Position numbers and translations under genes: made by a program
Shown here: positions 1 through 64,000 of the stretch, in pieces
Layout: the number at the start of each line of letters is the position of its first letter
Position numbering within the stretch: position 1 is the stretch's first letter
DNA from: Flavobacterium sp. SUN052
Lineage (GTDB): Bacteria; Bacteroidota; Bacteroidia; Flavobacteriales; Flavobacteriaceae
Direction: 5' to 3'
Length of the DNA: 64,000 nucleotides
Assembly (NCBI RefSeq): GCF_028867935.1
Contig: NZ_JAPQNS010000005.1
Location: 124,001 to 188,000, forward strand
Notes under the pieces: generated by a model
The model's database searches: none
What the model was told of the DNA's origin: nothing
Seen by the model: the letters and a program-made list of their open reading frames with translations, nothing else

Positions 1-1
1 T

Positions 2-274
2 ACCCAAAGCCTTGCGGGGCCTAATCTGCCCCTGATTACCTTAATCCAACCCCTCGACCCACAGAATTTGCCCGTGTTCCAGGTACTGGGCGGGGTTTCG
101 TACGAGCGGTTACAAGTAATAGACCGGATCAATGGTTATGAGATTCGCCGAAATGATTTCAACGTCACGGGTATTTTTACAATTGATCGATTAACGCCTT
201 ATACGATAACTGTAACAGCCGCTACGGGATGTAAGCGGACGGTGCGGGGCTTAATACAGAGCGTAGGCAACTGA
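2..274 (+). CDS. C-terminal tail of a truncated exported protein with the shared C-terminal domain
   Basis: This is the last 90 codons of a gene whose start lies left of the window; the frame is open from base 2. The tail contains LGGVSYERLQVIDRINGYEI and ends with a GCKRTVRG-type motif. The same pattern (LGG-x-S/R..V-x-DRINGYEI...TG...GC-x-RTV-x-G) closes the proteins at 5013, 11319 and 15155. Nothing can be said about the missing N-terminal part. By analogy with its neighbours it is inferred to be a large exported repeat protein. The function of the domain is unknown. It is followed directly by a decayed copy of the same domain. Confidence 0.8.
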   Translation, partial: TQSLAGPNLPLITLIQPLDPQNLPVFQVLGGVSYERLQVIDRINGYEIRRNDFNVTGIFTIDRLTPYTITVTAATGCKRTVRGLIQSVGN

Positions 275-284
275 GCCTGATGGG

Positions 285-412
285 GCTCGGTTGTTGATTT
301 CGCTAGAAAGATAGCAGCAAGGGCGTATTTGCCATAAACGGCTGGGCTTATTCGCCATAACTGTTGCGACGGCTGTAGCCGCACGGTACAGGACATACTG
401 GCCAATCCCTAA
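285..412 (+). pseudogene. Frameshifted relic of the shared C-terminal domain
   Basis: No open frame covers this stretch, but pieces in different frames line up in order with the shared domain. KDSSKGVFAIN is encoded around 312-344, RLGLFAITVAT around 345-370 in another frame, and GCSRTVQDILANP followed by a stop at 371-412 in a third. The intact domain reads TGVFEISRLGPFSVTV...GCSRTVQGILVNP in the protein at 5013. At least two frameshifts and loss of the first half are needed to explain it. It is best read as the remains of another paralogue. Confidence 0.7.
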
Positions 413-502
413 GGGTTGAACAGGCAGATTGCCGCAGAGAGAGAGTTACTCCACCATTCCATTATCCTTTATATTGTTCGTTCCTGTTAAATTTTTCTAT
501 TC

Positions 503-3500
503 ATGCGTGTATCATTTTACCATCAATGGGGTGTCTTTTTGCTGGGTCTGATCCTGGCAAGTCCCCTGGCCAACGCTCAGTCTGGCTTTTTTGAACCCCT
601 CTCGTCGGCGCAGGCGCGCACCGCTACACCCGATGCCGGTAAGTTGGAGCGGTCCGCCGTCTATCGGCTGAAAACAGCTGAACTTCGGACGTATCTGGCC
701 AAAGCTCCGCTTGAGTTTCGCAACAGTACGGCCCCACTCCGGTTGGCGATTCCATTACCTAACGGAACGGTCGAAACGTTCGGCATCCTCGAATCGCCCA
801 TTCTGTCGCCTGCCCTTTCGGTGGTTCACCGGGACATTAAAACCTACACGGGCCGGGGCCTGGCCAACCCAACCTATACCATCCGGTTGAGTCTGACCTC
901 CAGCGGGTTCGATGCCATCATTCTGGGCGTTGAAAACGATGCCGTATATTATTCCAAAATATCGGACAGCCCCGGCAGCGAGGTGTATATGACTTATTTT
1001 GCCCGCGAAGCCAAGCGGGCCTCTGCCGAAGCCCAACCGTTTGGGTTGCGGGCCAAATGCGGAACCGAATCCACTCCGCTCGACGTGAAAACGTTCCCGC
1101 AAGGGCAGGCCCGGCTGGCCAACAATACCGGAACCATGCTGCGTACGTTCCGGCTGGCCGTGGCTACAACGGGCGAGTTCACCCAGCGCAAAGGGGGCGG
1201 CAATGTCAATAACGCCTTCAATGCGGTGGTGAGTTACGTCAACCGGATGAACGCCGTTTATCGCGTTGAACTGAGTGTAGCATTTCAGTTGGTGAGCGGC
1301 ACCAACATCGTGTATGCCAACCCCGCCACCGACCCCTATGATAACAGCAAGCAAAGCCAGATGCTGACTGAGAACCAGAACAACCTGAACGCGGTAATCA
1401 AGCCAGAGAATTATGATGTAGGCCACGTGTTTGGAACATCTGGTGGGTCGGGCGGTGGTATTGCCAGAGCACGCAGCGTTTGCAATGATAACGTGAAGGG
1501 GCAGGGCGTATCGGGCGTGGGCGACGGAAGCTTTGCGGCTGTCTTCGACGATCAACTCATTTCGCACGAGGTGGGTCACCAGTTCGGTATGGACCATACC
1601 TACAACAGTTCGAAGATTGGTGCGTGTACCACCCGCGAGGCCAACTTCTCCGTTGAACCAGGCTCCGGCACAACGATCATGAGTTACGGGTTTACCTGTT
1701 TTGATAATTCGGGCAACAACGATGACTACGAATCAACCTACCTGCCCTTCCTGAATTTTCACACGGTCAGTTATCAGCAGGCTGTCGAGTTCATGGCGAC
1801 CGTTTCGTGCGGCCCGTCAATCGCTACCAACAATGCCGTACCATCCATTGGGCAGTTCCCTGCCAACACAACCATTCCTCGCTCAACGCCGTTTGAATTG
1901 ACTGGAACGGCTACCGATGCCAACGCGGGCGATGTGCTGAGTTATTCGTGGGAAGGTACCAACATTGGCAACGCCGATGATACCACTATTTCGACATTGA
2001 GAAATACGGCGATGCCGCCTTTTTTCCGGAGTTATCCCCCCGTACCCACTGGTACACGGGTTTTCCCGCGTCTGGAGGCCATTCTGAACGGTTCCAACTA
2101 CGCTACCGGCGATAAACTGCCTTCGGTGGGCATTGCCACTACCCACCGCCTGACCGTGCGCGACGGGGTGGGTGGGGTGACCTACCAAACCGTTACCGTT
2201 ACCGTGGACGGAAACGCCGGTCCGTTTCTGGTTACCTCGAACCTCAATGGATCTTATACCGGCGGTACGCAACAGACCATTAACTGGGACGTAGCCAACA
2301 CCACGGCGGCCCCCGTGAACTGCGCCAGCGTAAACATCCAACTCTCGACGGATGGCGGCCGCACCTTCCCCATCACGTTGCTGGCCAACACGCCCAATGA
2401 TGGTACCGAAACCATTACGTTCCCCAACATAACGAACAATCAGTGCCGGATCAGGGTCATGGCCGCCAACAACATATTCTTCGACATATCGAACAGCAAT
2501 TTCACCGTTCTCGACCCCAACAACCAGCCGCCGGTTGCCGTTGCCATTCCGAACCAGACTGGAACACTCGATGTCGCGTTCAGCTATACTGTACCAGCGT
2601 TTACTGACCCTGAAAATCAGGCATTGTCATACCGGGCTATTGGCTTGCCTACCTCGCTGTCGATGAACCCAGACACGCGGGTGATTAGTGGAATGCCTAG
2701 GGCACTTGGGCCTTTTTCGGTCTCCGTAATTGCCACCGACCCCGGCAATGCCACCGCCCTTGGCACGTTTACACTGACCATTAATCCGGGGCCTTTCGTG
2801 CAGTTGGTGGGCAGTTTATCGGCGGGTGCTACTACCGTACTAACCACAGGGGCTATTACTCTGTCGGCCTCAGCTTCGGGGGGGCGACCTCCTTACAAGT
2901 TCGCGTTTGATTATCCTGATGGAAGCATTACGTTTTCCCCTACGTCGGCTACCATTACCGGAATGTCGGCGGGGGTAAAAACGCTGACGGTGGTTGTTAC
3001 GGATAACACGCTGCCCAGCAATCAGACCGTTGTAGCTACAGCGAACGTGACGGTGAATACCCCCGGCGGTGCTCCGGTGGTAGGTGTGGAAGCTACCGAC
3101 GCAACAGCGAGCGAACGCCGAACGACTAACCCAGCAACTGCTTCCAAACAGGCCCGCGTGGCCGCCGATGCGAGTGACGTGGATTCGGGAGTTATCCAGT
3201 TCCAGCGGAACTCGTCGGTGGGGCAGTTAGTTGTCGATTATCGAATCGATGGCTCGGCTATTCCGGGTGTCGATTATGTGCAGCTGCCTGGTTCAATGAC
3301 ATTCCTGGATGGCCAGAGTACGGTTGACGTAGAGATCATTCCTATTGTTGATGACAACAGTTCGGAGCAGGACGAGACCATTATTATCTCGCTTATTGAT
3401 GAAGATGGGTACGACCTTGACCCCGCCGAAGCCTCGGCCACAGTAACTATTGTGGGCGATGTGCCCACGCCGTCTTCGAGCCTTACAATCACAAGTTTTA

Positions 3501-4615
3501 CCTGCAATGGTTCCACCACACAGACGCTTAACCGGGTAGATTTTGTGGTGAGTCGAGCCGATGGTTCGTTTGCGCCCGCCGTTGCCCCGCTGCTGATTGT
3601 AGGCGTAACAGGTAATGGATCGCTTGGAACCCGTTACTCGTTGCCGTTTGACCAGAACGTGAATACACTAACGGTTCAGGATGCAGCTACGCGCTCGGCA
3701 TACTTTACCTGGGATTTCCGGCAAGCCTGTTTGAGTAGTCCGCCTACTTCTACTACCGTGGTGCTCCCTACACCGTCTTCGAGCCTGACCATTACCAGCT
3801 TCACCTGCAACGGTTCTACCGCACAAACGCTCAGTCGGGTAGATTTCGTGATAAGCCGGGCCGATGGTAGTTTCGCCCCTGCGGTTGCTCCGCTGCTGAT
3901 TGTGGGAGTAACGGGCAACGGATCGCTGGGTATGCGGTACTCGCTTCCCTTTGACCAGAATGTAAGTACACTGGCGGTGCAGGATGCGGCTACCCGCTCC
4001 ACTTACTTCGTCTGGGATTTCCGGCAGGCATGTCTGGGCACCCCACCAAGCTCAACTACCACCTCGCCGAGTACTCTGACTATTACCAGCTTCACCTGCA
4101 CCGGCTCCACCAATGCCACGCTTAGCCGGGTAGACTTTGTGGTGGGTCGGACCGATGGTTCATTTGCGCCTGCCGTTGCCCCGCTGCTGATTGTGGGCGC
4201 AACAGGTAATGGATCGCTTGGAACCCGTTACTCGTTGCCGTTTGACCAGAACGTGAATACACTAACGGTTCAGGATGCGGCCACGCGCTCGGCGTACTTT
4301 ACCTGGAACTTCCGGCAAGCCTGTTTGAGCGACAAAGCCCGTCAGAGTGCCGAATTAACCGCCCCTTGGCAGGTGTCGGTGTTAGGCAACCCAACTACGG
4401 CTCAGGTGGAGATATTGGTAACGGGTGCTCAGGGTCAGTCGATCGAGTTAAGTTTGCTCGATGTATCAGGCCGCAAGTTGGTAAGCCGTTACGTAAAGCC
4501 TCAGCTGAATGCGCATCGGGAAACGGTTGATGTATCGGCTCTATCCAGTAATTTGCTCATTTTGCGGGCTACAGACGGGCAACGTAGCCAAACAGTGAAG
4601 ATTGTCAAGCAATGA
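503..4615 (+). CDS. Secreted reprolysin-like metzincin protease with Calx-beta, triple-repeat and T9SS sorting domain
   Basis: A 1370-residue exported zinc protease. Residues 1-25 form a signal peptide ending in ANA-Q. A propeptide-like region follows, then the catalytic domain with HEVGHQFGMDH at 355-365, a full HExxHxxGxxH metzincin site, and a Met-turn TIMSYG with Met393. Ig/cadherin-like segments with NQPPVAVAIPNQTG and FTDPENQ motifs span roughly 440-870. A Calx-beta domain follows at about 880-986 (GVDYVQLPGSMTF, DDNSSEQDETI). Three copies of an unrecognised repeat of about 100 residues lie at 991-1277. The last 80 residues (VLGNPTT...LLDVSGRKL...LRATDGQRSQTVKIVK) are a type A T9SS sorting domain. 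The product is therefore expected outside the cell or on its surface. The substrate is unknown. The ATG at 503 gives an intact signal peptide. Confidence 0.9.
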   Translation: MRVSFYHQWGVFLLGLILASPLANAQSGFFEPLSSAQARTATPDAGKLERSAVYRLKTAELRTYLAKAPLEFRNSTAPLRLAIPLPNGTVETFGILESPILSPALSVVHRDIKTYTGRGLANPTYTIRLSLTSSGFDAIILGVENDAVYYSKISDSPGSEVYMTYFAREAKRASAEAQPFGLRAKCGTESTPLDVKTFPQGQARLANNTGTMLRTFRLAVATTGEFTQRKGGGNVNNAFNAVVSYVNRMNAVYRVELSVAFQLVSGTNIVYANPATDPYDNSKQSQMLTENQNNLNAVIKPENYDVGHVFGTSGGSGGGIARARSVCNDNVKGQGVSGVGDGSFAAVFDDQLISHEVGHQFGMDHTYNSSKIGACTTREANFSVEPGSGTTIMSYGFTCFDNSGNNDDYESTYLPFLNFHTVSYQQAVEFMATVSCGPSIATNNAVPSIGQFPANTTIPRSTPFELTGTATDANAGDVLSYSWEGTNIGNADDTTISTLRNTAMPPFFRSYPPVPTGTRVFPRLEAILNGSNYATGDKLPSVGIATTHRLTVRDGVGGVTYQTVTVTVDGNAGPFLVTSNLNGSYTGGTQQTINWDVANTTAAPVNCASVNIQLSTDGGRTFPITLLANTPNDGTETITFPNITNNQCRIRVMAANNIFFDISNSNFTVLDPNNQPPVAVAIPNQTGTLDVAFSYTVPAFTDPENQALSYRAIGLPTSLSMNPDTRVISGMPRALGPFSVSVIATDPGNATALGTFTLTINPGPFVQLVGSLSAGATTVLTTGAITLSASASGGRPPYKFAFDYPDGSITFSPTSATITGMSAGVKTLTVVVTDNTLPSNQTVVATANVTVNTPGGAPVVGVEATDATASERRTTNPATASKQARVAADASDVDSGVIQFQRNSSVGQLVVDYRIDGSAIPGVDYVQLPGSMTFLDGQSTVDVEIIPIVDDNSSEQDETIIISLIDEDGYDLDPAEASATVTIVGDVPTPSSSLTITSFTCNGSTTQTLNRVDFVVSRADGSFAPAVAPLLIVGVTGNGSLGTRYSLPFDQNVNTLTVQDAATRSAYFTWDFRQACLSSPPTSTTVVLPTPSSSLTITSFTCNGSTAQTLSRVDFVISRADGSFAPAVAPLLIVGVTGNGSLGMRYSLPFDQNVSTLAVQDAATRSTYFVWDFRQACLGTPPSSTTTSPSTLTITSFTCTGSTNATLSRVDFVVGRTDGSFAPAVAPLLIVGATGNGSLGTRYSLPFDQNVNTLTVQDAATRSAYFTWNFRQACLSDKARQSAELTAPWQVSVLGNPTTAQVEILVTGAQGQSIELSLLDVSGRKLVSRYVKPQLNAHRETVDVSALSSNLLILRATDGQRSQTVKIVKQ
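3473..4333 (+). repeat. Three in-frame tandem repeats of about 300 bp inside the metzincin gene
   Basis: Units start near 3473, 3776 and 4070, giving periods of about 303 and 294 bases. Each encodes LTITSFTC-x-GST..., a D-G-SFAPAVAPLLIVG segment, LPFDQNV and FRQAC, with two conserved cysteines. Copies 1 and 3 share a long identical stretch (the bases encoding GNGSLGTRYSLPFDQNVNTL and a little beyond), while copy 2 differs at many silent sites. This suggests conversion or recent copying between the outer units. Confidence 0.85.
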
Positions 4616-4643
4616 CGAAGATCAGCTAAAGCGAAATGCCTGT

Positions 4644-4703
4644 TTTTCTCTGTTCCCTAAAGCGCCACCGAATTATCGGTGGCGCTTTAGGGAACAGAGA
4701 AAA
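4644..4703. terminator. 28-bp perfect inverted repeat after the metzincin gene
   Basis: The left arm 4644-4671 and right arm 4676-4703 are perfectly complementary with a four-base ATTA loop. The arms end in TTTT and AAAA, so the structure could terminate transcription in either direction. It is much longer than an ordinary terminator stem. A similar 21-bp structure follows the gene ending at 10361. Confidence 0.7.
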
Positions 4704-4938
4704 TTTTAGACTTTAAACCGGAATGCCCTGCGACTCGTGCTGGACTGTAGGATGTCCCACCTCGCCGTGGTAGCCATGGCAGAGGTATTGCGCCAGTTGG
4801 TCAAGATGCCCTGTGGGGTAATTTATTTCCTTCCTACTACAGACTGGTGAGACAAGAGTCATCCTAACACGACTCCCTAAAGCTATAAGCGCATACTGTT
4901 TTACGAAAAATATATAAAAATGTCAACGTTGTATTAGG
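4704..4938. other. Intergenic stretch without a gene
   Basis: No convincing coding frame is seen between the inverted repeat and the palindromic module at 4939. A lone AGGTATT, matching half of that palindrome, occurs at 4783-4789. The last 100 bases become AT-rich, as expected of a promoter region. Confidence 0.5.
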
Positions 4939-4991
4939 AAATACCTCGGTCAAGGTATTTTATATCGAATTAATTGCTAAGTTCTTTGGGG
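4939..4991 (+). promoter_or_regulatory. Palindrome plus conserved core upstream of the propeller/beta-helix gene
   Basis: AATACCTCGGTCAAGGTATT (4940-4959) is a palindrome with seven-base arms AATACCT and AGGTATT around six bases. The block GCTAAGTTCTTTGGGG follows at 4976-4991. The same palindrome and the same 16-base block occur at 11239-11290, with exactly the same 15-base offset, upstream of the second beta-helix gene. Distances to the ATG differ (37 and 44 bases from the start of the core), so the core is not a ribosome-binding site. The TTTG in the core fits the end of a Bacteroidota -7 box only partly. I infer a promoter with an operator. Confidence 0.65.
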
Positions 4992-5012
4992 TTTGATTTA
5001 TCACACTGATAT

Positions 5013-8000
5013 ATGCAAACCTCTCTACTTCATTCCCGGCTTCGGGCCGCTTGTTCTTTTAGTTTACTCAGTGGCTCAGCTCGTTTATGGCTATCGCTGC
5101 TGGCGGCCTTGTTGTTTATTCAACCCCTCAGGGCACAAACCATCGCTACGGTAGCCGGAACGGGTGCACAAGGGTATAATGGTGATAACATTCAGGCTAC
5201 TGCTGCCCAGTTAAGTTCACCAAATGCGGTTGTTCTTGATGCGTCGGGCAATATGTTTATTGCGGAAGCCGGCAATAATCGGATTCGTAGGGTTGACAAA
5301 GCAACGGGCGTTATCACCACCATAGCGGGTAATGGGGTGGCAGGCAGTTCGGGTGATAACGGACCGGCTACCAGTGCCCAACTGAACGCACCCGTCGCAC
5401 TGGCCTTCAATAGCAACTATTCTGTTTTGTACATTGCTGACTTCAACAATCACAAGGTTCGCCGGATAGACATAAACTCAGGCACTATTGTAACAGTAGT
5501 TGGTACGGGTACGCCAGGCAGTACGATTGGTTCTGGTAACCCCAATGGTACATCCAGTCAGCTAAACGGTCCCGCCGGTCTGACGGTGGACGGTTCTGAC
5601 CTACTATATATATCCGATCAGCAAAATCATCGAATTCTACGCTATGACAGTCCCTCCTCCTTCCTTTCTTCCTTCGCGGGGACGGGTACGGCGGGTTATA
5701 ACGGGAATAATTCCCCCGCTACTTCGTTTCAGCTAAATACTCCCGGTGGTCTGGCGTTCAATGGGACGAGCGTGTATGTTGCTGATCGGTTAAATCATCG
5801 CGTCCGTAAGATCGACATACCGACTAACTCAATCTCTAACGTAGCGGGTAGTGGTACGGCGGGATATAGTGGCGACGGTGGACAGGCGGGTAGTGCTCAG
5901 TTGAACAGACCAGATGGAATTGCCTTTGATGCTACGGGCAGACTGTATATCGCGGATCGGGATAACCACCGCGTCCGCCGGATGGACCTCTCGAATGGAG
6001 CGGGCCTGATCTTCACAGTAGCAGGAACAGGGACAGCCGGTTTTAGCGGGGATGGCAGTCCGGCCACCAGTGCCCAGCTTAATGAACCCGCTGCGGTAGC
6101 TTTTGACCCTTCGGGAAGCCTGTTTATCGCCGACATTTCCAACCAACGCATTCGCAGACTGAGTAATGCACTAACCGCTGTGGCTCAAGCCCGCCCTAAC
6201 CCCGTTTGCGCAGGTAGCTCAGCGGCTCTGTCCGTCACGGCTACGGGCGGCACGACCCCCTACAGCTACACCTGGGCCGCTCCGGCGGGCGTGGTGCTGT
6301 CGGGCACAAGTACCTCGGCCATCACGGCTACGCCTAAAGCGGGGGTTTCGGGGGTGCAAACGCTCACGATTACCGTGGCCGATGCGGCCTCTACACCCGT
6401 TCGCAGTACGAGCTTAGTGAGCCTGACGGTGAACGCGCCGATTACGGTTGGCATTGCGGCCACACCCTCGCTCACCATCGGCACGGGCCAAAGCACCACG
6501 CTCACGGCTTCGGTACCGGGGGCTACGGGGGCCGTTACGTATGAATGGTCGGCCAACACGGGCGGGGTGGTGTCGAACTCGGTGGTGGTCAACACCGCCG
6601 GAACCTACTCGGTAACGGCCACGTCGGGCGGGTGTTCGGCCACGGCCTCGGCGGTAGTGAGCGTCACGGTTCTGACGTTCTGCAACACGGTGGCCTACGC
6701 AACCCCGGCGGGGGCGGGCCTGAAAAACGGCACCTCGTGGGCCAACGCCATGACGGGTATCGACCTGCCCCCGGCCTTAGCCTCGTCCTGCGCGGGCACT
6801 ACGTTTTTGGTGGGAGCAGGGCTTTACAAACCTACGACCGTCACCACCGACCGGGGAGCCTCGTTTGCCATTGCACCGGGCGTGGAAGTCTACGGCGGCT
6901 ACACGGTGTCGGGTGGGTCGGCCACGCGCGGCCCGGTTAACCCCGTGACAGGTGCGCCCAGCAGCACCACCTTTTCGGGCGATATCGACAACAATAATGT
7001 ACTCAACTCATCGAACACCAGCAGCGTGGTCTCGTTCAGCAATGCCACCGGCAGCACCCGGCTCGACGGGGTGGTGATTACCGAGGGCTACGCCAGTGTG
7101 ATCGACGCGAGCGGGGGCGGCATCCGGGTTGTCGGGACGGGTAGCCCCACGTTGACCAACTGCCTCATCACAGCCAACTACGCCGGTAATCAGGGCGGGG
7201 GGTATTTTCACGACGCGCCCACCAGTCCTATTCTGACCGATTGCGCGTTTACGAGCAACACCGCCACCCTGGGCGGGGCCGTGTTTGTGAACACGTCGAT
7301 TGCGCTGATGGTCAACGGGTTACGGATTCGACAGAACACCGCCCAGGCTAACGGGGGGGGCATTCTGACCAACGGTCCGGTGGTGGTGCAGAGCAGCGAC
7401 ATCAGCCAGAATACGGCGGGTAGCCTCGGCGGGGCCATCTACCTGAACACGGGCAATACGTCGTTGAGTATTACCAGCAGTACGCTGGTGCAGAACCAGA
7501 GTAACGCGCCGGGCGGGGCTATCTCAAATTTAAACAGCATGACCACCACGCTCACCGACGTGTTGATGGACGACAACGTGAGCAGCAGCAACGGCGGTTC
7601 GCTCTATGTGGGCAGCAGCAACTCGCCCCTGACCATGACCAACGTACGGATGCGCCGAAACCGGGCCAACGCACCGGGTGGGGCCGTGTATGCCAACGGG
7701 CCGGTAACGATCACGGGGTCCGACATCAGCCAGAATACCTGCACGAATGGCCCGGGCGGGGCGTTGCACCTCAATACGAGCAGTAGCCTGAGCATCACCA
7801 GCAGTACACTGAGTCAGAACCAGAGCAACGGGCCGGGCGGGGCCGTTAACAGTGCTGCCAGCATGACCGCCACCCTTACCGACGTAGTCATGGACGACAA
7901 CGTGAGCAACGCCAACGGTGGTGCGATGTACATAAGTAGCAGTAACTCACCCCTGACGATGACTAACGTACAAATGCGCCGAAATCGGGCCAACTCACCG

Positions 8001-10361
8001 GGCGGGGCCATCCAGACCAACGGCGATGTGCGCCTGACAAACTGCGACATCAGCCAGAATAGCGCGAGCAGTATCGGTGGTGCGCTGTGTAACTCGTCGG
8101 GGGGCGCACTAACGGCGATCAACACCCGCCTGAACGGGAACCGCAGCAATGGGCCGGGCGGAGCCGTATTTGTGAGCGGTTCCGTATTTCTCTCCGGTGT
8201 TCAGATGAGTCAGAACTCGGCCACGGGCAGTTCGTCTGACGGCGGGGCACTCTACACGAATTCAGCGAGTAGTTTTAGCGTGGTCAGTAGCACCCTGAGC
8301 CAGAATCAGGCTACGGGGCAGGCCGGGGCCGTGTATGTGTCGGGCAGTGGTAATAACCCAACGATCTTAACCGACGTTGTAATGAGCCAGAATACGGCTG
8401 TAAATGGCCAGGCGGGTGCGTTTTATCAGGGAAATAACAGCAGTACGCTCTTGATGACCAACGTGCAGATGAACGAAAATCAGAGCGGAACTTCGGGTGG
8501 GGCCTTGTCCCCCAACGGCCCTGTTTCGATGACCAACTGCACCCTGAACCTGAACCGAGCGTTGGGTGGTAACGGGGGTGGGGCGGTTTCTGCATCTACG
8601 TCCGTGAGCGCGCTCAACAGCCAGTTCAATAGTAACAGAGCCAGCCAGAATGGGGGAGCTATTACTGCCAGCGACGTATTCCTGACAAACTGCGCCATCA
8701 GTCAGAACTCAGCCACAGGGGGCAGCAGCAACTATGGGGGCGGGTTGTTTATGAGTAGCGGCAATTCTAATCTGTTATCGTGCAGCTTAGCCCAGAACAC
8801 GAGTGGGCAGCAAGGGGGCGCGATCTTTACGTATGCTCCAATGCAGGTGGTCAACAGTATGTTTAGCCGCAACACAGCCCTGGAAATAGGCGGGGCCATT
8901 CAGACCTTCTCCTCCCTGACGTTGATCAACAACAGCCTGAGCGGTAACACGGCCCCGGCAGGCGCGGCTGTGGCTAATAGTAGTTCTGGGGTAGTACTCG
9001 CCCAGAACAGCATTCTGTGGAACAACGGTACCCCGGCCACCTCGCTCACCAACACCTTCACAGGCAGTATCTCACTGACCTACAGCCTGATCAACCCCGG
9101 CGCGACGTTCACAGATGGCGGCAACAACAAAACCTCCGACCCCCTGTTTACCAGTGCCGCCACCGATGATCTGACGCTGAGCGGCTGCTCACCCGCCATC
9201 GACGCGGGCAACAACGCCTTCAACAGCACCCCCACCGATGGGGCGGGCAACAGCCGCATTGTCAACAGCACCGGAACGCCGGCCGCCACCATCGACATGG
9301 GGGCCTACGAGTTCAGCGGCACGCCCCGTCAGGCTAACGCCATCACGATGCAGCCACCAGGCGGCTCGGCAGTGTGTAGCGGGGCCACCGTCAGCATTCC
9401 CGTCAGTGTGAGCGGGTCGGGGCCAATCTCGGCCCAGCTTTACCGCAACGGCGCACCCGTGGGCAGTCCCCAAACGAACACCACCACCTTTACCCTCGCC
9501 AACGTGCAACCCGCCGATGCAGGTAGCTACTCGGTGGTCATCAGTGGCGGTTGCAACAGCTTGACCACCAGCGCCTTTACGCTGACGGTCGGTATAACGC
9601 CCGCCAACCCCACGCTTGTAGCCAGCGGCCCCATTACCTGTACGCAAACCGCCGTTCGGCTCACAGCCACCACCAGCAGCGCGGGTAATTTCTCTTACGC
9701 CTTCGCCGGTCCCAACGTGACCAACGCCAGCCCTACAGCAGGCACGGCACTGGCTAACGCAGGCGGACCGTACTCCGTCACGATCACCGACTTAGCGTCC
9801 AACTGTTTCAGCACGGCCACCACCTCGGTGCAGGCCGACACGGCCCCACCTGCGGTGAGCATCAGCCCCAGTGCGCCCGCGCTGGGTTGTGGCATTAGCA
9901 GCGTCACGCTTACGGCCAACGTTTCGGCGGGGGCCACCTACCGCTGGGACAACGGGAGCGTGAACCAGCCCACGCGGGTGATCTCGGCATCGGGGGTGTA
10001 TGGGTTGAGCGCGACAGCCACCAACGGCTGTTCGGCCACGGCCACGAGTGTGACCATCACCCAGGGCAACACCGTGTTGCCTACCGTGACGCTGGTATTC
10101 AACAACTCGGCCACCGTGATGGGGTCGGGTACGCCAACGATCATGATTCCCAACACGCCGGGGCAGCAGTTCCGGGCGTTGGGCGGGGTGAGCTACGAGT
10201 ACGTCTCGGTAATCGACCGGATCAACGGCTACGAGATTCGTACGAGCGAGCGCAACAGCACGGGCGTGTTCGAGATCAGTCGCTTAGGGCCGTTCAGCGT
10301 AACGGTAAACGATGGCACGGGCTGTAGCCGCACCGTGCAGGGCATTCTGGTCAATCCCTGA
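5013..10361 (+). CDS. Giant exported NHL-propeller / parallel beta-helix protein with shared C-terminal domain
   Basis: A 1782-residue exported protein. An N-terminal export signal runs to about residue 42 (AALLFIQPLRAQ). Six NHL repeats at about 42-385, each with a GTGxxGYxGDGxxATSAQLNxP-like turn and a YIADxxNHRVRRID-like strand, should form a six-bladed propeller. Ig/PKD-like segments follow to about 555. A long right-handed parallel beta-helix (about 557-1435) opens with GTSWANA and has many GGAV/GGAI...DISQN rungs. Three Ig-like segments and the shared C-terminal domain (about 1690-1782, ending GCSRTVQGILVNP) close the protein. No canonical T9SS tail is seen; the terminal domain may take that role, which is inference. 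A surface adhesin or glycan-binding role is plausible but unproven. The gene shares its upstream module with the gene at 11319. Confidence 0.9.
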   Translation: MQTSLLHSRLRAACSFSLLSGSARLWLSLLAALLFIQPLRAQTIATVAGTGAQGYNGDNIQATAAQLSSPNAVVLDASGNMFIAEAGNNRIRRVDKATGVITTIAGNGVAGSSGDNGPATSAQLNAPVALAFNSNYSVLYIADFNNHKVRRIDINSGTIVTVVGTGTPGSTIGSGNPNGTSSQLNGPAGLTVDGSDLLYISDQQNHRILRYDSPSSFLSSFAGTGTAGYNGNNSPATSFQLNTPGGLAFNGTSVYVADRLNHRVRKIDIPTNSISNVAGSGTAGYSGDGGQAGSAQLNRPDGIAFDATGRLYIADRDNHRVRRMDLSNGAGLIFTVAGTGTAGFSGDGSPATSAQLNEPAAVAFDPSGSLFIADISNQRIRRLSNALTAVAQARPNPVCAGSSAALSVTATGGTTPYSYTWAAPAGVVLSGTSTSAITATPKAGVSGVQTLTITVADAASTPVRSTSLVSLTVNAPITVGIAATPSLTIGTGQSTTLTASVPGATGAVTYEWSANTGGVVSNSVVVNTAGTYSVTATSGGCSATASAVVSVTVLTFCNTVAYATPAGAGLKNGTSWANAMTGIDLPPALASSCAGTTFLVGAGLYKPTTVTTDRGASFAIAPGVEVYGGYTVSGGSATRGPVNPVTGAPSSTTFSGDIDNNNVLNSSNTSSVVSFSNATGSTRLDGVVITEGYASVIDASGGGIRVVGTGSPTLTNCLITANYAGNQGGGYFHDAPTSPILTDCAFTSNTATLGGAVFVNTSIALMVNGLRIRQNTAQANGGGILTNGPVVVQSSDISQNTAGSLGGAIYLNTGNTSLSITSSTLVQNQSNAPGGAISNLNSMTTTLTDVLMDDNVSSSNGGSLYVGSSNSPLTMTNVRMRRNRANAPGGAVYANGPVTITGSDISQNTCTNGPGGALHLNTSSSLSITSSTLSQNQSNGPGGAVNSAASMTATLTDVVMDDNVSNANGGAMYISSSNSPLTMTNVQMRRNRANSPGGAIQTNGDVRLTNCDISQNSASSIGGALCNSSGGALTAINTRLNGNRSNGPGGAVFVSGSVFLSGVQMSQNSATGSSSDGGALYTNSASSFSVVSSTLSQNQATGQAGAVYVSGSGNNPTILTDVVMSQNTAVNGQAGAFYQGNNSSTLLMTNVQMNENQSGTSGGALSPNGPVSMTNCTLNLNRALGGNGGGAVSASTSVSALNSQFNSNRASQNGGAITASDVFLTNCAISQNSATGGSSNYGGGLFMSSGNSNLLSCSLAQNTSGQQGGAIFTYAPMQVVNSMFSRNTALEIGGAIQTFSSLTLINNSLSGNTAPAGAAVANSSSGVVLAQNSILWNNGTPATSLTNTFTGSISLTYSLINPGATFTDGGNNKTSDPLFTSAATDDLTLSGCSPAIDAGNNAFNSTPTDGAGNSRIVNSTGTPAATIDMGAYEFSGTPRQANAITMQPPGGSAVCSGATVSIPVSVSGSGPISAQLYRNGAPVGSPQTNTTTFTLANVQPADAGSYSVVISGGCNSLTTSAFTLTVGITPANPTLVASGPITCTQTAVRLTATTSSAGNFSYAFAGPNVTNASPTAGTALANAGGPYSVTITDLASNCFSTATTSVQADTAPPAVSISPSAPALGCGISSVTLTANVSAGATYRWDNGSVNQPTRVISASGVYGLSATATNGCSATATSVTITQGNTVLPTVTLVFNNSATVMGSGTPTIMIPNTPGQQFRALGGVSYEYVSVIDRINGYEIRTSERNSTGVFEISRLGPFSVTVNDGTGCSRTVQGILVNP
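7380..8027 (+). repeat. 324-bp in-gene tandem duplication in the beta-helix
   Basis: Codons for 108 residues at 7380-7703 are repeated at 7704-8027. Both units carry SDISQNT, SLSITSSTL.QNQSN, TLTDV.MDDNVS and NSPLTMTNV.MRRNRAN in the same order. The unit spans several helix rungs, so the duplication lengthens the fibre without breaking it. Shorter rung repeats continue on both sides. Confidence 0.8.
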
Positions 10362-10370
10362 CGGGGTGTA

Positions 10371-10420
10371 TAGGGCAAGGCGAACTACGGGGCTTTTATC
10401 CCGTAGTTCGCCTTGCCCTA
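10371..10420. terminator. 21-bp perfect inverted repeat after the propeller/beta-helix gene
   Basis: The left arm 10371-10391 (TAGGGCAAGGCGAACTACGGG) pairs perfectly with 10400-10420 around an eight-base loop. No clear T-run follows. It may stop or protect the transcript of the gene ending at 10361, or be a dispersed hairpin element. Confidence 0.55.
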
Positions 10421-10477
10421 CGTTTCTGAACGTTACCCCTTTGGCTTACTCCGACTATCTACCCCCATGATACCCCC

Positions 10478-11074
10478 ATGAAGCCCCCCTATCGCACGGT
10501 TCTCATCGACGACCACCGCATATTTAGTGATGGCCTTACCCAGATGTTAGGCAACTCCACCCAATTTACCGTAGTGGAGCAGGTCTTCGACAGCCGCCGG
10601 GCCTATGACGCTTGTTCCAGGCTCCAGCCTGACCTGGTGCTGGTAGATTACAACATGCCTTATTTGGATGGCGAGTCAGTAGTGGTGCAATTGGGACTTC
10701 TGACCCATGCGTGCCGGATTGTGGTCATCAGCCTGTATACCGACCAGGCGGAGAGAGCCCGGTTGCATGCGCTAAACGTGGATGGCTACCTGGCCAAGAC
10801 CCTGCCTGCTGACCGGCTGCTGACCTTGCTGAATCGGGTAATGCATGGGGAGCGCGTAATCGACAGTGATCTGCCTTCCGAGCCATTTGCCGCCCTTGCC
10901 GACCCATTCTGGCACCCACTGACCAAACGCGAACTGGACATTTTAAAAGGGATAAAGCAAGGTCTAAGCACTGAGCAGATTGCCATTGAGTATAGCCTCA
11001 GCTACAGTACGGTGCAAACCTACCGTAAACACCTTAACCGCAAACTGCCTTTCCTGATCCAAAGAGAGCTCTAG
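10478..11074 (+). CDS. Orphan NarL/LuxR-type response regulator
   Basis: A 198-residue cytoplasmic regulator. The receiver domain (about 5-120) has the acidic pair D11-D12, the phospho-acceptor D57 in LVLVDYNMP, and the switch lysine in GYLAKT. A LuxR-type helix-turn-helix follows (LTKRELDILKGIKQGLSTEQ and STVQTYRKHLNRKL). The last helix is short compared with the family. No histidine kinase is encoded nearby. The gene sits between two exported beta-helix genes that share a palindrome, so it is a candidate for their regulator; that link is inference. An out-of-frame ATG at 10467 lies in a duplicated ACCCCCATGA sequence, and the ATG at 10478 gives the complete receiver fold. Confidence 0.9.
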   Translation: MKPPYRTVLIDDHRIFSDGLTQMLGNSTQFTVVEQVFDSRRAYDACSRLQPDLVLVDYNMPYLDGESVVVQLGLLTHACRIVVISLYTDQAERARLHALNVDGYLAKTLPADRLLTLLNRVMHGERVIDSDLPSEPFAALADPFWHPLTKRELDILKGIKQGLSTEQIAIEYSLSYSTVQTYRKHLNRKLPFLIQREL

Positions 11075-11238
11075 GGTTTTCCGAATCTTTAGAAGACCAA
11101 GTGTTGATCTATGGATAATGATATCCTTCTATCTATCAACAGATAGGCGAGGCAGGAATCACATAAACTGGATTCTTCACATCAGTAAGTCCTAAGAATA
11201 CCGGTATACCTTAGAAAAATGTGACCTATCTGGTGAAA

Positions 11239-11290
11239 AATACCTCGGACAAGGTATTTTTTCTGGGAATAAATGCTAAGTTCTTTGGGG
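11239..11290 (+). promoter_or_regulatory. Second copy of the palindrome plus core module
   Basis: AATACCTCGGACAAGGTATT at 11239-11258 differs from the 4940 copy at one base in the spacer. GCTAAGTTCTTTGGGG at 11275-11290 is identical to the 4976 copy. The sequence around them is not otherwise similar, so the match points to selection rather than a copied block. A further palindrome, ATACCGGTAT, with the same half-site letters lies at 11198-11207. Confidence 0.65.
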
Positions 11291-11318
11291 GCTCAAATCA
11301 ACCGATTGATCTCTGTTT

Positions 11319-13589
11319 ATGAATCAACCTTTTCTTGCTCAGCCCCAACGGGCTGGTTGGTTAAGCGGCTGGCGGTTTAGTCCGAAGTCCTTGCTGCTAG
11401 TTCTCTGTTTGTTAAGCCCAGCTCTGGTTTGGGGGCAAACCACTCTGTACGTGTCGACCACCGGAACGGCGGCTCCCGCAATGGCCATCTCCTGGGCACA
11501 AAGTACATCCGATTTGCAGGGAGCAATCGATGAAGTAAGCACTACCAGCGGAACCGTGTGCGTGGCGCAGGGTATCTATCAGCCTGGTGGCCCAGGTAAC
11601 ACCACTCAGGCAGCAAGTTTCACGTTGCCTAGTGGTGTGACGGTGATGGGTGGCTACATAGGTGCTGCCGGTACTACGGGTCCGGGACCCCGTACTTCGT
11701 TCCCATCGACAACGACCCTGACGGGAAACATGATCAGCTACCACGTGGTGTTGATGACTAACGTAAGCGAGGATACCCGGCTGGATGGCTTTGTTATCAC
11801 TGGTGGCAACGCCAACGGCAGTGAATTTCCGGATAATAGTGGCGGTGGTATTTTCAATATGGCCAACGGCTCCGGAATCACTAGCAATCCATTACTAACA
11901 AACTTGATCCTGACTTCCAATCAGGCTTCATTTGGGGGGGGAATGCACAATCAGGCTGAAGACTTCGGCACAGCCAATCCCTCGCTGACGGGTGTGCTGC
12001 TCAGTCACAACACCGCTATCTTCGACGGGGGAGCCATGCTCAACTGGGGCTTTGGGGGCACCAGCAGCCCCGCTCTCACTAGCGTTACGCTGACGGCCAA
12101 CCAGGCTTCCAGTGGGGGCGGCCTCTATAACTACGCATTCTTTGGCACGGCCAACGCGACGATGACGAATGTGTCTTTGCAGCAGAATATCTCTACCAAT
12201 GAAGGGGGAGGGATGCATAACCTGGGCATCAGTGGTAGCAGTAGCCCTCTCCTCAGCAGCGTCACGCTGACAGCGAACAGCGCATCCAGCGGTGGCGGAA
12301 ATTACAATGAAGCCTTATTACTTGGGGAAGCCAGTGCGGCACTGCTGGACGTACTCTTCAACCAGAACACGGCTTCTGGCACTGGTTCTGCTACCGTTGG
12401 TGGAGGAGCCATGTACAACTTGGGCAACGGGGGCACCAGTAGCCCCGTTCTTACCAACGTCACGCTTACGGCCAACAAGGCTGAAAATGGGGGCGGGATG
12501 TTTAACCTAGCTCAACTAGATGGCACGACGAGCGGGACGGCCAGTGCGACGCTGACGGGTGTACTCTTTAGCCAGAACACAGCTACGGGAGTCGGGGGGG
12601 CTCTGTTCAACAAGGGCGTTGATGGCGTCAGTAGTCCCGTTATAACAAATACGACCTTCTTCGCCAACCAGGGTGGACAGGGTGGTGCGGTCTTCAATAC
12701 GGAAGCGGGTGCAACTGTCTCGATTAGCAATGCCACTTTTGGTTATAATGGTGCTGCCAACGGAGGGTCAGTCATTGCCAATACCAATACGGCGTCCGCA
12801 ACCCTGATCAACTGCGTATTTTTTGGCAATAGCCCCGGCGACGCGTTTAGCGGTTTACCCATGGTGGGCAACTCCCTGCTGGAAAATACTATTTTGGCCA
12901 ACTCATACAAGGGAGCCAACTGGAGTGGGGGTGATAACCTGGTCACCAACCAATCGCCTTTTGTCGATGGCCCCGGTGGCGACCTGCGGCTCAAGTCGTG
13001 TGCGCTGTCCATCGGTGCCTATGTGTTTCAGGGTATGCCTACCTCGTCCGTTGATATCACCCAGCAACCACCCGCTTCGTCGGTGGTTTGTGGAGAAAGC
13101 ACCGTTGCGATTCCCTTCAGCGTGAGCGGAACGGGACCCTTTTTAGCTCAGCTTTTCCGCAATGATCAACTGGTAGCTACCCAGCCGGGAAGCTCCACCT
13201 TCACGCTGACCAATGTACAGCCTGCCGATGCCGGCACCTACTCCGTAGTCGTGACGGGCGCCTGCAACACCGTCACTTCAACAGCCTTCAGCCTACTGGT
13301 AAACTCCCCCATGGTCACGCTGGTGTTCAATAACAGCGCCACCGTCATGGGCACGGGAGTGCCAACTATAACCGTGCCCGACACGCCGGGTCAACAGTTT
13401 CAGGTGCTGGGTGGGACTAGTTTCGGGAGGGTGATCGTGCTTGATCGCATCAATGGCTATGAGGTTCGCCAGAATGACCAGAACACAACCGGTATATTCC
13501 CGATCAACCGGCTAGGGCCATTCAGCCTAACGGTGCGTGCCGATAACGGCTGTAGCCGCACCGTGCAGGGTATATTGGCGAAGCCGTAA
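11319..13589 (+). CDS. Exported parallel beta-helix protein with shared Ig and C-terminal domains
   Basis: A 756-residue paralogue of the beta-helix part of the 5013 protein, without the NHL propeller. An export signal ends near residue 40 (LLSPALVWGQ). The helix region (about 42-575) has a family-typical opening with SWAQSTSDLQGAIDE, MGGY and LDGFVITGGNA, then rungs of the type SSP-x-LTSVTLTANQASSGGG. An Ig-like domain at about 578-662 (ITQQPPASSVVCGESTVAIP, ADAGTYSVVVTGAC) is close to that in the 5013 protein. The shared C-terminal domain at about 664-756 ends GCSRTVQGILAKP. It is probably cotranscribed with the EF-hand gene 29 bases downstream. Location at the cell surface is inferred; no binding partner can be read from the sequence. 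Confidence 0.9.
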   Translation: MNQPFLAQPQRAGWLSGWRFSPKSLLLVLCLLSPALVWGQTTLYVSTTGTAAPAMAISWAQSTSDLQGAIDEVSTTSGTVCVAQGIYQPGGPGNTTQAASFTLPSGVTVMGGYIGAAGTTGPGPRTSFPSTTTLTGNMISYHVVLMTNVSEDTRLDGFVITGGNANGSEFPDNSGGGIFNMANGSGITSNPLLTNLILTSNQASFGGGMHNQAEDFGTANPSLTGVLLSHNTAIFDGGAMLNWGFGGTSSPALTSVTLTANQASSGGGLYNYAFFGTANATMTNVSLQQNISTNEGGGMHNLGISGSSSPLLSSVTLTANSASSGGGNYNEALLLGEASAALLDVLFNQNTASGTGSATVGGGAMYNLGNGGTSSPVLTNVTLTANKAENGGGMFNLAQLDGTTSGTASATLTGVLFSQNTATGVGGALFNKGVDGVSSPVITNTTFFANQGGQGGAVFNTEAGATVSISNATFGYNGAANGGSVIANTNTASATLINCVFFGNSPGDAFSGLPMVGNSLLENTILANSYKGANWSGGDNLVTNQSPFVDGPGGDLRLKSCALSIGAYVFQGMPTSSVDITQQPPASSVVCGESTVAIPFSVSGTGPFLAQLFRNDQLVATQPGSSTFTLTNVQPADAGTYSVVVTGACNTVTSTAFSLLVNSPMVTLVFNNSATVMGTGVPTITVPDTPGQQFQVLGGTSFGRVIVLDRINGYEVRQNDQNTTGIFPINRLGPFSLTVRADNGCSRTVQGILAKP

Positions 13590-13618
13590 CAACAAATTTA
13601 TTAAGCAACTAGACGTTC

Positions 13619-14053
13619 ATGAAAGAATATAGAATATCCCTACTATCGGCAGCCATAGCTGCCACGATTACCGTTTCTCATCAAGCTGGCGCTGTCGATT
13701 CAATGGCCAGGGCTGCTGTTATTAACCCAAGCCTTACTGAACAAACCGCGATCGACAAGGGGATTGACGACCCGTTGCTACCTCATGGGGATACGAACAG
13801 CGACACCCGTGCGCTACTTCCCGCCAAACCAAGTTCTGCTCAGATTAAAGCCGCTTATGATGCATTTGATTCTGATAAAAGTGGGCAGATAAGTAATACT
13901 GAGCTTGAAGATGTACTGATTAAGTGCGGGGTGAAAGTTACAAATGATCAGGTTAAACAGTTGATCAAAATGTTTGATGCCAATAATAGTGGGATGATGG
14001 ATTTTAATGAGTTTGAAAAAATCATTGACGAAGCGCTCAAACATGCCAAATAA
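13619..14053 (+). CDS. Exported EF-hand pair protein
   Basis: A 144-residue protein. An N-terminal hydrophobic stretch (ISLLSAAIAATITVS) followed by HQAGA suggests a signal peptide. The C-terminal half is a calmodulin-like pair: loop 1 at 84-95 (DSDKSGQISNTE) and loop 2 at 120-131 (DANNSGMMDFNE), both with the acidic and Gly positions needed for calcium. Residues 30-70 look disordered. The gene follows the beta-helix gene after 29 bases and overlaps the start of the next gene by 11 bases, which suggests one transcript. A periplasmic or surface calcium-binding role near the beta-helix proteins is inferred. Confidence 0.85.
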   Translation: MKEYRISLLSAAIAATITVSHQAGAVDSMARAAVINPSLTEQTAIDKGIDDPLLPHGDTNSDTRALLPAKPSSAQIKAAYDAFDSDKSGQISNTELEDVLIKCGVKVTNDQVKQLIKMFDANNSGMMDFNEFEKIIDEALKHAK

Positions 14054-14618
14054 AGCCACACAGTCCACCATGCAGAAAAGTCCGAAAAAAGAGCAGGAGA
14101 TTTGTGTGCAGTGCGGTTTTTGCTGCGATGGCACACTGTTTGCCTATGCACTTTTGCAGCCAGGCGAGCGAAATATGCTACCACCCAAGCTGGAGCAGCA
14201 GTACGCTCGGTTCGATGACCGCGACTATTTCAGACAGCCGTGTCCCTACTTTTCCGGGTGTTGCACGATCTATAATCAGCCAAAAATGACTATCTGTTCC
14301 AGTTTCCGCTGCCAGCTATTGCATAACGTAGAATCTCAGAACATCTCTCAGGCGCGGGCCATTCAGGTTGTGCGCGACATGGTGCGCCTACGAGCCGACA
14401 TTTATGGACTTTATCGGCAGACCCTTGGTTATGATGCGCCCGCCGATTTTATTAGCCTGCAGGCTTCCGTAACCGAGGTCGCTCAAACTACATCTACTGA
14501 CGACCCTGCCCGCGATGGCATTGACCGCCTGGTCTTTAAATGTACCATGTTGACCCTTTGGCTGGCTAAAACCTTCAAACCGTCCCAACCGGTCACTCCT
14601 ACTGACATAGTGTCTTAA
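14043..14618 (+). CDS. YkgJ-type cysteine-cluster protein
   Basis: A protein of about 190 residues with CVQCGFCCDG near the N-terminus (C21, C24, C27, C28 from this start) and a later cysteine group PCPYFSGCCTIY...ICSSFRC. This is the pattern of the zinc/iron-chelating CxxCxxCC family, whose members bind a metal but mostly lack an assigned reaction. No signal peptide is seen. I chose the ATG at 14043, which overlaps the EF-hand gene by 11 bases; the ATG at 14070 is equally possible, and a longer frame from 14007 is unlikely because it runs deeper into the upstream gene. It may mature or modify a partner protein, but nothing shows which. Confidence 0.8.
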   Translation: MPNKATQSTMQKSPKKEQEICVQCGFCCDGTLFAYALLQPGERNMLPPKLEQQYARFDDRDYFRQPCPYFSGCCTIYNQPKMTICSSFRCQLLHNVESQNISQARAIQVVRDMVRLRADIYGLYRQTLGYDAPADFISLQASVTEVAQTTSTDDPARDGIDRLVFKCTMLTLWLAKTFKPSQPVTPTDIVS

Positions 14619-14632
14619 TTAAAAGTCATAAA

Positions 14633-14692
14633 AATTCTGGAGTCAATCGGGTCTAATAGCCATGGCCATACCTGATTGACCCCAAAATTTTT
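14633..14692 (+). terminator. Terminator-like hairpin after the cysteine-cluster gene
   Basis: Bases 14633-14651 pair with 14671-14689 at 16 of 19 positions (core GTCAATC/GATTGAC), and the right arm runs into TTTTTT. The loop holds the palindrome GCCATGGC. This fits the end of the 11319-14618 transcript. Confidence 0.55.
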
Positions 14693-15154
14693 TGCCCTTT
14701 TGATAGCTTCTTGTTGTTTCGGCCGGTTGCTAAATCGACCCGATTCAAGTTCAGGAAATTCTATTTCGATCTAATTCCCATCATGTGAGCAGGGATTCGC
14801 TATAAATTACTGGTTCCCCTGCTCAAATCCAAAACGCCTAGCTAATGCTTTGGTTGATAATCGCTGGTAGCAGCTATAGTTCACAAGTTCTCCTTATACT
14901 TTTTAAAGTCACGTGTTCTGCGGTTGACTTTGACAATACACCTGCTTGTTACGTTTTATAACCTACCTTTTTCCTGGCGTCAATACGTCTTCTAGTGGGA
15001 CGTTTGACGCTTGAAACAGTCTTATACAGCAGGTCTAATCACTATACTTATGGTCGGCTTAATAAGGCCTGGATAGTCTTCGCTCGAATCCAACTCTTCA
15101 TCGTTCTCAAGCTTAATCGCCTGTTCGACGGATTCGACGAACTCCTCAAATGGT
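14693..15154. other. Intergenic stretch without a recognisable gene
   Basis: About 460 bases, with no frame that resembles a known protein. The palindrome/core module found upstream of the two beta-helix genes is not present here. A relic of the missing 5' part of the next gene would be expected here, but I could not recognise one. Confidence 0.4.
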
Positions 15155-17149
15155 ATGGATGTAGTGATTATCCAAGTCTACGTCCGAATCGGGGCTGGCT
15201 GTGGGGTATCTAAATTCATAAAGCTAATGGATAGCCCTAACCCGTATCCCCGGGTTAGCATCACAACAACACCATCGTTAACCATTTCAGGGGGACAAAG
15301 TGCAACGCTGACCGCGTCAGGGGCAGACCAGTACCAATGGTCAACGGGAGAAAAATCCAGAACGATTACCCGGGCAGAATTGGGAATATATTCCCTGACA
15401 GGAACCACAAAAGGGTGTTCGACAACAACCCTCACCACGCTTATTGTCATCGAAAGACCCAGAATCGAAGTTGATGCCAGATTTGCGTATATCTATTCTG
15501 GTAATAACTGTACAGCCGAAGTAAGCCTGGTGTTTTCGGGATCGAAGCTTACTATTACTGGACCCCAAAACTATAAATCGTCTAACTCATGGCGCCTACC
15601 CCAGATCAATAATAAAGGGTATTTCCAACTTAAAACGCCGGGTACGTACACGGTAGTTGTAGCGAATGCTGCCGGACAGACCACCACGACCACCTTCAAG
15701 GTGGAGAATTTAGGTGACTGTCCTGTGTCAAACAGCCAACCTGTCAATCAGTTAAACGCTCGTTCGGCCCGATTAGCCAATGGAAATCTTGCCATGTCCC
15801 TCAGTCCTGACAGGGAGACATACGCCACCGGCGAATTGGTGACGGTGCAACTCACGGGCGGAGTCCCCGGCACCGACTATAACCTGAACCTGTATGATGG
15901 CGACCCGACCTACGGTGCTTCCAGCCTGATACTATCGGTTAGCAGCGCCCAGGGAACAGGCAACGTAATCACCTGGGGGAGTAACCCTACCGAAGAGTTT
16001 TATGTCCTATTCAGGCCGGGCACGGGAGGTTCCGGCCGGGTTCTGGAAGTGACCAACGACGATTTCTCCGACTTTGTGGACAGCGACCCTTTTGACATTC
16101 AAGACTGTTCGATCACCGCAAAACTGATTGCTTCCTCAGCAACGTTGACCTGCGCACAGCCAAGCGTAACCCTGACGGCTTCTACCACGGGCGAGGAATT
16201 GATGTACGTCTTCGAAGGTCCGGGGCTGTTGCCGGGTAGTCTATTTGACCCCAGCCGAACCGTCGATGCGCCGGGAATTTACTCAGTAACCGTCTCAGCG
16301 GGAAACGCCTGCACAACAACCGCTACGGCTTCAGTTACCATTAACGATGAACGGGATATGCCTGCCAACGCAACCCTCACGGGTGTACCCTCGGCTACGC
16401 TCACCTGCTCACACGCCACCGTGACCTTACAGGCACAGGCCAGCGGGCAGGGACTACAATATATCTTTGAAGGGCCATCGGGCAGTTTAGGCGGCAGTTC
16501 TGCCAGCCCCAGCCGGGAGGTCAGCGAGGCCGGATTTTATTCGGTGACGATTGTAGAAGCAAATGGCTGTTTCGTAACGGCTAACGTGACCGTTGAACAG
16601 GACCAGCCAGAGGGCGGAGCTGATATTAGTCTGCTGGCGAGCGGCTCGACAGTCTGTGAAGGGACTCCAGTAGTGGTTCCTGCCACGGTTTCGAGTGCAG
16701 GAGCTGGCTTCCAGTGGTATCGCAATGGGCAGGCTATAACGGGTCAAATCTCGGCCACGCTGATGCTGGGTAGCGCAGGGGCCGACGATTCAGGCAGTTA
16801 CTGGCTGGTGGTAACGGGGCCGTGTAGCGCGACCAGCACCGCGTTTGAGCTGATGGTGAGCCCGCAGCCCACCGTGGTGCTGGTCTACCCCAATGACTCA
16901 CGCATTACTCCTAACGGGCAAATGCCGACCATCACCTTATTGGCCTCTTCAGGTCCGTATCAGGTATTGGGTGGTGTACGGTTCCGCTGGGTGACCGTGG
17001 TAGATCGTATCAACGGCTACGAAATTAGTCAGGTAGAAGAAAATACAACGGGGCTAATGCCGGTAGGCGCCCCGGGACCGTTCCGGCTGACAGTGACCAG
17101 CGCGCAGGGTTGTAGCCGCACGGTACAGGGCATTCTTGTGAATCCATAG
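15155..17149 (+). CDS. Ig-repeat protein with shared C-terminal domain, apparently missing its export signal
   Basis: A 664-residue frame. From about residue 35 it consists of Ig/PKD-like segments with spaced cysteines (SLTISGGQSATLTASG, SSATLTCAQPSVTLTAS, LTCSHATVTLQAQ), an Ig domain with ADDSGSYWLVVTGPC, and the shared C-terminal domain at about 572-664 (VVDRINGYEI, GCSRTVQGILVNP). All this belongs outside the cytoplasm, yet the first residues (MDVVIIQVYVRIGAGCG) are not a convincing signal peptide. The only other early ATG, at 15227, gives none either. The likely explanation is loss of the 5' end, leaving a silent or donor cassette. Leaderless export is the alternative. Confidence 0.7.
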   Translation: MDVVIIQVYVRIGAGCGVSKFIKLMDSPNPYPRVSITTTPSLTISGGQSATLTASGADQYQWSTGEKSRTITRAELGIYSLTGTTKGCSTTTLTTLIVIERPRIEVDARFAYIYSGNNCTAEVSLVFSGSKLTITGPQNYKSSNSWRLPQINNKGYFQLKTPGTYTVVVANAAGQTTTTTFKVENLGDCPVSNSQPVNQLNARSARLANGNLAMSLSPDRETYATGELVTVQLTGGVPGTDYNLNLYDGDPTYGASSLILSVSSAQGTGNVITWGSNPTEEFYVLFRPGTGGSGRVLEVTNDDFSDFVDSDPFDIQDCSITAKLIASSATLTCAQPSVTLTASTTGEELMYVFEGPGLLPGSLFDPSRTVDAPGIYSVTVSAGNACTTTATASVTINDERDMPANATLTGVPSATLTCSHATVTLQAQASGQGLQYIFEGPSGSLGGSSASPSREVSEAGFYSVTIVEANGCFVTANVTVEQDQPEGGADISLLASGSTVCEGTPVVVPATVSSAGAGFQWYRNGQAITGQISATLMLGSAGADDSGSYWLVVTGPCSATSTAFELMVSPQPTVVLVYPNDSRITPNGQMPTITLLASSGPYQVLGGVRFRWVTVVDRINGYEISQVEENTTGLMPVGAPGPFRLTVTSAQGCSRTVQGILVNP

Positions 17150-17235
17150 GTAAGCGTATTATCTGTTTCTGATAATCTACAGGAGACAACGATTAAAGGC
17201 AGCAGGAATAAATTGTTATCATATTAAGCGTAAAA

Positions 17236-17275
17236 AGCCCCTTGCACAATCAGATATGCAGGGGGCTCTTTTTTT
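17236..17275 (+). terminator. Rho-independent terminator
   Basis: AGCCCCTTGCA (17236-17246) pairs with TGCAGGGGGCT (17257-17267) with one G-T pair and a ten-base loop, followed by CTTTTTTTAT. It lies about 90 bases after the Ig-repeat gene and closes the exported-protein island. Confidence 0.85.
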
Positions 17276-17370
17276 ATAAATGATGGTTCTCTGGATTGAG
17301 TAAAGAGTTACTATTAGAATCGATATATAGAATACTTGTAATTAAAATAGTGCAATTATTTGTGCTTATA

Positions 17371-17386
17371 TACCTGAATAGAGGTA
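17371..17386. promoter_or_regulatory. Third TACCT-N6-AGGTA palindrome, upstream of susC
   Basis: TACCTGAATAGAGGTA has the same half-sites and six-base spacing as the palindromes at 4940 and 11239. It lies in a roughly 450-base AT-rich region (17150-17613) that holds no gene. It is about 175 bases upstream of the susC promoter box, much further than in the other two cases, and the 16-base core is absent. It may be chance. Confidence 0.35.
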
Positions 17387-17538
17387 AGTGATCGAAGAAA
17401 TAAAATCAATTAACTGAGTATTTTTACCATAAAGTACATTATAAAAACTATATAAATCGTGCAATATGCCAAATATAATTTTGACAAATGGTTAGTGATT
17501 AAAATTATATTAACCACTATTTTTAAAAGGTAGTCCTA

Positions 17539-17568
17539 TTGTATTGTATGGACTCGCTCTTAATTTTG
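17539..17568 (+). promoter_or_regulatory. Bacteroidota-type promoter for the susCD operon
   Basis: TAATTTTG at 17561-17568 matches the TAnnTTTG -7 box, and TTG at 17539-17541 lies 19 bases upstream, as expected for the -33 element. The start codon at 17614 is 45 bases downstream. Confidence 0.6.
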
Positions 17569-17613
17569 TGGTAATTCTACTTGTTATTATCAACCTAAAA
17601 ATCACAGAAGTAC

Positions 17614-20600
17614 ATGAGGAAAACTCTACTGGTGAGCTTACTGATGGTGTGTTCACTTTGGACCTTCGCGCAGGAGCGGAAGGTGACGGGCAAGGTTACG
17701 TCTGCTGAAGACAATGGTGGGATGCCCGGTGTGTCGGTTGTGCTAAAGGGTACAGCCAAGGGAACCAATACGGATGCCGACGGAAACTACACAATGATGA
17801 TTCCTGTAGGTGGCGGCAAATTGGTATTTAGTTTTGTGGGTTCAGAAACGCAGGAAATTGAAGTGGGCAACCGCTCAGCGCTGAACATTAGCTTGAAAAA
17901 TGACAGCAAGCAGTTGGGCGAAGTTGTGGTAACTGCCGTTGGAATTCAGCGCGATAAAAAGGCACTTGCTTACGCGGTGAGCAACGTGAAAGGCCAGGAC
18001 CTGCAACAACGCTCGGAGCCTGATCCCCTGCGGGCCTTGTCGGGAAAAGTGCCAGGCGTAAACATTACCGCTGGTAATGGAGCGCCGGGCGCTGGTACCA
18101 GGATTACAATCCGTGGTAACAACTCGTTTACGGGCAACAACCAGCCCCTGTTTGTTGTAGACGGTATTCCGTTTGATAACTCAGTAAACCAGACCGGTGG
18201 CTACAACACGAACACGGTAACAACCAACCGGGCTTACGACATCGACCCTAACAACATCGAAGCAATGACGGTGTTGAAAGGCGCTGCTGCTTCGGCTTTG
18301 TACGGTTCACGGGCTGCCAATGGTGTTATTGTAATCACCACCAAATCGGGTAGCAAATCAGCTCGCAAAGGCCTGGAGGTTAACTTCAACTCTTCGTATT
18401 CGGTTGAAAAAATATCTACTATTCCTGAGTACCAGGATACGTATACGCAAGGCTCTAACCAGACTTATAACGGTGGCTTTATTGGCAACTGGGGAACGGT
18501 TTTCCCCGCCGAAGTTGACCGCGTGAATGCAGCCCTGGGTTTCGAGCGTTATTCTAAAGTAATTGACCCCGATTTTCCTGCCGGCACGGTTCCTCACCCA
18601 TTAGTTGACCAAACAGTATCTTACGGAGCGGCTCGCTTCCAAACGGCTTTCCCTGAGTTGTTACAAGCCAATGGTCGCGGTATTCCTGTGCCTTTGGTTC
18701 CTCATGATATTATCGGTGGCTTTTTCCGCCAGGGTAAAGTAATGGAGAACGGTATCCAGATCAATTCTACCGGTGATAAAACGTCGTTGAATGCGTCGGT
18801 GTCGCGGACGAAGAATGAGGGTATCATTCCTAATTCGTTTACTGAACGTACTACCCTGAGCTTTGGTGGTAATGCTACCCTGACAAACAAGATCAATGTG
18901 GGTGGTAGTGTAGCCTATACCAATACTAATCAGCAAAGCCCACAGTCGGGTGCTGGTTATTATGCTGACTATGGTGGATTAGCGTCTGCCGGTTCTATTT
19001 ATAGCCGCTTGTTTTACCTACCCCGTAATTATGATCTTAGTGGCTATCCGTTTGAAAATCCGGTTGATGGGTCGAACGTGTTTTACCGCGCTTTGGACAA
19101 CCCACTCTGGACAGCTAAATACAACCTCTACAACTCGAGCGTTAACCGGATTTATGGCAACATGACTCTGAGCTATGATGTAACGTCATGGTTGAATGTG
19201 ACCGCCCGTGGTGGACTGAATACCTACTCAGAAACGCGTAAAAACGTCCTCCGTCCAGGTGGTTCGTTTTCTAATTTGGGTGCAGTATCGCGGCAGGATC
19301 TTACCAAGACCGAAGCCGATTTTACCTTCCTGGCTACCGCCCAGCATGAGTTTTCGGAGAAGTTTAATGCCAAACTGTTAGTTGGCTTCAACCCTAACCA
19401 ACGGACCTATTCTGAGTCGGGTATCAGTGGATCACCCGTTATTGATCCTAACGTACTAACCATTGGCGGTACGTTAAACCAGAACGCGTATGACTACAAA
19501 TCGACGCGCCGGTTATACGGTCTATTTAGCGAATTGACGATGGGATATAACAACTTCGCGTTCTTAACGGCATCGGTTCGGAATGACCACTCATCAACGC
19601 TGCCTGCTGCTAACAACAGCTATTATTACCCCGCTCTATCAGGCTCGTTAGTATTCACGGAGTTCCTAAATTTGCCCAAAAACATCCTGAACTTTGGTAA
19701 GTTGCGGGCTGCTTATGCCAAAGTGGGTAAAGATGCTGATCCCTATCAGGTTAATACAGCCTATAACCTTGGACGTACCTTTTATAATGCTGGAGCCATT
19801 TCGACTGCTAGCTTGCCAAGTCAGTTGAATAACGTTGGCTTAAAACCCGAATTCACGACAGAACTGGAGCTGGGTGTTGATTTGCAATTCTTCAATAACC
19901 GGATTGGAGTTGACCTGGCTCATTTTGACCGGGTTTCAACCGACCTGATTGTAACGCGTGAGTTACCCCGGACAACAGGTTTTGCTACGGAAATTACCAA
20001 CGCAGGTAAAATATCTAATAAAGGTTGGGAGTTAGGATTGACACTCGTTCCGATTCGGACATCCGGTGGCCTGACCTGGACTTCATTCGTTGCCTATACA
20101 CGTATCCGCTCGAAAGTAGAAGATGCCGGTCCGGGCGGTGAGATTTTCATTGGTGGAACGGGTCTTACATCACTGGGAACTATTTTCCGAAATGGGTTGC
20201 CCTACGGACAGATCATTGGATCTAAGAACGCCCGTGACGATGCTGGGAATCTATTGATTAACCCAAACACTGGTTTGCCAATCCGGGCTGCAAAATCGGA
20301 TATCATTGGTGATCCAAATACGAAATATACCATCGGCTGGACGAACACAGTAGCCTACAAAAACTTCAACCTGAGTGTGTTGGTTGATTACAAAGCGGGT
20401 GGAAGCCTGTTTTCGACAACGGCAGCTTCGTTGTTGTTGCGTGGTCAGTTGAAGAGCTCGGAAGACCGCGAAGGAATGCGGGTAATCCCTGGTGTATTGG
20501 GTGATCCTGCTACGTATCAGCCCCTACTAGCCGATGGTAAGCCTATCAAAAACACCATTGCTATGTCGGCCTTCCAGTATCACTTCACCGATGGATACGG

Positions 20601-20898
20601 TGCTTATGGTGCTGATGAAGTGAATATTTACGATGCTACGGTTGTACGTCTGCGCGAAGTATCCTTGGGGTACAGCGTGCCAAAAGCCTTCCTGAAAAAA
20701 TACACGAAAGTATTTGGCAGCCTGCGCTTGTCGGCATCGGGCCGTAACCTTTGGTTCTATGCACCCAACATGCTGCCAGGCTTGAATTTCGACCCTGAGG
20801 TTCTCTCGAACTTTGCTGACTCAAACATTCAGGGATTCGATTTGGGTGCTTCACCCTCAACACGTCGTTTCGGTATCAACCTCAACGCTTCATTCTAA
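17614..20898 (+). CDS. SusC/RagA family TonB-linked outer-membrane transporter
   Basis: A 1094-residue outer-membrane importer. A signal peptide ends at FAQ (about residue 20). A carboxypeptidase-D-like regulatory domain (about 23-105: VTGKVTSAEDNGGMPGVSVV, NTDADGNYTM) precedes a TonB box region (LGEVVVTAVG), the plug (VPGVNI, RGNNSFTGNNQPLFVVDGIP, GAAASALYGSRAANGVIVIT) and a long beta-barrel that ends in an aromatic residue (LNASF). Length and order are typical of SusC. It pairs with the SusD-type lipoprotein 65 bases downstream, forming a lidded pore for a substrate such as a glycan or peptide. No glycosidase or regulator lies beside it, so the substrate cannot be inferred. Confidence 0.97.
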   Translation: MRKTLLVSLLMVCSLWTFAQERKVTGKVTSAEDNGGMPGVSVVLKGTAKGTNTDADGNYTMMIPVGGGKLVFSFVGSETQEIEVGNRSALNISLKNDSKQLGEVVVTAVGIQRDKKALAYAVSNVKGQDLQQRSEPDPLRALSGKVPGVNITAGNGAPGAGTRITIRGNNSFTGNNQPLFVVDGIPFDNSVNQTGGYNTNTVTTNRAYDIDPNNIEAMTVLKGAAASALYGSRAANGVIVITTKSGSKSARKGLEVNFNSSYSVEKISTIPEYQDTYTQGSNQTYNGGFIGNWGTVFPAEVDRVNAALGFERYSKVIDPDFPAGTVPHPLVDQTVSYGAARFQTAFPELLQANGRGIPVPLVPHDIIGGFFRQGKVMENGIQINSTGDKTSLNASVSRTKNEGIIPNSFTERTTLSFGGNATLTNKINVGGSVAYTNTNQQSPQSGAGYYADYGGLASAGSIYSRLFYLPRNYDLSGYPFENPVDGSNVFYRALDNPLWTAKYNLYNSSVNRIYGNMTLSYDVTSWLNVTARGGLNTYSETRKNVLRPGGSFSNLGAVSRQDLTKTEADFTFLATAQHEFSEKFNAKLLVGFNPNQRTYSESGISGSPVIDPNVLTIGGTLNQNAYDYKSTRRLYGLFSELTMGYNNFAFLTASVRNDHSSTLPAANNSYYYPALSGSLVFTEFLNLPKNILNFGKLRAAYAKVGKDADPYQVNTAYNLGRTFYNAGAISTASLPSQLNNVGLKPEFTTELELGVDLQFFNNRIGVDLAHFDRVSTDLIVTRELPRTTGFATEITNAGKISNKGWELGLTLVPIRTSGGLTWTSFVAYTRIRSKVEDAGPGGEIFIGGTGLTSLGTIFRNGLPYGQIIGSKNARDDAGNLLINPNTGLPIRAAKSDIIGDPNTKYTIGWTNTVAYKNFNLSVLVDYKAGGSLFSTTAASLLLRGQLKSSEDREGMRVIPGVLGDPATYQPLLADGKPIKNTIAMSAFQYHFTDGYGAYGADEVNIYDATVVRLREVSLGYSVPKAFLKKYTKVFGSLRLSASGRNLWFYAPNMLPGLNFDPEVLSNFADSNIQGFDLGASPSTRRFGINLNASF

Positions 20899-20963
20899 CC
20901 ACGATAAGGGATGTTTGACAGCTAGACATTCCTTTGTAAAAAACTATTAATCAGGCACTTACA

Positions 20964-22691
20964 ATGGTTAAAAATATAAAGTTTGCCAGACTACTGACTC
21001 TGGCTGGATTAATCAGTATAGCCAGCTCCTGTAATTACACTGAACTGGACATCAATAAAGACCCCAACAAGCCAGCAACGGGTTCACTGGGATTGTTGTT
21101 ACCCGTCGCGGAGAATGCAGCACGCGGTGCCTTTGAGGCTGTTAACAGCAGTGCGATGGGATTTGCTGGTCTCTGGAATGCGAGCGATTCTTACAACTTA
21201 AGCAATACCAGCTTTCAGGGAACCTGGAATGGCGCTTTCCAAAGCTTGCAGAGTATTGAAGAAATGCTGAGAGCCACTGAAGATGGCAAAAACCCCCGCT
21301 ATCGGGGTATTGCCCTAGTGCTGAAGGCTTATTCCGTTGGCAATTACGTGGATATGTTCGGCGATATGCCCTATTCGGAAGCCTGGAAAGGTAATGCAGC
21401 TGAACCGAACAAATCGCCTAAGTTCGACAAAGACGCCGACATCTACGAAGATCTGCTCAAGCTGTGTGATCAGGCGGTTGTTGAACTGGCTAAACCACAA
21501 CCTGTAGCCGTTATTAACGATTACATGGGGTCCGGTAACGCGACCACCTGGACTCGGATCGCCAAATCGGTTAAGCTCCGGTTGCTGCTAACCGCACGTA
21601 AAGGCCGGGCCAATGGCAACGCCGAACTGAAAGCTGCTTTCGATGCGGGTGGCTTTATTACAACGCCTGCACAAAACTGGAGCTACCTGTATTCTACGCA
21701 GGTGTCACCAGCCGACAACCGGCACCCTTGGTATTTTACCTACGCTGGGGGGGGCGACCCCACTTACATTAACCACCAGTTGATGGGCGAAATGATTCTG
21801 AATAAAGACCCACGTTTGCCTTTTTATTTCTACCGGCAAACATCGCGGGTTCTGGATCAGAACAACCCAACCGATCGTGGTACGATTCCCTTTGGCGGGT
21901 CTTATCTTCCGTTGCGGACATCATTTTTAGATGAGTATAAGAAAGCCTTTAATATTACGGGCACTATTCCTACGGCTGATCTGGCTTATCTTGCTGGCTA
22001 CTTTGGTCGTGATCGGGCCGACGTATCGGGTGCACCTTCTGACGGGGCCTTACGGGCAACTCCTGGTACTTATCCGGCGGGTGGTGTATATTCTGATAAG
22101 GGAACGGCTGCTGTAGCACTAACTGGGCAAGCGGCACTTAACTACGGCGGAAATGGTCAGTGGCCGTTAATCCACAGCTGGAATACAAAGTACTATCAGG
22201 TGGAGGCTATACTCGACGGAACCGGTGTAACAGGCGATCCTAAAGCACTGTTCGAAGCAGCTATGCGTGAGCAAATTGCCGTGGTAGTTGCTCAGGGTCT
22301 TAAATCAGATCCTAGCAAAGCGAAAACACCCGCTACAACTGAAGTTGACGCCTACGTAAAATCTTGGTTGGACTTGTACGACGCTGCTGCTTCAAACCAG
22401 GCCAAATTGAACGTGGTAGCCAAGCAAATCTGGTTCTGCTCATGGGGACAAGGTATGGATATCTGGAACCTGCAACGTCGGACGGGTTATCCGATTCAGA
22501 GCCAGTTCAAGCAGTTCTCATTGGGTATTCAGGCTCCTATTTCGAAGCCACCCCGTCAGTATGCCCTTCGCTTACCTTATCCACAATCTGAAGGCGCACT
22601 CAACCCGAATGCATCGAAATATATCACCGATGTGATTTTTGATCGGGACCCAATTTTCTGGGACAAGACAAAGGTGAAGTGGGAATTCTAA
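20964..22691 (+). CDS. SusD/RagB family substrate-binding lipoprotein
   Basis: A 575-residue lipoprotein with lipobox IASSC, putting the lipidated cysteine at residue 23, followed by the family start NYTELDINKDPNKP. The helical repeats with YGDMPYSEAW-like (here FGDMPYSEAW) and LKAYSVGNYVDMFGD motifs identify a SusD-like binding protein of the nutrient-binding lipoprotein subgroup. It sits on the outer face of the outer membrane as the lid of the SusC pore. It is the second gene of the operon, and its product should bind the same substrate as the 17614 transporter. Confidence 0.95.
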   Translation: MVKNIKFARLLTLAGLISIASSCNYTELDINKDPNKPATGSLGLLLPVAENAARGAFEAVNSSAMGFAGLWNASDSYNLSNTSFQGTWNGAFQSLQSIEEMLRATEDGKNPRYRGIALVLKAYSVGNYVDMFGDMPYSEAWKGNAAEPNKSPKFDKDADIYEDLLKLCDQAVVELAKPQPVAVINDYMGSGNATTWTRIAKSVKLRLLLTARKGRANGNAELKAAFDAGGFITTPAQNWSYLYSTQVSPADNRHPWYFTYAGGGDPTYINHQLMGEMILNKDPRLPFYFYRQTSRVLDQNNPTDRGTIPFGGSYLPLRTSFLDEYKKAFNITGTIPTADLAYLAGYFGRDRADVSGAPSDGALRATPGTYPAGGVYSDKGTAAVALTGQAALNYGGNGQWPLIHSWNTKYYQVEAILDGTGVTGDPKALFEAAMREQIAVVVAQGLKSDPSKAKTPATTEVDAYVKSWLDLYDAAASNQAKLNVVAKQIWFCSWGQGMDIWNLQRRTGYPIQSQFKQFSLGIQAPISKPPRQYALRLPYPQSEGALNPNASKYITDVIFDRDPIFWDKTKVKWEF

Positions 22692-22704
22692 AAATACTTT
22701 AGAT

Positions 22705-22744
22705 CTGCCGAACCCCAAACTGAAGACAGAACAGGGTTCGGCAG
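22705..22744 (+). other. Hairpin between susD and the third operon gene
   Basis: CTGCCGAACCC (22705-22715) pairs perfectly with GGGTTCGGCAG (22734-22744). No T-run follows, so it is more likely a transcript-processing or stabilising stem than a full terminator. It could lower expression of the downstream lipoprotein relative to SusCD. Confidence 0.5.
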
Positions 22745-22765
22745 GTTGCAAAACCAACAACAGCA

Positions 22766-23458
22766 ATGAGAAAATTCGGACTATACTCAGTATCTGTGGC
22801 AATTATGCTTCTGGTAGGTTGCCGGGATGAGTCACTTAACCCAAATAAGCCCTGGGAGCCGGGTGTGCACGCACTGGCGGTTTTTGATGGCATAACTGAA
22901 GTAGGTAAAGCCAATTTTGCGGCTAACGCAAAAACGTTCCCGCTGACAGGTCAGGATGCCGCCAAAATCGATTTTAAAATTCGATGGGTATCACTCGATA
23001 ACAAATTAACGGTTAATAAGATGGTCGTTAAAATTGACATGATCGAGTCGTATACTGATCCCGATGGCAACCCCAAAACGGTGTCGTTAGGTGGTGGCGG
23101 TAAAGTGGTGAAAACCATTGATTCCCCAACGGCTAACCGCCAATGGAATGCATTCAGCATTTCACCTACAGAAGTCTACAACTTGTATAAAGACGCAACC
23201 GTGAAATATGACAAAGTAAATGCTGTGAAGGTATTTGAAAACCCAGCTCGTCCTCGCCCTGCTGGTGCTCGTTTGCAGGGACCACAAGTAGTAGGTGGTA
23301 AGACAGTGGCCAATGCTGATGCCTTTGTTGTGACCTGGGAATTGACCACTACGGATGGACTGGTATTCAAAGTATGGAACGAAGACAGCATTTGTCTTGA
23401 TCCTACACCAGTGTCGCAGGCGAACTCAAACTGCCGCCTGAATTTTATTGTAAAATAA
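22766..23458 (+). CDS. Uncharacterised lipoprotein, third gene of the susCD operon
   Basis: A 230-residue protein with a short signal and lipobox LVGC (lipidated Cys19). The rest is predicted to be mostly beta, with alternating hydrophobic residues (NKMVVKIDMIESYTDPDG, DAFVVTWELTTTDGLVFKVW) and two late cysteines. I do not recognise the family. Position 75 bases after susD, on the same strand and before a strong terminator, suggests an accessory surface protein of this SusCD system, for example an extra binding protein. No catalytic motif is seen. Confidence 0.8.
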   Translation: MRKFGLYSVSVAIMLLVGCRDESLNPNKPWEPGVHALAVFDGITEVGKANFAANAKTFPLTGQDAAKIDFKIRWVSLDNKLTVNKMVVKIDMIESYTDPDGNPKTVSLGGGGKVVKTIDSPTANRQWNAFSISPTEVYNLYKDATVKYDKVNAVKVFENPARPRPAGARLQGPQVVGGKTVANADAFVVTWELTTTDGLVFKVWNEDSICLDPTPVSQANSNCRLNFIVK

Positions 23459-23480
23459 CCGACTCGTCGGTTTGGTATAG

Positions 23481-23514
23481 AGCAGCAGTGAGGAAACTCG
23501 CTGCTGCTTTTTTT
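23481..23514 (+). terminator. Rho-independent terminator of the susCD operon
   Basis: AGCAGCAGTGAG (23481-23492) and CTCGCTGCTGCT (23497-23508) form a 12-bp stem, with one G-T pair, capped by a GAAA tetraloop. A run of T follows. Confidence 0.9.
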
Positions 23515-23515
23515 G

Positions 23516-23523
23516 TATCTTTG
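23516..23523 (+). promoter_or_regulatory. TAnnTTTG box immediately before the monooxygenase-like gene
   Basis: TATCTTTG matches the -7 consensus but ends only five bases before the ATG at 23529. If used, the transcript would have almost no leader. No good -33 TTG is present because the terminator occupies that space. Confidence 0.35.
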
Positions 23524-23528
23524 AAAGG

Positions 23529-24818
23529 ATGAACGCTCGAACTGGTTGGCTCTTTTTTCTGTGTTTTCTGCTCTTTAGCGCCACTCTTATGGCGCAGACT
23601 ACCACGTTCAATGGCCAAATTCAACCTATTATCACGCAAAACTGCGCTACGCCCTGCCATCATCCGGGTGGTGTTGGACCGTTCTCGCTACTGACCTATG
23701 AAGACGTGGCCAAACGGGCGAAGTTCATTGCCAAGGTGACGCAAATACGGTATATGCCACCGTTTCCCGCCGATCGAACTTTCCAACACTACGCTAACGA
23801 ACGCGGATTATCCGACAAAGAAATTGGCTTGATTCAGGCTTGGGTGAAGGGCGGGGTGCCAGTTGGCAGTAGCGGTAAGCAGTTGAACCGGGCTGGCGTT
23901 CCAGTTGGTAGTACAACTGCTAACCGCTCACTGCTACTGCCAACTGATACCCCCGACCTTACGCTTCGCATGGCCACACCTTACGCAATAAAGGGCGATG
24001 GACGGGAAGATTTTCGGTATTTTCATATCCCGACAAACTTAAAAGAAGATGTCTGGATACAGGCAATTGAGTTTGTGCCGGGCAATCGAAAATTGCTACA
24101 CCATAGCCGACTGATGGTCGATACAACAGGGACTATGGCAGGCATTAACGGGATGGCGGAAGATGATCCTAACGTTAGTTCGTTTCAGAAAACACCACTA
24201 GCCGATGAATTTTTGTACGGGTGGGTGCCTGGTAACGACCGCGTTACTTTTCCAGCGGGTACCGCCAAACGACTCCGAGCTGGCTCTGATCTAATTGTGA
24301 ACGTGCATTATGCACCTTCTGGGAAACCCGACATTGATCAATCTGAAATTAGGTTATACTTTGCCAAAACACCAGTTAAGCAGGAAGTTAAAACGCTTAC
24401 CATCACCGAAAACAACATTACGAATCAGCCGTTTCTGATCCCGGCTAACGAGAAGAAATCGTTTTTCGTGCAGTTCGGCCCTTTCCCGGAAGCTATTCAA
24501 TTACTTTCCGTAATGCCCCATATGCACTGGTTGGGCAAGACAGTGAAAGCGTTCGCCGTTACCCCCGACGGCGATGCTGTGAACCTGATCAAAATTGACG
24601 ATTGGGACTATAAATGGCAAATGACGTACACCTTTCAACAGCCGCTCACCTTGCTCAAAGGTTCGGTGCTCATCGCCGAAGCATCCTACGACAACACAGT
24701 CGGCAACCCTCTCAATCAAAACCGCCCTCCCAAGCCCATCACGTACGGCTGGAACTCAACCGACGAAATGATGAACCTGGTGTTTTACTATGTTATGAGT
24801 GAAAGAGTGAAAGAGTGA
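23529..24818 (+). CDS. Cytochrome c-like / copper ascorbate-dependent monooxygenase-type protein
   Basis: A 429-residue exported protein; the signal peptide ends at LMAQ (about 23). The N-terminal part is a small cytochrome-type domain with NCATPCHHPGGVGPFSLLTY and a later MPPFPAD. In this family the heme site is normally CxxCH, but here the spacing is CxxxCH (C39, C43, H44). The C-terminal part resembles copper type II ascorbate-dependent monooxygenases: LLHHSRL, VNVHYAPSG and MPHMHWLGK supply candidate copper ligands. The substrate is unknown. The convergent neighbour at 24891 is a redoxin-type protein, a partner often found with this family. The stop codon lies inside a GAGTGAAA repeat. 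Confidence 0.8.
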   Translation: MNARTGWLFFLCFLLFSATLMAQTTTFNGQIQPIITQNCATPCHHPGGVGPFSLLTYEDVAKRAKFIAKVTQIRYMPPFPADRTFQHYANERGLSDKEIGLIQAWVKGGVPVGSSGKQLNRAGVPVGSTTANRSLLLPTDTPDLTLRMATPYAIKGDGREDFRYFHIPTNLKEDVWIQAIEFVPGNRKLLHHSRLMVDTTGTMAGINGMAEDDPNVSSFQKTPLADEFLYGWVPGNDRVTFPAGTAKRLRAGSDLIVNVHYAPSGKPDIDQSEIRLYFAKTPVKQEVKTLTITENNITNQPFLIPANEKKSFFVQFGPFPEAIQLLSVMPHMHWLGKTVKAFAVTPDGDAVNLIKIDDWDYKWQMTYTFQQPLTLLKGSVLIAEASYDNTVGNPLNQNRPPKPITYGWNSTDEMMNLVFYYVMSERVKE

Positions 24819-24899
24819 AAGAGTGAAAGAGCGGCTGGCGCATAATAAGCAACTGGAGGCACTCTTTCGCTCTTTCACCCTCTCACTCTTTCACTCTAT
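24797..24899. repeat. GAGTGAAA tandem repeat and its inverted partner between convergent genes
   Basis: Four copies of GAGTGAAA occupy 24797-24828. The complementary series (CTCTTTC-GCTCTTTCACCC and CTCACTCTTTCACTC) runs from about 24862 to 24898. The two sides can pair into a long imperfect hairpin. The stops of the facing genes, 23529 on the plus strand and 24891 on the minus strand, are both the TGA inside a GAGTGA unit. Confidence 0.75.
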
Positions 24900-25412
24900 A
24901 TAGCATCCCACAGCCTCTGTGTGGGCGGGTAGTATCGGTTGGTTGTTTAATAATGCCGAGAGCGCATTGCGCAGGTAATGCTGCGAAGGCTCGGGGCGAT
25001 GCTTTCCGAGGCCCACGAACCAATCGTCGATAGCTCCCTGGTAGACAACTGTGCCGCTTATATCCTGCACCACTACTTCGGGCGTAATACTGGCGTGAAA
25101 CCGGCGAGCGATTCGTTGGTTCGGATCGGGTTGAGTAGGGAATGGTAGAGAATAGTCGCGCCGAAATCGACCAATTGCTTTGTAATCGTCGGTGCTTAAT
25201 GGGAAGAGGGCGGTGAAAGAGATATTTTTCGCTGAAAACTCCTGGTACAATTCCCTTAGTCGCGGGATATATTGCTGACTAATGGGGCATTCGGTTGAGA
25301 GGAAAACCGTTACCTGCACCCTCGCGGCCTTTGTTTGTTTCGGTTGCTGGGCAAATGAGAGCGAAACTGGACCAAGCCCGGTGAGGACGATAAAGAATAG
25401 TATAGTTCGCAT
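24891..25412 (-). CDS. Exported redoxin/thioredoxin-fold protein
   Basis: A 173-residue protein with a signal peptide ending at SFAQ (about 21). The fold starts with VTVFLSTECPISQQYIPRL, where the cysteine before Pro-Ile-Ser occupies the redoxin active-site position, and continues with TPEVVVQD, the usual cis-proline-type segment, and VYQGAIDD. There is no second cysteine in a CxxC arrangement; the other cysteine is near the end (GCYIE). Proteins of this type commonly accompany, or are fused to, the cytochrome/monooxygenase family encoded by the facing gene, so a role in electron or thiol supply to it is plausible. Confidence 0.75.
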   Translation of the reverse strand: MRTILFFIVLTGLGPVSLSFAQQPKQTKAARVQVTVFLSTECPISQQYIPRLRELYQEFSAKNISFTALFPLSTDDYKAIGRFRRDYSLPFPTQPDPNQRIARRFHASITPEVVVQDISGTVVYQGAIDDWFVGLGKHRPEPSQHYLRNALSALLNNQPILPAHTEAVGCYIE

Positions 25413-25482
25413 GGCCCACAGATTAAACCTTGTACTACCGGTAGTGTTCTAATCGTTAAAAGTAACGCCAGTAAACACGATT

Positions 25483-26778
25483 ATGATGAAAACTCGACTT
25501 CTTTTGAACCTGATACTTCTGTTGGGTGCGGGAACAGGAGCTTGGGCACAGGTACAATATTCAACAGAACGCCCCCGCGTTGACGAAGCCAATGATCGTG
25601 ATGTAACGATCCAACGCGTAGACCTGACCGATCAGTACACAGTCCTTTATATGCGGTTTCGGTCGCCCCAGCAACGGTCGCAAAACCCACTGCCGAAAGT
25701 GCGCCTTCCTTTCCCATTCCCCAACCAAAAGAGTGAACAAAATGGTGAACAGGCATGGAACACGATCAATTTTGAGCCAGATGCCCGGTTGTACGTGAAT
25801 CAGGGCGAAAAATCATTCAAATTTATTCGTGCCGAAAACATTCCGACTACAAAACGGCAGGATGTTTACGCCGGAGAGCAGGTTAATTTTGCCGTTTACT
25901 TTGAACGGATAACACCTGGTTACGAAATTTTCGACCTTTTCGAGTGTAGCGACCGGAACCGACCCGGCAGTATCTGCTTCAACTTTTGGGGAGTTCACAT
26001 TACCAACCCGGCTCCTAACAAACGACAACCTGATACACAGGCCCGCCGTACGCCAATTCCTCAAACGAAGCCACGCACGACACCCCGCACCGAGCCAGCA
26101 CCCGCCCCGGTCGAAACGACGCCAACACCTGCTGAGCCAGTTCCGACAGCAACGGCTATTTCGATGAAGGGAATAGTTCGCGATGCCAAAACTCAAAAAC
26201 CAGTGGTGGCTACGATCACGTATCGCTTGCTTTCGGGAGCCGAAACGTCGGGTGATACTCCGGCGGATTCGGTGATGAGCGGACGGCTGGCGGGTAATTA
26301 TCAGATTGCTGCCGAGCCTCTGTCGATTTATGCCTTAACAGTAAAAGCTAAAGGCTATTTCAGCCAGAGCGACACGCTAACGGTGACGCGTGCCGACAAA
26401 CTTCGCAACTTCGACCTTGTACCTATTGAAGCTGGTACGAAAGTGACGCTGAAGAACATCTATTTCAGTGCCTCAAAATTTGATCTGAAAGCAGAGTCTT
26501 TTCCCGAATTAGATCGGTTGGCGCAGTTAATGAAAGAAAATCCGGCTATGAGTATTCGCCTAGAAGGGCATACGGACACGGTAGGGGAGTTTGATGCCAA
26601 TGTAGAGCTATCTCGTAACCGGGTAAATGAAGTACGGCGGTATCTGGCTAGCAAAGGCATCGACGCAGGGCGTATCGAGACGATCGGCTATGGCCCCTCA
26701 CGCCCGATAAACACCAACAAGAGCTTAAAAGAGCGCCCTGAAAATCGCCGGGTTGAGATGGTCATAACCAAGTCGTAA
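25483..26778 (+). CDS. OmpA-family outer-membrane/peptidoglycan-linking protein
   Basis: A 431-residue protein. A signal peptide ends at WAQ (about 23). An N-terminal beta-rich domain (about 25-175) of unknown type is followed by a Pro/Thr-rich linker (about 180-225), a carboxypeptidase-like beta-sandwich (MKGIVRDAKTQKPV, about 228-305) and a C-terminal OmpA domain (about 315-431) with IRLEGHTDTVGE and LSRNRVNEVRRYLASKGI, the peptidoglycan-binding motifs. It should anchor an envelope protein to the cell wall. A second ATG is present at 25486. Confidence 0.9.
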   Translation: MMKTRLLLNLILLLGAGTGAWAQVQYSTERPRVDEANDRDVTIQRVDLTDQYTVLYMRFRSPQQRSQNPLPKVRLPFPFPNQKSEQNGEQAWNTINFEPDARLYVNQGEKSFKFIRAENIPTTKRQDVYAGEQVNFAVYFERITPGYEIFDLFECSDRNRPGSICFNFWGVHITNPAPNKRQPDTQARRTPIPQTKPRTTPRTEPAPAPVETTPTPAEPVPTATAISMKGIVRDAKTQKPVVATITYRLLSGAETSGDTPADSVMSGRLAGNYQIAAEPLSIYALTVKAKGYFSQSDTLTVTRADKLRNFDLVPIEAGTKVTLKNIYFSASKFDLKAESFPELDRLAQLMKENPAMSIRLEGHTDTVGEFDANVELSRNRVNEVRRYLASKGIDAGRIETIGYGPSRPINTNKSLKERPENRRVEMVITKS

Positions 26779-26805
26779 TTAATTTAACCGTCGTAACGGT
26801 TCAGG

Positions 26806-26881
26806 GCAAAGGCGCAAAGTTGGTGGGAAGGGCAAGCGGATAATTTTCCTTGCGTCTTTTGCGCCAACTTTGCGCCTTTGC
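26806..26881. repeat. 18-bp perfect inverted repeat before the endonuclease III gene
   Basis: GCAAAGGCGCAAAGTTGG (26806-26823) pairs perfectly with CCAACTTTGCGCCTTTGC (26864-26881). The right arm ends 13 bases before the ATG at 26895, so the hairpin covers the gene's leader. It has the look of the dispersed GCAAAG/CTTTGC hairpin elements seen in Bacteroidota genomes. Confidence 0.7.
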
Positions 26882-26894
26882 GGTTAAACAGAGC

Positions 26895-27557
26895 ATGAAG
26901 CCCAATTTCGACCTCGACCTTGTTCTAAATGCCATTGCTCCAGCCATTGCCCCGTTTCCGAAAGCTGCCATGTTTGAACTGGCTGAGCGGGGCTACAAAA
27001 GCTTATTTGAGCAACTGATCTCGTGCATTATCTCCATCCGAACGCTCGATGAAACAACCATTCCGGTGTCATTGCGGCTATTTGATGTAGCACGCACCCC
27101 AGAACAGGTAGCTGCTCTAAGCCCCGAAGAACTAATTCCGCTCTTGTTTGGTACAACCTATCCCGACCAGAAAGCGTATACAATGATTGGTATTGCCCGC
27201 CGGATCATCGACGATTTCAAAGGCGAGTTACCTGCGGATTATGATGTGCTCACATCGTTGAAGGGTGTTGGTCCAAAGTGCGCTAATCTGGCTTTGGGCG
27301 TGGCAACGGGATTGGCTGCCATCAGTGTAGACGTGCACGTTCACCGGGTTGTAAATCGGTGGGGTTACGTGAGCACTAAACAACCCGAGCAAACCTTGAA
27401 AGTATTAGAAACGGTTGTGCCTCAAGAGCGTTGGATTGACATTAACCGGTTGCTGATGCCATTTGGTAAGCACATCTGTACGGGCAACTTGCCTAAGTGC
27501 TCAACCTGCCCCGTGCTCGAATGGTGCGAACGAGTAGGCGTTGAGAGAAGTAGGTAA
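26895..27557 (+). CDS. nth: Endonuclease III-like DNA glycosylase
   Basis: A 220-residue base-excision repair enzyme. It has the helix-hairpin-helix LKGVGPKCANLALG with the catalytic lysine, the catalytic aspartate in SVDVHVHRVVNRWG, and a [4Fe-4S] site with spacing C-x6-C-x2-C-x5-C in CTGNLPKCSTCPVLEWC. The frame is open back to a TTG at 26850, but those codons are made by the intergenic inverted repeat, so the ATG at 26895 is the likely start. It removes oxidised pyrimidines from DNA, as known for the family; the EndoIII subgroup is clear but exact specificity is not. Confidence 0.9.
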   Translation: MKPNFDLDLVLNAIAPAIAPFPKAAMFELAERGYKSLFEQLISCIISIRTLDETTIPVSLRLFDVARTPEQVAALSPEELIPLLFGTTYPDQKAYTMIGIARRIIDDFKGELPADYDVLTSLKGVGPKCANLALGVATGLAAISVDVHVHRVVNRWGYVSTKQPEQTLKVLETVVPQERWIDINRLLMPFGKHICTGNLPKCSTCPVLEWCERVGVERSR

Positions 27558-27578
27558 GAAACGCCCGGGGGCGCGCCC

Positions 27579-27660
27579 GCCTATTCAAGTGAAATAGTGG
27601 CTCCGCCGGGAATCGAAGTGGGACGCCACCCCGGCCGTATCGAGCGTTTAGAAATGCCTA
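27579..27660 (-). pseudogene. Decayed tandem copy of the tRNA-Arg gene
   Basis: The 39 bases at 27579-27617 match 27656-27694 with two differences, and include the T-arm and acceptor 3' half of the tRNA. Further on, 27639-27660 matches the anticodon arm of the real tRNA with changes. An unrelated insertion of about 16 bases interrupts the T-arm. The period is 77 bases, that is one tRNA plus spacer. The copy cannot fold as a functional tRNA. Confidence 0.75.
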
Positions 27661-27674
27661 TTCAAGTGAGGTAG

Positions 27675-27746
27675 TGGCTCCGCCGGGAATCGAACCCGGA
27701 TCTAGCGTTTAGGAAACGCCTATTCTATCCGTTGAACTACAGTGCC
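27675..27746 (-). tRNA. tRNA-Arg (anticodon CCU)
   Basis: Read on the minus strand, the acceptor GGCACTG pairs with CGGAGCC with one mismatch. The D-arm GTTC/GAAT, the anticodon stem GGCGT/ACGCT with loop TTCCTAA, and the T-arm CCGGG-TTCGATT-CCCGG are all present. The anticodon is CCU, decoding AGG arginine codons. CCA is not encoded. Confidence 0.9.
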
Positions 27747-27784
27747 AAAAAGAAACCTGTAAGGCCTGTGGGGCCTTACAGGTT
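27747..27784 (-). terminator. Rho-independent terminator of hflX
   Basis: AACCTGTAAGGCC (27754-27766) and GGCCTTACAGGTT (27772-27784) form a 13-bp perfect stem. On the minus strand it is followed by TCTTTTT. It separates hflX from the tRNA gene. Confidence 0.85.
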
Positions 27785-27831
27785 GGAGTGCAAAATTGCG
27801 CAAAAACTGCCAACGGAGCAAACTGGTTTAC

Positions 27832-29112
27832 TTATACCGAAACTGGGTTCTCCGACGGCATATCTAAACCGTATCCATCCCCTTCTTCCACGTAGTCCGT
27901 TAGCGGGATGTCGAGCCAGTTGGGGTAAATCTGGAAATGGCGTTCCCGAACCAGCTTATACACCAGCTCGCGGAGTTCGGTAAAGTTCTCGCGGGTCTGG
28001 GCCGAAATAAAGACAACGTTATCCGCTTTTTTGGTCAGATAGGTCTTCTTCAAATACTCCAGCGCAGTCCGGCGACGGGTGTCAACGGCAATCGGTTCAT
28101 CACCTTCTTCGGCGTATTCGGGTGCCCACTCTTCTTTCGGCACAAACTGATCCATCTTGTTAAAGACGAGAACAGTTGGCTTATCGGCCGCTTTGATGTC
28201 GGCAAGGGTCGCGTTCACCACGTCGATTTGCTCCTCGAAAGAAGGGTGCGAGACATCCACAACGTGCAGCAGAATATCGGCCTCTCGAACCTCGTCAAGT
28301 GTCGATTTAAACGACTCGATCAGCATGGTGGGTAGTTTGCGGATAAACCCGACGGTATCGGTTAGCAAAAACGGAATGTTGCCCAACACCACCTTCCGCA
28401 CCGTTGAATCGACCGTAGCGAAGAGTTTATTTTCGGCGAATACCTCTGTTTTGGCCATCGTGCGCATCAGCGTCGACTTGCCCACGTTGGTGTAACCCAC
28501 CAGGGCTACCCGCACCAGCCGGTCGCGCTCTTTGCGCCGGGTATGGCTTTGCTTATCGATTTTTTCGAGTTTTTCTTTTAAAAACGAGATGCGGTCCTGC
28601 ACAATCCGGCGGTCCGTTTCCAGTTCTTTCTCACCTGGTCCGCGCATACCTACGCCCCCTTTCTGACGGCTAAGGTGAGTCCACATACGGGTCAGGCGGG
28701 GATACATATACTGATACTGCGCCAACTCGACCTGCACACGCGATTGCGCTGTTTGCGCCCGCATCGAGAAGATGTTGAGGATCAGCAAACTACGGTCCAG
28801 TACTTTAATATCCTTAAAAGTCTCTTCGAGGTTACGAACCTGCGAGGGAGTCAGGTCATCATCAAAAATGATAATGTCAACTGGATTGTCGATGACATAG
28901 GTCTGAATTTCCTCTAATTTCCCCTTGCCCACAAACGTCCTGGTGTCAGCCCGTTCGAGTTTTTGGGTAAATGTTTTCTTCGTAATAATTCCCGACGTTT
29001 CGGCCAGAAACGCCAGTTCGTTCAGGTATTCTTTGGTCTGATCAGCCGTTTGTTTTTGGGTAATCAGCGCCACCAGAACAGCGGTTTCGGGTTGTTCGTG
29101 GGTTTCGTTCAT
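27832..29112 (-). CDS. hflX: Ribosome-associated GTPase HflX
   Basis: A 426-residue protein. The N-terminal HflX domain has GKGKLEEI and IIFDDDLTPSQVRNLE; the family signature GGVGMRGPGEKELETDRR lies before the GTPase domain. G motifs are VGYTNVGKSTL, DTVGFIRKLP and NKMD. HflX binds the large ribosomal subunit and splits stalled ribosomes under stress in bacteria where it has been studied. Length is normal for the family. It ends at a clear terminator. Confidence 0.97.
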   Translation of the reverse strand: MNETHEQPETAVLVALITQKQTADQTKEYLNELAFLAETSGIITKKTFTQKLERADTRTFVGKGKLEEIQTYVIDNPVDIIIFDDDLTPSQVRNLEETFKDIKVLDRSLLILNIFSMRAQTAQSRVQVELAQYQYMYPRLTRMWTHLSRQKGGVGMRGPGEKELETDRRIVQDRISFLKEKLEKIDKQSHTRRKERDRLVRVALVGYTNVGKSTLMRTMAKTEVFAENKLFATVDSTVRKVVLGNIPFLLTDTVGFIRKLPTMLIESFKSTLDEVREADILLHVVDVSHPSFEEQIDVVNATLADIKAADKPTVLVFNKMDQFVPKEEWAPEYAEEGDEPIAVDTRRRTALEYLKKTYLTKKADNVVFISAQTRENFTELRELVYKLVRERHFQIYPNWLDIPLTDYVEEGDGYGLDMPSENPVSV

Positions 29113-29174
29113 AAAATAAATAACGGGTCTGTTTTAGTAAAAGTTTCTAATTAATAGGAACGCGAATTTCACTT

Positions 29175-29280
29175 GGTTAGAACACGGATTGAGCGGATCA
29201 GAACGGATCTTTTATCCTTCCCGATACTGATTTTAAAATCCGTGTGAATCAGTATAATCCGTGAAATCCGCGTTCTAATC
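29175..29280. repeat. Imperfect inverted repeat between hflX and the MATE gene
   Basis: GGTTAGAACACGGATT near 29175 is complementary to AATCCG...CGTTCTAATC near 29280, and inner CGGAT/ATCCG pieces repeat several times (GAGCGGATCAGAACGGATC, AATCCGTGTGAATC). The whole spacer can fold on itself. It overlaps the last codons of the MATE gene. It looks like a dispersed non-coding repeat. Confidence 0.6.
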
Positions 29281-30664
29281 AGACTGTGACGGTTTTCCAG
29301 CGGCCACGACGGAATATGACAATAGCCAGGACTGCCAGTAATGACTCGCTGAATGCAACCGACCAGAATACACCCTCTGGTCCCCAATGCAGGCTTTGAG
29401 CCAGAAAGTAAGCGAGCGGTATCTCGATCATCCAGAAACAGATGATGTTGATAATTGTTGGGGTTCGGGTGTCACCGGCACCGTTGAGCGCCTGTGTAAG
29501 CACCATTCCGTACGCAAAAGCCACGTAACCCAGGCAGAAAATACGAAGGCACTGCACGGCTACGGCAACCACCGGAGCCTTATTGTCGAAAAATCCGACG
29601 ATCTCGGCGGCAAATGCATAGAATCCAATTCCTACCAGTATCAGAAACACCATGTTACCCACAGCGGCTCGCCAGGCTGACGTTTCGGCCCGTTCGGGTT
29701 CTCCGGCCCCAAGGTTTTGCCCAACCAGTGTGGCGGCTGCATTGGCTAAACCCCACGAGGGCAAAATGGTGAAAATCAGGATACGGATGGCGATAGTATA
29801 CCCAGCGACTGCATCACTACCAAACGTGGAGACTAAGCGCGTCAGGAATACCCAACTGGCTGAGCCAATCAGGAACTGGGCTGTACCACCAGCGGCTAAG
29901 CTTAGTAGGTTGCGAATTAGGCCAGTGTCTGGCGTCATGTCGGTAGCCTTTACCTGCACAATGCCTCCCCGACGCGTAATGGCGTACAACTGGTACATAA
30001 CACCCAGCGACCGTCCGGCAGTAGTGGCCACGGCCGATCCCATTACACCCAGTTCGGGGAAGGGCCCCCAGCCGAATATCAACACTGGACAAAGAATGAT
30101 GTTGACACCGTTGGCCAACCACAACGAGCGCATAGCGATAGAGGCCATACCCGCCCCTCGCAAACAGCCACTGAGTGTATACAACAGCATAATGGCTGGC
30201 GAACTGGCGAAAATCATGCGGGTGAAGCCTGAACCGTTGGCAATCAGTTGTTCGCTACCGCCCATGAGCCGGAGCACATCTTCGGCAAAGAGATAGCCGG
30301 GCACCCCTAGTAGAACAGAGGCCACCAGCGAGACCAGAATAACCTGTCCGACCGCCATACCAGCTCCGCGAGCGTTGTTCTCGCCAATACGTCGGGCAAC
30401 CAGGGCTGTTGCGGCCGTACTCATGCCAATGGCAAGCGAATAGACAACCGTAAGTACTGACTCGGTCAGGCCGACGGTGGCCACCGCTTCGGTACCAATT
30501 CGAGCTACGAAAAATACATCCACCACTGCGAAAAGCGACTCCATGACCATTTCTAAAATCATGGGTACGGATAGCATAAAGATCGCCCGATTGATGCTAC
30601 CGGATGTGAAATTGGATTCTGTACCGCGCAATGCGGCCAGAAACAAGGTAAAAAATTTAGTCAT
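29279..30664 (-). CDS. MATE family multidrug/cation exporter
   Basis: A 461-residue inner-membrane protein with about 12 hydrophobic segments in two homologous halves, opening with SINRAIFMLSVPMILEMVME and carrying LSGCLRGAGM in the first half and LTQALNGAGDTRTPTIIN in the second, both typical of MATE exporters. These use a sodium or proton gradient to expel drugs or metabolites. The frame extends to a TTG at 30676, but ATG at 30664 (MTKFFTLFL) is the likely start. Nothing near it indicates a substrate. Confidence 0.93.
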   Translation of the reverse strand: MTKFFTLFLAALRGTESNFTSGSINRAIFMLSVPMILEMVMESLFAVVDVFFVARIGTEAVATVGLTESVLTVVYSLAIGMSTAATALVARRIGENNARGAGMAVGQVILVSLVASVLLGVPGYLFAEDVLRLMGGSEQLIANGSGFTRMIFASSPAIMLLYTLSGCLRGAGMASIAMRSLWLANGVNIILCPVLIFGWGPFPELGVMGSAVATTAGRSLGVMYQLYAITRRGGIVQVKATDMTPDTGLIRNLLSLAAGGTAQFLIGSASWVFLTRLVSTFGSDAVAGYTIAIRILIFTILPSWGLANAAATLVGQNLGAGEPERAETSAWRAAVGNMVFLILVGIGFYAFAAEIVGFFDNKAPVVAVAVQCLRIFCLGYVAFAYGMVLTQALNGAGDTRTPTIINIICFWMIEIPLAYFLAQSLHWGPEGVFWSVAFSESLLAVLAIVIFRRGRWKTVTV

Positions 30665-31055
30665 TTGAAATGGCAATATGAGTCACAGCCAATGGCTATG
30701 AAGAACCCCTGAATAAGCTAAATAGAAAGAGACCGCTCGCAATGGCGGTAGAAGAAAGAGAAGAAAAACCCTACCAGGGTTTTTGAGCGAGGAACTTCAT
30801 TGGGCGTTTGTGGCCGGCGAGAGCGGGCGCGTTTACGGCTACAAACCTACTGAAATTCTGATAATAATACCAAATCAAGTCCGGTAAATGGGTGTCCAAA
30901 TAGGTTTCTATACTTCTCGCAGTTATTGACTTATCTTGAATTAAAGAAAGTATTATTTGTGTTATTTTTATATTTTTCTACTGCTTAATGGTTTCAATAT
31001 ACAATCTGTTATTAAAAAACTAATATTTGAAGCGGACTTATAACCGCACTATTTC
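30665..31055. other. Intergenic stretch with a short hairpin, turning AT-rich
   Basis: No gene is seen. AAAAACCCT (30764-30772) and AGGGTTTTT (30776-30784) form a 9-bp stem with a three-base loop, terminator-like in both directions. After about 30850 the sequence becomes strongly AT-rich and stays so to about 33540. This marks the left edge of a compositionally distinct block. Confidence 0.5.
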
Positions 31056-32960
31056 ATGAAATTAAACTACTACCTCTGCCAGTTGCTTCTTATTGTATTT
31101 GTTTTTTGTAATTCGACGAACTCATTTTCTCAAAGTGAGGACAGTAACTTTATAAGGATAGTAGATTTGAGCAAATCTACTCAAGCAGTAAAAATCCTTG
31201 CCAAAATAGATAAATTTAAGAAAGATAAGCATATTGAGAATGCTTACCCAGTAGAAATTGCTGATATAAGCAAACTTCAAAAAAAAGGGCGAATATCTTT
31301 CTTCCTTCCTAATTCTCCAGATAAAATAGAGGCTGTCACCTACCGAGTTGAAAAAATTGATGAACTGCATTATACTTGGTTTGCTACCACTGAAAATGGG
31401 GCAGACAACATCGTTTTAACTAAATCTGGCAATAAATACACAGGGAGATTATCAATAGCTGGTAAGAATTATGCAGTTGTGCCTGGAGAGGAAGATGTGC
31501 ATATTCTTCAGGAAGCAAAAAAAGTGGTTCTGACAGAGGATTTTTGTGGCAGTACATCGCAGAAGCCCAATATTTCAACTATTCGAACTGAAAGTGTTCA
31601 TTATGGGGCTGCTCGCCAATCAACCTGTTACAGCAGTATAAGAGTTCTAATTTTGTGGACAGCAGCAGCTGCGGCAAGGGCCAGCCAGTTAGGTTGGAAT
31701 ATGAGCAACGTTGTAAATGACTGTGTTTATGATTTTAATAGCTGCATTTATCGGAGTGATATTACATTAGGAGCAGCTATAGTTTCAGCAGGCAGTTTTA
31801 ATCAACAAGTATCTTTTCAAGAGTCGGGAAATATAGGAAATGATGTAAACTCTCTCCATAGCTCCTATAGTCAGTTACGAGATGATGCCGATGCTGATTT
31901 GGTTGTGTTATTAACTGATGGCTCGTATGGAGGTACATATGGAAAAGTGGCGGGAAATCAGCCAAGTACTGATTATGATAAAGCCTATGCTATTGTTCAG
32001 GTTGATCAAGCACCATACTCTATTTTTGCTCACGAAGTAGGCCATTTGTTCGATTGCCATCATTTTAATGCCTCTTCTGGTCAATCCTATGCTCACGGAT
32101 ACTGCATTCAACGGCCGCTCGCTGTAAATTATCTCACTATAGTTACAGGAGGTGGCTACAATGGTCAGATCATTAAGAATTTTTCGAATCCAAATGTTTA
32201 TGTAAGCGGACATGCAAGCGGAACATCATCGACAAATGATAATGCAAGGCGTGTTATAGAGACCTATGCTACTGTACGTAACCATCAGCCCACTCCAAAT
32301 ATTCTTACAAGCTATGTAGACGGTCCTACTTACGGTTATGTGTATAACTGGTACACTTGGGAAGTGGATTACAGTTGTGGAAATGGCCCATTCTCATTTG
32401 AATGGCGAACGAGTACTGATGGATTTAATTATGGTTCTGTTAGAAGTACAGGAGAAACATTTTCTGAAAATTTACCTTGGACCGGAAGTAATTATTATTA
32501 CGTCCGATGTAAAGTTACCTCCAACGACGGGCAGGTAAGTACTTCTTATCAAACGATATACATTGATTACTCTAATTATGGCCCATACAGTTTAGCCTCA
32601 GCAAGTGCAAGAATCGCTTCAAATAATGAGCCTATTCCACTCGCAGCTCCAATAGCGTGGAAACAAGGAAATCATAGTACAGAAAGAGAAATCTCAACCG
32701 CATTACCATCTATAAACGGCATACCTAATCCTGTTGGAGAAAAGGGTATGGTAGAGATATATTTGCCTAAAGCGCAACAGATACAAGTAGACCTTCAAGA
32801 TATTAATGGTCGGGAAGTCAAAATGTTACTCAAAGGGGCATTTAGTGAAGGCAAGCATTACAAAGAATGGAATGCCAAAGGTCTTCCCAATGGAACCTAT
32901 ATGTATCGCCTTTCAACAGAATTGGGCGTATATTCTCAACGTGTTCTAATTTTGAACTGA
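31056..32960 (+). CDS. Divergent exported metzincin protease with T9SS sorting domain
   Basis: A 634-residue protein with signal peptide ending near FSQ (residue 26). The catalytic region has HEVGHLFDCHH at 326-336. H326, E327, H330 and H336 fit HExxHxxGxxH, but Asp333 replaces the usual glycine. The following HGYC...FSNPNVYVSGHASG...NDNARRV region resembles peptidyl-Asp-type metzincins, where a Met-turn TIMxY is expected; here it reads LTIVTGGG, with Val363 instead of Met. A Cys-containing Ig-like segment follows, then a type A T9SS tail (GIPNPVGEKG, DINGREVK, NGTYMYRL). Codon use is far more AT-rich than in neighbours, suggesting transfer. It may be a divergent protease or an inactive binding protein. 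Confidence 0.8.
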   Translation: MKLNYYLCQLLLIVFVFCNSTNSFSQSEDSNFIRIVDLSKSTQAVKILAKIDKFKKDKHIENAYPVEIADISKLQKKGRISFFLPNSPDKIEAVTYRVEKIDELHYTWFATTENGADNIVLTKSGNKYTGRLSIAGKNYAVVPGEEDVHILQEAKKVVLTEDFCGSTSQKPNISTIRTESVHYGAARQSTCYSSIRVLILWTAAAAARASQLGWNMSNVVNDCVYDFNSCIYRSDITLGAAIVSAGSFNQQVSFQESGNIGNDVNSLHSSYSQLRDDADADLVVLLTDGSYGGTYGKVAGNQPSTDYDKAYAIVQVDQAPYSIFAHEVGHLFDCHHFNASSGQSYAHGYCIQRPLAVNYLTIVTGGGYNGQIIKNFSNPNVYVSGHASGTSSTNDNARRVIETYATVRNHQPTPNILTSYVDGPTYGYVYNWYTWEVDYSCGNGPFSFEWRTSTDGFNYGSVRSTGETFSENLPWTGSNYYYVRCKVTSNDGQVSTSYQTIYIDYSNYGPYSLASASARIASNNEPIPLAAPIAWKQGNHSTEREISTALPSINGIPNPVGEKGMVEIYLPKAQQIQVDLQDINGREVKMLLKGAFSEGKHYKEWNAKGLPNGTYMYRLSTELGVYSQRVLILN

Positions 32961-32961
32961 C

Positions 32962-33531
32962 GTGAAAAAGTGCTCAATCTTCTTTTTCACAGTTCTCTGC
33001 TTGGTTTGTTGTCAGCGAGAAGCGATAGACCCAAACTATTTGGGTAATTCAAGTGCACTCCTAAACAATAGCAGATGGGAAGCTCAAACCATAGGAGATT
33101 ATCAACGTTTGTGTACAATCCCCACGATTTCTCTTCGAATTGATCGAAACGACATTGCAAAGGATATTTGGGAATCACTAGGTTTTGGCCGAATTCCTAA
33201 TCGACTAGGAACGTACAGGATAATTCCATACACACGCACTGCTACTGACGTTTGTTTAGAAACGGATACCGTTAAACAGGTTGGAGCTAGTTACTTTGTC
33301 AGTGTAGAAGAGAACCATGTTATAAGGGATGTTTACACGGTTGTGAATTGCAAGGAGTGTAACAATGTTCTTACCGTAACTAAATTGGATTTAGATAAGA
33401 ACTACATAGAAGGAACGTTCTCAGTAACGTTTCTTCTTCAACGCAGAGTAAATGGGACAAAATATTACGGGGGGGCAATCGATACGCTACGTTTTAGCGA
33501 GGGTAGTTTCAGAACGGGAATCAAGTTTTGA
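32962..33531 (+). CDS. Uncharacterised lipoprotein coupled to the divergent metzincin
   Basis: A 189-residue protein starting at GTG one base after the metzincin stop, so the two are almost certainly translated from one transcript. The lipobox LVCC puts the lipidated cysteine at residue 16 or 17. The rest is beta-rich with five further cysteines (LCTIP, VCLETD, NCKECNN), two of them in a CxxC pair. I do not recognise the family. It shares the AT-rich composition of its partner. It could hold, fold or inhibit the protease at the membrane; nothing in the sequence decides this. Confidence 0.75.
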   Translation: MKKCSIFFFTVLCLVCCQREAIDPNYLGNSSALLNNSRWEAQTIGDYQRLCTIPTISLRIDRNDIAKDIWESLGFGRIPNRLGTYRIIPYTRTATDVCLETDTVKQVGASYFVSVEENHVIRDVYTVVNCKECNNVLTVTKLDLDKNYIEGTFSVTFLLQRRVNGTKYYGGAIDTLRFSEGSFRTGIKF

Positions 33532-33621
33532 AAGCTTGCCTTTCTTCCATTAAGCCTTCAACAAGTGGAAGAACTTTTTTTATGAACTGTCGACTTCCAT
33601 TTGGGATGACTTTGGATGATT

Positions 33622-35019
33622 CTACTTCAACCGGGCCAATTCCCCCTGCAACATCGCCTTATGGCTTACATTGTCTTGATAAAGCGCAATGGCTTTGCTC
33701 AGTTGTTGTTTTGCTTCTACTTTGCGACCCAAGCGGTTCAATAACCGGGCGTGAGTGATTACATTCTGGGGCGCACTGTCAATTTGTACCGCCCGCGCTG
33801 ACCAGCGAAGCGCCAGAGCCAAATCTTTTTTGTCGGCCGAGCTTTCTGTGAGACCCTTTGCCAAATCGCACAATTGGCGGGCTGTAATACCCGAAACAGG
33901 TTTCTTAGGAGCCATAGATACTGAGGCAGAGTCGACAGTAGCTGCCTGGTTGGATGAGTCAGGGACAAAGGCAGAAACCGTACCCGGTGCCAGTGTTGAT
34001 CGAGCGAAGGTTAAGGAATCGGCAATGGCTAATTCGGCATCCGTTTTAGCCATCAGACGAGTTTCGGCAATCTTTTTAACGAGCGAAACATAGTGAGCCT
34101 GCAATCGGGAGGCTTTGTAGAACCGCAACCGGGTGTCGTCGGCATCGCGGTCAAACATGGCTTTTTGTTCGGGTGAAACGGGCCCTTTACCAATACCCAT
34201 TTGGATTCGTTTTCTGGCGGCTATGTTGGTGATGAGATTTTCAACCAGAATTTCGTCCTGAGTGGCTACTGCATCATTAAGGTCGTTCTTTTCTGCCCTG
34301 GCAAACGCTTTGTAGAGCCCTTCGGTCAGTGATTGGTGTGCCGGATTTGTCGCAATCTGAGCTGCTGTTACTGCCAGTAACGGATAGGCTTTGGTGTAGG
34401 TTGTCGACAGCATTTCGCTCAGAAACTTGATTTCTTCGCTAGCCATCGTATCTGTTTTGGGCAGAATCTTTACGTAGTCGTCAAGTACATCACCCGTAGG
34501 TCGGTCGTACTCAGCTTGTTTCCGCAACATACCCCGCATGAATGCCGGAGAACGGTCGCCCGCGTCGTATTTTTTGTTCCAAAGCGCCATAGAGTGGCTC
34601 TCGTTAGCATCAGAAAGGGCGCGTTGCGCTTCGGCTAGAAACCAGTCGACGCCGTTATAGCCTAGGGTTCGGCGGATGAGTTTGCCTTCGATCGAAATAA
34701 ACAGTGACGTTGGGTAAGCCTGAACACCATAGCGTTGCGCCACGGTTTGACCTTCGCCTTTTTCGGCGTCGATCTTGTAATTGATGAAGTTGTCATTCAT
34801 CCGCGAACCCACCCGCGCATTCGGAAACGCCTGAGCACTCATGAGCTTGCAGGGGCCGCACCAGGTGGTGTACACGTCCACAAAAATGGGTTTGTTCTGG
34901 CGTCTTGCTTCGGCCAAAACCTGCGACCAGGAGCCGTGAAAGAAGCGAACGCCATCGGCAAAGATGGGACTAACAGAGGTCAGCAAAAAGAGGATAAAAG
35001 CGGAACGAAAAAGTGCCAT
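33622..35019 (-). CDS. Exported thioredoxin-fold protein with long helical tail
   Basis: A 465-residue protein. The signal peptide ends at IFA (about 21). A thioredoxin-like domain (about 25-135) has KPIFVDVYTTWCGPCKLM with C54 and C57 in the classic WCGPCK site and a cis-proline in VQAYPTSLFIS. The remaining 330 residues look helical with Ala-rich segments, perhaps TPR-like (LALALRWSARAVQ, VITHARLLNRLGRKVEAKQQ). The active site predicts periplasmic disulfide reduction or exchange; the tail may bind the client. It is a single gene running towards the metzincin lipoprotein. Confidence 0.85.
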   Translation of the reverse strand: MALFRSAFILFLLTSVSPIFADGVRFFHGSWSQVLAEARRQNKPIFVDVYTTWCGPCKLMSAQAFPNARVGSRMNDNFINYKIDAEKGEGQTVAQRYGVQAYPTSLFISIEGKLIRRTLGYNGVDWFLAEAQRALSDANESHSMALWNKKYDAGDRSPAFMRGMLRKQAEYDRPTGDVLDDYVKILPKTDTMASEEIKFLSEMLSTTYTKAYPLLAVTAAQIATNPAHQSLTEGLYKAFARAEKNDLNDAVATQDEILVENLITNIAARKRIQMGIGKGPVSPEQKAMFDRDADDTRLRFYKASRLQAHYVSLVKKIAETRLMAKTDAELAIADSLTFARSTLAPGTVSAFVPDSSNQAATVDSASVSMAPKKPVSGITARQLCDLAKGLTESSADKKDLALALRWSARAVQIDSAPQNVITHARLLNRLGRKVEAKQQLSKAIALYQDNVSHKAMLQGELARLK

Positions 35020-35042
35020 AGGTTGAGATGGGCTGATTTTTC

Positions 35043-35114
35043 TTTGTCATCCCGACGCAGGAGGGAGCTTAAGATTAGCAACGTGAAAGATCCCTCCTGC
35101 GTCGGGATGACAAA
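35043..35114. repeat. 24-bp perfect inverted repeat of the CATCCCGACGCAGGAGGGA type
   Basis: TTTGTCATCCCGACGCAGGAGGGA (24 bases, 35043-35066) pairs perfectly with 35091-35114 around a 24-base loop. It lies between the divergent thioredoxin-fold and ABC genes. Elements with this wording recur in Bacteroidota genomes as dispersed hairpins. A partial match, GTCATCCCGA, occurs near 60309. Confidence 0.75.
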
Positions 35115-35184
35115 ATACTGAACCAAACAGCGGTGGTTTTTGTGATAAAAATACGGCAAAGACACTGAACGACCGTTGTTTTTT

Positions 35185-37053
35185 ATGGCAAAAAGTACAC
35201 TTGGCCCACCACCTACTAGCTTACCCACCGAGAAACCGCTGAACTGGCGGGATCGATTTAGCGCACTCAAAAACCTGCCCGATTTTTTCAAACTGGTCTG
35301 GCAAACGTCACCCGGTTTGTTTCTGGGGAATGCGTTCGGACGACTGTTACGAGCGGCTATTCCGGCGGCTTCATTGTATGTCGGCAAACTCATTATCGAC
35401 GAGGTTGTGCGGCTCATTGGCGAACGGGGCAACGGTGATCCCAGCCACCTCTGGAAGCTCGTTGCCGCCGAATTTAGTCTGGCTGTACTCAGTACGGCCT
35501 TGGGACGATTGGTATCGCTGCTGGATAGCCTGTTGGGTGATTTGTTCGCTAACCGAACGTCGATCCGGCTTATGGAACATGCTGCCTCGCTCGATCTGGA
35601 GCAGTTTGAAGATGCCACGTTCTACGACAAACTCGAACGCGCCCGTCGTCAAACTACCGGCCGAACCGTGTTGCTCTCGCAGGTATTCGGACAGGTGCAG
35701 GAGATTATTTCGGTGGCGTTCCTGGCAGCAGGTTTAGTGGTGTACAACCCCTGGCTTATCGGCCTGTTGGTGTTGGCGGTATTGCCCGCGTTTATTGCCG
35801 ACAACTATTTCAACCAGCGCAGTTATTCACTCTCCCGGAGCTGGACCCCCGAACGGCGCGAACTTGATTATCTTCGTTACGTGGGTGCTGCCGATGATAC
35901 CGCCAAAGAAGTCAAAATTTTTGGACTGTCCGATTTTCTCATCGAGCGGTTTAAGTCGATGTCGTGGTCGTATTACGTGAAGAACCGGGCGTTGGCCATC
36001 AGTCGAACGGGTTGGGGAACCTTACTCACTGCACTTGGTACGGCGGGTTATTACGGGGCCTACGTCTGGATTATCGGGCGGGCGGTAGCGGGACAAATCT
36101 CGCTGGGCGATCTTACGTTTCTGGCTGGATCATTCCGGCAGGTACGTGGATCACTGGAAAGTATTCTGTTGCAATTCAGTGGTTTAACGCAGGAAGCACT
36201 GTATTTGCAAGACTTATTTGACTATTTTGCTATCAAGCCCACTATCGACTCTCCCAAAAATCCGCTACTTTTTCCAAAACCAGTTCGCAAAGGCTTTGTG
36301 TTTGAGAATGTAGGTTTTCAGTACGCCAATGCTTCCGCGAGCGGCTCTGAACGGTGGGCTATTCGCAACTTATCGTTCACGCTTGTACCCGGCGAAAAAC
36401 TGGCGCTGGTAGGGGAGAATGGAGCAGGAAAAACTACGCTAGTCAAGCTGCTGGCCCGACTTTATGAACCCACCGAAGGCCGAATTCTCTTGGATGGCCA
36501 TGACCTCCGCGAGTACGATTTGGCTGATCTTCGGCGTAATGTAGGCGTGATTTTCCAGGATTACGTCCGGTTCAAAATGTCGGCTGGAGTGAATATAGCC
36601 GTGGGCGACATTGACGAACGCACCAACCAGCCGCGTATCGAAAACTCAGCGCAACGAAGCCTGGCCGATTCGGTAATTGCCAAACTGCCCGGTGGCTACG
36701 AACAGCAACTGGGCAAGTCATTCAATAAGGGCGTTGAACTGTCGGGAGGGGAATGGCAGAAGGTGGCCCTCGCCAGAGCTTACATGCGGGATGCCCAGTT
36801 GATTATTCTGGATGAGCCTACTGCCGCGCTGGATGCCCGCGCCGAATACGAAGTGTTTCAGCGGTTTGCGGCCCTCACCGAAGGCAAGAGCTCGGTCATT
36901 ATTTCGCACCGGTTCAGCACCGTTCGCATGGCCGACCGGATTTTGGTTCTCGAAGGTGGTCGCCTGATCGAATTGGGTTCCCATACTGAGTTACTGGCGA
37001 AAAACGGTCGGTACGCCGAGCTGTTTCAGTTGCAGGCTCGGGGGTATCAGTAG
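35185..37053 (+). CDS. ABC exporter, fused membrane and ATPase domains
   Basis: A 622-residue half-transporter. The N-terminal part (about 1-330) has around six membrane segments of the type I exporter kind. The ATPase domain (from about 370) has Walker A GENGAGKTTL, a Q-loop in VIFQDYVRF, signature LSGGEWQKVALARA, Walker B LIILDEPTAALD and H-loop IISHRFST. It probably works as a homodimer moving a lipid, peptide or drug outward. The open frame begins with TTG at 35176, but the ATG at 35185 is preferred. No maturation genes are adjacent, so the substrate is unknown. Confidence 0.93.
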   Translation: MAKSTLGPPPTSLPTEKPLNWRDRFSALKNLPDFFKLVWQTSPGLFLGNAFGRLLRAAIPAASLYVGKLIIDEVVRLIGERGNGDPSHLWKLVAAEFSLAVLSTALGRLVSLLDSLLGDLFANRTSIRLMEHAASLDLEQFEDATFYDKLERARRQTTGRTVLLSQVFGQVQEIISVAFLAAGLVVYNPWLIGLLVLAVLPAFIADNYFNQRSYSLSRSWTPERRELDYLRYVGAADDTAKEVKIFGLSDFLIERFKSMSWSYYVKNRALAISRTGWGTLLTALGTAGYYGAYVWIIGRAVAGQISLGDLTFLAGSFRQVRGSLESILLQFSGLTQEALYLQDLFDYFAIKPTIDSPKNPLLFPKPVRKGFVFENVGFQYANASASGSERWAIRNLSFTLVPGEKLALVGENGAGKTTLVKLLARLYEPTEGRILLDGHDLREYDLADLRRNVGVIFQDYVRFKMSAGVNIAVGDIDERTNQPRIENSAQRSLADSVIAKLPGGYEQQLGKSFNKGVELSGGEWQKVALARAYMRDAQLIILDEPTAALDARAEYEVFQRFAALTEGKSSVIISHRFSTVRMADRILVLEGGRLIELGSHTELLAKNGRYAELFQLQARGYQ

Positions 37054-37071
37054 ACAAGTAGCAGTGAGCAA

Positions 37072-37476
37072 CTATCCTACCAATGCATCGACCTGACTTT
37101 GTAGTCGCTGAATCAGCAGATTGGCGATGCGCCGTGTCAGTTCGGCTTCCTCGCTGACAAATGTCGCAAACTCTTCGGTGCTGAATTGGCCTACAACCAT
37201 TCCGATCAAAATCAACCGCAGGCGCGTGTCTTCCCGGACAGACCGTTCGATGTGAGCCAGTTTGTCTTCACGCGTTAGGCGGGCAAAAGGTACTTTGCGC
37301 TTGGGCAGGTGATGTTGATAATAAGCCAGAACTAACTCATTTAGAGCTTTTAGAATCGGTCGGAGCGTCTGGTTTTGGAACTGTTCGGCAACGGTAACTG
37401 CCGTTGGTTCGGTTGAGATTTCGGGGCGTGGTAATGGACCGGGTCGGTCAGTTGAAGATTCAGTGTTGATGGCCAT
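37072..37476 (-). CDS. Small helical protein of unknown function
   Basis: A 134-residue protein with no signal peptide. The first 30 residues are Pro/Thr/Glu-rich and probably disordered; the rest is predicted to be helical (LRPILKALNELVLAYYQHHL, REDKLAHIERSVREDTRLRL). I do not recognise the family. It is divergent from the DUF1080 gene and ends 18 bases from the ABC exporter gene. Confidence 0.65.
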   Translation of the reverse strand: MAINTESSTDRPGPLPRPEISTEPTAVTVAEQFQNQTLRPILKALNELVLAYYQHHLPKRKVPFARLTREDKLAHIERSVREDTRLRLILIGMVVGQFSTEEFATFVSEEAELTRRIANLLIQRLQSQVDALVG

Positions 37477-37558
37477 TGGAAAGTATCAGAACCACCAGTT
37501 TTACATTTACGAGCTTGTGGTCAGTAAACAGACAACCGCAAACCCCTTTAATCGTTCG

Positions 37559-38242
37559 ATGAAAAAGAACTGTTTATTATTTCTGTTAGGACTAACCTGC
37601 CTGACAGCCCTAGCGCAGAAAGCCCCAACGGGCCATCCCAATACCAGCAAATCAGGCTGGAAACCACTTTTCGCGGCCGATTTGTCGGATGCCAGTTACC
37701 CAAAAGGTGTTTGGAGCGTGACGGATGGCGTACTGACCGCAACCGAAGATAAAACGATCTGGACCAGTGTGCCGTACGAAAGTTTTGAGCTTGATCTGGA
37801 ATTCAAAACAGCTCCCGGCACCAACAGTGGGGTAGTGGTTTATTGCAGCGATACGGCTAACTGGATTCCGAATTCTGTTGAAGTGCAAATTGCTGACGAT
37901 TACGCCAAACAGTGGGCTGACTCACCCGTGGAGTGGCGGTGTGGGGCTTTCTTCGGTCATAAAGGCGCTACCAAGTCGCTGGTGAAAAAGCCCGGCGAAT
38001 GGAACCACTACACCGTCACCGCCCAGGGACGCCACATTTATATTGTGCTGAATGGCTCTCTGGTCAACGAAATGAACATGGATGAGTATACCTCGACCAA
38101 ACGCAACCCGGATGGTTCAGGAGTACCCGCGTGGCTGAACAAGCCCGTTGCCAGTTTACCCTCGCGGGGGTTTATCGGTCTGCAAGGCAAACACGCGGGT
38201 GCCCCGATTTACTTCCGAAATATCAAAGTGAGAAAATTGTAG
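37559..38242 (+). CDS. DUF1080 (3-keto-disaccharide hydrolase-like) exported protein
   Basis: A 227-residue protein. The signal peptide MKKNCLLFLLGLTCLTALAQ identifies ATG 37559 as the start, though the frame is open from 37463. The fold is a concanavalin-like sandwich with GWKPLFAADLSD, FELDLEFKTAPGTNSGVVVY, KPGEWNHYTVTAQGRHIYI and RGFIGLQGKHAGAPIYFRNI, all DUF1080 hallmarks. Members act on, or bind, oxidised sugars in the periplasm of Bacteroidota and planctomycetes. A sugar-phosphate isomerase-type gene lies at 43020, but not in the same operon. Confidence 0.88.
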   Translation: MKKNCLLFLLGLTCLTALAQKAPTGHPNTSKSGWKPLFAADLSDASYPKGVWSVTDGVLTATEDKTIWTSVPYESFELDLEFKTAPGTNSGVVVYCSDTANWIPNSVEVQIADDYAKQWADSPVEWRCGAFFGHKGATKSLVKKPGEWNHYTVTAQGRHIYIVLNGSLVNEMNMDEYTSTKRNPDGSGVPAWLNKPVASLPSRGFIGLQGKHAGAPIYFRNIKVRKL

Positions 38243-38244
38243 CG

Positions 38245-38448
38245 CTATTCTTCCTCTTTCTTGCTTTTTCCTAGAAAGTCGTCGTTGTGCATACCCGTCG
38301 AGTCATCGTCGACTTCGGAGGATTTCACCGTGACATCGTCTTCATCAACGCTAGTTAGGGTTGGCTGCCCCTCTACGTCGTGATTGCTGTGGTAGCGTTC
38401 GGTGGTAGGTGTTGAGCGGTCCGGCGATTTGGTTGTGTCGTTTTCCAT
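38245..38448 (-). CDS. Small acidic protein
   Basis: A 67-residue frame, strongly acidic and Ser/Thr/Asp-rich (DEDDVTVKSSEVDDDSTGMH), ending KSKKEEE. It is predicted to be disordered. It ends two bases from the convergent DUF1080 stop. Regular ATG start and absence of a competing gene support it as real, but composition is the only evidence. Function is unknown. Confidence 0.5.
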   Translation of the reverse strand: MENDTTKSPDRSTPTTERYHSNHDVEGQPTLTSVDEDDVTVKSSEVDDDSTGMHNDDFLGKSKKEEE

Positions 38449-38524
38449 AACGTTGTCTAAGTTTGTTTCCAGGATAACCCATCAACGGCTCAAAGGTTAA
38501 CCTTGAACCCGTTGATCTTTATGT

Positions 38525-41500
38525 ATGACCCCAACCTGGCAAATCTGGATTGATACCGGCGGCACCTTCACCGACGGCATGGCCCGCACCCCCAACGGCG
38601 CTCTTGTTCGCACCAAAGTACTCAGTAGCAGCCGTCTTCGCGGGCAACTAAATGCCGAGGGACGGCTTTTAGCACCTTGGCTTTTAGCACCAATTTTTGC
38701 TGGATACACGCTTCGGATTGTTGAAACAGGGCAGGAAATGCGGGTGAAGTCGCTGGAAGCGGATGGGACGTTGGTGACAGGGACTAGAGAGATGACATCT
38801 CTGGGACTAGATTCCTCGAAACAGAAACCATCCGCAGAGATGTCATCTCTAGCAGCACCTTTACAAACCGTCGAACTCTTCACGGGTGAAGAAGCCCCGG
38901 TGCTGGCGGCTCGATTATTAACTCAAACACCCCTAGGCCAGCCTTTTCCGCCTTTGGAGATGCGGCTGGGCACCACTCGGGGTACCAACGCATTGCTCGA
39001 ACGAAAGGGAGGTCTTGTGGTGCTGGTAGTCACAAAAGGTTTTAAAGATCTATTAGTGATTGGTACCCAGCAACGGCCAAGCCTGTTCCAGTTAGCTATT
39101 CCACCTGCCGAAACGCTGTACGATACCGTGCTGGAAGCCGACGAACGAATAACGGCTACAGGCGACGTTCTAAAGCCATTGTCGGACGAGGTGATTAGTG
39201 ATCTGGTGGATACCATTCAGCAAACGAATCCCGACTCGGTGGCCATTTCGTTATTGAATGCCTATCGAAATCCTGTTCATGAACACCAGCTTCGTGATGC
39301 ACTTCGGCAAGCTGGAATTACGCATATAACGTGCTCTACTGATGTTTCGACGGCTCCCGGTTATGTAGCCCGTACTCAAACATCCGTGGTAGATGCCTAT
39401 CTGACCCCAGTACTGCGATCGTATCTCGATAACGTGCAGACGCAACTCGGAGAAGGGGCAACACTACGCATTATGAGCAGTTCGGGTGGGCTGGTTCGTG
39501 CTGATTTATTCCGACCTAAAGACAGCCTGTTGAGCGGTCCGGCGGGCGGGGTAATTGGCGCTTCGGCGGTTAACTCAGCCGATACCCAATCTGGCATATT
39601 GACCCTTGATATGGGGGGAACCAGCACCGACGTTGCCCGGATACAAATCAATCCCGATTATCGGTTTTCGACCAAAATAGGTCCCTTTGAACTTCAACTG
39701 CCTTCGTTGGCCATTGAAACGGTTGCTGCTGGGGGCGGTTCAGTGTGTTGGTTCGATGCCTCATCGGGTCGGTTGCGGGTGGGGCCACACAGCGCGGGAG
39801 CAACGCCTGGTCCGGCTTGTTACGGCGTTGGTGGGCATGGTCAGCCATTGTTACTCACAATCACGGATGTAAACCTGCTGCTCGGTCGATTGCATCCAGC
39901 TCAGTTTGGCATTCCAATTTTCCCCGAACGGGCCCAGGCCGCTTTAGACGTTGTGGCCCAACAGGTGGGTGGTTCAGCCGACGCGCTTCTTGCTGGATTT
40001 GCTCGTATTGCCGACGAAGCGATGGCGGGCGCTATTCGGACAATTTCTATTGCACGCGGTTTTGATCCGGCAGAATACAGCCTGCTGGTATTTGGCGGAG
40101 CCGGTGGCCTGCACGGTTGCTCGGTGGCGCAGTTGCTGGGCATGAAACGTGTGGTGTTGCCCTTCGATGGAGGTTTGCTGAGTGCTTACGGTATTGGTCA
40201 GGCTCGCATTGAACGAATGGCGTCACGTGCGGTGTTGCAGCCGCTGGCAACTATAGAAGGCCATTTGCCAAACCTAATTGTTGAATTAGAAACTGAAGCA
40301 ACACGCTTACTCCGGCAGGACGTTGGTGTTGAGATCCCCATTGGCTCATCGGTGGTGCGTGTGTTTTTGCGCTTGCAGGGGCAGGAATCTAGTGTTGAGG
40401 TGCCGTACAATAATACATTAGCCGAAGATTTTCGATTGGCTTACAGTCAACGGTATGGTCATTTCCCCGAAGGCCGGGTAATAGAGGTTGAAAGTGTCCG
40501 GGTGCTGGTTGGAACAGCCTCAGTAATCGAAGAAGTCACTGCCGACTGTGTGGTTCAACATCCTGTTCTTGCCACGTTTCAAACTGACCGTTATCCTGCT
40601 TACGACTGGACGAAACTCCAGGCGGGTGACACGTTCGCTGGGCCAGCGTTGCTACTCAACACTACCTCGTCGGCTTTTATTGAAGCCGGCTGGACATTGA
40701 CTGTTCAGGCCAGTGGAAATGCAGTAGTAACCTCCCGGCAGCGGCCGACCGTCCCCGACCCCCTCTCCTTCGCAAGGGGCGGGGCGGGGCGGTCCGACGA
40801 TTCGGGTGAGGTTGACCCTATCCAGCTCGAATTGTTCACCCGGCGATTCATGAGCATAGCCGAAGAAATGGGGACTCAATTGCAGCGAACGGCTTTTTCA
40901 ACCAATGTGAAAGAGCGACTCGATTTCTCCTGCGCCTTGCTCGATGCCCGCGCTGAGCTGGTAGCCAATGCACCCCATATTCCGGTCCATCTGGGCAGTC
41001 TGGGCGTTTGTGCGCGGCTGTGTCTGGAGAAACTGCCGCTGGGTCCGGGTGATGTCATCATTACCAATCATCCCCGGTACGGTGGCTCGCACCTGCCCGA
41101 TGTAACGTTGCTACAAGGCGTTTTTACGGACGAAAAGGAGTTGGTGGGCTACGTAATTAACCGGGCGCATCACGCCGAAATTGGCGGTAAAGTGCCCGGT
41201 TCAATGCCACCCGATGCGACTACACTTATTGAGGAAGGCGTTGTGCTGGAGCCGCAGTACGTAGTGAAAAATGGTCAGTTTTTGTGGGAAACCACTGACG
41301 GCCTAGAGAGTCGATTTACACACGCTCCGTATCCAACTCGTGCCCTAGCCGAAAATCGGGCTGATATTGAGGCCGCTCTTGCCTCGCTGCGAGCGGGCGA
41401 AACGGCACTGCTCGATCTAGTACGCACGCATGGCCTGTCAACGGTGCATCAGTATATGGACCGGCTGAAGCAGTCGGCTACCCGGAACATTGAGGCTATT

Positions 41501-42358
41501 CTGAAACAACATGATGGTAAGACGTTTACCGCCGAAGAGTCGTTAGACGATGGTTATAGGATCTGCGTACGGATTCAGGTGCAGGATGAGCAGATCGAGT
41601 TCGACTTTTCTGGAACGTCGGGCGTTCATCCGAACAACCTCAACGCCAATGTGTCGATTCTGCATAGTGCTGTATTGTATGTGCTTCGACTGTGGTGTGC
41701 AGAGGATATCCCGCTGAATGAAGGCTTGATGACGCCTGTTCGGTTTGTTTTGCCAAAATCGTCATTTCTGAATCCTATCTTCCCCGATAATCGCCCCGAG
41801 GCATGCCCGGCTGTGGTAGGTGGTAATACTGAAGTTAGCCAACGGCTGGTCGATACGCTCTTGAAGGCGTTAGAATTGGCAGCCTGTAGCTACGGTACGA
41901 TGAATAATTTTTTGTTTGGCTCGGCTGATTTTGGGTATTACGAAACAATTGGTGGCGGCACCGGCGCGACAGTTGGCGCAAATGGCCGTTCGGCAGTGCA
42001 TCAGCACATGACCAACACCAAACTTACTGATCCCGAGGAACTAGAACGGCGTTACCCTGTTCGGCTGCGCGAATTCAGCATTCGGACTGGATCGGGTGGG
42101 GAAGGAGGCTGGAAAGGTGGCGATGGTATTATCCGGGAAATCGAATTTCTGGAACCCGTGCAGGCTACGTTGCTTAGTCAGCATCGGGTGGTAGCTCCGT
42201 ATGGTCTGCATGGTGGTGAACCGGGGCAGGTTGGACGGCAAACGCTGATTAGGACGGATGGTCAGCAGGAATCGCTACCCGGAATTTTCACGCGGGCCAT
42301 GTCGGCAGGCGAACGAATTAGGATTGAAACACCGGGCGGGGGCGGAGCTGGTAAATAA
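38525..42358 (+). CDS. Fused hydantoinase A/B (5-oxoprolinase-type) ATPase
   Basis: A 1277-residue cytoplasmic enzyme joining both subunits. The A part (about 1-735) has the nucleotide-binding start IWIDTGGTFTDGMART, GTTRGTNALLERKGG, SGPAGGVIGA and LDMGGTSTDVARI. The B part (from about 760) has ELFTRRFMSIAEEMGTQLQR, HIPVHLGSLG, GDVIITNHPRYGGSHLPDVT and a C-terminal TPGGGGAGK. The layout is that of eukaryote-like 5-oxoprolinase, which opens 5-oxoproline with ATP; hydantoin substrates are also possible. Two hairpin-forming inserts sit in frame, near residues 86-110 and 741-760. No transporter or carbamoylase is adjacent. Confidence 0.92.
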   Translation: MTPTWQIWIDTGGTFTDGMARTPNGALVRTKVLSSSRLRGQLNAEGRLLAPWLLAPIFAGYTLRIVETGQEMRVKSLEADGTLVTGTREMTSLGLDSSKQKPSAEMSSLAAPLQTVELFTGEEAPVLAARLLTQTPLGQPFPPLEMRLGTTRGTNALLERKGGLVVLVVTKGFKDLLVIGTQQRPSLFQLAIPPAETLYDTVLEADERITATGDVLKPLSDEVISDLVDTIQQTNPDSVAISLLNAYRNPVHEHQLRDALRQAGITHITCSTDVSTAPGYVARTQTSVVDAYLTPVLRSYLDNVQTQLGEGATLRIMSSSGGLVRADLFRPKDSLLSGPAGGVIGASAVNSADTQSGILTLDMGGTSTDVARIQINPDYRFSTKIGPFELQLPSLAIETVAAGGGSVCWFDASSGRLRVGPHSAGATPGPACYGVGGHGQPLLLTITDVNLLLGRLHPAQFGIPIFPERAQAALDVVAQQVGGSADALLAGFARIADEAMAGAIRTISIARGFDPAEYSLLVFGGAGGLHGCSVAQLLGMKRVVLPFDGGLLSAYGIGQARIERMASRAVLQPLATIEGHLPNLIVELETEATRLLRQDVGVEIPIGSSVVRVFLRLQGQESSVEVPYNNTLAEDFRLAYSQRYGHFPEGRVIEVESVRVLVGTASVIEEVTADCVVQHPVLATFQTDRYPAYDWTKLQAGDTFAGPALLLNTTSSAFIEAGWTLTVQASGNAVVTSRQRPTVPDPLSFARGGAGRSDDSGEVDPIQLELFTRRFMSIAEEMGTQLQRTAFSTNVKERLDFSCALLDARAELVANAPHIPVHLGSLGVCARLCLEKLPLGPGDVIITNHPRYGGSHLPDVTLLQGVFTDEKELVGYVINRAHHAEIGGKVPGSMPPDATTLIEEGVVLEPQYVVKNGQFLWETTDGLESRFTHAPYPTRALAENRADIEAALASLRAGETALLDLVRTHGLSTVHQYMDRLKQSATRNIEAILKQHDGKTFTAEESLDDGYRICVRIQVQDEQIEFDFSGTSGVHPNNLNANVSILHSAVLYVLRLWCAEDIPLNEGLMTPVRFVLPKSSFLNPIFPDNRPEACPAVVGGNTEVSQRLVDTLLKALELAACSYGTMNNFLFGSADFGYYETIGGGTGATVGANGRSAVHQHMTNTKLTDPEELERRYPVRLREFSIRTGSGGEGGWKGGDGIIREIEFLEPVQATLLSQHRVVAPYGLHGGEPGQVGRQTLIRTDGQQESLPGIFTRAMSAGERIRIETPGGGGAGK
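38788..38850. repeat. Inverted repeat inserted in frame in the hydantoinase gene
   Basis: AGAGATGACATCTCTG (38788-38803) pairs perfectly with CAGAGATGTCATCTCT (38835-38850). Each arm is itself almost a palindrome. The segment encodes TREMTSLGLDSSKQKPSAEM and neighbouring residues, low-complexity sequence between two conserved blocks, and looks like a mobile hairpin element kept in frame. Confidence 0.65.
40745..40800. repeat. GC-rich hairpin element at the A/B junction of the hydantoinase gene
   Basis: GACCGTCCCCGACCCC is imperfectly complementary to GGGGCGGGGCGGGGCGGTC around CTCTCCTTCGCAA. It encodes the linker VPDPLSFARGGAGRSDDSG between the two fused subunits. The wording CCCCTCTCCTTCGCAAGGGG is that of a widespread dispersed repeat. 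Confidence 0.55.
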
Positions 42359-42417
42359 TATCCGCTAACAATTTCAACTCCACAGGGTTATTTGGGCAGG
42401 ACTTACATACTCAAGTT

Positions 42418-42942
42418 ATGACTACTGATCTAAATAAACCGGAAACTAAAGAGCAAGGGGTGAAAAACATTCAACCCAATATTGGCCTCGACAAGGATGT
42501 CCTCAAGAAGGACAACGAAATGCTGAATGCCTATCTGGCCGATTTGCACGTATTATATATTAAAACCCGTAAATACCATTGGAATGTGGCGGGTCCAAGC
42601 TTCAAGGAATACCACGAGTTTTTTGAGGAGCAATACAAAGCACTCGAAGAAGTGATTGACGAAGTGGCCGAACGAATTCGGACACTGGGAGGCAAGCCAC
42701 TCTCTACATTGGAAGATTTCATTGGCAACACAAGCCTGAAAGAAGACCACAGTGGCGAGGTGAAAACACTCAACATGTTTGAGCGTCTGTTAGCCGACCA
42801 CGAACAAATTGTGCGTGAATTGCGCGAAAATGTAACCACAGCCGATGAAGAACTGGAAGATGCCGGTACGGCTGACTTCCTGACTGGCCTGATGGAAACC
42901 CACGAAAAAATGGCCTGGATGTTGCGGAAGTACTTGTCGTAG
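42418..42942 (+). CDS. dps: Dps family ferritin-like DNA-protection protein
   Basis: A 174-residue four-helix-bundle protein. Ferroxidase-site residues are visible in RKYHWNVAGPSFKEYHEFFE and LEEVIDEVAERIRTLGG. The family's twelve-subunit shell oxidises iron with peroxide and protects DNA. The N-terminal tail carries Lys residues that could bind DNA. A good terminator follows. The divergent NRAMP protein and a TonB receptor lie 1-3 kb away, but in separate units. Confidence 0.93.
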   Translation: MTTDLNKPETKEQGVKNIQPNIGLDKDVLKKDNEMLNAYLADLHVLYIKTRKYHWNVAGPSFKEYHEFFEEQYKALEEVIDEVAERIRTLGGKPLSTLEDFIGNTSLKEDHSGEVKTLNMFERLLADHEQIVRELRENVTTADEELEDAGTADFLTGLMETHEKMAWMLRKYLS

Positions 42943-42968
42943 TATCCTGTTTACTGTCCATTTTGCGA

Positions 42969-42995
42969 AACACCCGGTAAGAAGCCGGGTGTTTT
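42969..42995 (+). terminator. Rho-independent terminator of dps
   Basis: AACACCCGG (42969-42977) and CCGGGTGTT (42985-42993) form a perfect stem with a seven-base loop, and TTTT closes it. Confidence 0.85.
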
Positions 42996-43019
42996 CCGTT
43001 TATAGGGGTAAGCAAACAA

Positions 43020-43964
43020 ATGTACCCCATGATCCCCAATCGCCGACAGTTTCTGGCCGCTCTTTCAGGCATTACTGGTGCTTCGCTTTTGACTGATACC
43101 ACTTCATTACTGGCTGGGGCGGTTGCTCCACCACTGCATATCGCCTGTAATTCATACACGTGGAATACGTTTTATGGACGCGAAAAAAAGGAGTGGATGG
43201 CCGACCCCGATGCGTCGCTTTCGGACTTTGTGGCAGCGGGACTGACGGGCTATGAGCCAAGCATGACCAGCGTTGCAGATGCAACCAAACTAGCCCCTTA
43301 CCTGAAAAAATATAAGCTGGAAATGCGGTCGATCTACGTGAATAGCTCACTGCACGACCCCAAAGATGCTCCTGAGTCTATTGCCACGGCGTTGGCTATT
43401 GCCGAAGCCGCCAAACCACTTGGTACGCGCCTTGTGGTCACCAATCCAAACCCGCTGAAATGGGGGAGCCCTGATAATAAAACTGACGCCCAACTAATTG
43501 AGCAAGCCAAAAATCTTGATCAATTAGGAGCAGAACTTCGCAAACGGGGGCTTACACTAGCTTACCACACGCACGACCCGGAATTTCGAGCGGGAGCTCG
43601 GGAGTTTTACCATATAATGCTCAACACGAATCCCCAAAACGTAGCTTTTTGCCTCGATTCGCACTGGGTTTACCGGGGAGCTGGTAACTCGCAGGTAGCG
43701 CTGTTCGACGTGATCAAGCTGTTCGGAAAACGCATTGTGGAACTGCATGTGCGCCAATCGAAAGACGGAATCTGGCAAGAAACCCTTTCTGATGGCGACA
43801 TTGACTACCGGCGTCTGGTTCGCGAACTGAAAGCGCAGAATGTTCGGCCGCACATTGTGCTGGAGCAGTGCATCGAAGCCAAATCGCCGAATACTATGGG
43901 TGGCGTGGCCGCCCACAAACAAGACCTTGTGTATGCGAGGGAGGTATTTGCGGGCCTGGCATAA
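43020..43964 (+). CDS. Exported sugar-phosphate isomerase/epimerase-like TIM-barrel protein
   Basis: A 314-residue protein. The N-terminus NRRQFLAALSGITGASLL is a twin-arginine-type signal, so folded export is likely. The barrel has the xylose isomerase/AP-endonuclease-2 pattern: LAYHTHDPEF, VAFCLDSHWVYRGAG, IVELHVRQSKDG and HIVLEQC supply the His, Asp and Glu metal ligands. Such proteins in Cytophagales are usually annotated as sugar-phosphate isomerases/epimerases; the substrate is not known. ATG 43020 and ATG 43029 are both possible. Confidence 0.87.
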   Translation: MYPMIPNRRQFLAALSGITGASLLTDTTSLLAGAVAPPLHIACNSYTWNTFYGREKKEWMADPDASLSDFVAAGLTGYEPSMTSVADATKLAPYLKKYKLEMRSIYVNSSLHDPKDAPESIATALAIAEAAKPLGTRLVVTNPNPLKWGSPDNKTDAQLIEQAKNLDQLGAELRKRGLTLAYHTHDPEFRAGAREFYHIMLNTNPQNVAFCLDSHWVYRGAGNSQVALFDVIKLFGKRIVELHVRQSKDGIWQETLSDGDIDYRRLVRELKAQNVRPHIVLEQCIEAKSPNTMGGVAAHKQDLVYAREVFAGLA

Positions 43965-43972
43965 AATAAGAT

Positions 43973-44037
43973 GAACGCAAAGACACGGAGGCCACGGAGA
44001 AAAAGAAAAAATCTGTGGACTCCGCGTCTCTGTATTC
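43973..44037. repeat. Imperfect inverted repeat of the ACGCAAAGACACGGAGG type
   Basis: GAACGCAAAGACACGGAGG... (from 43973) pairs with CTGTGGACTCCGCGTCTCTG...TTC (to 44037) over about 25 bases with six mismatches. It lies between the isomerase-like gene and the NRAMP gene. It also supplies the open codons upstream of ATG 44075, so it argues for that start. Confidence 0.6.
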
Positions 44038-44074
44038 AATCCTTTATCTTGTGCCTTTGTCTTTAACTTTCACG

Positions 44075-45295
44075 ATGCCTAAATCTCTTTCACTTCGCTC
44101 CGGCTTGGGCAGCATTCTGTTTTGGTCAGTCATTTCAGCCGCTTTTATTGGTCCCGGTTCTGTAACTACCTGTGCTATTGCTGGCTCCCAATATGGTTTG
44201 GACCTTCTGTGGGTGCTGACGTTTGCGACGCTCGGCACCGTGTGGTTACAGGAAGCAGCAGCCCGTATTACTATTGCCACTGGCCAGGACTTGGGTCAGA
44301 TAATTACCCAAACCTATGCCGGTCAACGGGGCAGGGCAATTGCCTGGATTTTGTTCATCGCGGTATTTTTGGGCTGCGCGGCCTATCAGGCGGGCAACAT
44401 TCTTGGGGCCGTAACGGGTCTGGCTCTGCTCACTGGCTTGCCCGTTCCGACGTTAACTGTGGGCCTTGGCTTTGTTTGTATAGTGCTTCTCTGGATTGGC
44501 TCCACGCAGGGATTGGCTAATTTCCTCGGTCTGGCCGTCTTTGTAATGGGGGGCGCATTTGTTTACGTCGCCTTTGGGGCACCGGTCAATGCCGTCGACC
44601 TGACCAAAGCACTTGTAGTTCCGGCTTTCCCAAGCGGGTCTATTTTACTGATCAATGGCCTGATTGGTACCACCATTGTTCCGTACAATCTGTTTTTTGG
44701 CTCAAGCATAGTACCCGCCAGTGACAATGGTCCGACAACTGGGGAGTCGGCTACTCAGTCGTTAGGAGAAATGCGATTAGGAATCTGGATTGCCGTTGTG
44801 CTAGGCGGCATTATTTCGGTGGCTCTGCTGCTGGCAGGTTTGCTCATTACGGGCGACTTCTCATACCCGCATATGGCCGAGGTCTTGAGCAATCGATTGG
44901 GTCCCTGGGCCAGTTCGTTGTTTGGTCTGGGATTGTTTGCAGCTGGGTTTGCTTCCTCGTTGACAGCCCCGCTGGCAGCTGCCATCACGGCAAAAAGCCT
45001 GCTGGGTATTAAAGCAAACTCCGTAAGTTATCGAACTGTCTGGATGCTGGTAATGGCTACCGGTCTTACATTCGGACTGCTCAATGCTACACCTATTCCT
45101 ATCATTGTGGCTGTGCAAGCCATCAATGGCATTTTGCTTCCTTTCGTAACGGTTTTCCTGTTATTGGCCGTTAACAACCGAAAACTGCTACCAGACGGCT
45201 ACCGAAACACAGGTTTACAGAACGTAGCCATGGGGCTTGTGGTGCTGGTAACAGCTTTCTTTGGACTGCGCAATCTGTGGCTGGTGTTTCAATAA
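44075..45295 (+). CDS. NRAMP-related transporter lacking the usual metal ligands
   Basis: A 406-residue inner-membrane protein with about 11 hydrophobic segments in the NRAMP order. The first helix reads SAAFIGPGSVTTC (residues 21-33), where classical metal transporters have DPGN: Gly26 replaces Asp and Ser29 replaces Asn. The sixth helix reads GTTIVPYNLFF, with Val202 and Tyr204 where Met and His of the A-x-x-MPH motif are expected. The overall fold is clearly NRAMP (SLTAPLAAAITAKSLLG, AVQAINGILLPFVTVFLL). It therefore probably carries something other than Mn2+/Fe2+, or works by another mechanism. The frame from GTG 44015 is less likely. Confidence 0.88.
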   Translation: MPKSLSLRSGLGSILFWSVISAAFIGPGSVTTCAIAGSQYGLDLLWVLTFATLGTVWLQEAAARITIATGQDLGQIITQTYAGQRGRAIAWILFIAVFLGCAAYQAGNILGAVTGLALLTGLPVPTLTVGLGFVCIVLLWIGSTQGLANFLGLAVFVMGGAFVYVAFGAPVNAVDLTKALVVPAFPSGSILLINGLIGTTIVPYNLFFGSSIVPASDNGPTTGESATQSLGEMRLGIWIAVVLGGIISVALLLAGLLITGDFSYPHMAEVLSNRLGPWASSLFGLGLFAAGFASSLTAPLAAAITAKSLLGIKANSVSYRTVWMLVMATGLTFGLLNATPIPIIVAVQAINGILLPFVTVFLLLAVNNRKLLPDGYRNTGLQNVAMGLVVLVTAFFGLRNLWLVFQ

Positions 45296-45297
45296 AA

Positions 45298-45338
45298 AAG
45301 CCGATGTCTTCGCCCACAGGGCACCGACACCGGCATCT
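45298..45338. other. Long hairpin after the NRAMP gene
   Basis: AAGCCGATGTC pairs with GACACCGGCATCTT with small mismatches, and inside it GCCC-ACA-GGGC forms a second stem. A run of A before it makes it terminator-like on the minus strand; on the plus strand only a short T-rich stretch follows. It probably separates the NRAMP gene from the TonB receptor. Confidence 0.5.
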
Positions 45339-45498
45339 TATCTCATAGGTACTGACTGTATAACGTATAAAACCGTTGATGTCATTTCGATTGATCATAC
45401 ATACGAACAAGTAGATTATTTTGGATTTTATAATCCTAAAAAAATCTTTCAACACGTAACCACTGTTACTACTCTGGCAAGCAAATCAGCGCTACTTC

Positions 45499-47595
45499 AT
45501 GAAAATCCTTTACGCTTTTTTTATTCTATTGGCCGTTGGACAATGGGCTACGGCTCAGAGCCAATTGGATTCCCTTTACAGATCATCAACATTAACCCAG
45601 GATACCATTCGCCTGAACGAAGTGGTAGTTCGTGCCTACGAAAGTAATCGCCCTTTGTTGCAAACAGCGGCCTCGGTCGGGCTGCTCTCGCACCGCGACC
45701 TCACCGAACGGTTTGGCACGCCTACTCTCGTACCGGCTTTGAATACTATTCCCGGTGTTCGGGCCGATGAACGATCACCGGGAAGTTACCGGCTCTCCAT
45801 TCGGGGAAGCCTGATCCGGTCGCCGTTTGGTGTACGTAATGTAAAGGTGTACTGGAATGATCTGCCCCTGACCGATGCAGGGGGAAACACGCCCCTAAAT
45901 GCACTTGATGTTCGGGCTTTGGGTCGGGCAGAAGTGATTAAGGGGCCAGCGGGAAGCCTTTATGGAGCCAATACGGGTGGTGCCGTTCTATTTTCTGGAT
46001 TGTCAGTCCCCGCTGGTAAATCGGGTGTAGAGGTGTCGGGGCTGGCGGGTTCATACGGATTAAGAGGAGGGGGAGTCAATCTTCAGTCGGGTGGCGAAAA
46101 TGCATCAGTTACTCTTAGCTATCACGGTTTGGGCTCGGATGGGTACCGCGTTCAATCCCAGCTTCGGCGCGACAATATTCAATTGACAGGCCAATTTAAA
46201 GTAAGCGAACGGCGAACGGTGTCGGTGCTGGGCCTTTATTCTGATCTGCATTACCAAACACCGGGAGGCCTTACCGAAGCTCAATACCGGGCCGATCCCC
46301 GGCAGGCGCGCCCTGCTACCCGGACCGTACCCGGCAGTGTAGAACAACAGGCGGCTATTTACCAGAAACTGGGTTATCTGGGTTTCTCGCACGCGTACCG
46401 GTTCAACGAACGCTGGCAGAACACGACGGTGATGTACGCATCGGTTACCGATTTTCGGAATCCATTCATCACCAACTACGAGCGTCGGGCCGATCAGAGC
46501 CTAGGTGGGCGGACCGTAACGCGCTGGCAGGCAATCCAGCATGGCGTTCCCACGGTTGTGACTTTTGGGGGAGAGTTTCAGAATGTGTTCACCGTGGACA
46601 GAAACTACGGCAATCGTAAAGGCCAGCTTGACACGCTCCAAACCGACGACGAATTGAGAGCGATGCAATGGCTGGGATTCGTTCAACTCGAAAGTACATT
46701 GCCTAAAGGGTTTGTGTTAACGGCGGGCCTCAGCCGCAACGATGTACGCTATGGGTTTACCCGTTTTTCAAAGCGCCCCGTTAACGAACAAAGACGCAAC
46801 TTTGATCCGGTCTGGTTGCCTCGTGTAGCGCTGCTAAAACAACTTACCGATGCAATTTCGGTATTTGGAAGTATCAGCACGGGGTATTCGGCTCCAACGC
46901 AGCAGGAAATTCGCCCTTCAGATCTGATTTTCAATACGGGCTTAAATCCCGAGCGTGGCACAAGCTACGAAATCGGACTACGCGGTTCAGCGCTTAGTGG
47001 CCGGCTTCAATTCGATCTGGCGGGGTATCAGTTTGCGCTCCGACAAACGATTGTCCGGCGCACGGCCGACAGCGGTGCCGAGACGTTTACGAATGCAGGC
47101 CGCACCAATCAGCGAGGCCTTGAAGGTTTGCTGAGTTACCAGATTTTGCAACAGGGCTTTCAGTTTAACCCCATCTCACTCCGTATCTGGAATGCGATTA
47201 CATTGACCGACTACCGCTATCAGGATTATTTGCAGGGGACCGTTGATGTATCGGGGAATCGGGTTCCGGGCGTAGCTCCCGTTACCAACGTATCGGGTTT
47301 AGATTTGAACTCTCGATTTGGGTTATACGGCTTCCTGACGTACCAGTTCTTGAACCCGTTTGCACTCAACGATGCCAACACGGCCAAAGCCGACCCTACG
47401 CGTATTGCTACGGCTACAATCGGTTTTCGGCGTACGTTTGGCCTGTTCACCCTCGATCTCTACGCCACCGGCGACAACCTTCTCGATCAGCAATACAGTT
47501 TGGGGTATGATCTGAATGCGTTTGGCAACCGGTATTACAATGCCTCTCCCCGGCGCAATTTTGTTGGCGGCTTTCGGTTTGGCGTGAAGTGGTGA
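45499..47595 (+). CDS. TonB-dependent outer-membrane receptor
   Basis: A 698-residue receptor. The signal peptide ends at ATAQ (about 20). A TonB box-like segment (DTIRLNEVVVRAYE) leads directly into the plug (VPALNTIPGVRADE, LSIRGSLIRSPFGVRNVKVY, VIKGPAGSLYGANTGGAVLF), without a carboxypeptidase-like domain. The barrel ends with GGFRFGVKW. Size and lack of the extra domain suit siderophore- or metal-type receptors. It follows the NRAMP-like gene by 200 bases but a hairpin lies between, so shared function is only a possibility. Confidence 0.92.
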   Translation: MKILYAFFILLAVGQWATAQSQLDSLYRSSTLTQDTIRLNEVVVRAYESNRPLLQTAASVGLLSHRDLTERFGTPTLVPALNTIPGVRADERSPGSYRLSIRGSLIRSPFGVRNVKVYWNDLPLTDAGGNTPLNALDVRALGRAEVIKGPAGSLYGANTGGAVLFSGLSVPAGKSGVEVSGLAGSYGLRGGGVNLQSGGENASVTLSYHGLGSDGYRVQSQLRRDNIQLTGQFKVSERRTVSVLGLYSDLHYQTPGGLTEAQYRADPRQARPATRTVPGSVEQQAAIYQKLGYLGFSHAYRFNERWQNTTVMYASVTDFRNPFITNYERRADQSLGGRTVTRWQAIQHGVPTVVTFGGEFQNVFTVDRNYGNRKGQLDTLQTDDELRAMQWLGFVQLESTLPKGFVLTAGLSRNDVRYGFTRFSKRPVNEQRRNFDPVWLPRVALLKQLTDAISVFGSISTGYSAPTQQEIRPSDLIFNTGLNPERGTSYEIGLRGSALSGRLQFDLAGYQFALRQTIVRRTADSGAETFTNAGRTNQRGLEGLLSYQILQQGFQFNPISLRIWNAITLTDYRYQDYLQGTVDVSGNRVPGVAPVTNVSGLDLNSRFGLYGFLTYQFLNPFALNDANTAKADPTRIATATIGFRRTFGLFTLDLYATGDNLLDQQYSLGYDLNAFGNRYYNASPRRNFVGGFRFGVKW

Positions 47596-47629
47596 GGAAC
47601 CCTTCCCCGTTGTGCTCCGTTGCCTCTCC

Positions 47630-48742
47630 ATGACCCGTCGTCGCAACCGTTTTATGCTCATTACTATTGTGATAGTGGCCCTTTTAGCGGCCGCTTTTTT
47701 TCTGTTTATGCGCCGTGCCGTTTTTGGGGCTGATCCGGCTAGTGTCCGGCTCGAACGGATTCTGAAATCGCCTAATTACAAAAATGGCTCATTCCAAAAT
47801 CGCGAACCTACCGAGGTGATGGCCAAAGAGGCCTCGAACATGGGTATGCTGCGCGACTACTGGAACCGATCTCCCGATACCGAACCCAAGCAACCACTAC
47901 CCTCCGTTAGAACAGACCTCAAGGCACTGTCGGATACGCTTCCAACAGTGGTCTGGTTTGGTCATTCGTCGTACCTGATTAAGCACAAAGGCTTCACTCT
48001 ATTGATGGACCCGGTTTTTAGTGGCTATGCATCGCCGGTGTCATTTTTCGGTAAAGCGTTTCCCGGTGCCAATGTATACGGTGCTACTGATATGCCCGAC
48101 ATCGACCTGCTTGTACTATCCCATGACCATTACGACCACCTCGATTACTCGACTATTGTTGAGCTCATTCCGAAAGTAAAGCATTTTGTAGTCTCTTTAG
48201 GGGTAGGGGCTCACCTCGAACGCTGGGGTATTCCCACTGACCGCATTATCGAACTCGACTGGTGGGAAGATACTACGTTGCCATCAGGTGTAAAGATCAG
48301 AGCGACACCCGCCCGGCACTTTTCGGGGCGGAGTTTTGTGCGGGGACGTACCCTCTGGTCATCGTTTGTACTCGACTTGCCGGGGTATCGTATTTTTCTC
48401 GGGGGCGACTCGGGCTACGACAAAACGTTTAAAGAGCTGGGCGAGAAATATGGCCCGTTTGATCTGGCCATGCTCGAATGCGGACAGTACAACTCAAGCT
48501 GGCCCAACATCCACATGTTCCCCGAAGAGGTGGTGACAGCAGGGCAGGATTTACGTGCGAAAACTATTCTGCCTGTACATTGGGGTAAATTTTCTTTGGC
48601 TTACCACTCGTGGACAGATCCTATCGAGCGATTCACAAAACGCGCTAATGCTGCCGGGTTTCCGTATGCCAACCCCAAAATTGGCGAGCCCGTTGTGGTG
48701 GGCGGAACATTGCCAACTATAGAATGGTGGCGGAAGCCATAG
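47630..48742 (+). CDS. Membrane-anchored metallo-beta-lactamase-fold hydrolase
   Basis: A 370-residue protein. One N-terminal membrane segment (FMLITIVIVALLAAAFFLFM) anchors it. The catalytic domain has WFGHSSYLIKHKG, LLMDPVFSG, LVLSHDHYDHLDY with the HxHxDH metal site, ARHFSGR, FLGGDSGYD and LPVHWGKF. This matches the UlaG/NAPE-phospholipase D-like branch, which hydrolyses phosphodiester or lactone bonds. The lipid substrate suggested by the relatives is unproven. The frame opens at a GTG (47612), but ATG 47630 is preferred. A clear terminator follows. Confidence 0.88.
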   Translation: MTRRRNRFMLITIVIVALLAAAFFLFMRRAVFGADPASVRLERILKSPNYKNGSFQNREPTEVMAKEASNMGMLRDYWNRSPDTEPKQPLPSVRTDLKALSDTLPTVVWFGHSSYLIKHKGFTLLMDPVFSGYASPVSFFGKAFPGANVYGATDMPDIDLLVLSHDHYDHLDYSTIVELIPKVKHFVVSLGVGAHLERWGIPTDRIIELDWWEDTTLPSGVKIRATPARHFSGRSFVRGRTLWSSFVLDLPGYRIFLGGDSGYDKTFKELGEKYGPFDLAMLECGQYNSSWPNIHMFPEEVVTAGQDLRAKTILPVHWGKFSLAYHSWTDPIERFTKRANAAGFPYANPKIGEPVVVGGTLPTIEWWRKP

Positions 48743-48786
48743 CCCATATAACCACTCATGTAAAAGCATTTCATTCTACCCACAAG

Positions 48787-48821
48787 ACCTGTCATCTTTC
48801 CGAACAAGATGACAGGTTTTT
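48787..48821 (+). terminator. Rho-independent terminator
   Basis: ACCTGTCATCTT (48787-48798) and AAGATGACAGGT (48806-48817) form a perfect 12-bp stem followed by TTTT. It ends the hydrolase transcript just before the ABC gene at 48832. Confidence 0.85.
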
Positions 48822-48831
48822 GCTTTTATAC

Positions 48832-49461
48832 ATGCTGTTGACAATTACGAATCTCCGCAAGGCATATTTTGATACGCCCGTAATCACGGTTCCATCGCTT
48901 CACCTGGAGCCGGGCACCCACTGGTTTCGGGGAATTAACGGATCAGGAAAAAGTACACTGATGCGTACCATTGCGGGTATGTTGCCGTTCGAGGGAGAAA
49001 TCTGGCTCAACGATCAGTACGAAATTACCCAGCAGCCCATACACTACCGATTGGGGGTTAACTACGCTGAAGCCGAACCGCTTTACCCTGATTTTCTGAC
49101 TGCCCGCGACATTATTCAGTTTGTGGGTAAAGCAAAACGTGCCTCGAAAGAACAAATCGTAATGCTCGCCGAGCAGTTTGGGGTGAATCAGTATTGGAAG
49201 CAACCAACGGGCACCTATTCCAGCGGAATGCTTAAAAAAGTTGCTCTATTGATGGCTTTTCTCGGCCAACCTGACTTTATCCTACTCGACGAGCCACTCA
49301 CGACCATTGATGATCGGGCTGCTCAAATTCTGTTTGGAATCATCAAAGAGCAGCAAGCTAAAGGTGTTTCGTTTGGGTTGGCCTCCCACCAGGATGTCGG
49401 CTTGAGCGAGCTGACGATTGATCGGGTATTCCTGGTTGAAAATGGGGAGGTGAAGGCATGA
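48832..49461 (+). CDS. ABC transporter ATP-binding subunit
   Basis: A 209-residue ATPase. It has Walker A GINGSGKSTL, signature-like YSSGMLKKVALLMAFLG, Walker B FILLDEPLTTID and the H-loop GLASHQD. The frame is open further upstream, but those codons run through the terminator at 48787, so ATG 48832 is the start. The stop overlaps the next gene's ATG by four bases (ATGA), so the membrane protein that follows is its partner. Confidence 0.92.
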   Translation: MLLTITNLRKAYFDTPVITVPSLHLEPGTHWFRGINGSGKSTLMRTIAGMLPFEGEIWLNDQYEITQQPIHYRLGVNYAEAEPLYPDFLTARDIIQFVGKAKRASKEQIVMLAEQFGVNQYWKQPTGTYSSGMLKKVALLMAFLGQPDFILLDEPLTTIDDRAAQILFGIIKEQQAKGVSFGLASHQDVGLSELTIDRVFLVENGEVKA

Positions 49462-50516
49462 AGCTTCTTCTTCGTACGCTCGTTCAACCCTACTATGCCC
49501 GCAATGCCGGGTTTCTTGGCGTAATCGTTTATCTGGCATTCGGGTTTATGCGTCCCATGGACCATCATGCCCTAATCGCAGCCATTATGACCTCGCCCTT
49601 TATGTTGGCAATTACGACTGGTCTGTGGGCATTGTATACGCTCCGGGCAACCATCTTCGTACGCCAATTACTCAACGAACCACCCCAGCGGTTCCTATTC
49701 TCGGCTCGTTTGTTATCGGTTCAGGCACGTTGGACAGGCTGGTTACTGGTGGCGATCATGCTCCTGATACCGGTAGAAGCGTATGCTGGTTGGATGGTTC
49801 AGCGTGGTGTTTTTCACCAAACCTGGGCAGCAAACTGGGTAGTTATCGGAGTAGTTATCACGTTGATAGTGAGTAGTGCCGGTAGTATCGATCACCGCAT
49901 TCGGCATCCGTATCCGATGCAAACTATTCGCTTGCCGCGACCCAACTGGGTCATTCCTTATCAGCTTTTTTACCCCGGTTTTTTACTGCGCCATCGACCA
50001 GTGGCTCTGGTACTAACCAAAGCAGCCTCTCTGGGCATATTAGTTGGTGTGTGTCGCCTATACCCAACCGACGAGTACGATGAACGGCTTTTGCTCATTG
50101 GACTCATGTTGAGCCTTGTGGCTCATGCACCCATCTGTCGCACGTTTTTCGAGTTTGAAACAACCTGGCTGCGCGTGCTACCTAACCTGCCATTGTCGCG
50201 GTCTAGTCGGTTTTCCCGGTATGCATTAACGTATGGCTTGCTGTGGCTACCCGAACTACCTGTGATGCTACAAAACAAACCTCAGACTGTCGATGTAGTC
50301 TATTTATTACTGCTGTGGCTAACAGGATGGGGTTGGCTCATGCTATTCCATACGCGCTTATACCGGCTCAACTGGAATGCCGACCGCTGGCAGCAACAAC
50401 TGCTGTTTGGCTTTATCACGGGTCTCTTGCTGATCATGTTTGGTTTTCCGGCAGGTGCCTGGCTGTTGCTGGGCTGGTTGGGAGCTGGCTGGTTTTGGGT
50501 ACGTAATAGCCATTAA
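49458..50516 (+). CDS. Multi-pass membrane protein, partner of the ABC ATPase
   Basis: A 352-residue protein with roughly eight to ten hydrophobic segments, rich in Trp and Leu (LGLL-type stretches such as LLLWLTGWGWLMLFH and LLLGWLGAGWFWV). I do not recognise a named family. Translational coupling with the ATPase makes it the permease of a two-gene ABC system. The cargo is unknown. A conserved hairpin pair follows its end. Confidence 0.78.
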   Translation: MKLLLRTLVQPYYARNAGFLGVIVYLAFGFMRPMDHHALIAAIMTSPFMLAITTGLWALYTLRATIFVRQLLNEPPQRFLFSARLLSVQARWTGWLLVAIMLLIPVEAYAGWMVQRGVFHQTWAANWVVIGVVITLIVSSAGSIDHRIRHPYPMQTIRLPRPNWVIPYQLFYPGFLLRHRPVALVLTKAASLGILVGVCRLYPTDEYDERLLLIGLMLSLVAHAPICRTFFEFETTWLRVLPNLPLSRSSRFSRYALTYGLLWLPELPVMLQNKPQTVDVVYLLLLWLTGWGWLMLFHTRLYRLNWNADRWQQQLLFGFITGLLLIMFGFPAGAWLLLGWLGAGWFWVRNSH

Positions 50517-50520
50517 CAAA

Positions 50521-50609
50521 ACTGGCTCAGACCACACGATACGTATGATTTGAGCCAGTACTACTTGGAAACTTGTTGTATCACAAATCAAAGTCTGGTG
50601 ATACAAGTT
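50521..50609. terminator. Two hairpins between convergent genes
   Basis: ACTGGCTCA (50521-50529) pairs with TGAGCCAGT (50551-50559). TTGTATCAC (50576-50584) pairs with GTGATACAA (50598-50606), with flanking AACTTG/GTT adding pairs around a three-base bulge. They sit between the ABC permease stop and the stop of the minus-strand TonB receptor and may act as terminators from each side. Confidence 0.55.
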
Positions 50610-50616
50610 GGTTTAT

Positions 50617-53184
50617 TTAAAAAGAGTAGCGCAGGGTTACGCCGTACGTTCTAGGATCACCCAGCACAGCTGCATACTGCCCCGCATTCCCAGCCGCCGG
50701 TAACAGCTGCTCGAAATAATCTTTGTTTGTCAAATTACGGGACCACACCAAGATCGACACACCATTGGAGGCCCGAAATCCAGCCCTGGCGTTAAGCAGC
50801 GTGTAACCGTCGATATTCAGATAAGCGGATGGTGACGCGCTCGACGAGAACGAAGAGCGATAGTATGTGTCGAGCGCAAAGAAGTACCGTCCGCTTTGGC
50901 TGAATAACCGGCCGGAACCAGATACTTCGCCCCCCAGCGAGCCAGCCCACTTGGAAATGCCTGGCAAATTGCCCCCTGAAATATCTTTAAACGCTGATTC
51001 TCCACCTGTTTCTTCAAGTGGAACGGGTGCATTCTTAAAGGAAACATACTTACCATCCGTGTAGGAGAGCGCGCCGTTGAACGTGAAATTGTTGCTAATT
51101 CTGAGGTTTCCGTCGAGCTCAACACCAGTTACCCGTACTTTCTCCGCATTGGCCAGATACCCCCTGTTCACGCCCACTTCAGCCGTCTGAACCTGCGTTT
51201 GATAATCTCTGATGTCTGTATTATACACCGTGATGTTAAACGTAGAGATCGGCGTTGGCTTTGTTTTTACGCCAACCTCGTAGTGGGTAACGTATTCTGG
51301 TTTCACCCGCGCTAAGTCAATCAAAACGGCACCATTAGCAGTTGGAAGCCCTCCCAGGTTAACACCAACCGGCTTGTAGCTGTTCGCGTACGTTCCATAG
51401 GCATTGAATTGCTTACTGGCTCGGTAAGCAAGGGTTAACTGACCCGATAAATTGTTTTCTTCGACACCAAATGCGAATGCTTGATTGGTATAAACGCCAT
51501 TTTTCAGCGCGAGCAGGGCCGGATCGGTCGTTTGCAGGCCCCCGTAGGTTTCACGCTTATAATCTACATCCTTCTTGTCGTAGTTGAATCGGAGTCCAGG
51601 CAGCAAATGCCATTTTTCGGTAATGGCCCAGTCTATTTGACCGAACACTGCCCCACCCAGGGTTTTTAACCGCGATGTTGTCTTTGTTCCGAACCCATCA
51701 AACAGACCCGGTGTTTTCCACAACGCACTAGTCGAACTTTGCGAAAACCGCCATTGTGCCGATCCTGATTCCTCGGTCTGAACGGGATCTGATTTTAGAT
51801 CCTGGTCGATCAGGAATACCCCTACAACACCACTCAACCGTGACGAGAACTGGCCGGCGTAGCGAATCTCCTGCGTCCATTGCTGGTGCCGCGAATTCCC
51901 CTGCGATTTGGTCAATACGGGCAGACCTGTGAAATCCCGGTCGTTAGAGGGGTCCCAAATCCAGTAACGCCAGGCCGTGGTCGATGTCAGCTTGCCACCA
52001 CCTATCGTGGCATCAACATTGACCGAAACACCGCCAAAATCATTGTTTGATCGCCATGGCGTATCAGCGTCAGTTACTCGGTCAAATGGATTCGTGCTTG
52101 GAAGTTTATAGCCCAGATCGGCAATGATGTTGTTGAACTGACGGTAAGCAGCCCGCTTTGTCGTAACTACTCCGGCTACCACTGTCGCATACCCATCGGG
52201 TCGTTGACGGGCGTTGTCACCCGCTACAGTAATCGAGACTTTCTCCGATGGTGTATAAAGCAATTGAGCTCTATACCCTACGTTGTTCAACGTATTGGTT
52301 GGTTTCAGGGTCTTAAGGTTGTAAATAGTGCCGTCTCGCTGTGTACCCGAGAACGAGACCCGAGCGGCCAATTTTTTGCTCAAAGGACCAGTTACAGACG
52401 CCTTTGCCTGTATGTAATTCAGATTTCCGAAGCTTGTTTCGAAACTGGCACCCGGCTGAAAGCTTGGAGCACGTGTGGTGATGTTAAAAGCCCCGGCCGT
52501 TGTGTTTTTTCCAAAAAGTGTTCCCTGTGGCCCCCGAAGAACTTCCACTTGCTCAATATCGACAAAATCAAGCGCTGTGGCTGCCGGGCGGGCGTAGTAA
52601 ACGCCGTCGACGTAAAACCCAACTCCCGGGTCTATACCGTCGTTGGTTAACCCAAAGCTTGAACCCAGCCCACGAATGTTGAGCGTGGTGTTACGGGCAT
52701 TAGATGCATAGAGCTGCACACTGGGAACCAGTTCTTTCAGGCGGTTTACGTTAAAAGCACCGGCATCTTCAGCGCGAACGCCACTCACCACTGCAATCGG
52801 AATGGGAACATCCTGTGCCGACTCCTGACGGCGTCGGGAGGTGATCACTACGTCTTCCAACTGATTCTCCCCATCTTCCAGCTTAATTTCAACGTTATCT
52901 TCATTGATTAAAACTTCCGTTTTCTTGTAGCCAACGAAAGAGACAATAACCGTAAAGGGGAGTTTTTGTCCCGTTAATAAGGTGAACTGTCCATTCTCGT
53001 TCGTGGCAGCTCCGTTTGTGGTTCCTTTAATGGAAACAGTTGCACCAACCAAATTCTTACTGGTACGTGAATCGATTACTTTTCCTGATACTGTCGCATT
53101 GATGACCGGTGTATTCTGTGCTGATGTGAACAAAGGGATAAGAATTACTCCCATCCAAAACATTGATTTTAAACCTGGCTTCAT
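50617..53184 (-). CDS. TonB-dependent receptor with carboxypeptidase-like N-terminal domain
   Basis: An 855-residue outer-membrane receptor. The signal peptide ends at TSAQ (about 23). A carboxypeptidase-D-like domain (VSGKVIDSRTSKNLVGATVS, NENGQFTL) precedes the TonB box (LEDVVITSRRRQES), the plug (LKELVPSVQLY, TTLNIRGLGSSFG, VEVLRGPQGTLFGKNTTAGA) and a barrel ending YGVTLRYSF. The plug and barrel resemble receptors of the proteobacterial style (siderophore/vitamin or small aromatic substrates) more than SusC. It has no SusD neighbour. Confidence 0.92.
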   Translation of the reverse strand: MKPGLKSMFWMGVILIPLFTSAQNTPVINATVSGKVIDSRTSKNLVGATVSIKGTTNGAATNENGQFTLLTGQKLPFTVIVSFVGYKKTEVLINEDNVEIKLEDGENQLEDVVITSRRRQESAQDVPIPIAVVSGVRAEDAGAFNVNRLKELVPSVQLYASNARNTTLNIRGLGSSFGLTNDGIDPGVGFYVDGVYYARPAATALDFVDIEQVEVLRGPQGTLFGKNTTAGAFNITTRAPSFQPGASFETSFGNLNYIQAKASVTGPLSKKLAARVSFSGTQRDGTIYNLKTLKPTNTLNNVGYRAQLLYTPSEKVSITVAGDNARQRPDGYATVVAGVVTTKRAAYRQFNNIIADLGYKLPSTNPFDRVTDADTPWRSNNDFGGVSVNVDATIGGGKLTSTTAWRYWIWDPSNDRDFTGLPVLTKSQGNSRHQQWTQEIRYAGQFSSRLSGVVGVFLIDQDLKSDPVQTEESGSAQWRFSQSSTSALWKTPGLFDGFGTKTTSRLKTLGGAVFGQIDWAITEKWHLLPGLRFNYDKKDVDYKRETYGGLQTTDPALLALKNGVYTNQAFAFGVEENNLSGQLTLAYRASKQFNAYGTYANSYKPVGVNLGGLPTANGAVLIDLARVKPEYVTHYEVGVKTKPTPISTFNITVYNTDIRDYQTQVQTAEVGVNRGYLANAEKVRVTGVELDGNLRISNNFTFNGALSYTDGKYVSFKNAPVPLEETGGESAFKDISGGNLPGISKWAGSLGGEVSGSGRLFSQSGRYFFALDTYYRSSFSSSASPSAYLNIDGYTLLNARAGFRASNGVSILVWSRNLTNKDYFEQLLPAAGNAGQYAAVLGDPRTYGVTLRYSF

Positions 53185-53531
53185 TACTGAGTATGATTGA
53201 TTTGCAGTGAATTTTGAATTCTCCCTATTCTCCCGGTTATAGATAGACTATTAGTACTTATAATCTATTGATTTGGTAGAATTTACAAAGGAAGTTCTAT
53301 CCTGTTCACAGTTGCAAGCTTACTCACAAGGTTTTATAAAGTTTTTGCAAAATTCTTGAAGAACTGTCAGTCGTTCGTGGAATTATCATATTCAGTGGTA
53401 ATTGGCGCGTCATGAAGCAGATTGTACTTTTTTTCGCCTAATCCCTTTCTCTAGGCGTTGCGCCTGCACAAGTATCAAAAGTAGCTGCATGTTTACGTAT
53501 CGCACGCTGGATTTGAGGAAGTAGTGTTGCT
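53185..53531. other. AT-rich intergenic stretch
   Basis: No gene, and no clean TAnnTTTG box on the minus strand, is seen. It should contain the promoter of the minus-strand TonB receptor and the end of the hydrolase transcript; I cannot place either. Confidence 0.4.
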
Positions 53532-54491
53532 CTAATTATCCAAAAATGCCCGTACAATTCGTACGGTCTCTCTTGGCAATTCCTCCATCGGAACATGGCC
53601 GACATTTGGAATTACGACGAGTGTATCGTTTGGTAAATCGCGGTGGAACCGATTGGCATTGTCGACCGGGATCAAATAATCAGTAGCGCCCCAGAGGATA
53701 AGGGTGCGTTGGCGGATGGTCGGGATTTTAAGATAGGTAGAATCGGTCGTTGACGTGACCATCCGACTAACGAATGCTTTTCGGTTACCCTCGCGCAGGG
53801 CCATATCCATGTACTGGTCAACGAGAGCATCGGTCACGCGACTATCGTCAGCATACACATTGCGAATGCTTTGTTCTATCAAAGACCGGGGAGTTATGTT
53901 AGTCAATAAGTCCTTCAGAACTGGTACCCTGGCCAGACGAAAGGCAATCGGAACGCTTTTGGACTGTAACGGATACCCCGCAGCGTCAATCAAAATCAGG
54001 TTTCGCACTTTATCGGGATAGTCGAGTGCGTATCGCCATGCTACGCCACCACCCAGTGAATTGCCGCCCAGATCACAATGAGATACACCAAGTTTGGTCA
54101 AAAACTCATTTAGGAACCGGGTATAGTAATCTCCAGAGTAGTTGTTGTCTCGGTTTGGACCCGTAAGGCCATACGCCGGTAGGTCGAGACGGATAATGCG
54201 GTGACCAGGGTGGTTACTGGCGCTGTCTTTGGTAAGGTTGTTGACCCAGGCATCCCAGGTGAGGAGGGATGCTCCCGTTCCGTGCAACAGCACCAGTGGA
54301 ATGGAATCAGTTTGAGGCCCCTCGTCGCGGTAATGCACCGACATCCCATCGACGTTTATAAAGCGCGATGCCGCATTAGCGTATTTGTTTTTGAGGGTCT
54401 CTACCGGAATATCAGCTCGATAGTTTGCACCAATAAGAGCAGTTATAACGCCCAGAATAACAAGAATAGCCCAGCGTAAAATTCGTTTCAT
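53532..54491 (-). CDS. Membrane-anchored alpha/beta hydrolase
   Basis: A 319-residue enzyme with an N-terminal hydrophobic segment (ILRWAILVILGVITALIGAN) as anchor or signal. It has the oxyanion-hole LVLLHGTGAS, nucleophile elbow LGGNSLGGG with the catalytic serine, acid in LILWGATDYLIP and histidine in VIPNVGHVPMEE, so the triad is complete. Relatives include esterases and C-C bond hydrolases; the substrate is not evident. It is a single gene on the minus strand. Confidence 0.88.
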   Translation of the reverse strand: MKRILRWAILVILGVITALIGANYRADIPVETLKNKYANAASRFINVDGMSVHYRDEGPQTDSIPLVLLHGTGASLLTWDAWVNNLTKDSASNHPGHRIIRLDLPAYGLTGPNRDNNYSGDYYTRFLNEFLTKLGVSHCDLGGNSLGGGVAWRYALDYPDKVRNLILIDAAGYPLQSKSVPIAFRLARVPVLKDLLTNITPRSLIEQSIRNVYADDSRVTDALVDQYMDMALREGNRKAFVSRMVTSTTDSTYLKIPTIRQRTLILWGATDYLIPVDNANRFHRDLPNDTLVVIPNVGHVPMEELPRETVRIVRAFLDN

Positions 54492-54540
54492 CCGGCTATG
54501 TTAGCGAAAAAGCGGACAAGTGAAAACATAGGATGACATA

Positions 54541-54605
54541 CAAGAGCGCAGAGTCATAAAAGTTTGGCAAGCAAGCCATTAAAACTAGTTTAACTCTGCG
54601 CCTTG
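54541..54605. repeat. Inverted repeat of the GCGCAGAGT type
   Basis: CAAGAGCGCAGAGT (54541-54554) pairs with ACTCTGCGCCTTG (54593-54605) with one bulged base. It lies between the minus-strand hydrolase and 2H phosphoesterase genes. It is another gene-boundary hairpin, unrelated in sequence to the others. Confidence 0.55.
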
Positions 54606-54617
54606 TGTCACCTTACA

Positions 54618-55172
54618 CTAGTTTCCCAGTGACCATTCTTCGCTTATTTCCCAAGTCTTGCCGTTGTGCTTAAATAGCGCCAGATTGCTGGCTGCGAACG
54701 TACGTTCGTAGGTTTGCTCCGAAAAATAAGCCCAGGCCTCGGGGAAAGTTGGGCGCTTCAAATCTTTGAACGCCACCGTTATGTGTGGATGAAAGGGTTG
54801 ATACTCCGGCACAACCCCTAAATAATAATGAGCATACAGCTCAAGGTCTTTCTGTACGATGTTGAGTTCTGGATTTGGAACTACATCAACAAAAATAACT
54901 TTCTGGTCAAATTTGTTGAACCCCTTCAGGTTGACCTCAATGGGTTTGTGCTCACTGGCAAAATCTGCCATAGCCGAAAAATTGGTTCTGGCACTTCGGA
55001 AAGGCGGTATTAGCGTAATGTGCGGGGCCGATGTAAGCGCATGGCCCGTCTTGAACTGATCTAATGCCTGTTGTTTAAAAGCCGTTATTTCCTGTTGAAT
55101 GGTATCTGGCGGAAGCAGCCCTATAAAGTAAAGTTGCTCGGCTTTTGCCTGTTTCCGTGGTTGTTTCTTCAT
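54618..55172 (-). CDS. 2'-5' RNA ligase/2H phosphoesterase family protein
   Basis: A 184-residue cytoplasmic protein with the two HxT motifs that define 2H phosphoesterases: PHITLIPPF and HPHITVAFKD. Family members hydrolyse or form 2'-5' or cyclic phosphodiesters in RNA or nucleotides. Length is normal. The biological substrate in this lineage is not known. Confidence 0.85.
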   Translation of the reverse strand: MKKQPRKQAKAEQLYFIGLLPPDTIQQEITAFKQQALDQFKTGHALTSAPHITLIPPFRSARTNFSAMADFASEHKPIEVNLKGFNKFDQKVIFVDVVPNPELNIVQKDLELYAHYYLGVVPEYQPFHPHITVAFKDLKRPTFPEAWAYFSEQTYERTFAASNLALFKHNGKTWEISEEWSLGN

Positions 55173-55285
55173 ATCTCACAAATCTATCTCCTCAAAAAGC
55201 GTAACTGGATAACTAGGGTTTGGTTTACTGGGCATTTACTTATAGTGAGGAAACGATCCCGAGTATCCAACCCTAGCACTTGTTA

Positions 55286-55729
55286 TTAAACGCGCTCCGC
55301 AACCATCCATTTGATTGTTACGTCCTGAATTAAATCAGGGTGCAGGCTAATCGCTACGGGGCATGTATGGGCAATTTTTTCTAAACGAATGCGGGTCGGT
55401 TCATCGGGCATTACGGGGTTGCCGTCTTGTTCGGCACGTAATGTCAGATCGACTATAATTCGGGCAATCTTGCGGGGGGGCTCGCTGCTCATTACTTTGG
55501 TGATGTCCATTTCGCTCCCGTTTAGTTCGAGGCCATCGCGTCGGGCAAAAATGGCCATTGTAGTCAAAATGCAGGTTCCAAGTGCATTAGCCACCAAGTC
55601 GGTTGGTGAGAAAGCCTCGCCACGGCCCTGGTTGTCGGTAGGAGCATCGGTATTTATGTGCGTGCCAGATTGGAGGTGGGTGCAGTCGGATCGTAGTCCG
55701 CCCAGGTAGTCAACGTGAATTGTAGCCAT
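55286..55729 (-). CDS. OsmC family peroxide-reducing protein
   Basis: A 147-residue protein with the two conserved cysteines of the OsmC/Ohr fold: LGTCILTTM and AHTCPVAISLHPD. FSPTDLVANALGTC is the typical first motif. Members reduce organic or hydrogen peroxides with a thiol cofactor. Which branch this one belongs to cannot be fixed by eye. Confidence 0.9.
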   Translation of the reverse strand: MATIHVDYLGGLRSDCTHLQSGTHINTDAPTDNQGRGEAFSPTDLVANALGTCILTTMAIFARRDGLELNGSEMDITKVMSSEPPRKIARIIVDLTLRAEQDGNPVMPDEPTRIRLEKIAHTCPVAISLHPDLIQDVTIKWMVAERV

Positions 55730-55847
55730 AGTCTATTTGGTAAATGCCCAAACATAAATCATGCAATACCGTTAACCTAAAAACGGGCTGATATTTTATT
55801 GTAAATTGCCCTTTTATGCCTATTTTTAGTTTTTGAAATACACGGTC

Positions 55848-56627
55848 ATGCGAAGTATATACAAAATTTTGGGCGTTGGTATGATTACATCGGTACTAGC
55901 TGTTGGTACAAGTCATGCCCAGCTGAAGTCGACTGCTGATACCGAAGATGACGACTACCAGTCGGTCACAACGTTTGGCGTGACTACCAATACCAATTCC
56001 GGCCTTTTGGGTGGGTTTGTATTTCGACAAAGCAAGCGGTTGCCTGGTACTTTTCTGGGGCGGCCTCAGTATCGTTATTTTGCTGTTGAAGCTGTTAATG
56101 TTAAGCATCCAAAGGAGGTGCAACAGTCGGTTAATTTCAGCGGGTCACGCTTTACTTACGGTAAAGAAAACTACCTGTTTGTTGTCAGACCGCAATATGG
56201 ACGTGAAATATCCCTGTTTCAGCGCAACGCCGATGAAGGTATATCAATCAACGCCGTGTTGGCCGCTGGTCCATCGCTGGGGATCGTAAAGCCTTATTAT
56301 GTCGAAGTAAATGAAGGCAATAACCGCACCCGTATCGTGCCGGCATCTAGTCTGAATGGTACGGCTGGTCAGCCAGGAACGGGCGCTCAACCAACGGGTT
56401 CGGGAGGATTTTTCCGGGGATTCGGCGAATCGAAATTTACGGTTGGCGCCAATGTAAAAGCAGCTCTTAATTTTGAGTTGAGTGCTTTCCGCAACAATAC
56501 AACGGGGCTTGAAATCGGTTTTCTGGCTGAATTGTTCCCCCAGCAAATTACAATTATGACGGGAGCCGACAAACGGGCATTTTATTCGTCAGGATATATC
56601 ACCCTGTTTTTTGGGTCGAAAAAATAA
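55848..56627 (+). CDS. Probable outer-membrane beta-barrel protein of unknown function
   Basis: A 259-residue exported protein; the signal peptide ends at SHAQ (about 24). The rest has alternating patterns and aromatic strand ends (YRYFAVEAVNVKH, YLFVVRPQYGREISLF, YITLFFGSKK), as in small outer-membrane barrels. A Gly/Pro/Thr-rich loop (AGQPGTGAQPTGSGG) divides it. The open frame starts with TTG 55833; ATG 55848 is preferred. It stands alone upstream of lipA. Confidence 0.7.
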   Translation: MRSIYKILGVGMITSVLAVGTSHAQLKSTADTEDDDYQSVTTFGVTTNTNSGLLGGFVFRQSKRLPGTFLGRPQYRYFAVEAVNVKHPKEVQQSVNFSGSRFTYGKENYLFVVRPQYGREISLFQRNADEGISINAVLAAGPSLGIVKPYYVEVNEGNNRTRIVPASSLNGTAGQPGTGAQPTGSGGFFRGFGESKFTVGANVKAALNFELSAFRNNTTGLEIGFLAELFPQQITIMTGADKRAFYSSGYITLFFGSKK

Positions 56628-56750
56628 GATTACGGTAAACTTAGCGAACGGGAGCGGGGCCTTAGGACTCCGCTTTTTTGTTAAAGAACGGTGCTTGCCT
56701 ACTTGAAGATATATGGATGCAGTAATCCATCTAGAAAGAACTTTAGCCCG

Positions 56751-56758
56751 TAGATTTG
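56751..56758 (+). promoter_or_regulatory. TAGATTTG box upstream of lipA
   Basis: It matches the TAnnTTTG -7 consensus 35 bases before the lipA ATG. No good -33 TTG is seen, so support is limited. Confidence 0.35.
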
Positions 56759-56792
56759 CATTTTGTAAGAAACAGAAGAACGAGGTAGCGCC

Positions 56793-57686
56793 ATGATCGA
56801 ATTACCGGTTATCCCATCCACCGAACAACGTAACCGCTTGAACGGGCAAAAACGGCCTGACTGGCTGCGAGTAAAGCTGCCCATTGGTCCCGAATACGCT
56901 AAAGTTCGTAAGTTAGTCGATACCTATAAACTGCATACCATTTGCGAATCAGGCAATTGCCCCAACATGGGCGAGTGCTGGGGAGCTGGTACGGCTACGT
57001 TTATGATTTTGGGCAATGTTTGTACCCGGAGCTGTTCGTTCTGCGCCGTAGCAACAGGTCGCCCAAACGGATATGATACCGATGAGCCCCGGCGCGTGGC
57101 CGAAGCCATCGTGCTGATGAAGGTGAAACACGCTGTAATAACCTCCGTAAATCGCGACGAACTGAAAGATCGCGGAGCCGAAATATGGTACCAGACGGTG
57201 CGGGCAGTGAAAGAAGCTTCACCGACAACGACTATAGAAACGCTGATTCCCGATGTGAAAAATAATTGGGATGCCTTGATCCACATGATTGAAGCGGGGC
57301 AGGAGGTGGTGTCGCACAATATGGAAACCGTTGAGCGCCTATACCGGCGCGTACGGCCACAAGCTCGGTACGAACGGAGCTTGGAACAAATCCGGCGTAC
57401 TAAAGAGTACGGCCAGCGGACAAAATCGGGTATTATGCTTGGTTTGGGCGAAACGACGGATGAGGTTCACAAGGCCATGGATGATCTGGCCGAAAACGGT
57501 CTGGATATTCTCACGTTGGGCCAATACCTGCAACCCACCAAAATGCACCACGAAGTAATCGACTGGATTACACCCGATCAGTTTGCACAGTACCGCGAGG
57601 AAGGCCTTCGGCGGGGCCTGAAATACGTGGAGTCAGGGCCGCTGGTGCGCTCTAGCTACCACGCTGAGCGGCATGTGCTGGTGTAA
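56793..57686 (+). CDS. lipA: Lipoyl synthase
   Basis: A 297-residue radical SAM enzyme. The auxiliary cluster cysteines are C51, C56 and C62 in [14 protein letters not shown]; the radical SAM cluster cysteines are C77, C81 and C84 in CTRSCSFC. The C-terminal RSSYHAE supplies the third conserved serine motif. It inserts two sulfurs into octanoyl groups on dehydrogenase subunits and the glycine cleavage H protein. Its stop overlaps the ATG of crtY by one base. Confidence 0.97.
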
Positions 57687-58864
57687 TGAAAAAATACGAC
57701 TTCATCATTGCGGGTGGGGGAATGGCTGGGTTGAGTGTTGCTTATTACTTAACCCAGTCAACCCTGCGCGATCGCTCCATTCTGATTCTTGATCGGGAAC
57801 AAAAGAACCGTAACGACCGCACCTGGTGCTTTTGGGAGCGGGGCGAAGGCCCGTATGAGTCGGTTTTATTTCGTACCTGGAACCGCGTTGAGTTCTACGG
57901 TACTACCTTGTCGGGGTTGCTCAATATTGGCGACTACCGCTACAAGATGCTCAGAGGCATTGATTTTTACGCCTTTATGCACAAACACCTGGCTCAATTT
58001 CCAAACGTCGAAATTCGTCAGGCCACCGTCAACCGCATTAAAGACACCGTTCAGGGTGGGTTTGTTATTGCCGACGATGAACCGCTAATCGCCGACTACG
58101 TATTCGACAGTACGTTTGCGCTAACCCTCGACGAGCCAGAAAATCATAACCTGTTGCAACATTTTAAGGGCTGGGTTATTACAACAGAAAAGCCCTGTTT
58201 TGATATTACCCGTCCGCGCATGATGGATTTTCGGGTGGCGCAACACAACGACTGTCGGTTCCTGTATGTGTTGCCGTTCGATACCAAAACGGCGTTGATT
58301 GAATTTACGTTATTTAACAAAGAAATCTTGTCTGATGCTGAGTACGAAGAAGATCTTCGGCAGTACATCGACCAGCATTTGGATACAGGAACCTATCAGA
58401 TTGGCGAAACTGAATTTGGGGTAATTCCCATGTCCGACGTCCCTACGCAAGAGAATCCTTCAGACCATATCATTCGCATTGGAACGTCAGGCGGATACAC
58501 CAAAGCATCTACCGGCTACACATTCCAACGTACACAGAGCTACCTGCGCGATCTGGTAGCTAATCTGGCGAAAACCGGGCGACCGCACCGTCGGAAATCG
58601 TGGTTCAAAGGGCGGTTTAAATTGTACGACAGCATTTTTTTGAATGTACTGGAAAACAACCGTTACCCTGCTGACGATATGTTTACGCTTCTCTACGAGC
58701 ACAACACACCCGCCGAGGTTTTCAAGTTCTTGGATGAGGATACTACGTTTTTTGAGGAGCTACGGGTGATGTGGTCGATGCCCAAAGGCCCTTTTACGAT
58801 TGCTTTGTTTGATGTAATGCGTCGGAAGATATTCGGCGGATGGTCTATTTCCAAAGAGCAATAA
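57686..58864 (+). CDS. crtY: Lycopene beta-cyclase
   Basis: A 392-residue flavoprotein. An N-terminal dinucleotide-binding motif YDFIIAGGGMAGLSVAYYL, the cyclase segment NDRTWCFWE, and RIGTSGGYTKASTGYTFQRT are those of CrtY-type lycopene cyclases. It closes the beta-rings of carotenoids at the membrane. The TAATG overlap with lipA implies translational coupling. No other carotenoid gene is nearby, so it is separated from the rest of its pathway. Confidence 0.93.
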   Translation: MKKYDFIIAGGGMAGLSVAYYLTQSTLRDRSILILDREQKNRNDRTWCFWERGEGPYESVLFRTWNRVEFYGTTLSGLLNIGDYRYKMLRGIDFYAFMHKHLAQFPNVEIRQATVNRIKDTVQGGFVIADDEPLIADYVFDSTFALTLDEPENHNLLQHFKGWVITTEKPCFDITRPRMMDFRVAQHNDCRFLYVLPFDTKTALIEFTLFNKEILSDAEYEEDLRQYIDQHLDTGTYQIGETEFGVIPMSDVPTQENPSDHIIRIGTSGGYTKASTGYTFQRTQSYLRDLVANLAKTGRPHRRKSWFKGRFKLYDSIFLNVLENNRYPADDMFTLLYEHNTPAEVFKFLDEDTTFFEELRVMWSMPKGPFTIALFDVMRRKIFGGWSISKEQ

Positions 58865-58915
58865 TAGGGTTACGGTCAACCCAATAATAAACTTGTCGGG
58901 CACTGCTTCGAAGAC

Positions 58916-58949
58916 TTTGCTGGTTTCAACTCATAAAACCTTATTTTTG
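58916..58949 (+). promoter_or_regulatory. Promoter of metK
   Basis: TATTTTTG at 58942-58949 matches the -7 box, 29 bases before the ATG. TTTG at 58916-58919 lies 22 bases upstream, slightly long for a -33 element. Confidence 0.5.
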
Positions 58950-58978
58950 TAGATTGAAACCAAGTTTAAACCGATACT

Positions 58979-60256
58979 ATGCCTTATCTGTTTACCTCCG
59001 AATCCGTTTCGGAAGGACATCCTGATAAAGTGGCCGACCAAATCTCGGACGCTCTCATCGACAATTTTTTAGCTTACGATCCGTCGAGCAAGGTAGCCTG
59101 CGAGACACTCGTGACAACGGGCCAGGTAGTATTGGCTGGTGAAATCAAGACCGAAACCTACCTCGATGTCCAAAAAATAACGCGTGAAGTCATTCGACGC
59201 ATCGGCTATACCAAGAGCGAGTATATGTTCGAGGCTAATTCCTGTGGCATTTTCTCGGCTTTACACGACCAGTCGGCTGATATTAACCAGGGTGTTGACC
59301 GGCAGGTAGCAAACGACGATTTCGAAACGAAAGCCAATGCACAAGGCGCTGGTGATCAGGGAATGATGTTCGGCTACGCGACCAACGAAACCGAAAATTT
59401 CATGCCGTTGCCACTTGATCTGTCGCACAAGATTTTGCAGGAAATGTCGGATATTCGGAACAACCACGCCGACCTGATTCCGTACCTCCGTCCCGACGCA
59501 AAATCGCAGGTAACGATTGAATATTCTGATGATGACCGGCCTGTCCGAATCGACACGATTGTGGTTTCGACCCAGCACGACGATTTTGACAACGATGAGG
59601 CTATGCTGGCTAAAATCCGTGAAGACGTTATCAACATCGTCATTCCCCGTGTGAAAGCTAAACTGAAACCTGAGCTTCAGGCGCTGTTCACGGATAATAT
59701 TACGTACTACATCAACCCAACGGGTAAGTTTGTAATTGGTGGGCCACACGGCGACACCGGTCTGACGGGTCGTAAAATTATTGTGGATACGTATGGTGGT
59801 AAAGGTGCTCACGGTGGTGGTGCTTTCTCGGGCAAAGATCCTTCCAAAGTAGACCGTTCGGCAGCTTACGCAACGCGTCATATCGCTAAGAACCTTGTAG
59901 CGGCTGGTTTGTGCGACCAGGTGCTGGTGCAGGTATCGTATGCCATTGGTGTTGCCAAACCCTGCGGTCTGTATGTGAACACCTACGGCTCGGCTAAAGT
60001 GGATATGAACGACGGTGAAATTGCCCGCAAAATCGAGACAATCTTTGACATGCGCCCCTACGCCATTGAGCAGCGTCTGAAACTCCGTAATCCTATTTAC
60101 TCAGAGACGGCCGCTTACGGACACATGGGTCGCAAGAACGAAATTGTTACCAAAACCTTCGGATCAAACGGTACGGCCAAGTCAATGGAAGTTGAACTGT
60201 TCACCTGGGAGAAACTGGATTTTGTTGATACCGTGAAGGAAACGTTTGGTTTATAA
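58979..60256 (+). CDS. metK: S-adenosylmethionine synthetase
   Basis: A 425-residue enzyme. It begins [20 protein letters not shown] and carries the family hexapeptide region [12 protein letters not shown] and the P-loop-like [19 protein letters not shown]. It makes SAM from methionine and ATP. Length is a little above the usual 380-400, because of extra residues around 170-240, as in other Bacteroidota. No SAM riboswitch is seen upstream. Confidence 0.98.
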
Positions 60257-60378
60257 AATCACTGCTGGTACGCCAGGCTGGCCGCAGGACAGTGCTACAA
60301 AAACATATGTCATCCCGATTTTGAGTTAAGGCAAAAAAGCAACTATAAGCGCGTTGGTAATGGCCAAGCGCAGTCGAT

Positions 60379-60410
60379 AAATCGGCACTGAAGCAGTTCG
60401 GTGCCGATTT
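60379..60410. other. Hairpin in the metK-radC spacer
   Basis: AAATCGGCAC (60379-60388) pairs perfectly with GTGCCGATTT (60401-60410). It lies between the convergent metK and radC stops. No T-run of note follows on the plus strand, so it is only possibly a terminator. The rest of the spacer is featureless. Confidence 0.5.
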
Positions 60411-60495
60411 CCAGTTATAAAAGGTAGTGTCAGTTGGTTTTTGGCCAGAAATTTACTTTTTTGTTAAAGCGCTAAGATTCACCGTGACTCATGTT

Positions 60496-61191
60496 TTATA
60501 GCAACCCTTCATCGGCAAAACTCAGATAAGTTCGGTCGGTGAAGATAAGATGATCGAGTACCGGAACGTCCAGTAGCTTACCACAATCGCGGAGTTTGCG
60601 GGTCAGATCTTTGTCTGCCTGTGAAGGCGTAACGTTTCCTGAAGGGTGATTGTGTACCAAAATCATCGAACTGGCCAGGTGTTCGATAGCGTGCTTGAAA
60701 ATTAGTTTTGGATCAGCCACCGTTCCTGATATTCCTCCGGCGCTCACCTGAACGGGCCTTAATACTTCGTTGGCTCGGTTGAGTAGCAAAATCCAGAATT
60801 CTTCGTGCGGTTTGTCCATCAGGTGGGGCCTGATTTCTTCATAAGCATCCCGAGAACAGGTAATTTTGGCCCGTTGTGGCCGGTCCTGATCTCGTCGGCG
60901 ACGGCCTATTTCGAGTGCGGCCACAATGCTGATTGCTTTAGCTTCGCCAATACCCTTAAATTTTGACAAATCTTTGACACTCAGCTTCGCCAGATCGTTG
61001 AGGTTGTTGGTCACGCTTTGCAGAATGATCTTCGATACGTCTACGGCCGTCATATCTGTCGTTCCCGAGCCGATCAGAATGGCAATCAGTTCGGCATCAG
61101 ACAAAGCAGCCCGACCTTTTAACATGAGCTTTTCGCGCGGGCGGTCTTCTTCGGCCCAACTCAGAATTTTGCGGGGATTGTCGTAGGACAT
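60496..61191 (-). CDS. radC: RadC family JAB/MPN-domain protein
   Basis: A 231-residue protein. The N-terminal helix-hairpin-helix part (LSKFKGIGEAKAISIVAALE) is followed by a JAB domain with the metal motif LVHNHPSGNVTPSQAD. The fold is a zinc hydrolase; the cellular role is unsettled despite the old repair name. ATG 61191 (MSYDNPRK) is preferred to the upstream 61218 start. It runs towards metK. Confidence 0.93.
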   Translation of the reverse strand: MSYDNPRKILSWAEEDRPREKLMLKGRAALSDAELIAILIGSGTTDMTAVDVSKIILQSVTNNLNDLAKLSVKDLSKFKGIGEAKAISIVAALEIGRRRRDQDRPQRAKITCSRDAYEEIRPHLMDKPHEEFWILLLNRANEVLRPVQVSAGGISGTVADPKLIFKHAIEHLASSMILVHNHPSGNVTPSQADKDLTRKLRDCGKLLDVPVLDHLIFTDRTYLSFADEGLL

Positions 61192-61290
61192 TGGAGTATA
61201 GGCATAAAAAAACCTCATACCGTTTCGGGCACAAGGTTTTCATAAATCGTTGGTAGGGGTGAGCGAAATAAGCGGGCGAACCCGGTGCTA

Positions 61291-61557
61291 CTAAGCAGCA
61301 GCTGGAGTCAGTTTGTTCACAAAACGAGCCAGCTTCGATTTATTATTCGAGGCTTTGTTCTTGTGAATAACATTGCGCTTTGCAAGCCGGTCAAGCGATG
61401 ACGCTACCTTCTTGTACAACTCAACTGCCATAGCGTGATCGTGCGTCTCGCGGAGCGTCTTGATCAAATTCCGTGTTGTTTTGTGCTGGTAACGGTTTAA
61501 CAGACGCTTCTTGGCACTCGACCGGATGGCTTTTTTCGCTGATTTATGATTTGCCAT
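61291..61557 (-). CDS. rpsT: Ribosomal protein S20
   Basis: An 88-residue basic helical protein, MANHKSAKKAIRSSAKKRLL at its N-terminus, with the family's end region ASNNKSKLARFVNKL. It binds 16S rRNA. Codons upstream of ATG 61557 are open, but the start is fixed by the conserved MANHKSA. It lies 99 bases upstream of radC on the same strand, possibly in one unit. Confidence 0.97.
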   Translation of the reverse strand: MANHKSAKKAIRSSAKKRLLNRYQHKTTRNLIKTLRETHDHAMAVELYKKVASSLDRLAKRNVIHKNKASNNKSKLARFVNKLTPAAA

Positions 61558-61658
61558 TTGTATATAAACGAATTTCGTGTTCTGCAAAAGAGTTGCAAAA
61601 GTACGGCTTCTTATTCAGAACATCAACTGTTTAGGAGAAAATAGTCAAAGTCTTTGGT

Positions 61659-61709
61659 TAAAAATAAAAAGTCGGGCGACGCATATTCGTAAATTGCGTC
61701 AGCCGACTT
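61659..61709 (-). terminator. Terminator of the Dabb-domain gene
   Basis: AAGTCGGGCGACGCA (61669-61683) pairs with TGCGTCAGCCGACTT (61695-61709) with a two-base internal mismatch. Read on the minus strand, it runs into TTTTTATTTTT. Confidence 0.8.
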
Positions 61710-61734
61710 TTCACCTAAAACTTTCGATTTAAGT

Positions 61735-62133
61735 TTACTGCTGAATATCGGCGTTGATCACCAACACATTTTCCCAGGCAGCTTCATTCTCGAGTTTGAA
61801 TGTTTTAAACTCTTCACTTTTTCCAAAAGCCTTCATATCATCTTCACTTTGAAATGTCAAATAATGCACAACATCGTAGGCTCCAGCCTTACCAGCGGGC
61901 TCAATTGTGCGCCCAGCACTATAGCCAACAATAGCTTTAGTTTCACGCTTTAATGACGCAAAAGCATGCATATGACGTTCAACAGCTTCTTTTTCAATGC
62001 TGTTTTTGAATTTTATACAAAAAATTTGCTGTTTTTGGGCTTTTCTTGCAGGAGAGTATGCGCCATATATGAATAGGGCGAATGAACAGAAAACAGCGAT
62101 GATAATGAGGTAACCCTTTGATTTACGATTCAT
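61735..62133 (-). CDS. Membrane-anchored Dabb (stress-responsive alpha/beta-barrel) protein
   Basis: A 132-residue protein. One N-terminal hydrophobic segment (KGYLIIIAVFCSFALFIYGA) precedes a Dabb domain (FCIKFKNSIEKEAVERHMHA, YDVVHYLTFQSEDDMKAF). Such domains form dimeric barrels of uncertain role. ATG 62133 (MNRKSKG) is preferred to the 62193 start. It is divergent from the S1/P1-like gene. Confidence 0.8.
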   Translation of the reverse strand: MNRKSKGYLIIIAVFCSFALFIYGAYSPARKAQKQQIFCIKFKNSIEKEAVERHMHAFASLKRETKAIVGYSAGRTIEPAGKAGAYDVVHYLTFQSEDDMKAFGKSEEFKTFKLENEAAWENVLVINADIQQ

Positions 62134-62221
62134 TGTTATGAGTTTTTGTCTTGTGACAAAATTTTGTTCTGTTAAAACTGGCCCTTGCTTCAATAGTTAA
62201 ACTATTTCTTTACAAAGTACT

Positions 62222-63238
62222 ATGTTCGTTCAAAGGTATTTGTTTTTTGGATTTTTGTGCATCATTGGTCCAAATTTTTTTGAAAATTATTTTCCCTCGC
62301 AATCACCGTTTTTAGCGAACGAACAGCCCAAGTGGGGTTTTTATGCCCATCAGCAAATCAACCGTTTGGCTGTGTTTACGTTGCCTGCCGAAATGATGCC
62401 ATTTTTCAAACGGCACATTGATTACCTGACTGATAATGCGGTAAATCCTGACCGCCGGCGAATGGCGGTGGTAGGGGAGGCCCCCCGGCACTTTATCGAC
62501 CTTGATGATTACTCCGACACGTCAGCAGTAACATTGCCACGTTTTTATAAGGATGCTGTCACCCGGTATGGTGAAGACACGCTCGCGGCCCGTGGTATTG
62601 TCCCCTGGCATATTCAACTCACCAAGTTCCAGTTAACAGAAGCCTTTCGTACGCGTGATGTGCGCCGAATCCTACGCATTGCCGCTGATCTGGGCCATTA
62701 CATTGCTGATGCAAACGTGCCTTTGCATACTACCCGAAACTATAACGGTCAGTTGTCGAACCAGCAGGGTATACACGGCTTCTGGGAGTCACGTTTGCCT
62801 GAATTATACAGCGCTCAGTATGACTTTCTAGTTGGCCCGGCCGATTATGTTCAATCACCTCAAAAATCGGCTTGGCGTGCTGTATTCAATGCCCATGCTG
62901 CCCTGGATTCGGTGTTTCGGTTTGAGCGGGAGTTAACGGCCGAGATAGGAGACACCCGTAAGTTTGGCTTTGAAGAACGCAATGGAATTACAGCTAAAAC
63001 GTACGCGGAAGATTTTGCCCGGCAGTATAATGAGCGGTTGAAAGGTCAGGTAGAAAGGCAGATGCGGGCTGCAGTCAAAATGGTTGGCGACTTCTGGTAT
63101 ACCTGCTGGGTTGATGCTGGTCAACCAGACATGCGGTTGCTGGCCCGGCAAGAATTAACTGAAGCGGACAAAAACGAAGAAGCCGCTGAGCAGAAGAACT
63201 GGCTCAAGCGGCTTTTCAAGGTTAGGGCAGAAGAATAA
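62222..63238 (+). CDS. Zinc-dependent S1/P1 nuclease / phospholipase C-fold protein
   Basis: A 338-residue exported protein with a hydrophobic N-terminus. Zinc ligands typical of the S1/P1-phospholipase C fold are visible: an N-terminal Trp (KWGFYAHQQINRLA) with its His, APRHFIDLDDY, PWHIQL, ADLGHYIADANVPLHTT and GIHGFWESRLPE. Relatives cleave nucleic acids or phospholipids; which applies here is open. It is convergent with the M23 gene, with three bases between the stops. Confidence 0.85.
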   Translation: MFVQRYLFFGFLCIIGPNFFENYFPSQSPFLANEQPKWGFYAHQQINRLAVFTLPAEMMPFFKRHIDYLTDNAVNPDRRRMAVVGEAPRHFIDLDDYSDTSAVTLPRFYKDAVTRYGEDTLAARGIVPWHIQLTKFQLTEAFRTRDVRRILRIAADLGHYIADANVPLHTTRNYNGQLSNQQGIHGFWESRLPELYSAQYDFLVGPADYVQSPQKSAWRAVFNAHAALDSVFRFERELTAEIGDTRKFGFEERNGITAKTYAEDFARQYNERLKGQVERQMRAAVKMVGDFWYTCWVDAGQPDMRLLARQELTEADKNEEAAEQKNWLKRLFKVRAEE

Positions 63239-63241
63239 ATA

Positions 63242-64000
63242 CTAGTTCACCCGTAGTTTTTGCCCTGGCCGGATGCGTGTCCGGGAAGACATGTGGTTTT
63301 TACGAGCTAATGTTGACGTTGATAGGCCATAGCGACCAGCAATTGATGACAAGGTTTCGCCATGCCGTACTTTGTGCAGTACTGTCCGCTTGAACTTGGG
63401 TTTGAAACTTAAGTCTTCGGCAGAACCTGAAGAGCGGCCACCCCGTAGATAATCCCATACCTTGCCCGTTAGCAAAAAGTGCTCGGAGGTAACCACGTTT
63501 TCTGGGAACGAATAGATATTGAGTGGGCTAAAGGGGTTGCCTTCGTAGCGGGTTTCGTAGTGCAGGTGAGCGCCGTAGCTTCGGCCAGTGTTACCGCCCA
63601 GACCGATCTGATCACCCGCTTTCACCAACTGCCCCGATTCAACCAACTGTTTCGACATGTGACCATAGAGCGTTTCAAGGCCATTATAGTGCCGTAACAG
63701 CACAAAACGTCCGTAACCGCTGCCATCCCAGCCTACCACGCGAACAATGCCGTCGAAAGCAGCGTAAACAGGATCGCCCGTCTCACAATCGAGGTCGGCT
63801 CCAGTGTGCCAGCGACCCCAGCGATAACCGAAATTGGAGGTAAGCTTGCCTTGCTGAAGCGGTGCCGACCAGAAATGATTAGCCGGTGGATCATACAACT
63901 TAATGTCGATGACCTCGTCGAATTCCAGCGGGTTGATGTTGTATGGATCAATATGGCGGGAGTCCCAAACCTGATAATAGTCGGCCACTTTAACCCATTC
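63242..64000 (-). CDS. M23 metallopeptidase with LysM domain, 5' end outside the window
   Basis: The frame stays open to the right edge, so the N-terminus and export signal are missing; the GTG at 63988 is only an internal codon. The visible part has a full M23 active site, RWHTGADLDCETGD (HxxxD) and GAHLHYETR (HxH), followed by a C-terminal LysM domain (VRHGETLSSIAGRYGLSTST, RIRPGQKLRV). It should cut peptidoglycan cross-links, with LysM holding the wall. A role in cell division or shape is likely from family knowledge. Confidence 0.93.
   Translation of the reverse strand, partial: EWVKVADYYQVWDSRHIDPYNINPLEFDEVIDIKLYDPPANHFWSAPLQQGKLTSNFGYRWGRWHTGADLDCETGDPVYAAFDGIVRVVGWDGSGYGRFVLLRHYNGLETLYGHMSKQLVESGQLVKAGDQIGLGGNTGRSYGAHLHYETRYEGNPFSPLNIYSFPENVVTSEHFLLTGKVWDYLRGGRSSGSAEDLSFKPKFKRTVLHKVRHGETLSSIAGRYGLSTSTLARKNHMSSRTRIRPGQKLRVN

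Follow-up and report, generated by a model that had tools for sequence, protein, structure and literature searches.

A common C-terminal domain on many otherwise different proteins of a Bacteroidota genome: a candidate sorting or anchoring domain

Genes of the locus and the tail family

The window, the whole stretch of 64,000 nucleotides that was analysed, corresponds to C34:124001-188000 of its genome (G000; 8.1 Mb, 38 contigs). Four of its proteins, ending at 274, 10361, 13589 and 17149, close with one common domain of about 90 residues in the expected frames (Table 1), as the first-pass annotation had claimed. Compared with the tail ending at 10361, the other three copies are 67, 48 and 46% identical; the tail of the protein ending at 274 begins 23 bases before the window. 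Pairwise comparison of the four genes shows DNA that is 51-59% alike just before the tails and 49-68% alike within them. The conservation is therefore mainly at the protein level, and extends to the DNA only in the 10361/13589 pair.

Table 1. Coordinates of the tail copies and associated genes in the window
Feature	Position	Strand	Remarks
C-terminal tail of a protein whose gene starts outside the window	1..274	+	G000 C34, 671-residue frame
Broken tail copy	307..412 (about)	+	Split over three frames; its end reads DGCSRTVQDILANP-stop
T9SS type A tail of the reprolysin-like protease 503-4615	4388..4606	+	Contrast, not the new domain
Protein with signal peptide, NHL repeats, PMP-like repeats, choice-of-anchor Q, Ig-like domains and new tail	5013..10361	+	
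New tail domain	10086..10358	+	Tail of the 5013..10361 protein
LuxR-type response regulator	10478..11074	+	Between two tail genes; close relatives flank two other tail genes
Protein with signal peptide, repeats, Ig-like domain and new tail	11319..13589	+	
New tail domain	13314..13586	+	
Protein with Ig-like domains and new tail	15155..17149	+	No convincing signal peptide, probably 5'-truncated
New tail domain	16874..17146	+	

Other parts of the earlier description also held: the relic placed at 285-412 is real, and the first kilobases do contain a type A tail, from which the new module is distinct in sequence, with no match to PF18962 or TIGR04183 at the cut-off. That all four proteins are exported did not hold for the one at 15155-17149, which fails the stricter signal-peptide rule; a looser rule had flagged its start.

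With the 10361 tail as query we found 44 matches in G000 (E 1.9e-56 to 1.1e-6), so that the family of four is real but much larger than four, and every one of the 44 ends 0-8 residues before the stop codon. Three copies were set aside as broken or partial (C35:128006, C12:466487 and C33:126948), leaving 41. Known sorting tails are present in the same genome: PF18962 (type A) matches at 58 places at E 0.001, 50 of them above the cut-off, and PF13585 (type B) at 16. None of the 44 frames with the new tail is among the type A frames (54 of 58 read) or the type B frames (16 of 16 read). Together with one SprA gene these tails indicate that the host has a T9SS; five PorP/SprF genes are found as well. 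The first-pass annotation had raised the question whether the domain occurs only in genomes with a T9SS, which is true of G000 and, as judged from one type A tail in each, of the two relatives (G510 and G511) described below.

A simple hydropathy and charge rule found a signal-like start in 35 of the 39 tail proteins whose 5' ends are complete, 49 of 54 type A proteins and 14 of 16 type B proteins, compared to 22 of 195 internal segments. A signal peptide thus accompanies the tail in most proteins, though not always by this rule. On visual inspection, two of the four misses (C35:157658 and C6:92582) do resemble signal peptides; the other two, C33:17206 and the window protein at 15155-17149, do not, and both are apparently 5'-truncated. 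These results support the earlier view of a terminal domain that the lineage shares and that is carried mostly by signal-peptide proteins.

Distribution of the tail among genomes

A scan of 84,980 species genomes with one conserved peptide pattern, which may omit records of the source genome itself or of one very close to it, returned 73 stretches, of which 12 were confirmed. All 12 are in two genomes, Rudanella sp. CAN_BIN22 and Cytophagales bacterium PH2015_12D_54_44, and whole-genome searches found 3 strong copies (at least 92 bits) in the former and 21 in the latter. All but one of these 24 end at most 8 residues from the stop; the exception (L067) runs 83 residues past the tail, through an apparently damaged end. 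One more copy in the relatives is split in two (46 and 41 bits).

Elsewhere the searches returned weak matches only, of about 36 bits or less; they covered 120 genomes (best 42 candidates per genome scored), 395 genomes of the phylum (best 13 per genome) and 222 genomes from the family of the second relative (best 23 per genome). A plasmid search gave no match to the tail. Database labels make G000 a congener of G140 and a member of the same family as G001 and G006. The identity of its HflX to those of other genomes disagrees: 91-92% for G668 and G669, 89% for G511 and 83% for a fragment from G510, versus 55-57% for G001, G006 and G140 (57% for G140). Going by this protein sequence we treat the genus label as wrong, so that the 120-genome search and part of the 395-genome search covered distant genomes. 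From HflX as the sole marker, the host is near Rudanella, since the identities to G511, G668 and G669 far exceed those to the labelled kin. G668 and G669 yielded no strong tail copy among the scored candidates, though by HflX they are as close to G000 as G511 is, or closer. This may reflect loss, or a position of the two genomes outside the tail-bearing branch.

Exchange of tails on shared bodies

One exchange involves C36:108083, a frame of 2,415 residues that combines LTD and endonuclease/exonuclease/phosphatase domains with the new tail. The neighbour on its upstream side shares these domains, at 45% identity over 673 amino acids, but closes with a type A tail. That tail scores 22.7 bits in Pfam, below the cut-off, and reaches 53.1 bits against a profile built from the 52 other type A tails of the genome. 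This body has 82 matches in the 222 family genomes, and we read the ends of 39 homologues (30 returned loci and 9 chosen). The majority, 27, end in a type A tail (27.8-79.9 bits with the type A profile of the genome itself); six share another common tail, three have neither a type A, a type B nor a new tail, three lie at contig ends, and none carries the new tail. The tail common to the six (L192 and L198-L202) looks helical (HLPGIPSA...LLEKIEELTLY) and may resemble S74-type chaperone tails. The closest nuclease homologue, L205 (G559, 68%), is one of those without any of the three tails; its Ig-like end scores 6.1 bits with the new-tail profile and is possibly another terminal module, so far undescribed.

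A second case is the ice-binding protein C12:516761, which has 54 matches. Among the 30 homologues read, 17 end in a type A tail (22.8-36.0 bits), eight have none of the three tails and five run past the end of the retrieved sequence; one of the five has an internal stretch of 8.8 bits. In a third, weaker case, the N-terminal part of C35:150441 is common with four type B proteins (25-34%). NCBIfam scans of 13 full tail proteins located choice-of-anchor Q in five; the NCBI name of this domain presumably refers to its varied anchors.

Because homologues of both the nuclease and the ice-binding body often end in type A, the new tail appears to take, in the same place, the position of a T9SS address. 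A counter-point lies in the same counts: with 8 of 30 ice-binding and 3 of 39 nuclease homologues lacking all three tails and six nuclease homologues bearing a different one, these bodies do not invariably carry a T9SS tail. Like a T9SS sorting domain in the broad sense, the new tail is strictly C-terminal and found on signal-peptide proteins with varied bodies. The domain is terminal and exchangeable, sits on Sec-exported proteins in a genome with a T9SS, and occupies the position of type A tails. This suggests that it is probably a lineage-specific C-terminal sorting or anchoring domain that works like the CTDs of the T9SS. The sorting or anchoring role proposed by the first-pass annotation is thereby supported by inference, from strict terminal position and exchange with type A tails.

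Origin, putative function and comparison with known tails

No curated Pfam or NCBIfam family fits the tail, and neither collection yielded a match to any sorting domain already described. The type A (PF18962/TIGR04183) and type B (PF13585/TIGR04131) models do not match at their cut-offs; over 35 members the best match to TIGR04183 in NCBIfam has E 0.039, in one member. Among the Pfam matches of the same members are CarboxypepD_reg in eight (best E 3e-4), BiPBP_C in seven (4e-3) and PKD in one (2e-3), and those with bits displayed lie far under the curated cut-offs. A search of solved structures by sequence gave one weak match, GhpA (E 0.046), and one of 16 members matches a tail collar family in PHROGs (E 0.0028). 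The literature, searched by title and abstract with most subscription papers outside this scope, yielded no description of the tail. We also considered a divergent type A tail: a global alignment sets IDRINGYEIR on LxDxxGR with a score reached by 0 of 100 column shuffles, but the alignment is void as evidence because an ordinary Ig domain preceding the tail also beats all 60 shuffles. For type B, the alignment score was equalled in 27 of 100 shuffles in local mode and in 11 of 100 in global mode.

The relatives of the tail lie among internal repeats. An AlphaFold2 model of 10068-10358 (pLDDT 88.5, nine strands) predicts an Ig/PKD-like sandwich; that no solved type A CTD (RgpB, PorZ, HBP35) is among the 50 structure matches listed weighs neither way. 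Compared with 19 repeat units of G668 and G669 the tail gives an HHalign probability of 97.2% (E 3e-11), and within G000 itself the tail proteins and a small number of type A and type B proteins contain weak matches of this kind (30 above 12 bits, the best 23.1). Only the tail has, in the comparison with these repeats, an insert of 12 columns (VSVIDRINGYEI in the 10361 copy), which carries IDRINGYEI. By sequence kinship and predicted fold the tail falls among the PKD/Ig-like repeats. Given the HHalign match and the weak matches, we conclude from sequence and model that it is a modified repeat of this kind, kin of a common adhesin repeat and marked by the insert. Twenty weak matches that were fetched read as internal PKD/Ig-like repeats, one of them broken by a stop; none has the insert and 0 of 20 are terminal, which among these 20 rules out divergent terminal copies elsewhere. 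The earlier expectation that hits are always C-terminal thus holds for the strong copies, whereas the weak repeats without the diagnostic insert are internal.

The sequence kin of the tail are structural repeats, not sorting domains, a counter-point to the sorting reading. An alternative explanation is that the tail plays no part in export and instead serves as a terminal cap or assembly module: the final PKD/Ig domain of a surface protein, conserved for pairing subunits or for binding an outside partner. The clear kinship with internal repeats fits this explanation, as do the many bodies that are Ig-rich repeat proteins. However, endonuclease-like and ice-binding bodies bear the tail too, and type A tails close many of their homologues; since the same frames have no type A or type B tail, a cap would require another, so far unrecognised exit signal. 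We consider this explanation unlikely.

A single cysteine suggests a different alternative. It is present in all 41 intact tails of G000, 9-17 residues from the end, and in all 16 rows of the tail alignment, and it is the sole cysteine in the last 96 residues of 31 of the 41. In contrast, 51 of 54 type A tails and 11 of 16 type B tails of the genome have none, and the parent-like repeats of G668 and G669 have two in 19 of 19 units, so that the tail has lost the partner. The invariant cysteine might bond to an outer-membrane partner and so anchor the protein at the surface by chemistry, whether secretion is by the T9SS or not; in F. johnsoniae, SprF and PorG are disulfide-bonded to GldK (PMC12635249). 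However, of 35 mature tail proteins 23 have an even and 12 an odd total of cysteines, which makes a partner upstream in the same protein at least as likely as a free thiol. The parity gives no support to a free-thiol anchor as the main reading, and we regard the explanation as quite improbable. Ordinary paralogy, in which one repeat protein was copied often and only its end still aligns, would fit the tail-gene clusters on contigs C35, C33, C12 and C34, but it is highly improbable, as the scanned bodies fall into different Pfam families, and for two of them homologues in other genomes bear other tails.

If the tail is a sorting or anchoring domain, it would be peculiar to a Rudanella-like lineage of the Bacteroidota and take the role that CTDs of types A, B and C have elsewhere. 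Its carrier protein would enter the periplasm by Sec, the folded tail would be read at the outer membrane, and the body would end up outside or on the surface. The tail may have originated from an internal PKD/Ig-like repeat that gained the insert of about 12 residues and lost one of its two cysteines, and it would then have spread onto different bodies, replacing older tails. The T9SS would presumably carry it, the insert may serve as the recognition surface, and binding would be by a carrier other than an adjacent PorP/SprF. An adjacent PorP/SprF as carrier was rejected because no such gene lies beside a tail gene; each of the five in G000 either lies on a different contig or is separated from any tail gene by about 50 kb or more. 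The bolder version of this reading, that the tail represents a fourth class of T9SS signal ("type D"), made in one lineage from an internal PKD/Ig repeat with an insert and a lone cysteine, with its own dedicated carrier and displacing type A tails, we put forward tentatively, at a little short of even chances.

That version adds, just as tentatively, that many of these genes may adjoin their own sensor-regulators. A two-component, hybrid-sensor or AraC-type regulator adjoins 15 of 39 tail genes, 3 of 51 type A genes and 0 of 14 type B genes, in a count of readable neighbours only, with seeds from tail-gene flanks that favour the result and with flanks of different lengths. Pfam found regulator domains in six of eight neighbours of tail genes; the other two are a regulator-propeller piece without kinase and a TPR protein outside the count. 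The association of tail genes with regulators is a lead. Among the loci concerned are the window regulator (10478-11074), C34:121441, C9:78619, C35:166807 and C12:493336, as well as others.

Three classes of T9SS tail are recognised; how the machine reads them, and whether each implies a different destination, is described as open in PMC10202324. What is new here looks like a tail family outside the known type A and type B models, on dozens of otherwise different proteins. A large lineage-specific family with a traceable internal-repeat relative and natural exchanges would offer a view of the birth of a secretion signal and of its key residues. In this one genome, the tail also singles out about 40 proteins as likely to be at the surface, and the scanned ends of these proteins match no sorting-tail model of Pfam or NCBIfam.

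Among known systems, the PKD/Ig-like repeats of Bacteroidota adhesins (PKD, SprB and GhpA domains) differ from the tail in being internal and, in the 20 fetched, without the insert. The type C CTD (cl41395, ChiA) is likewise a C-terminal region and a minor third class; according to PMC10202324, this region of ChiA is needed for efficient secretion. NCBIfam, which probably includes a type C model, gave no type C match among the matches of the 35 members. In the comparison of profiles, HHalign relates type A to type B at 94% (E 8e-8) and finds no significant relation of the new tail to either. The type B CTD (PF13585, TIGR04131) is also terminal and carried by large or repeat-rich exported proteins, but its model does not match, the HHalign probability is 0.3%, and genes of the new tail have no adjoining PorP/SprF, which commonly, if not universally, adjoins type B genes (PMC12618676). 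The type A CTD (PF18962, TIGR04183) is unlike the tail in that its model gives no match at the cut-off, HHalign gives 6% and the type A tails of G000 mostly lack cysteine. Nevertheless, the two are alike in being about 75-90 residues long and strictly terminal on signal-peptide proteins, in their Ig-like beta sandwich, which is predicted for the new tail and described for type A in PMC10202324, and in having been exchanged with each other on two bodies.
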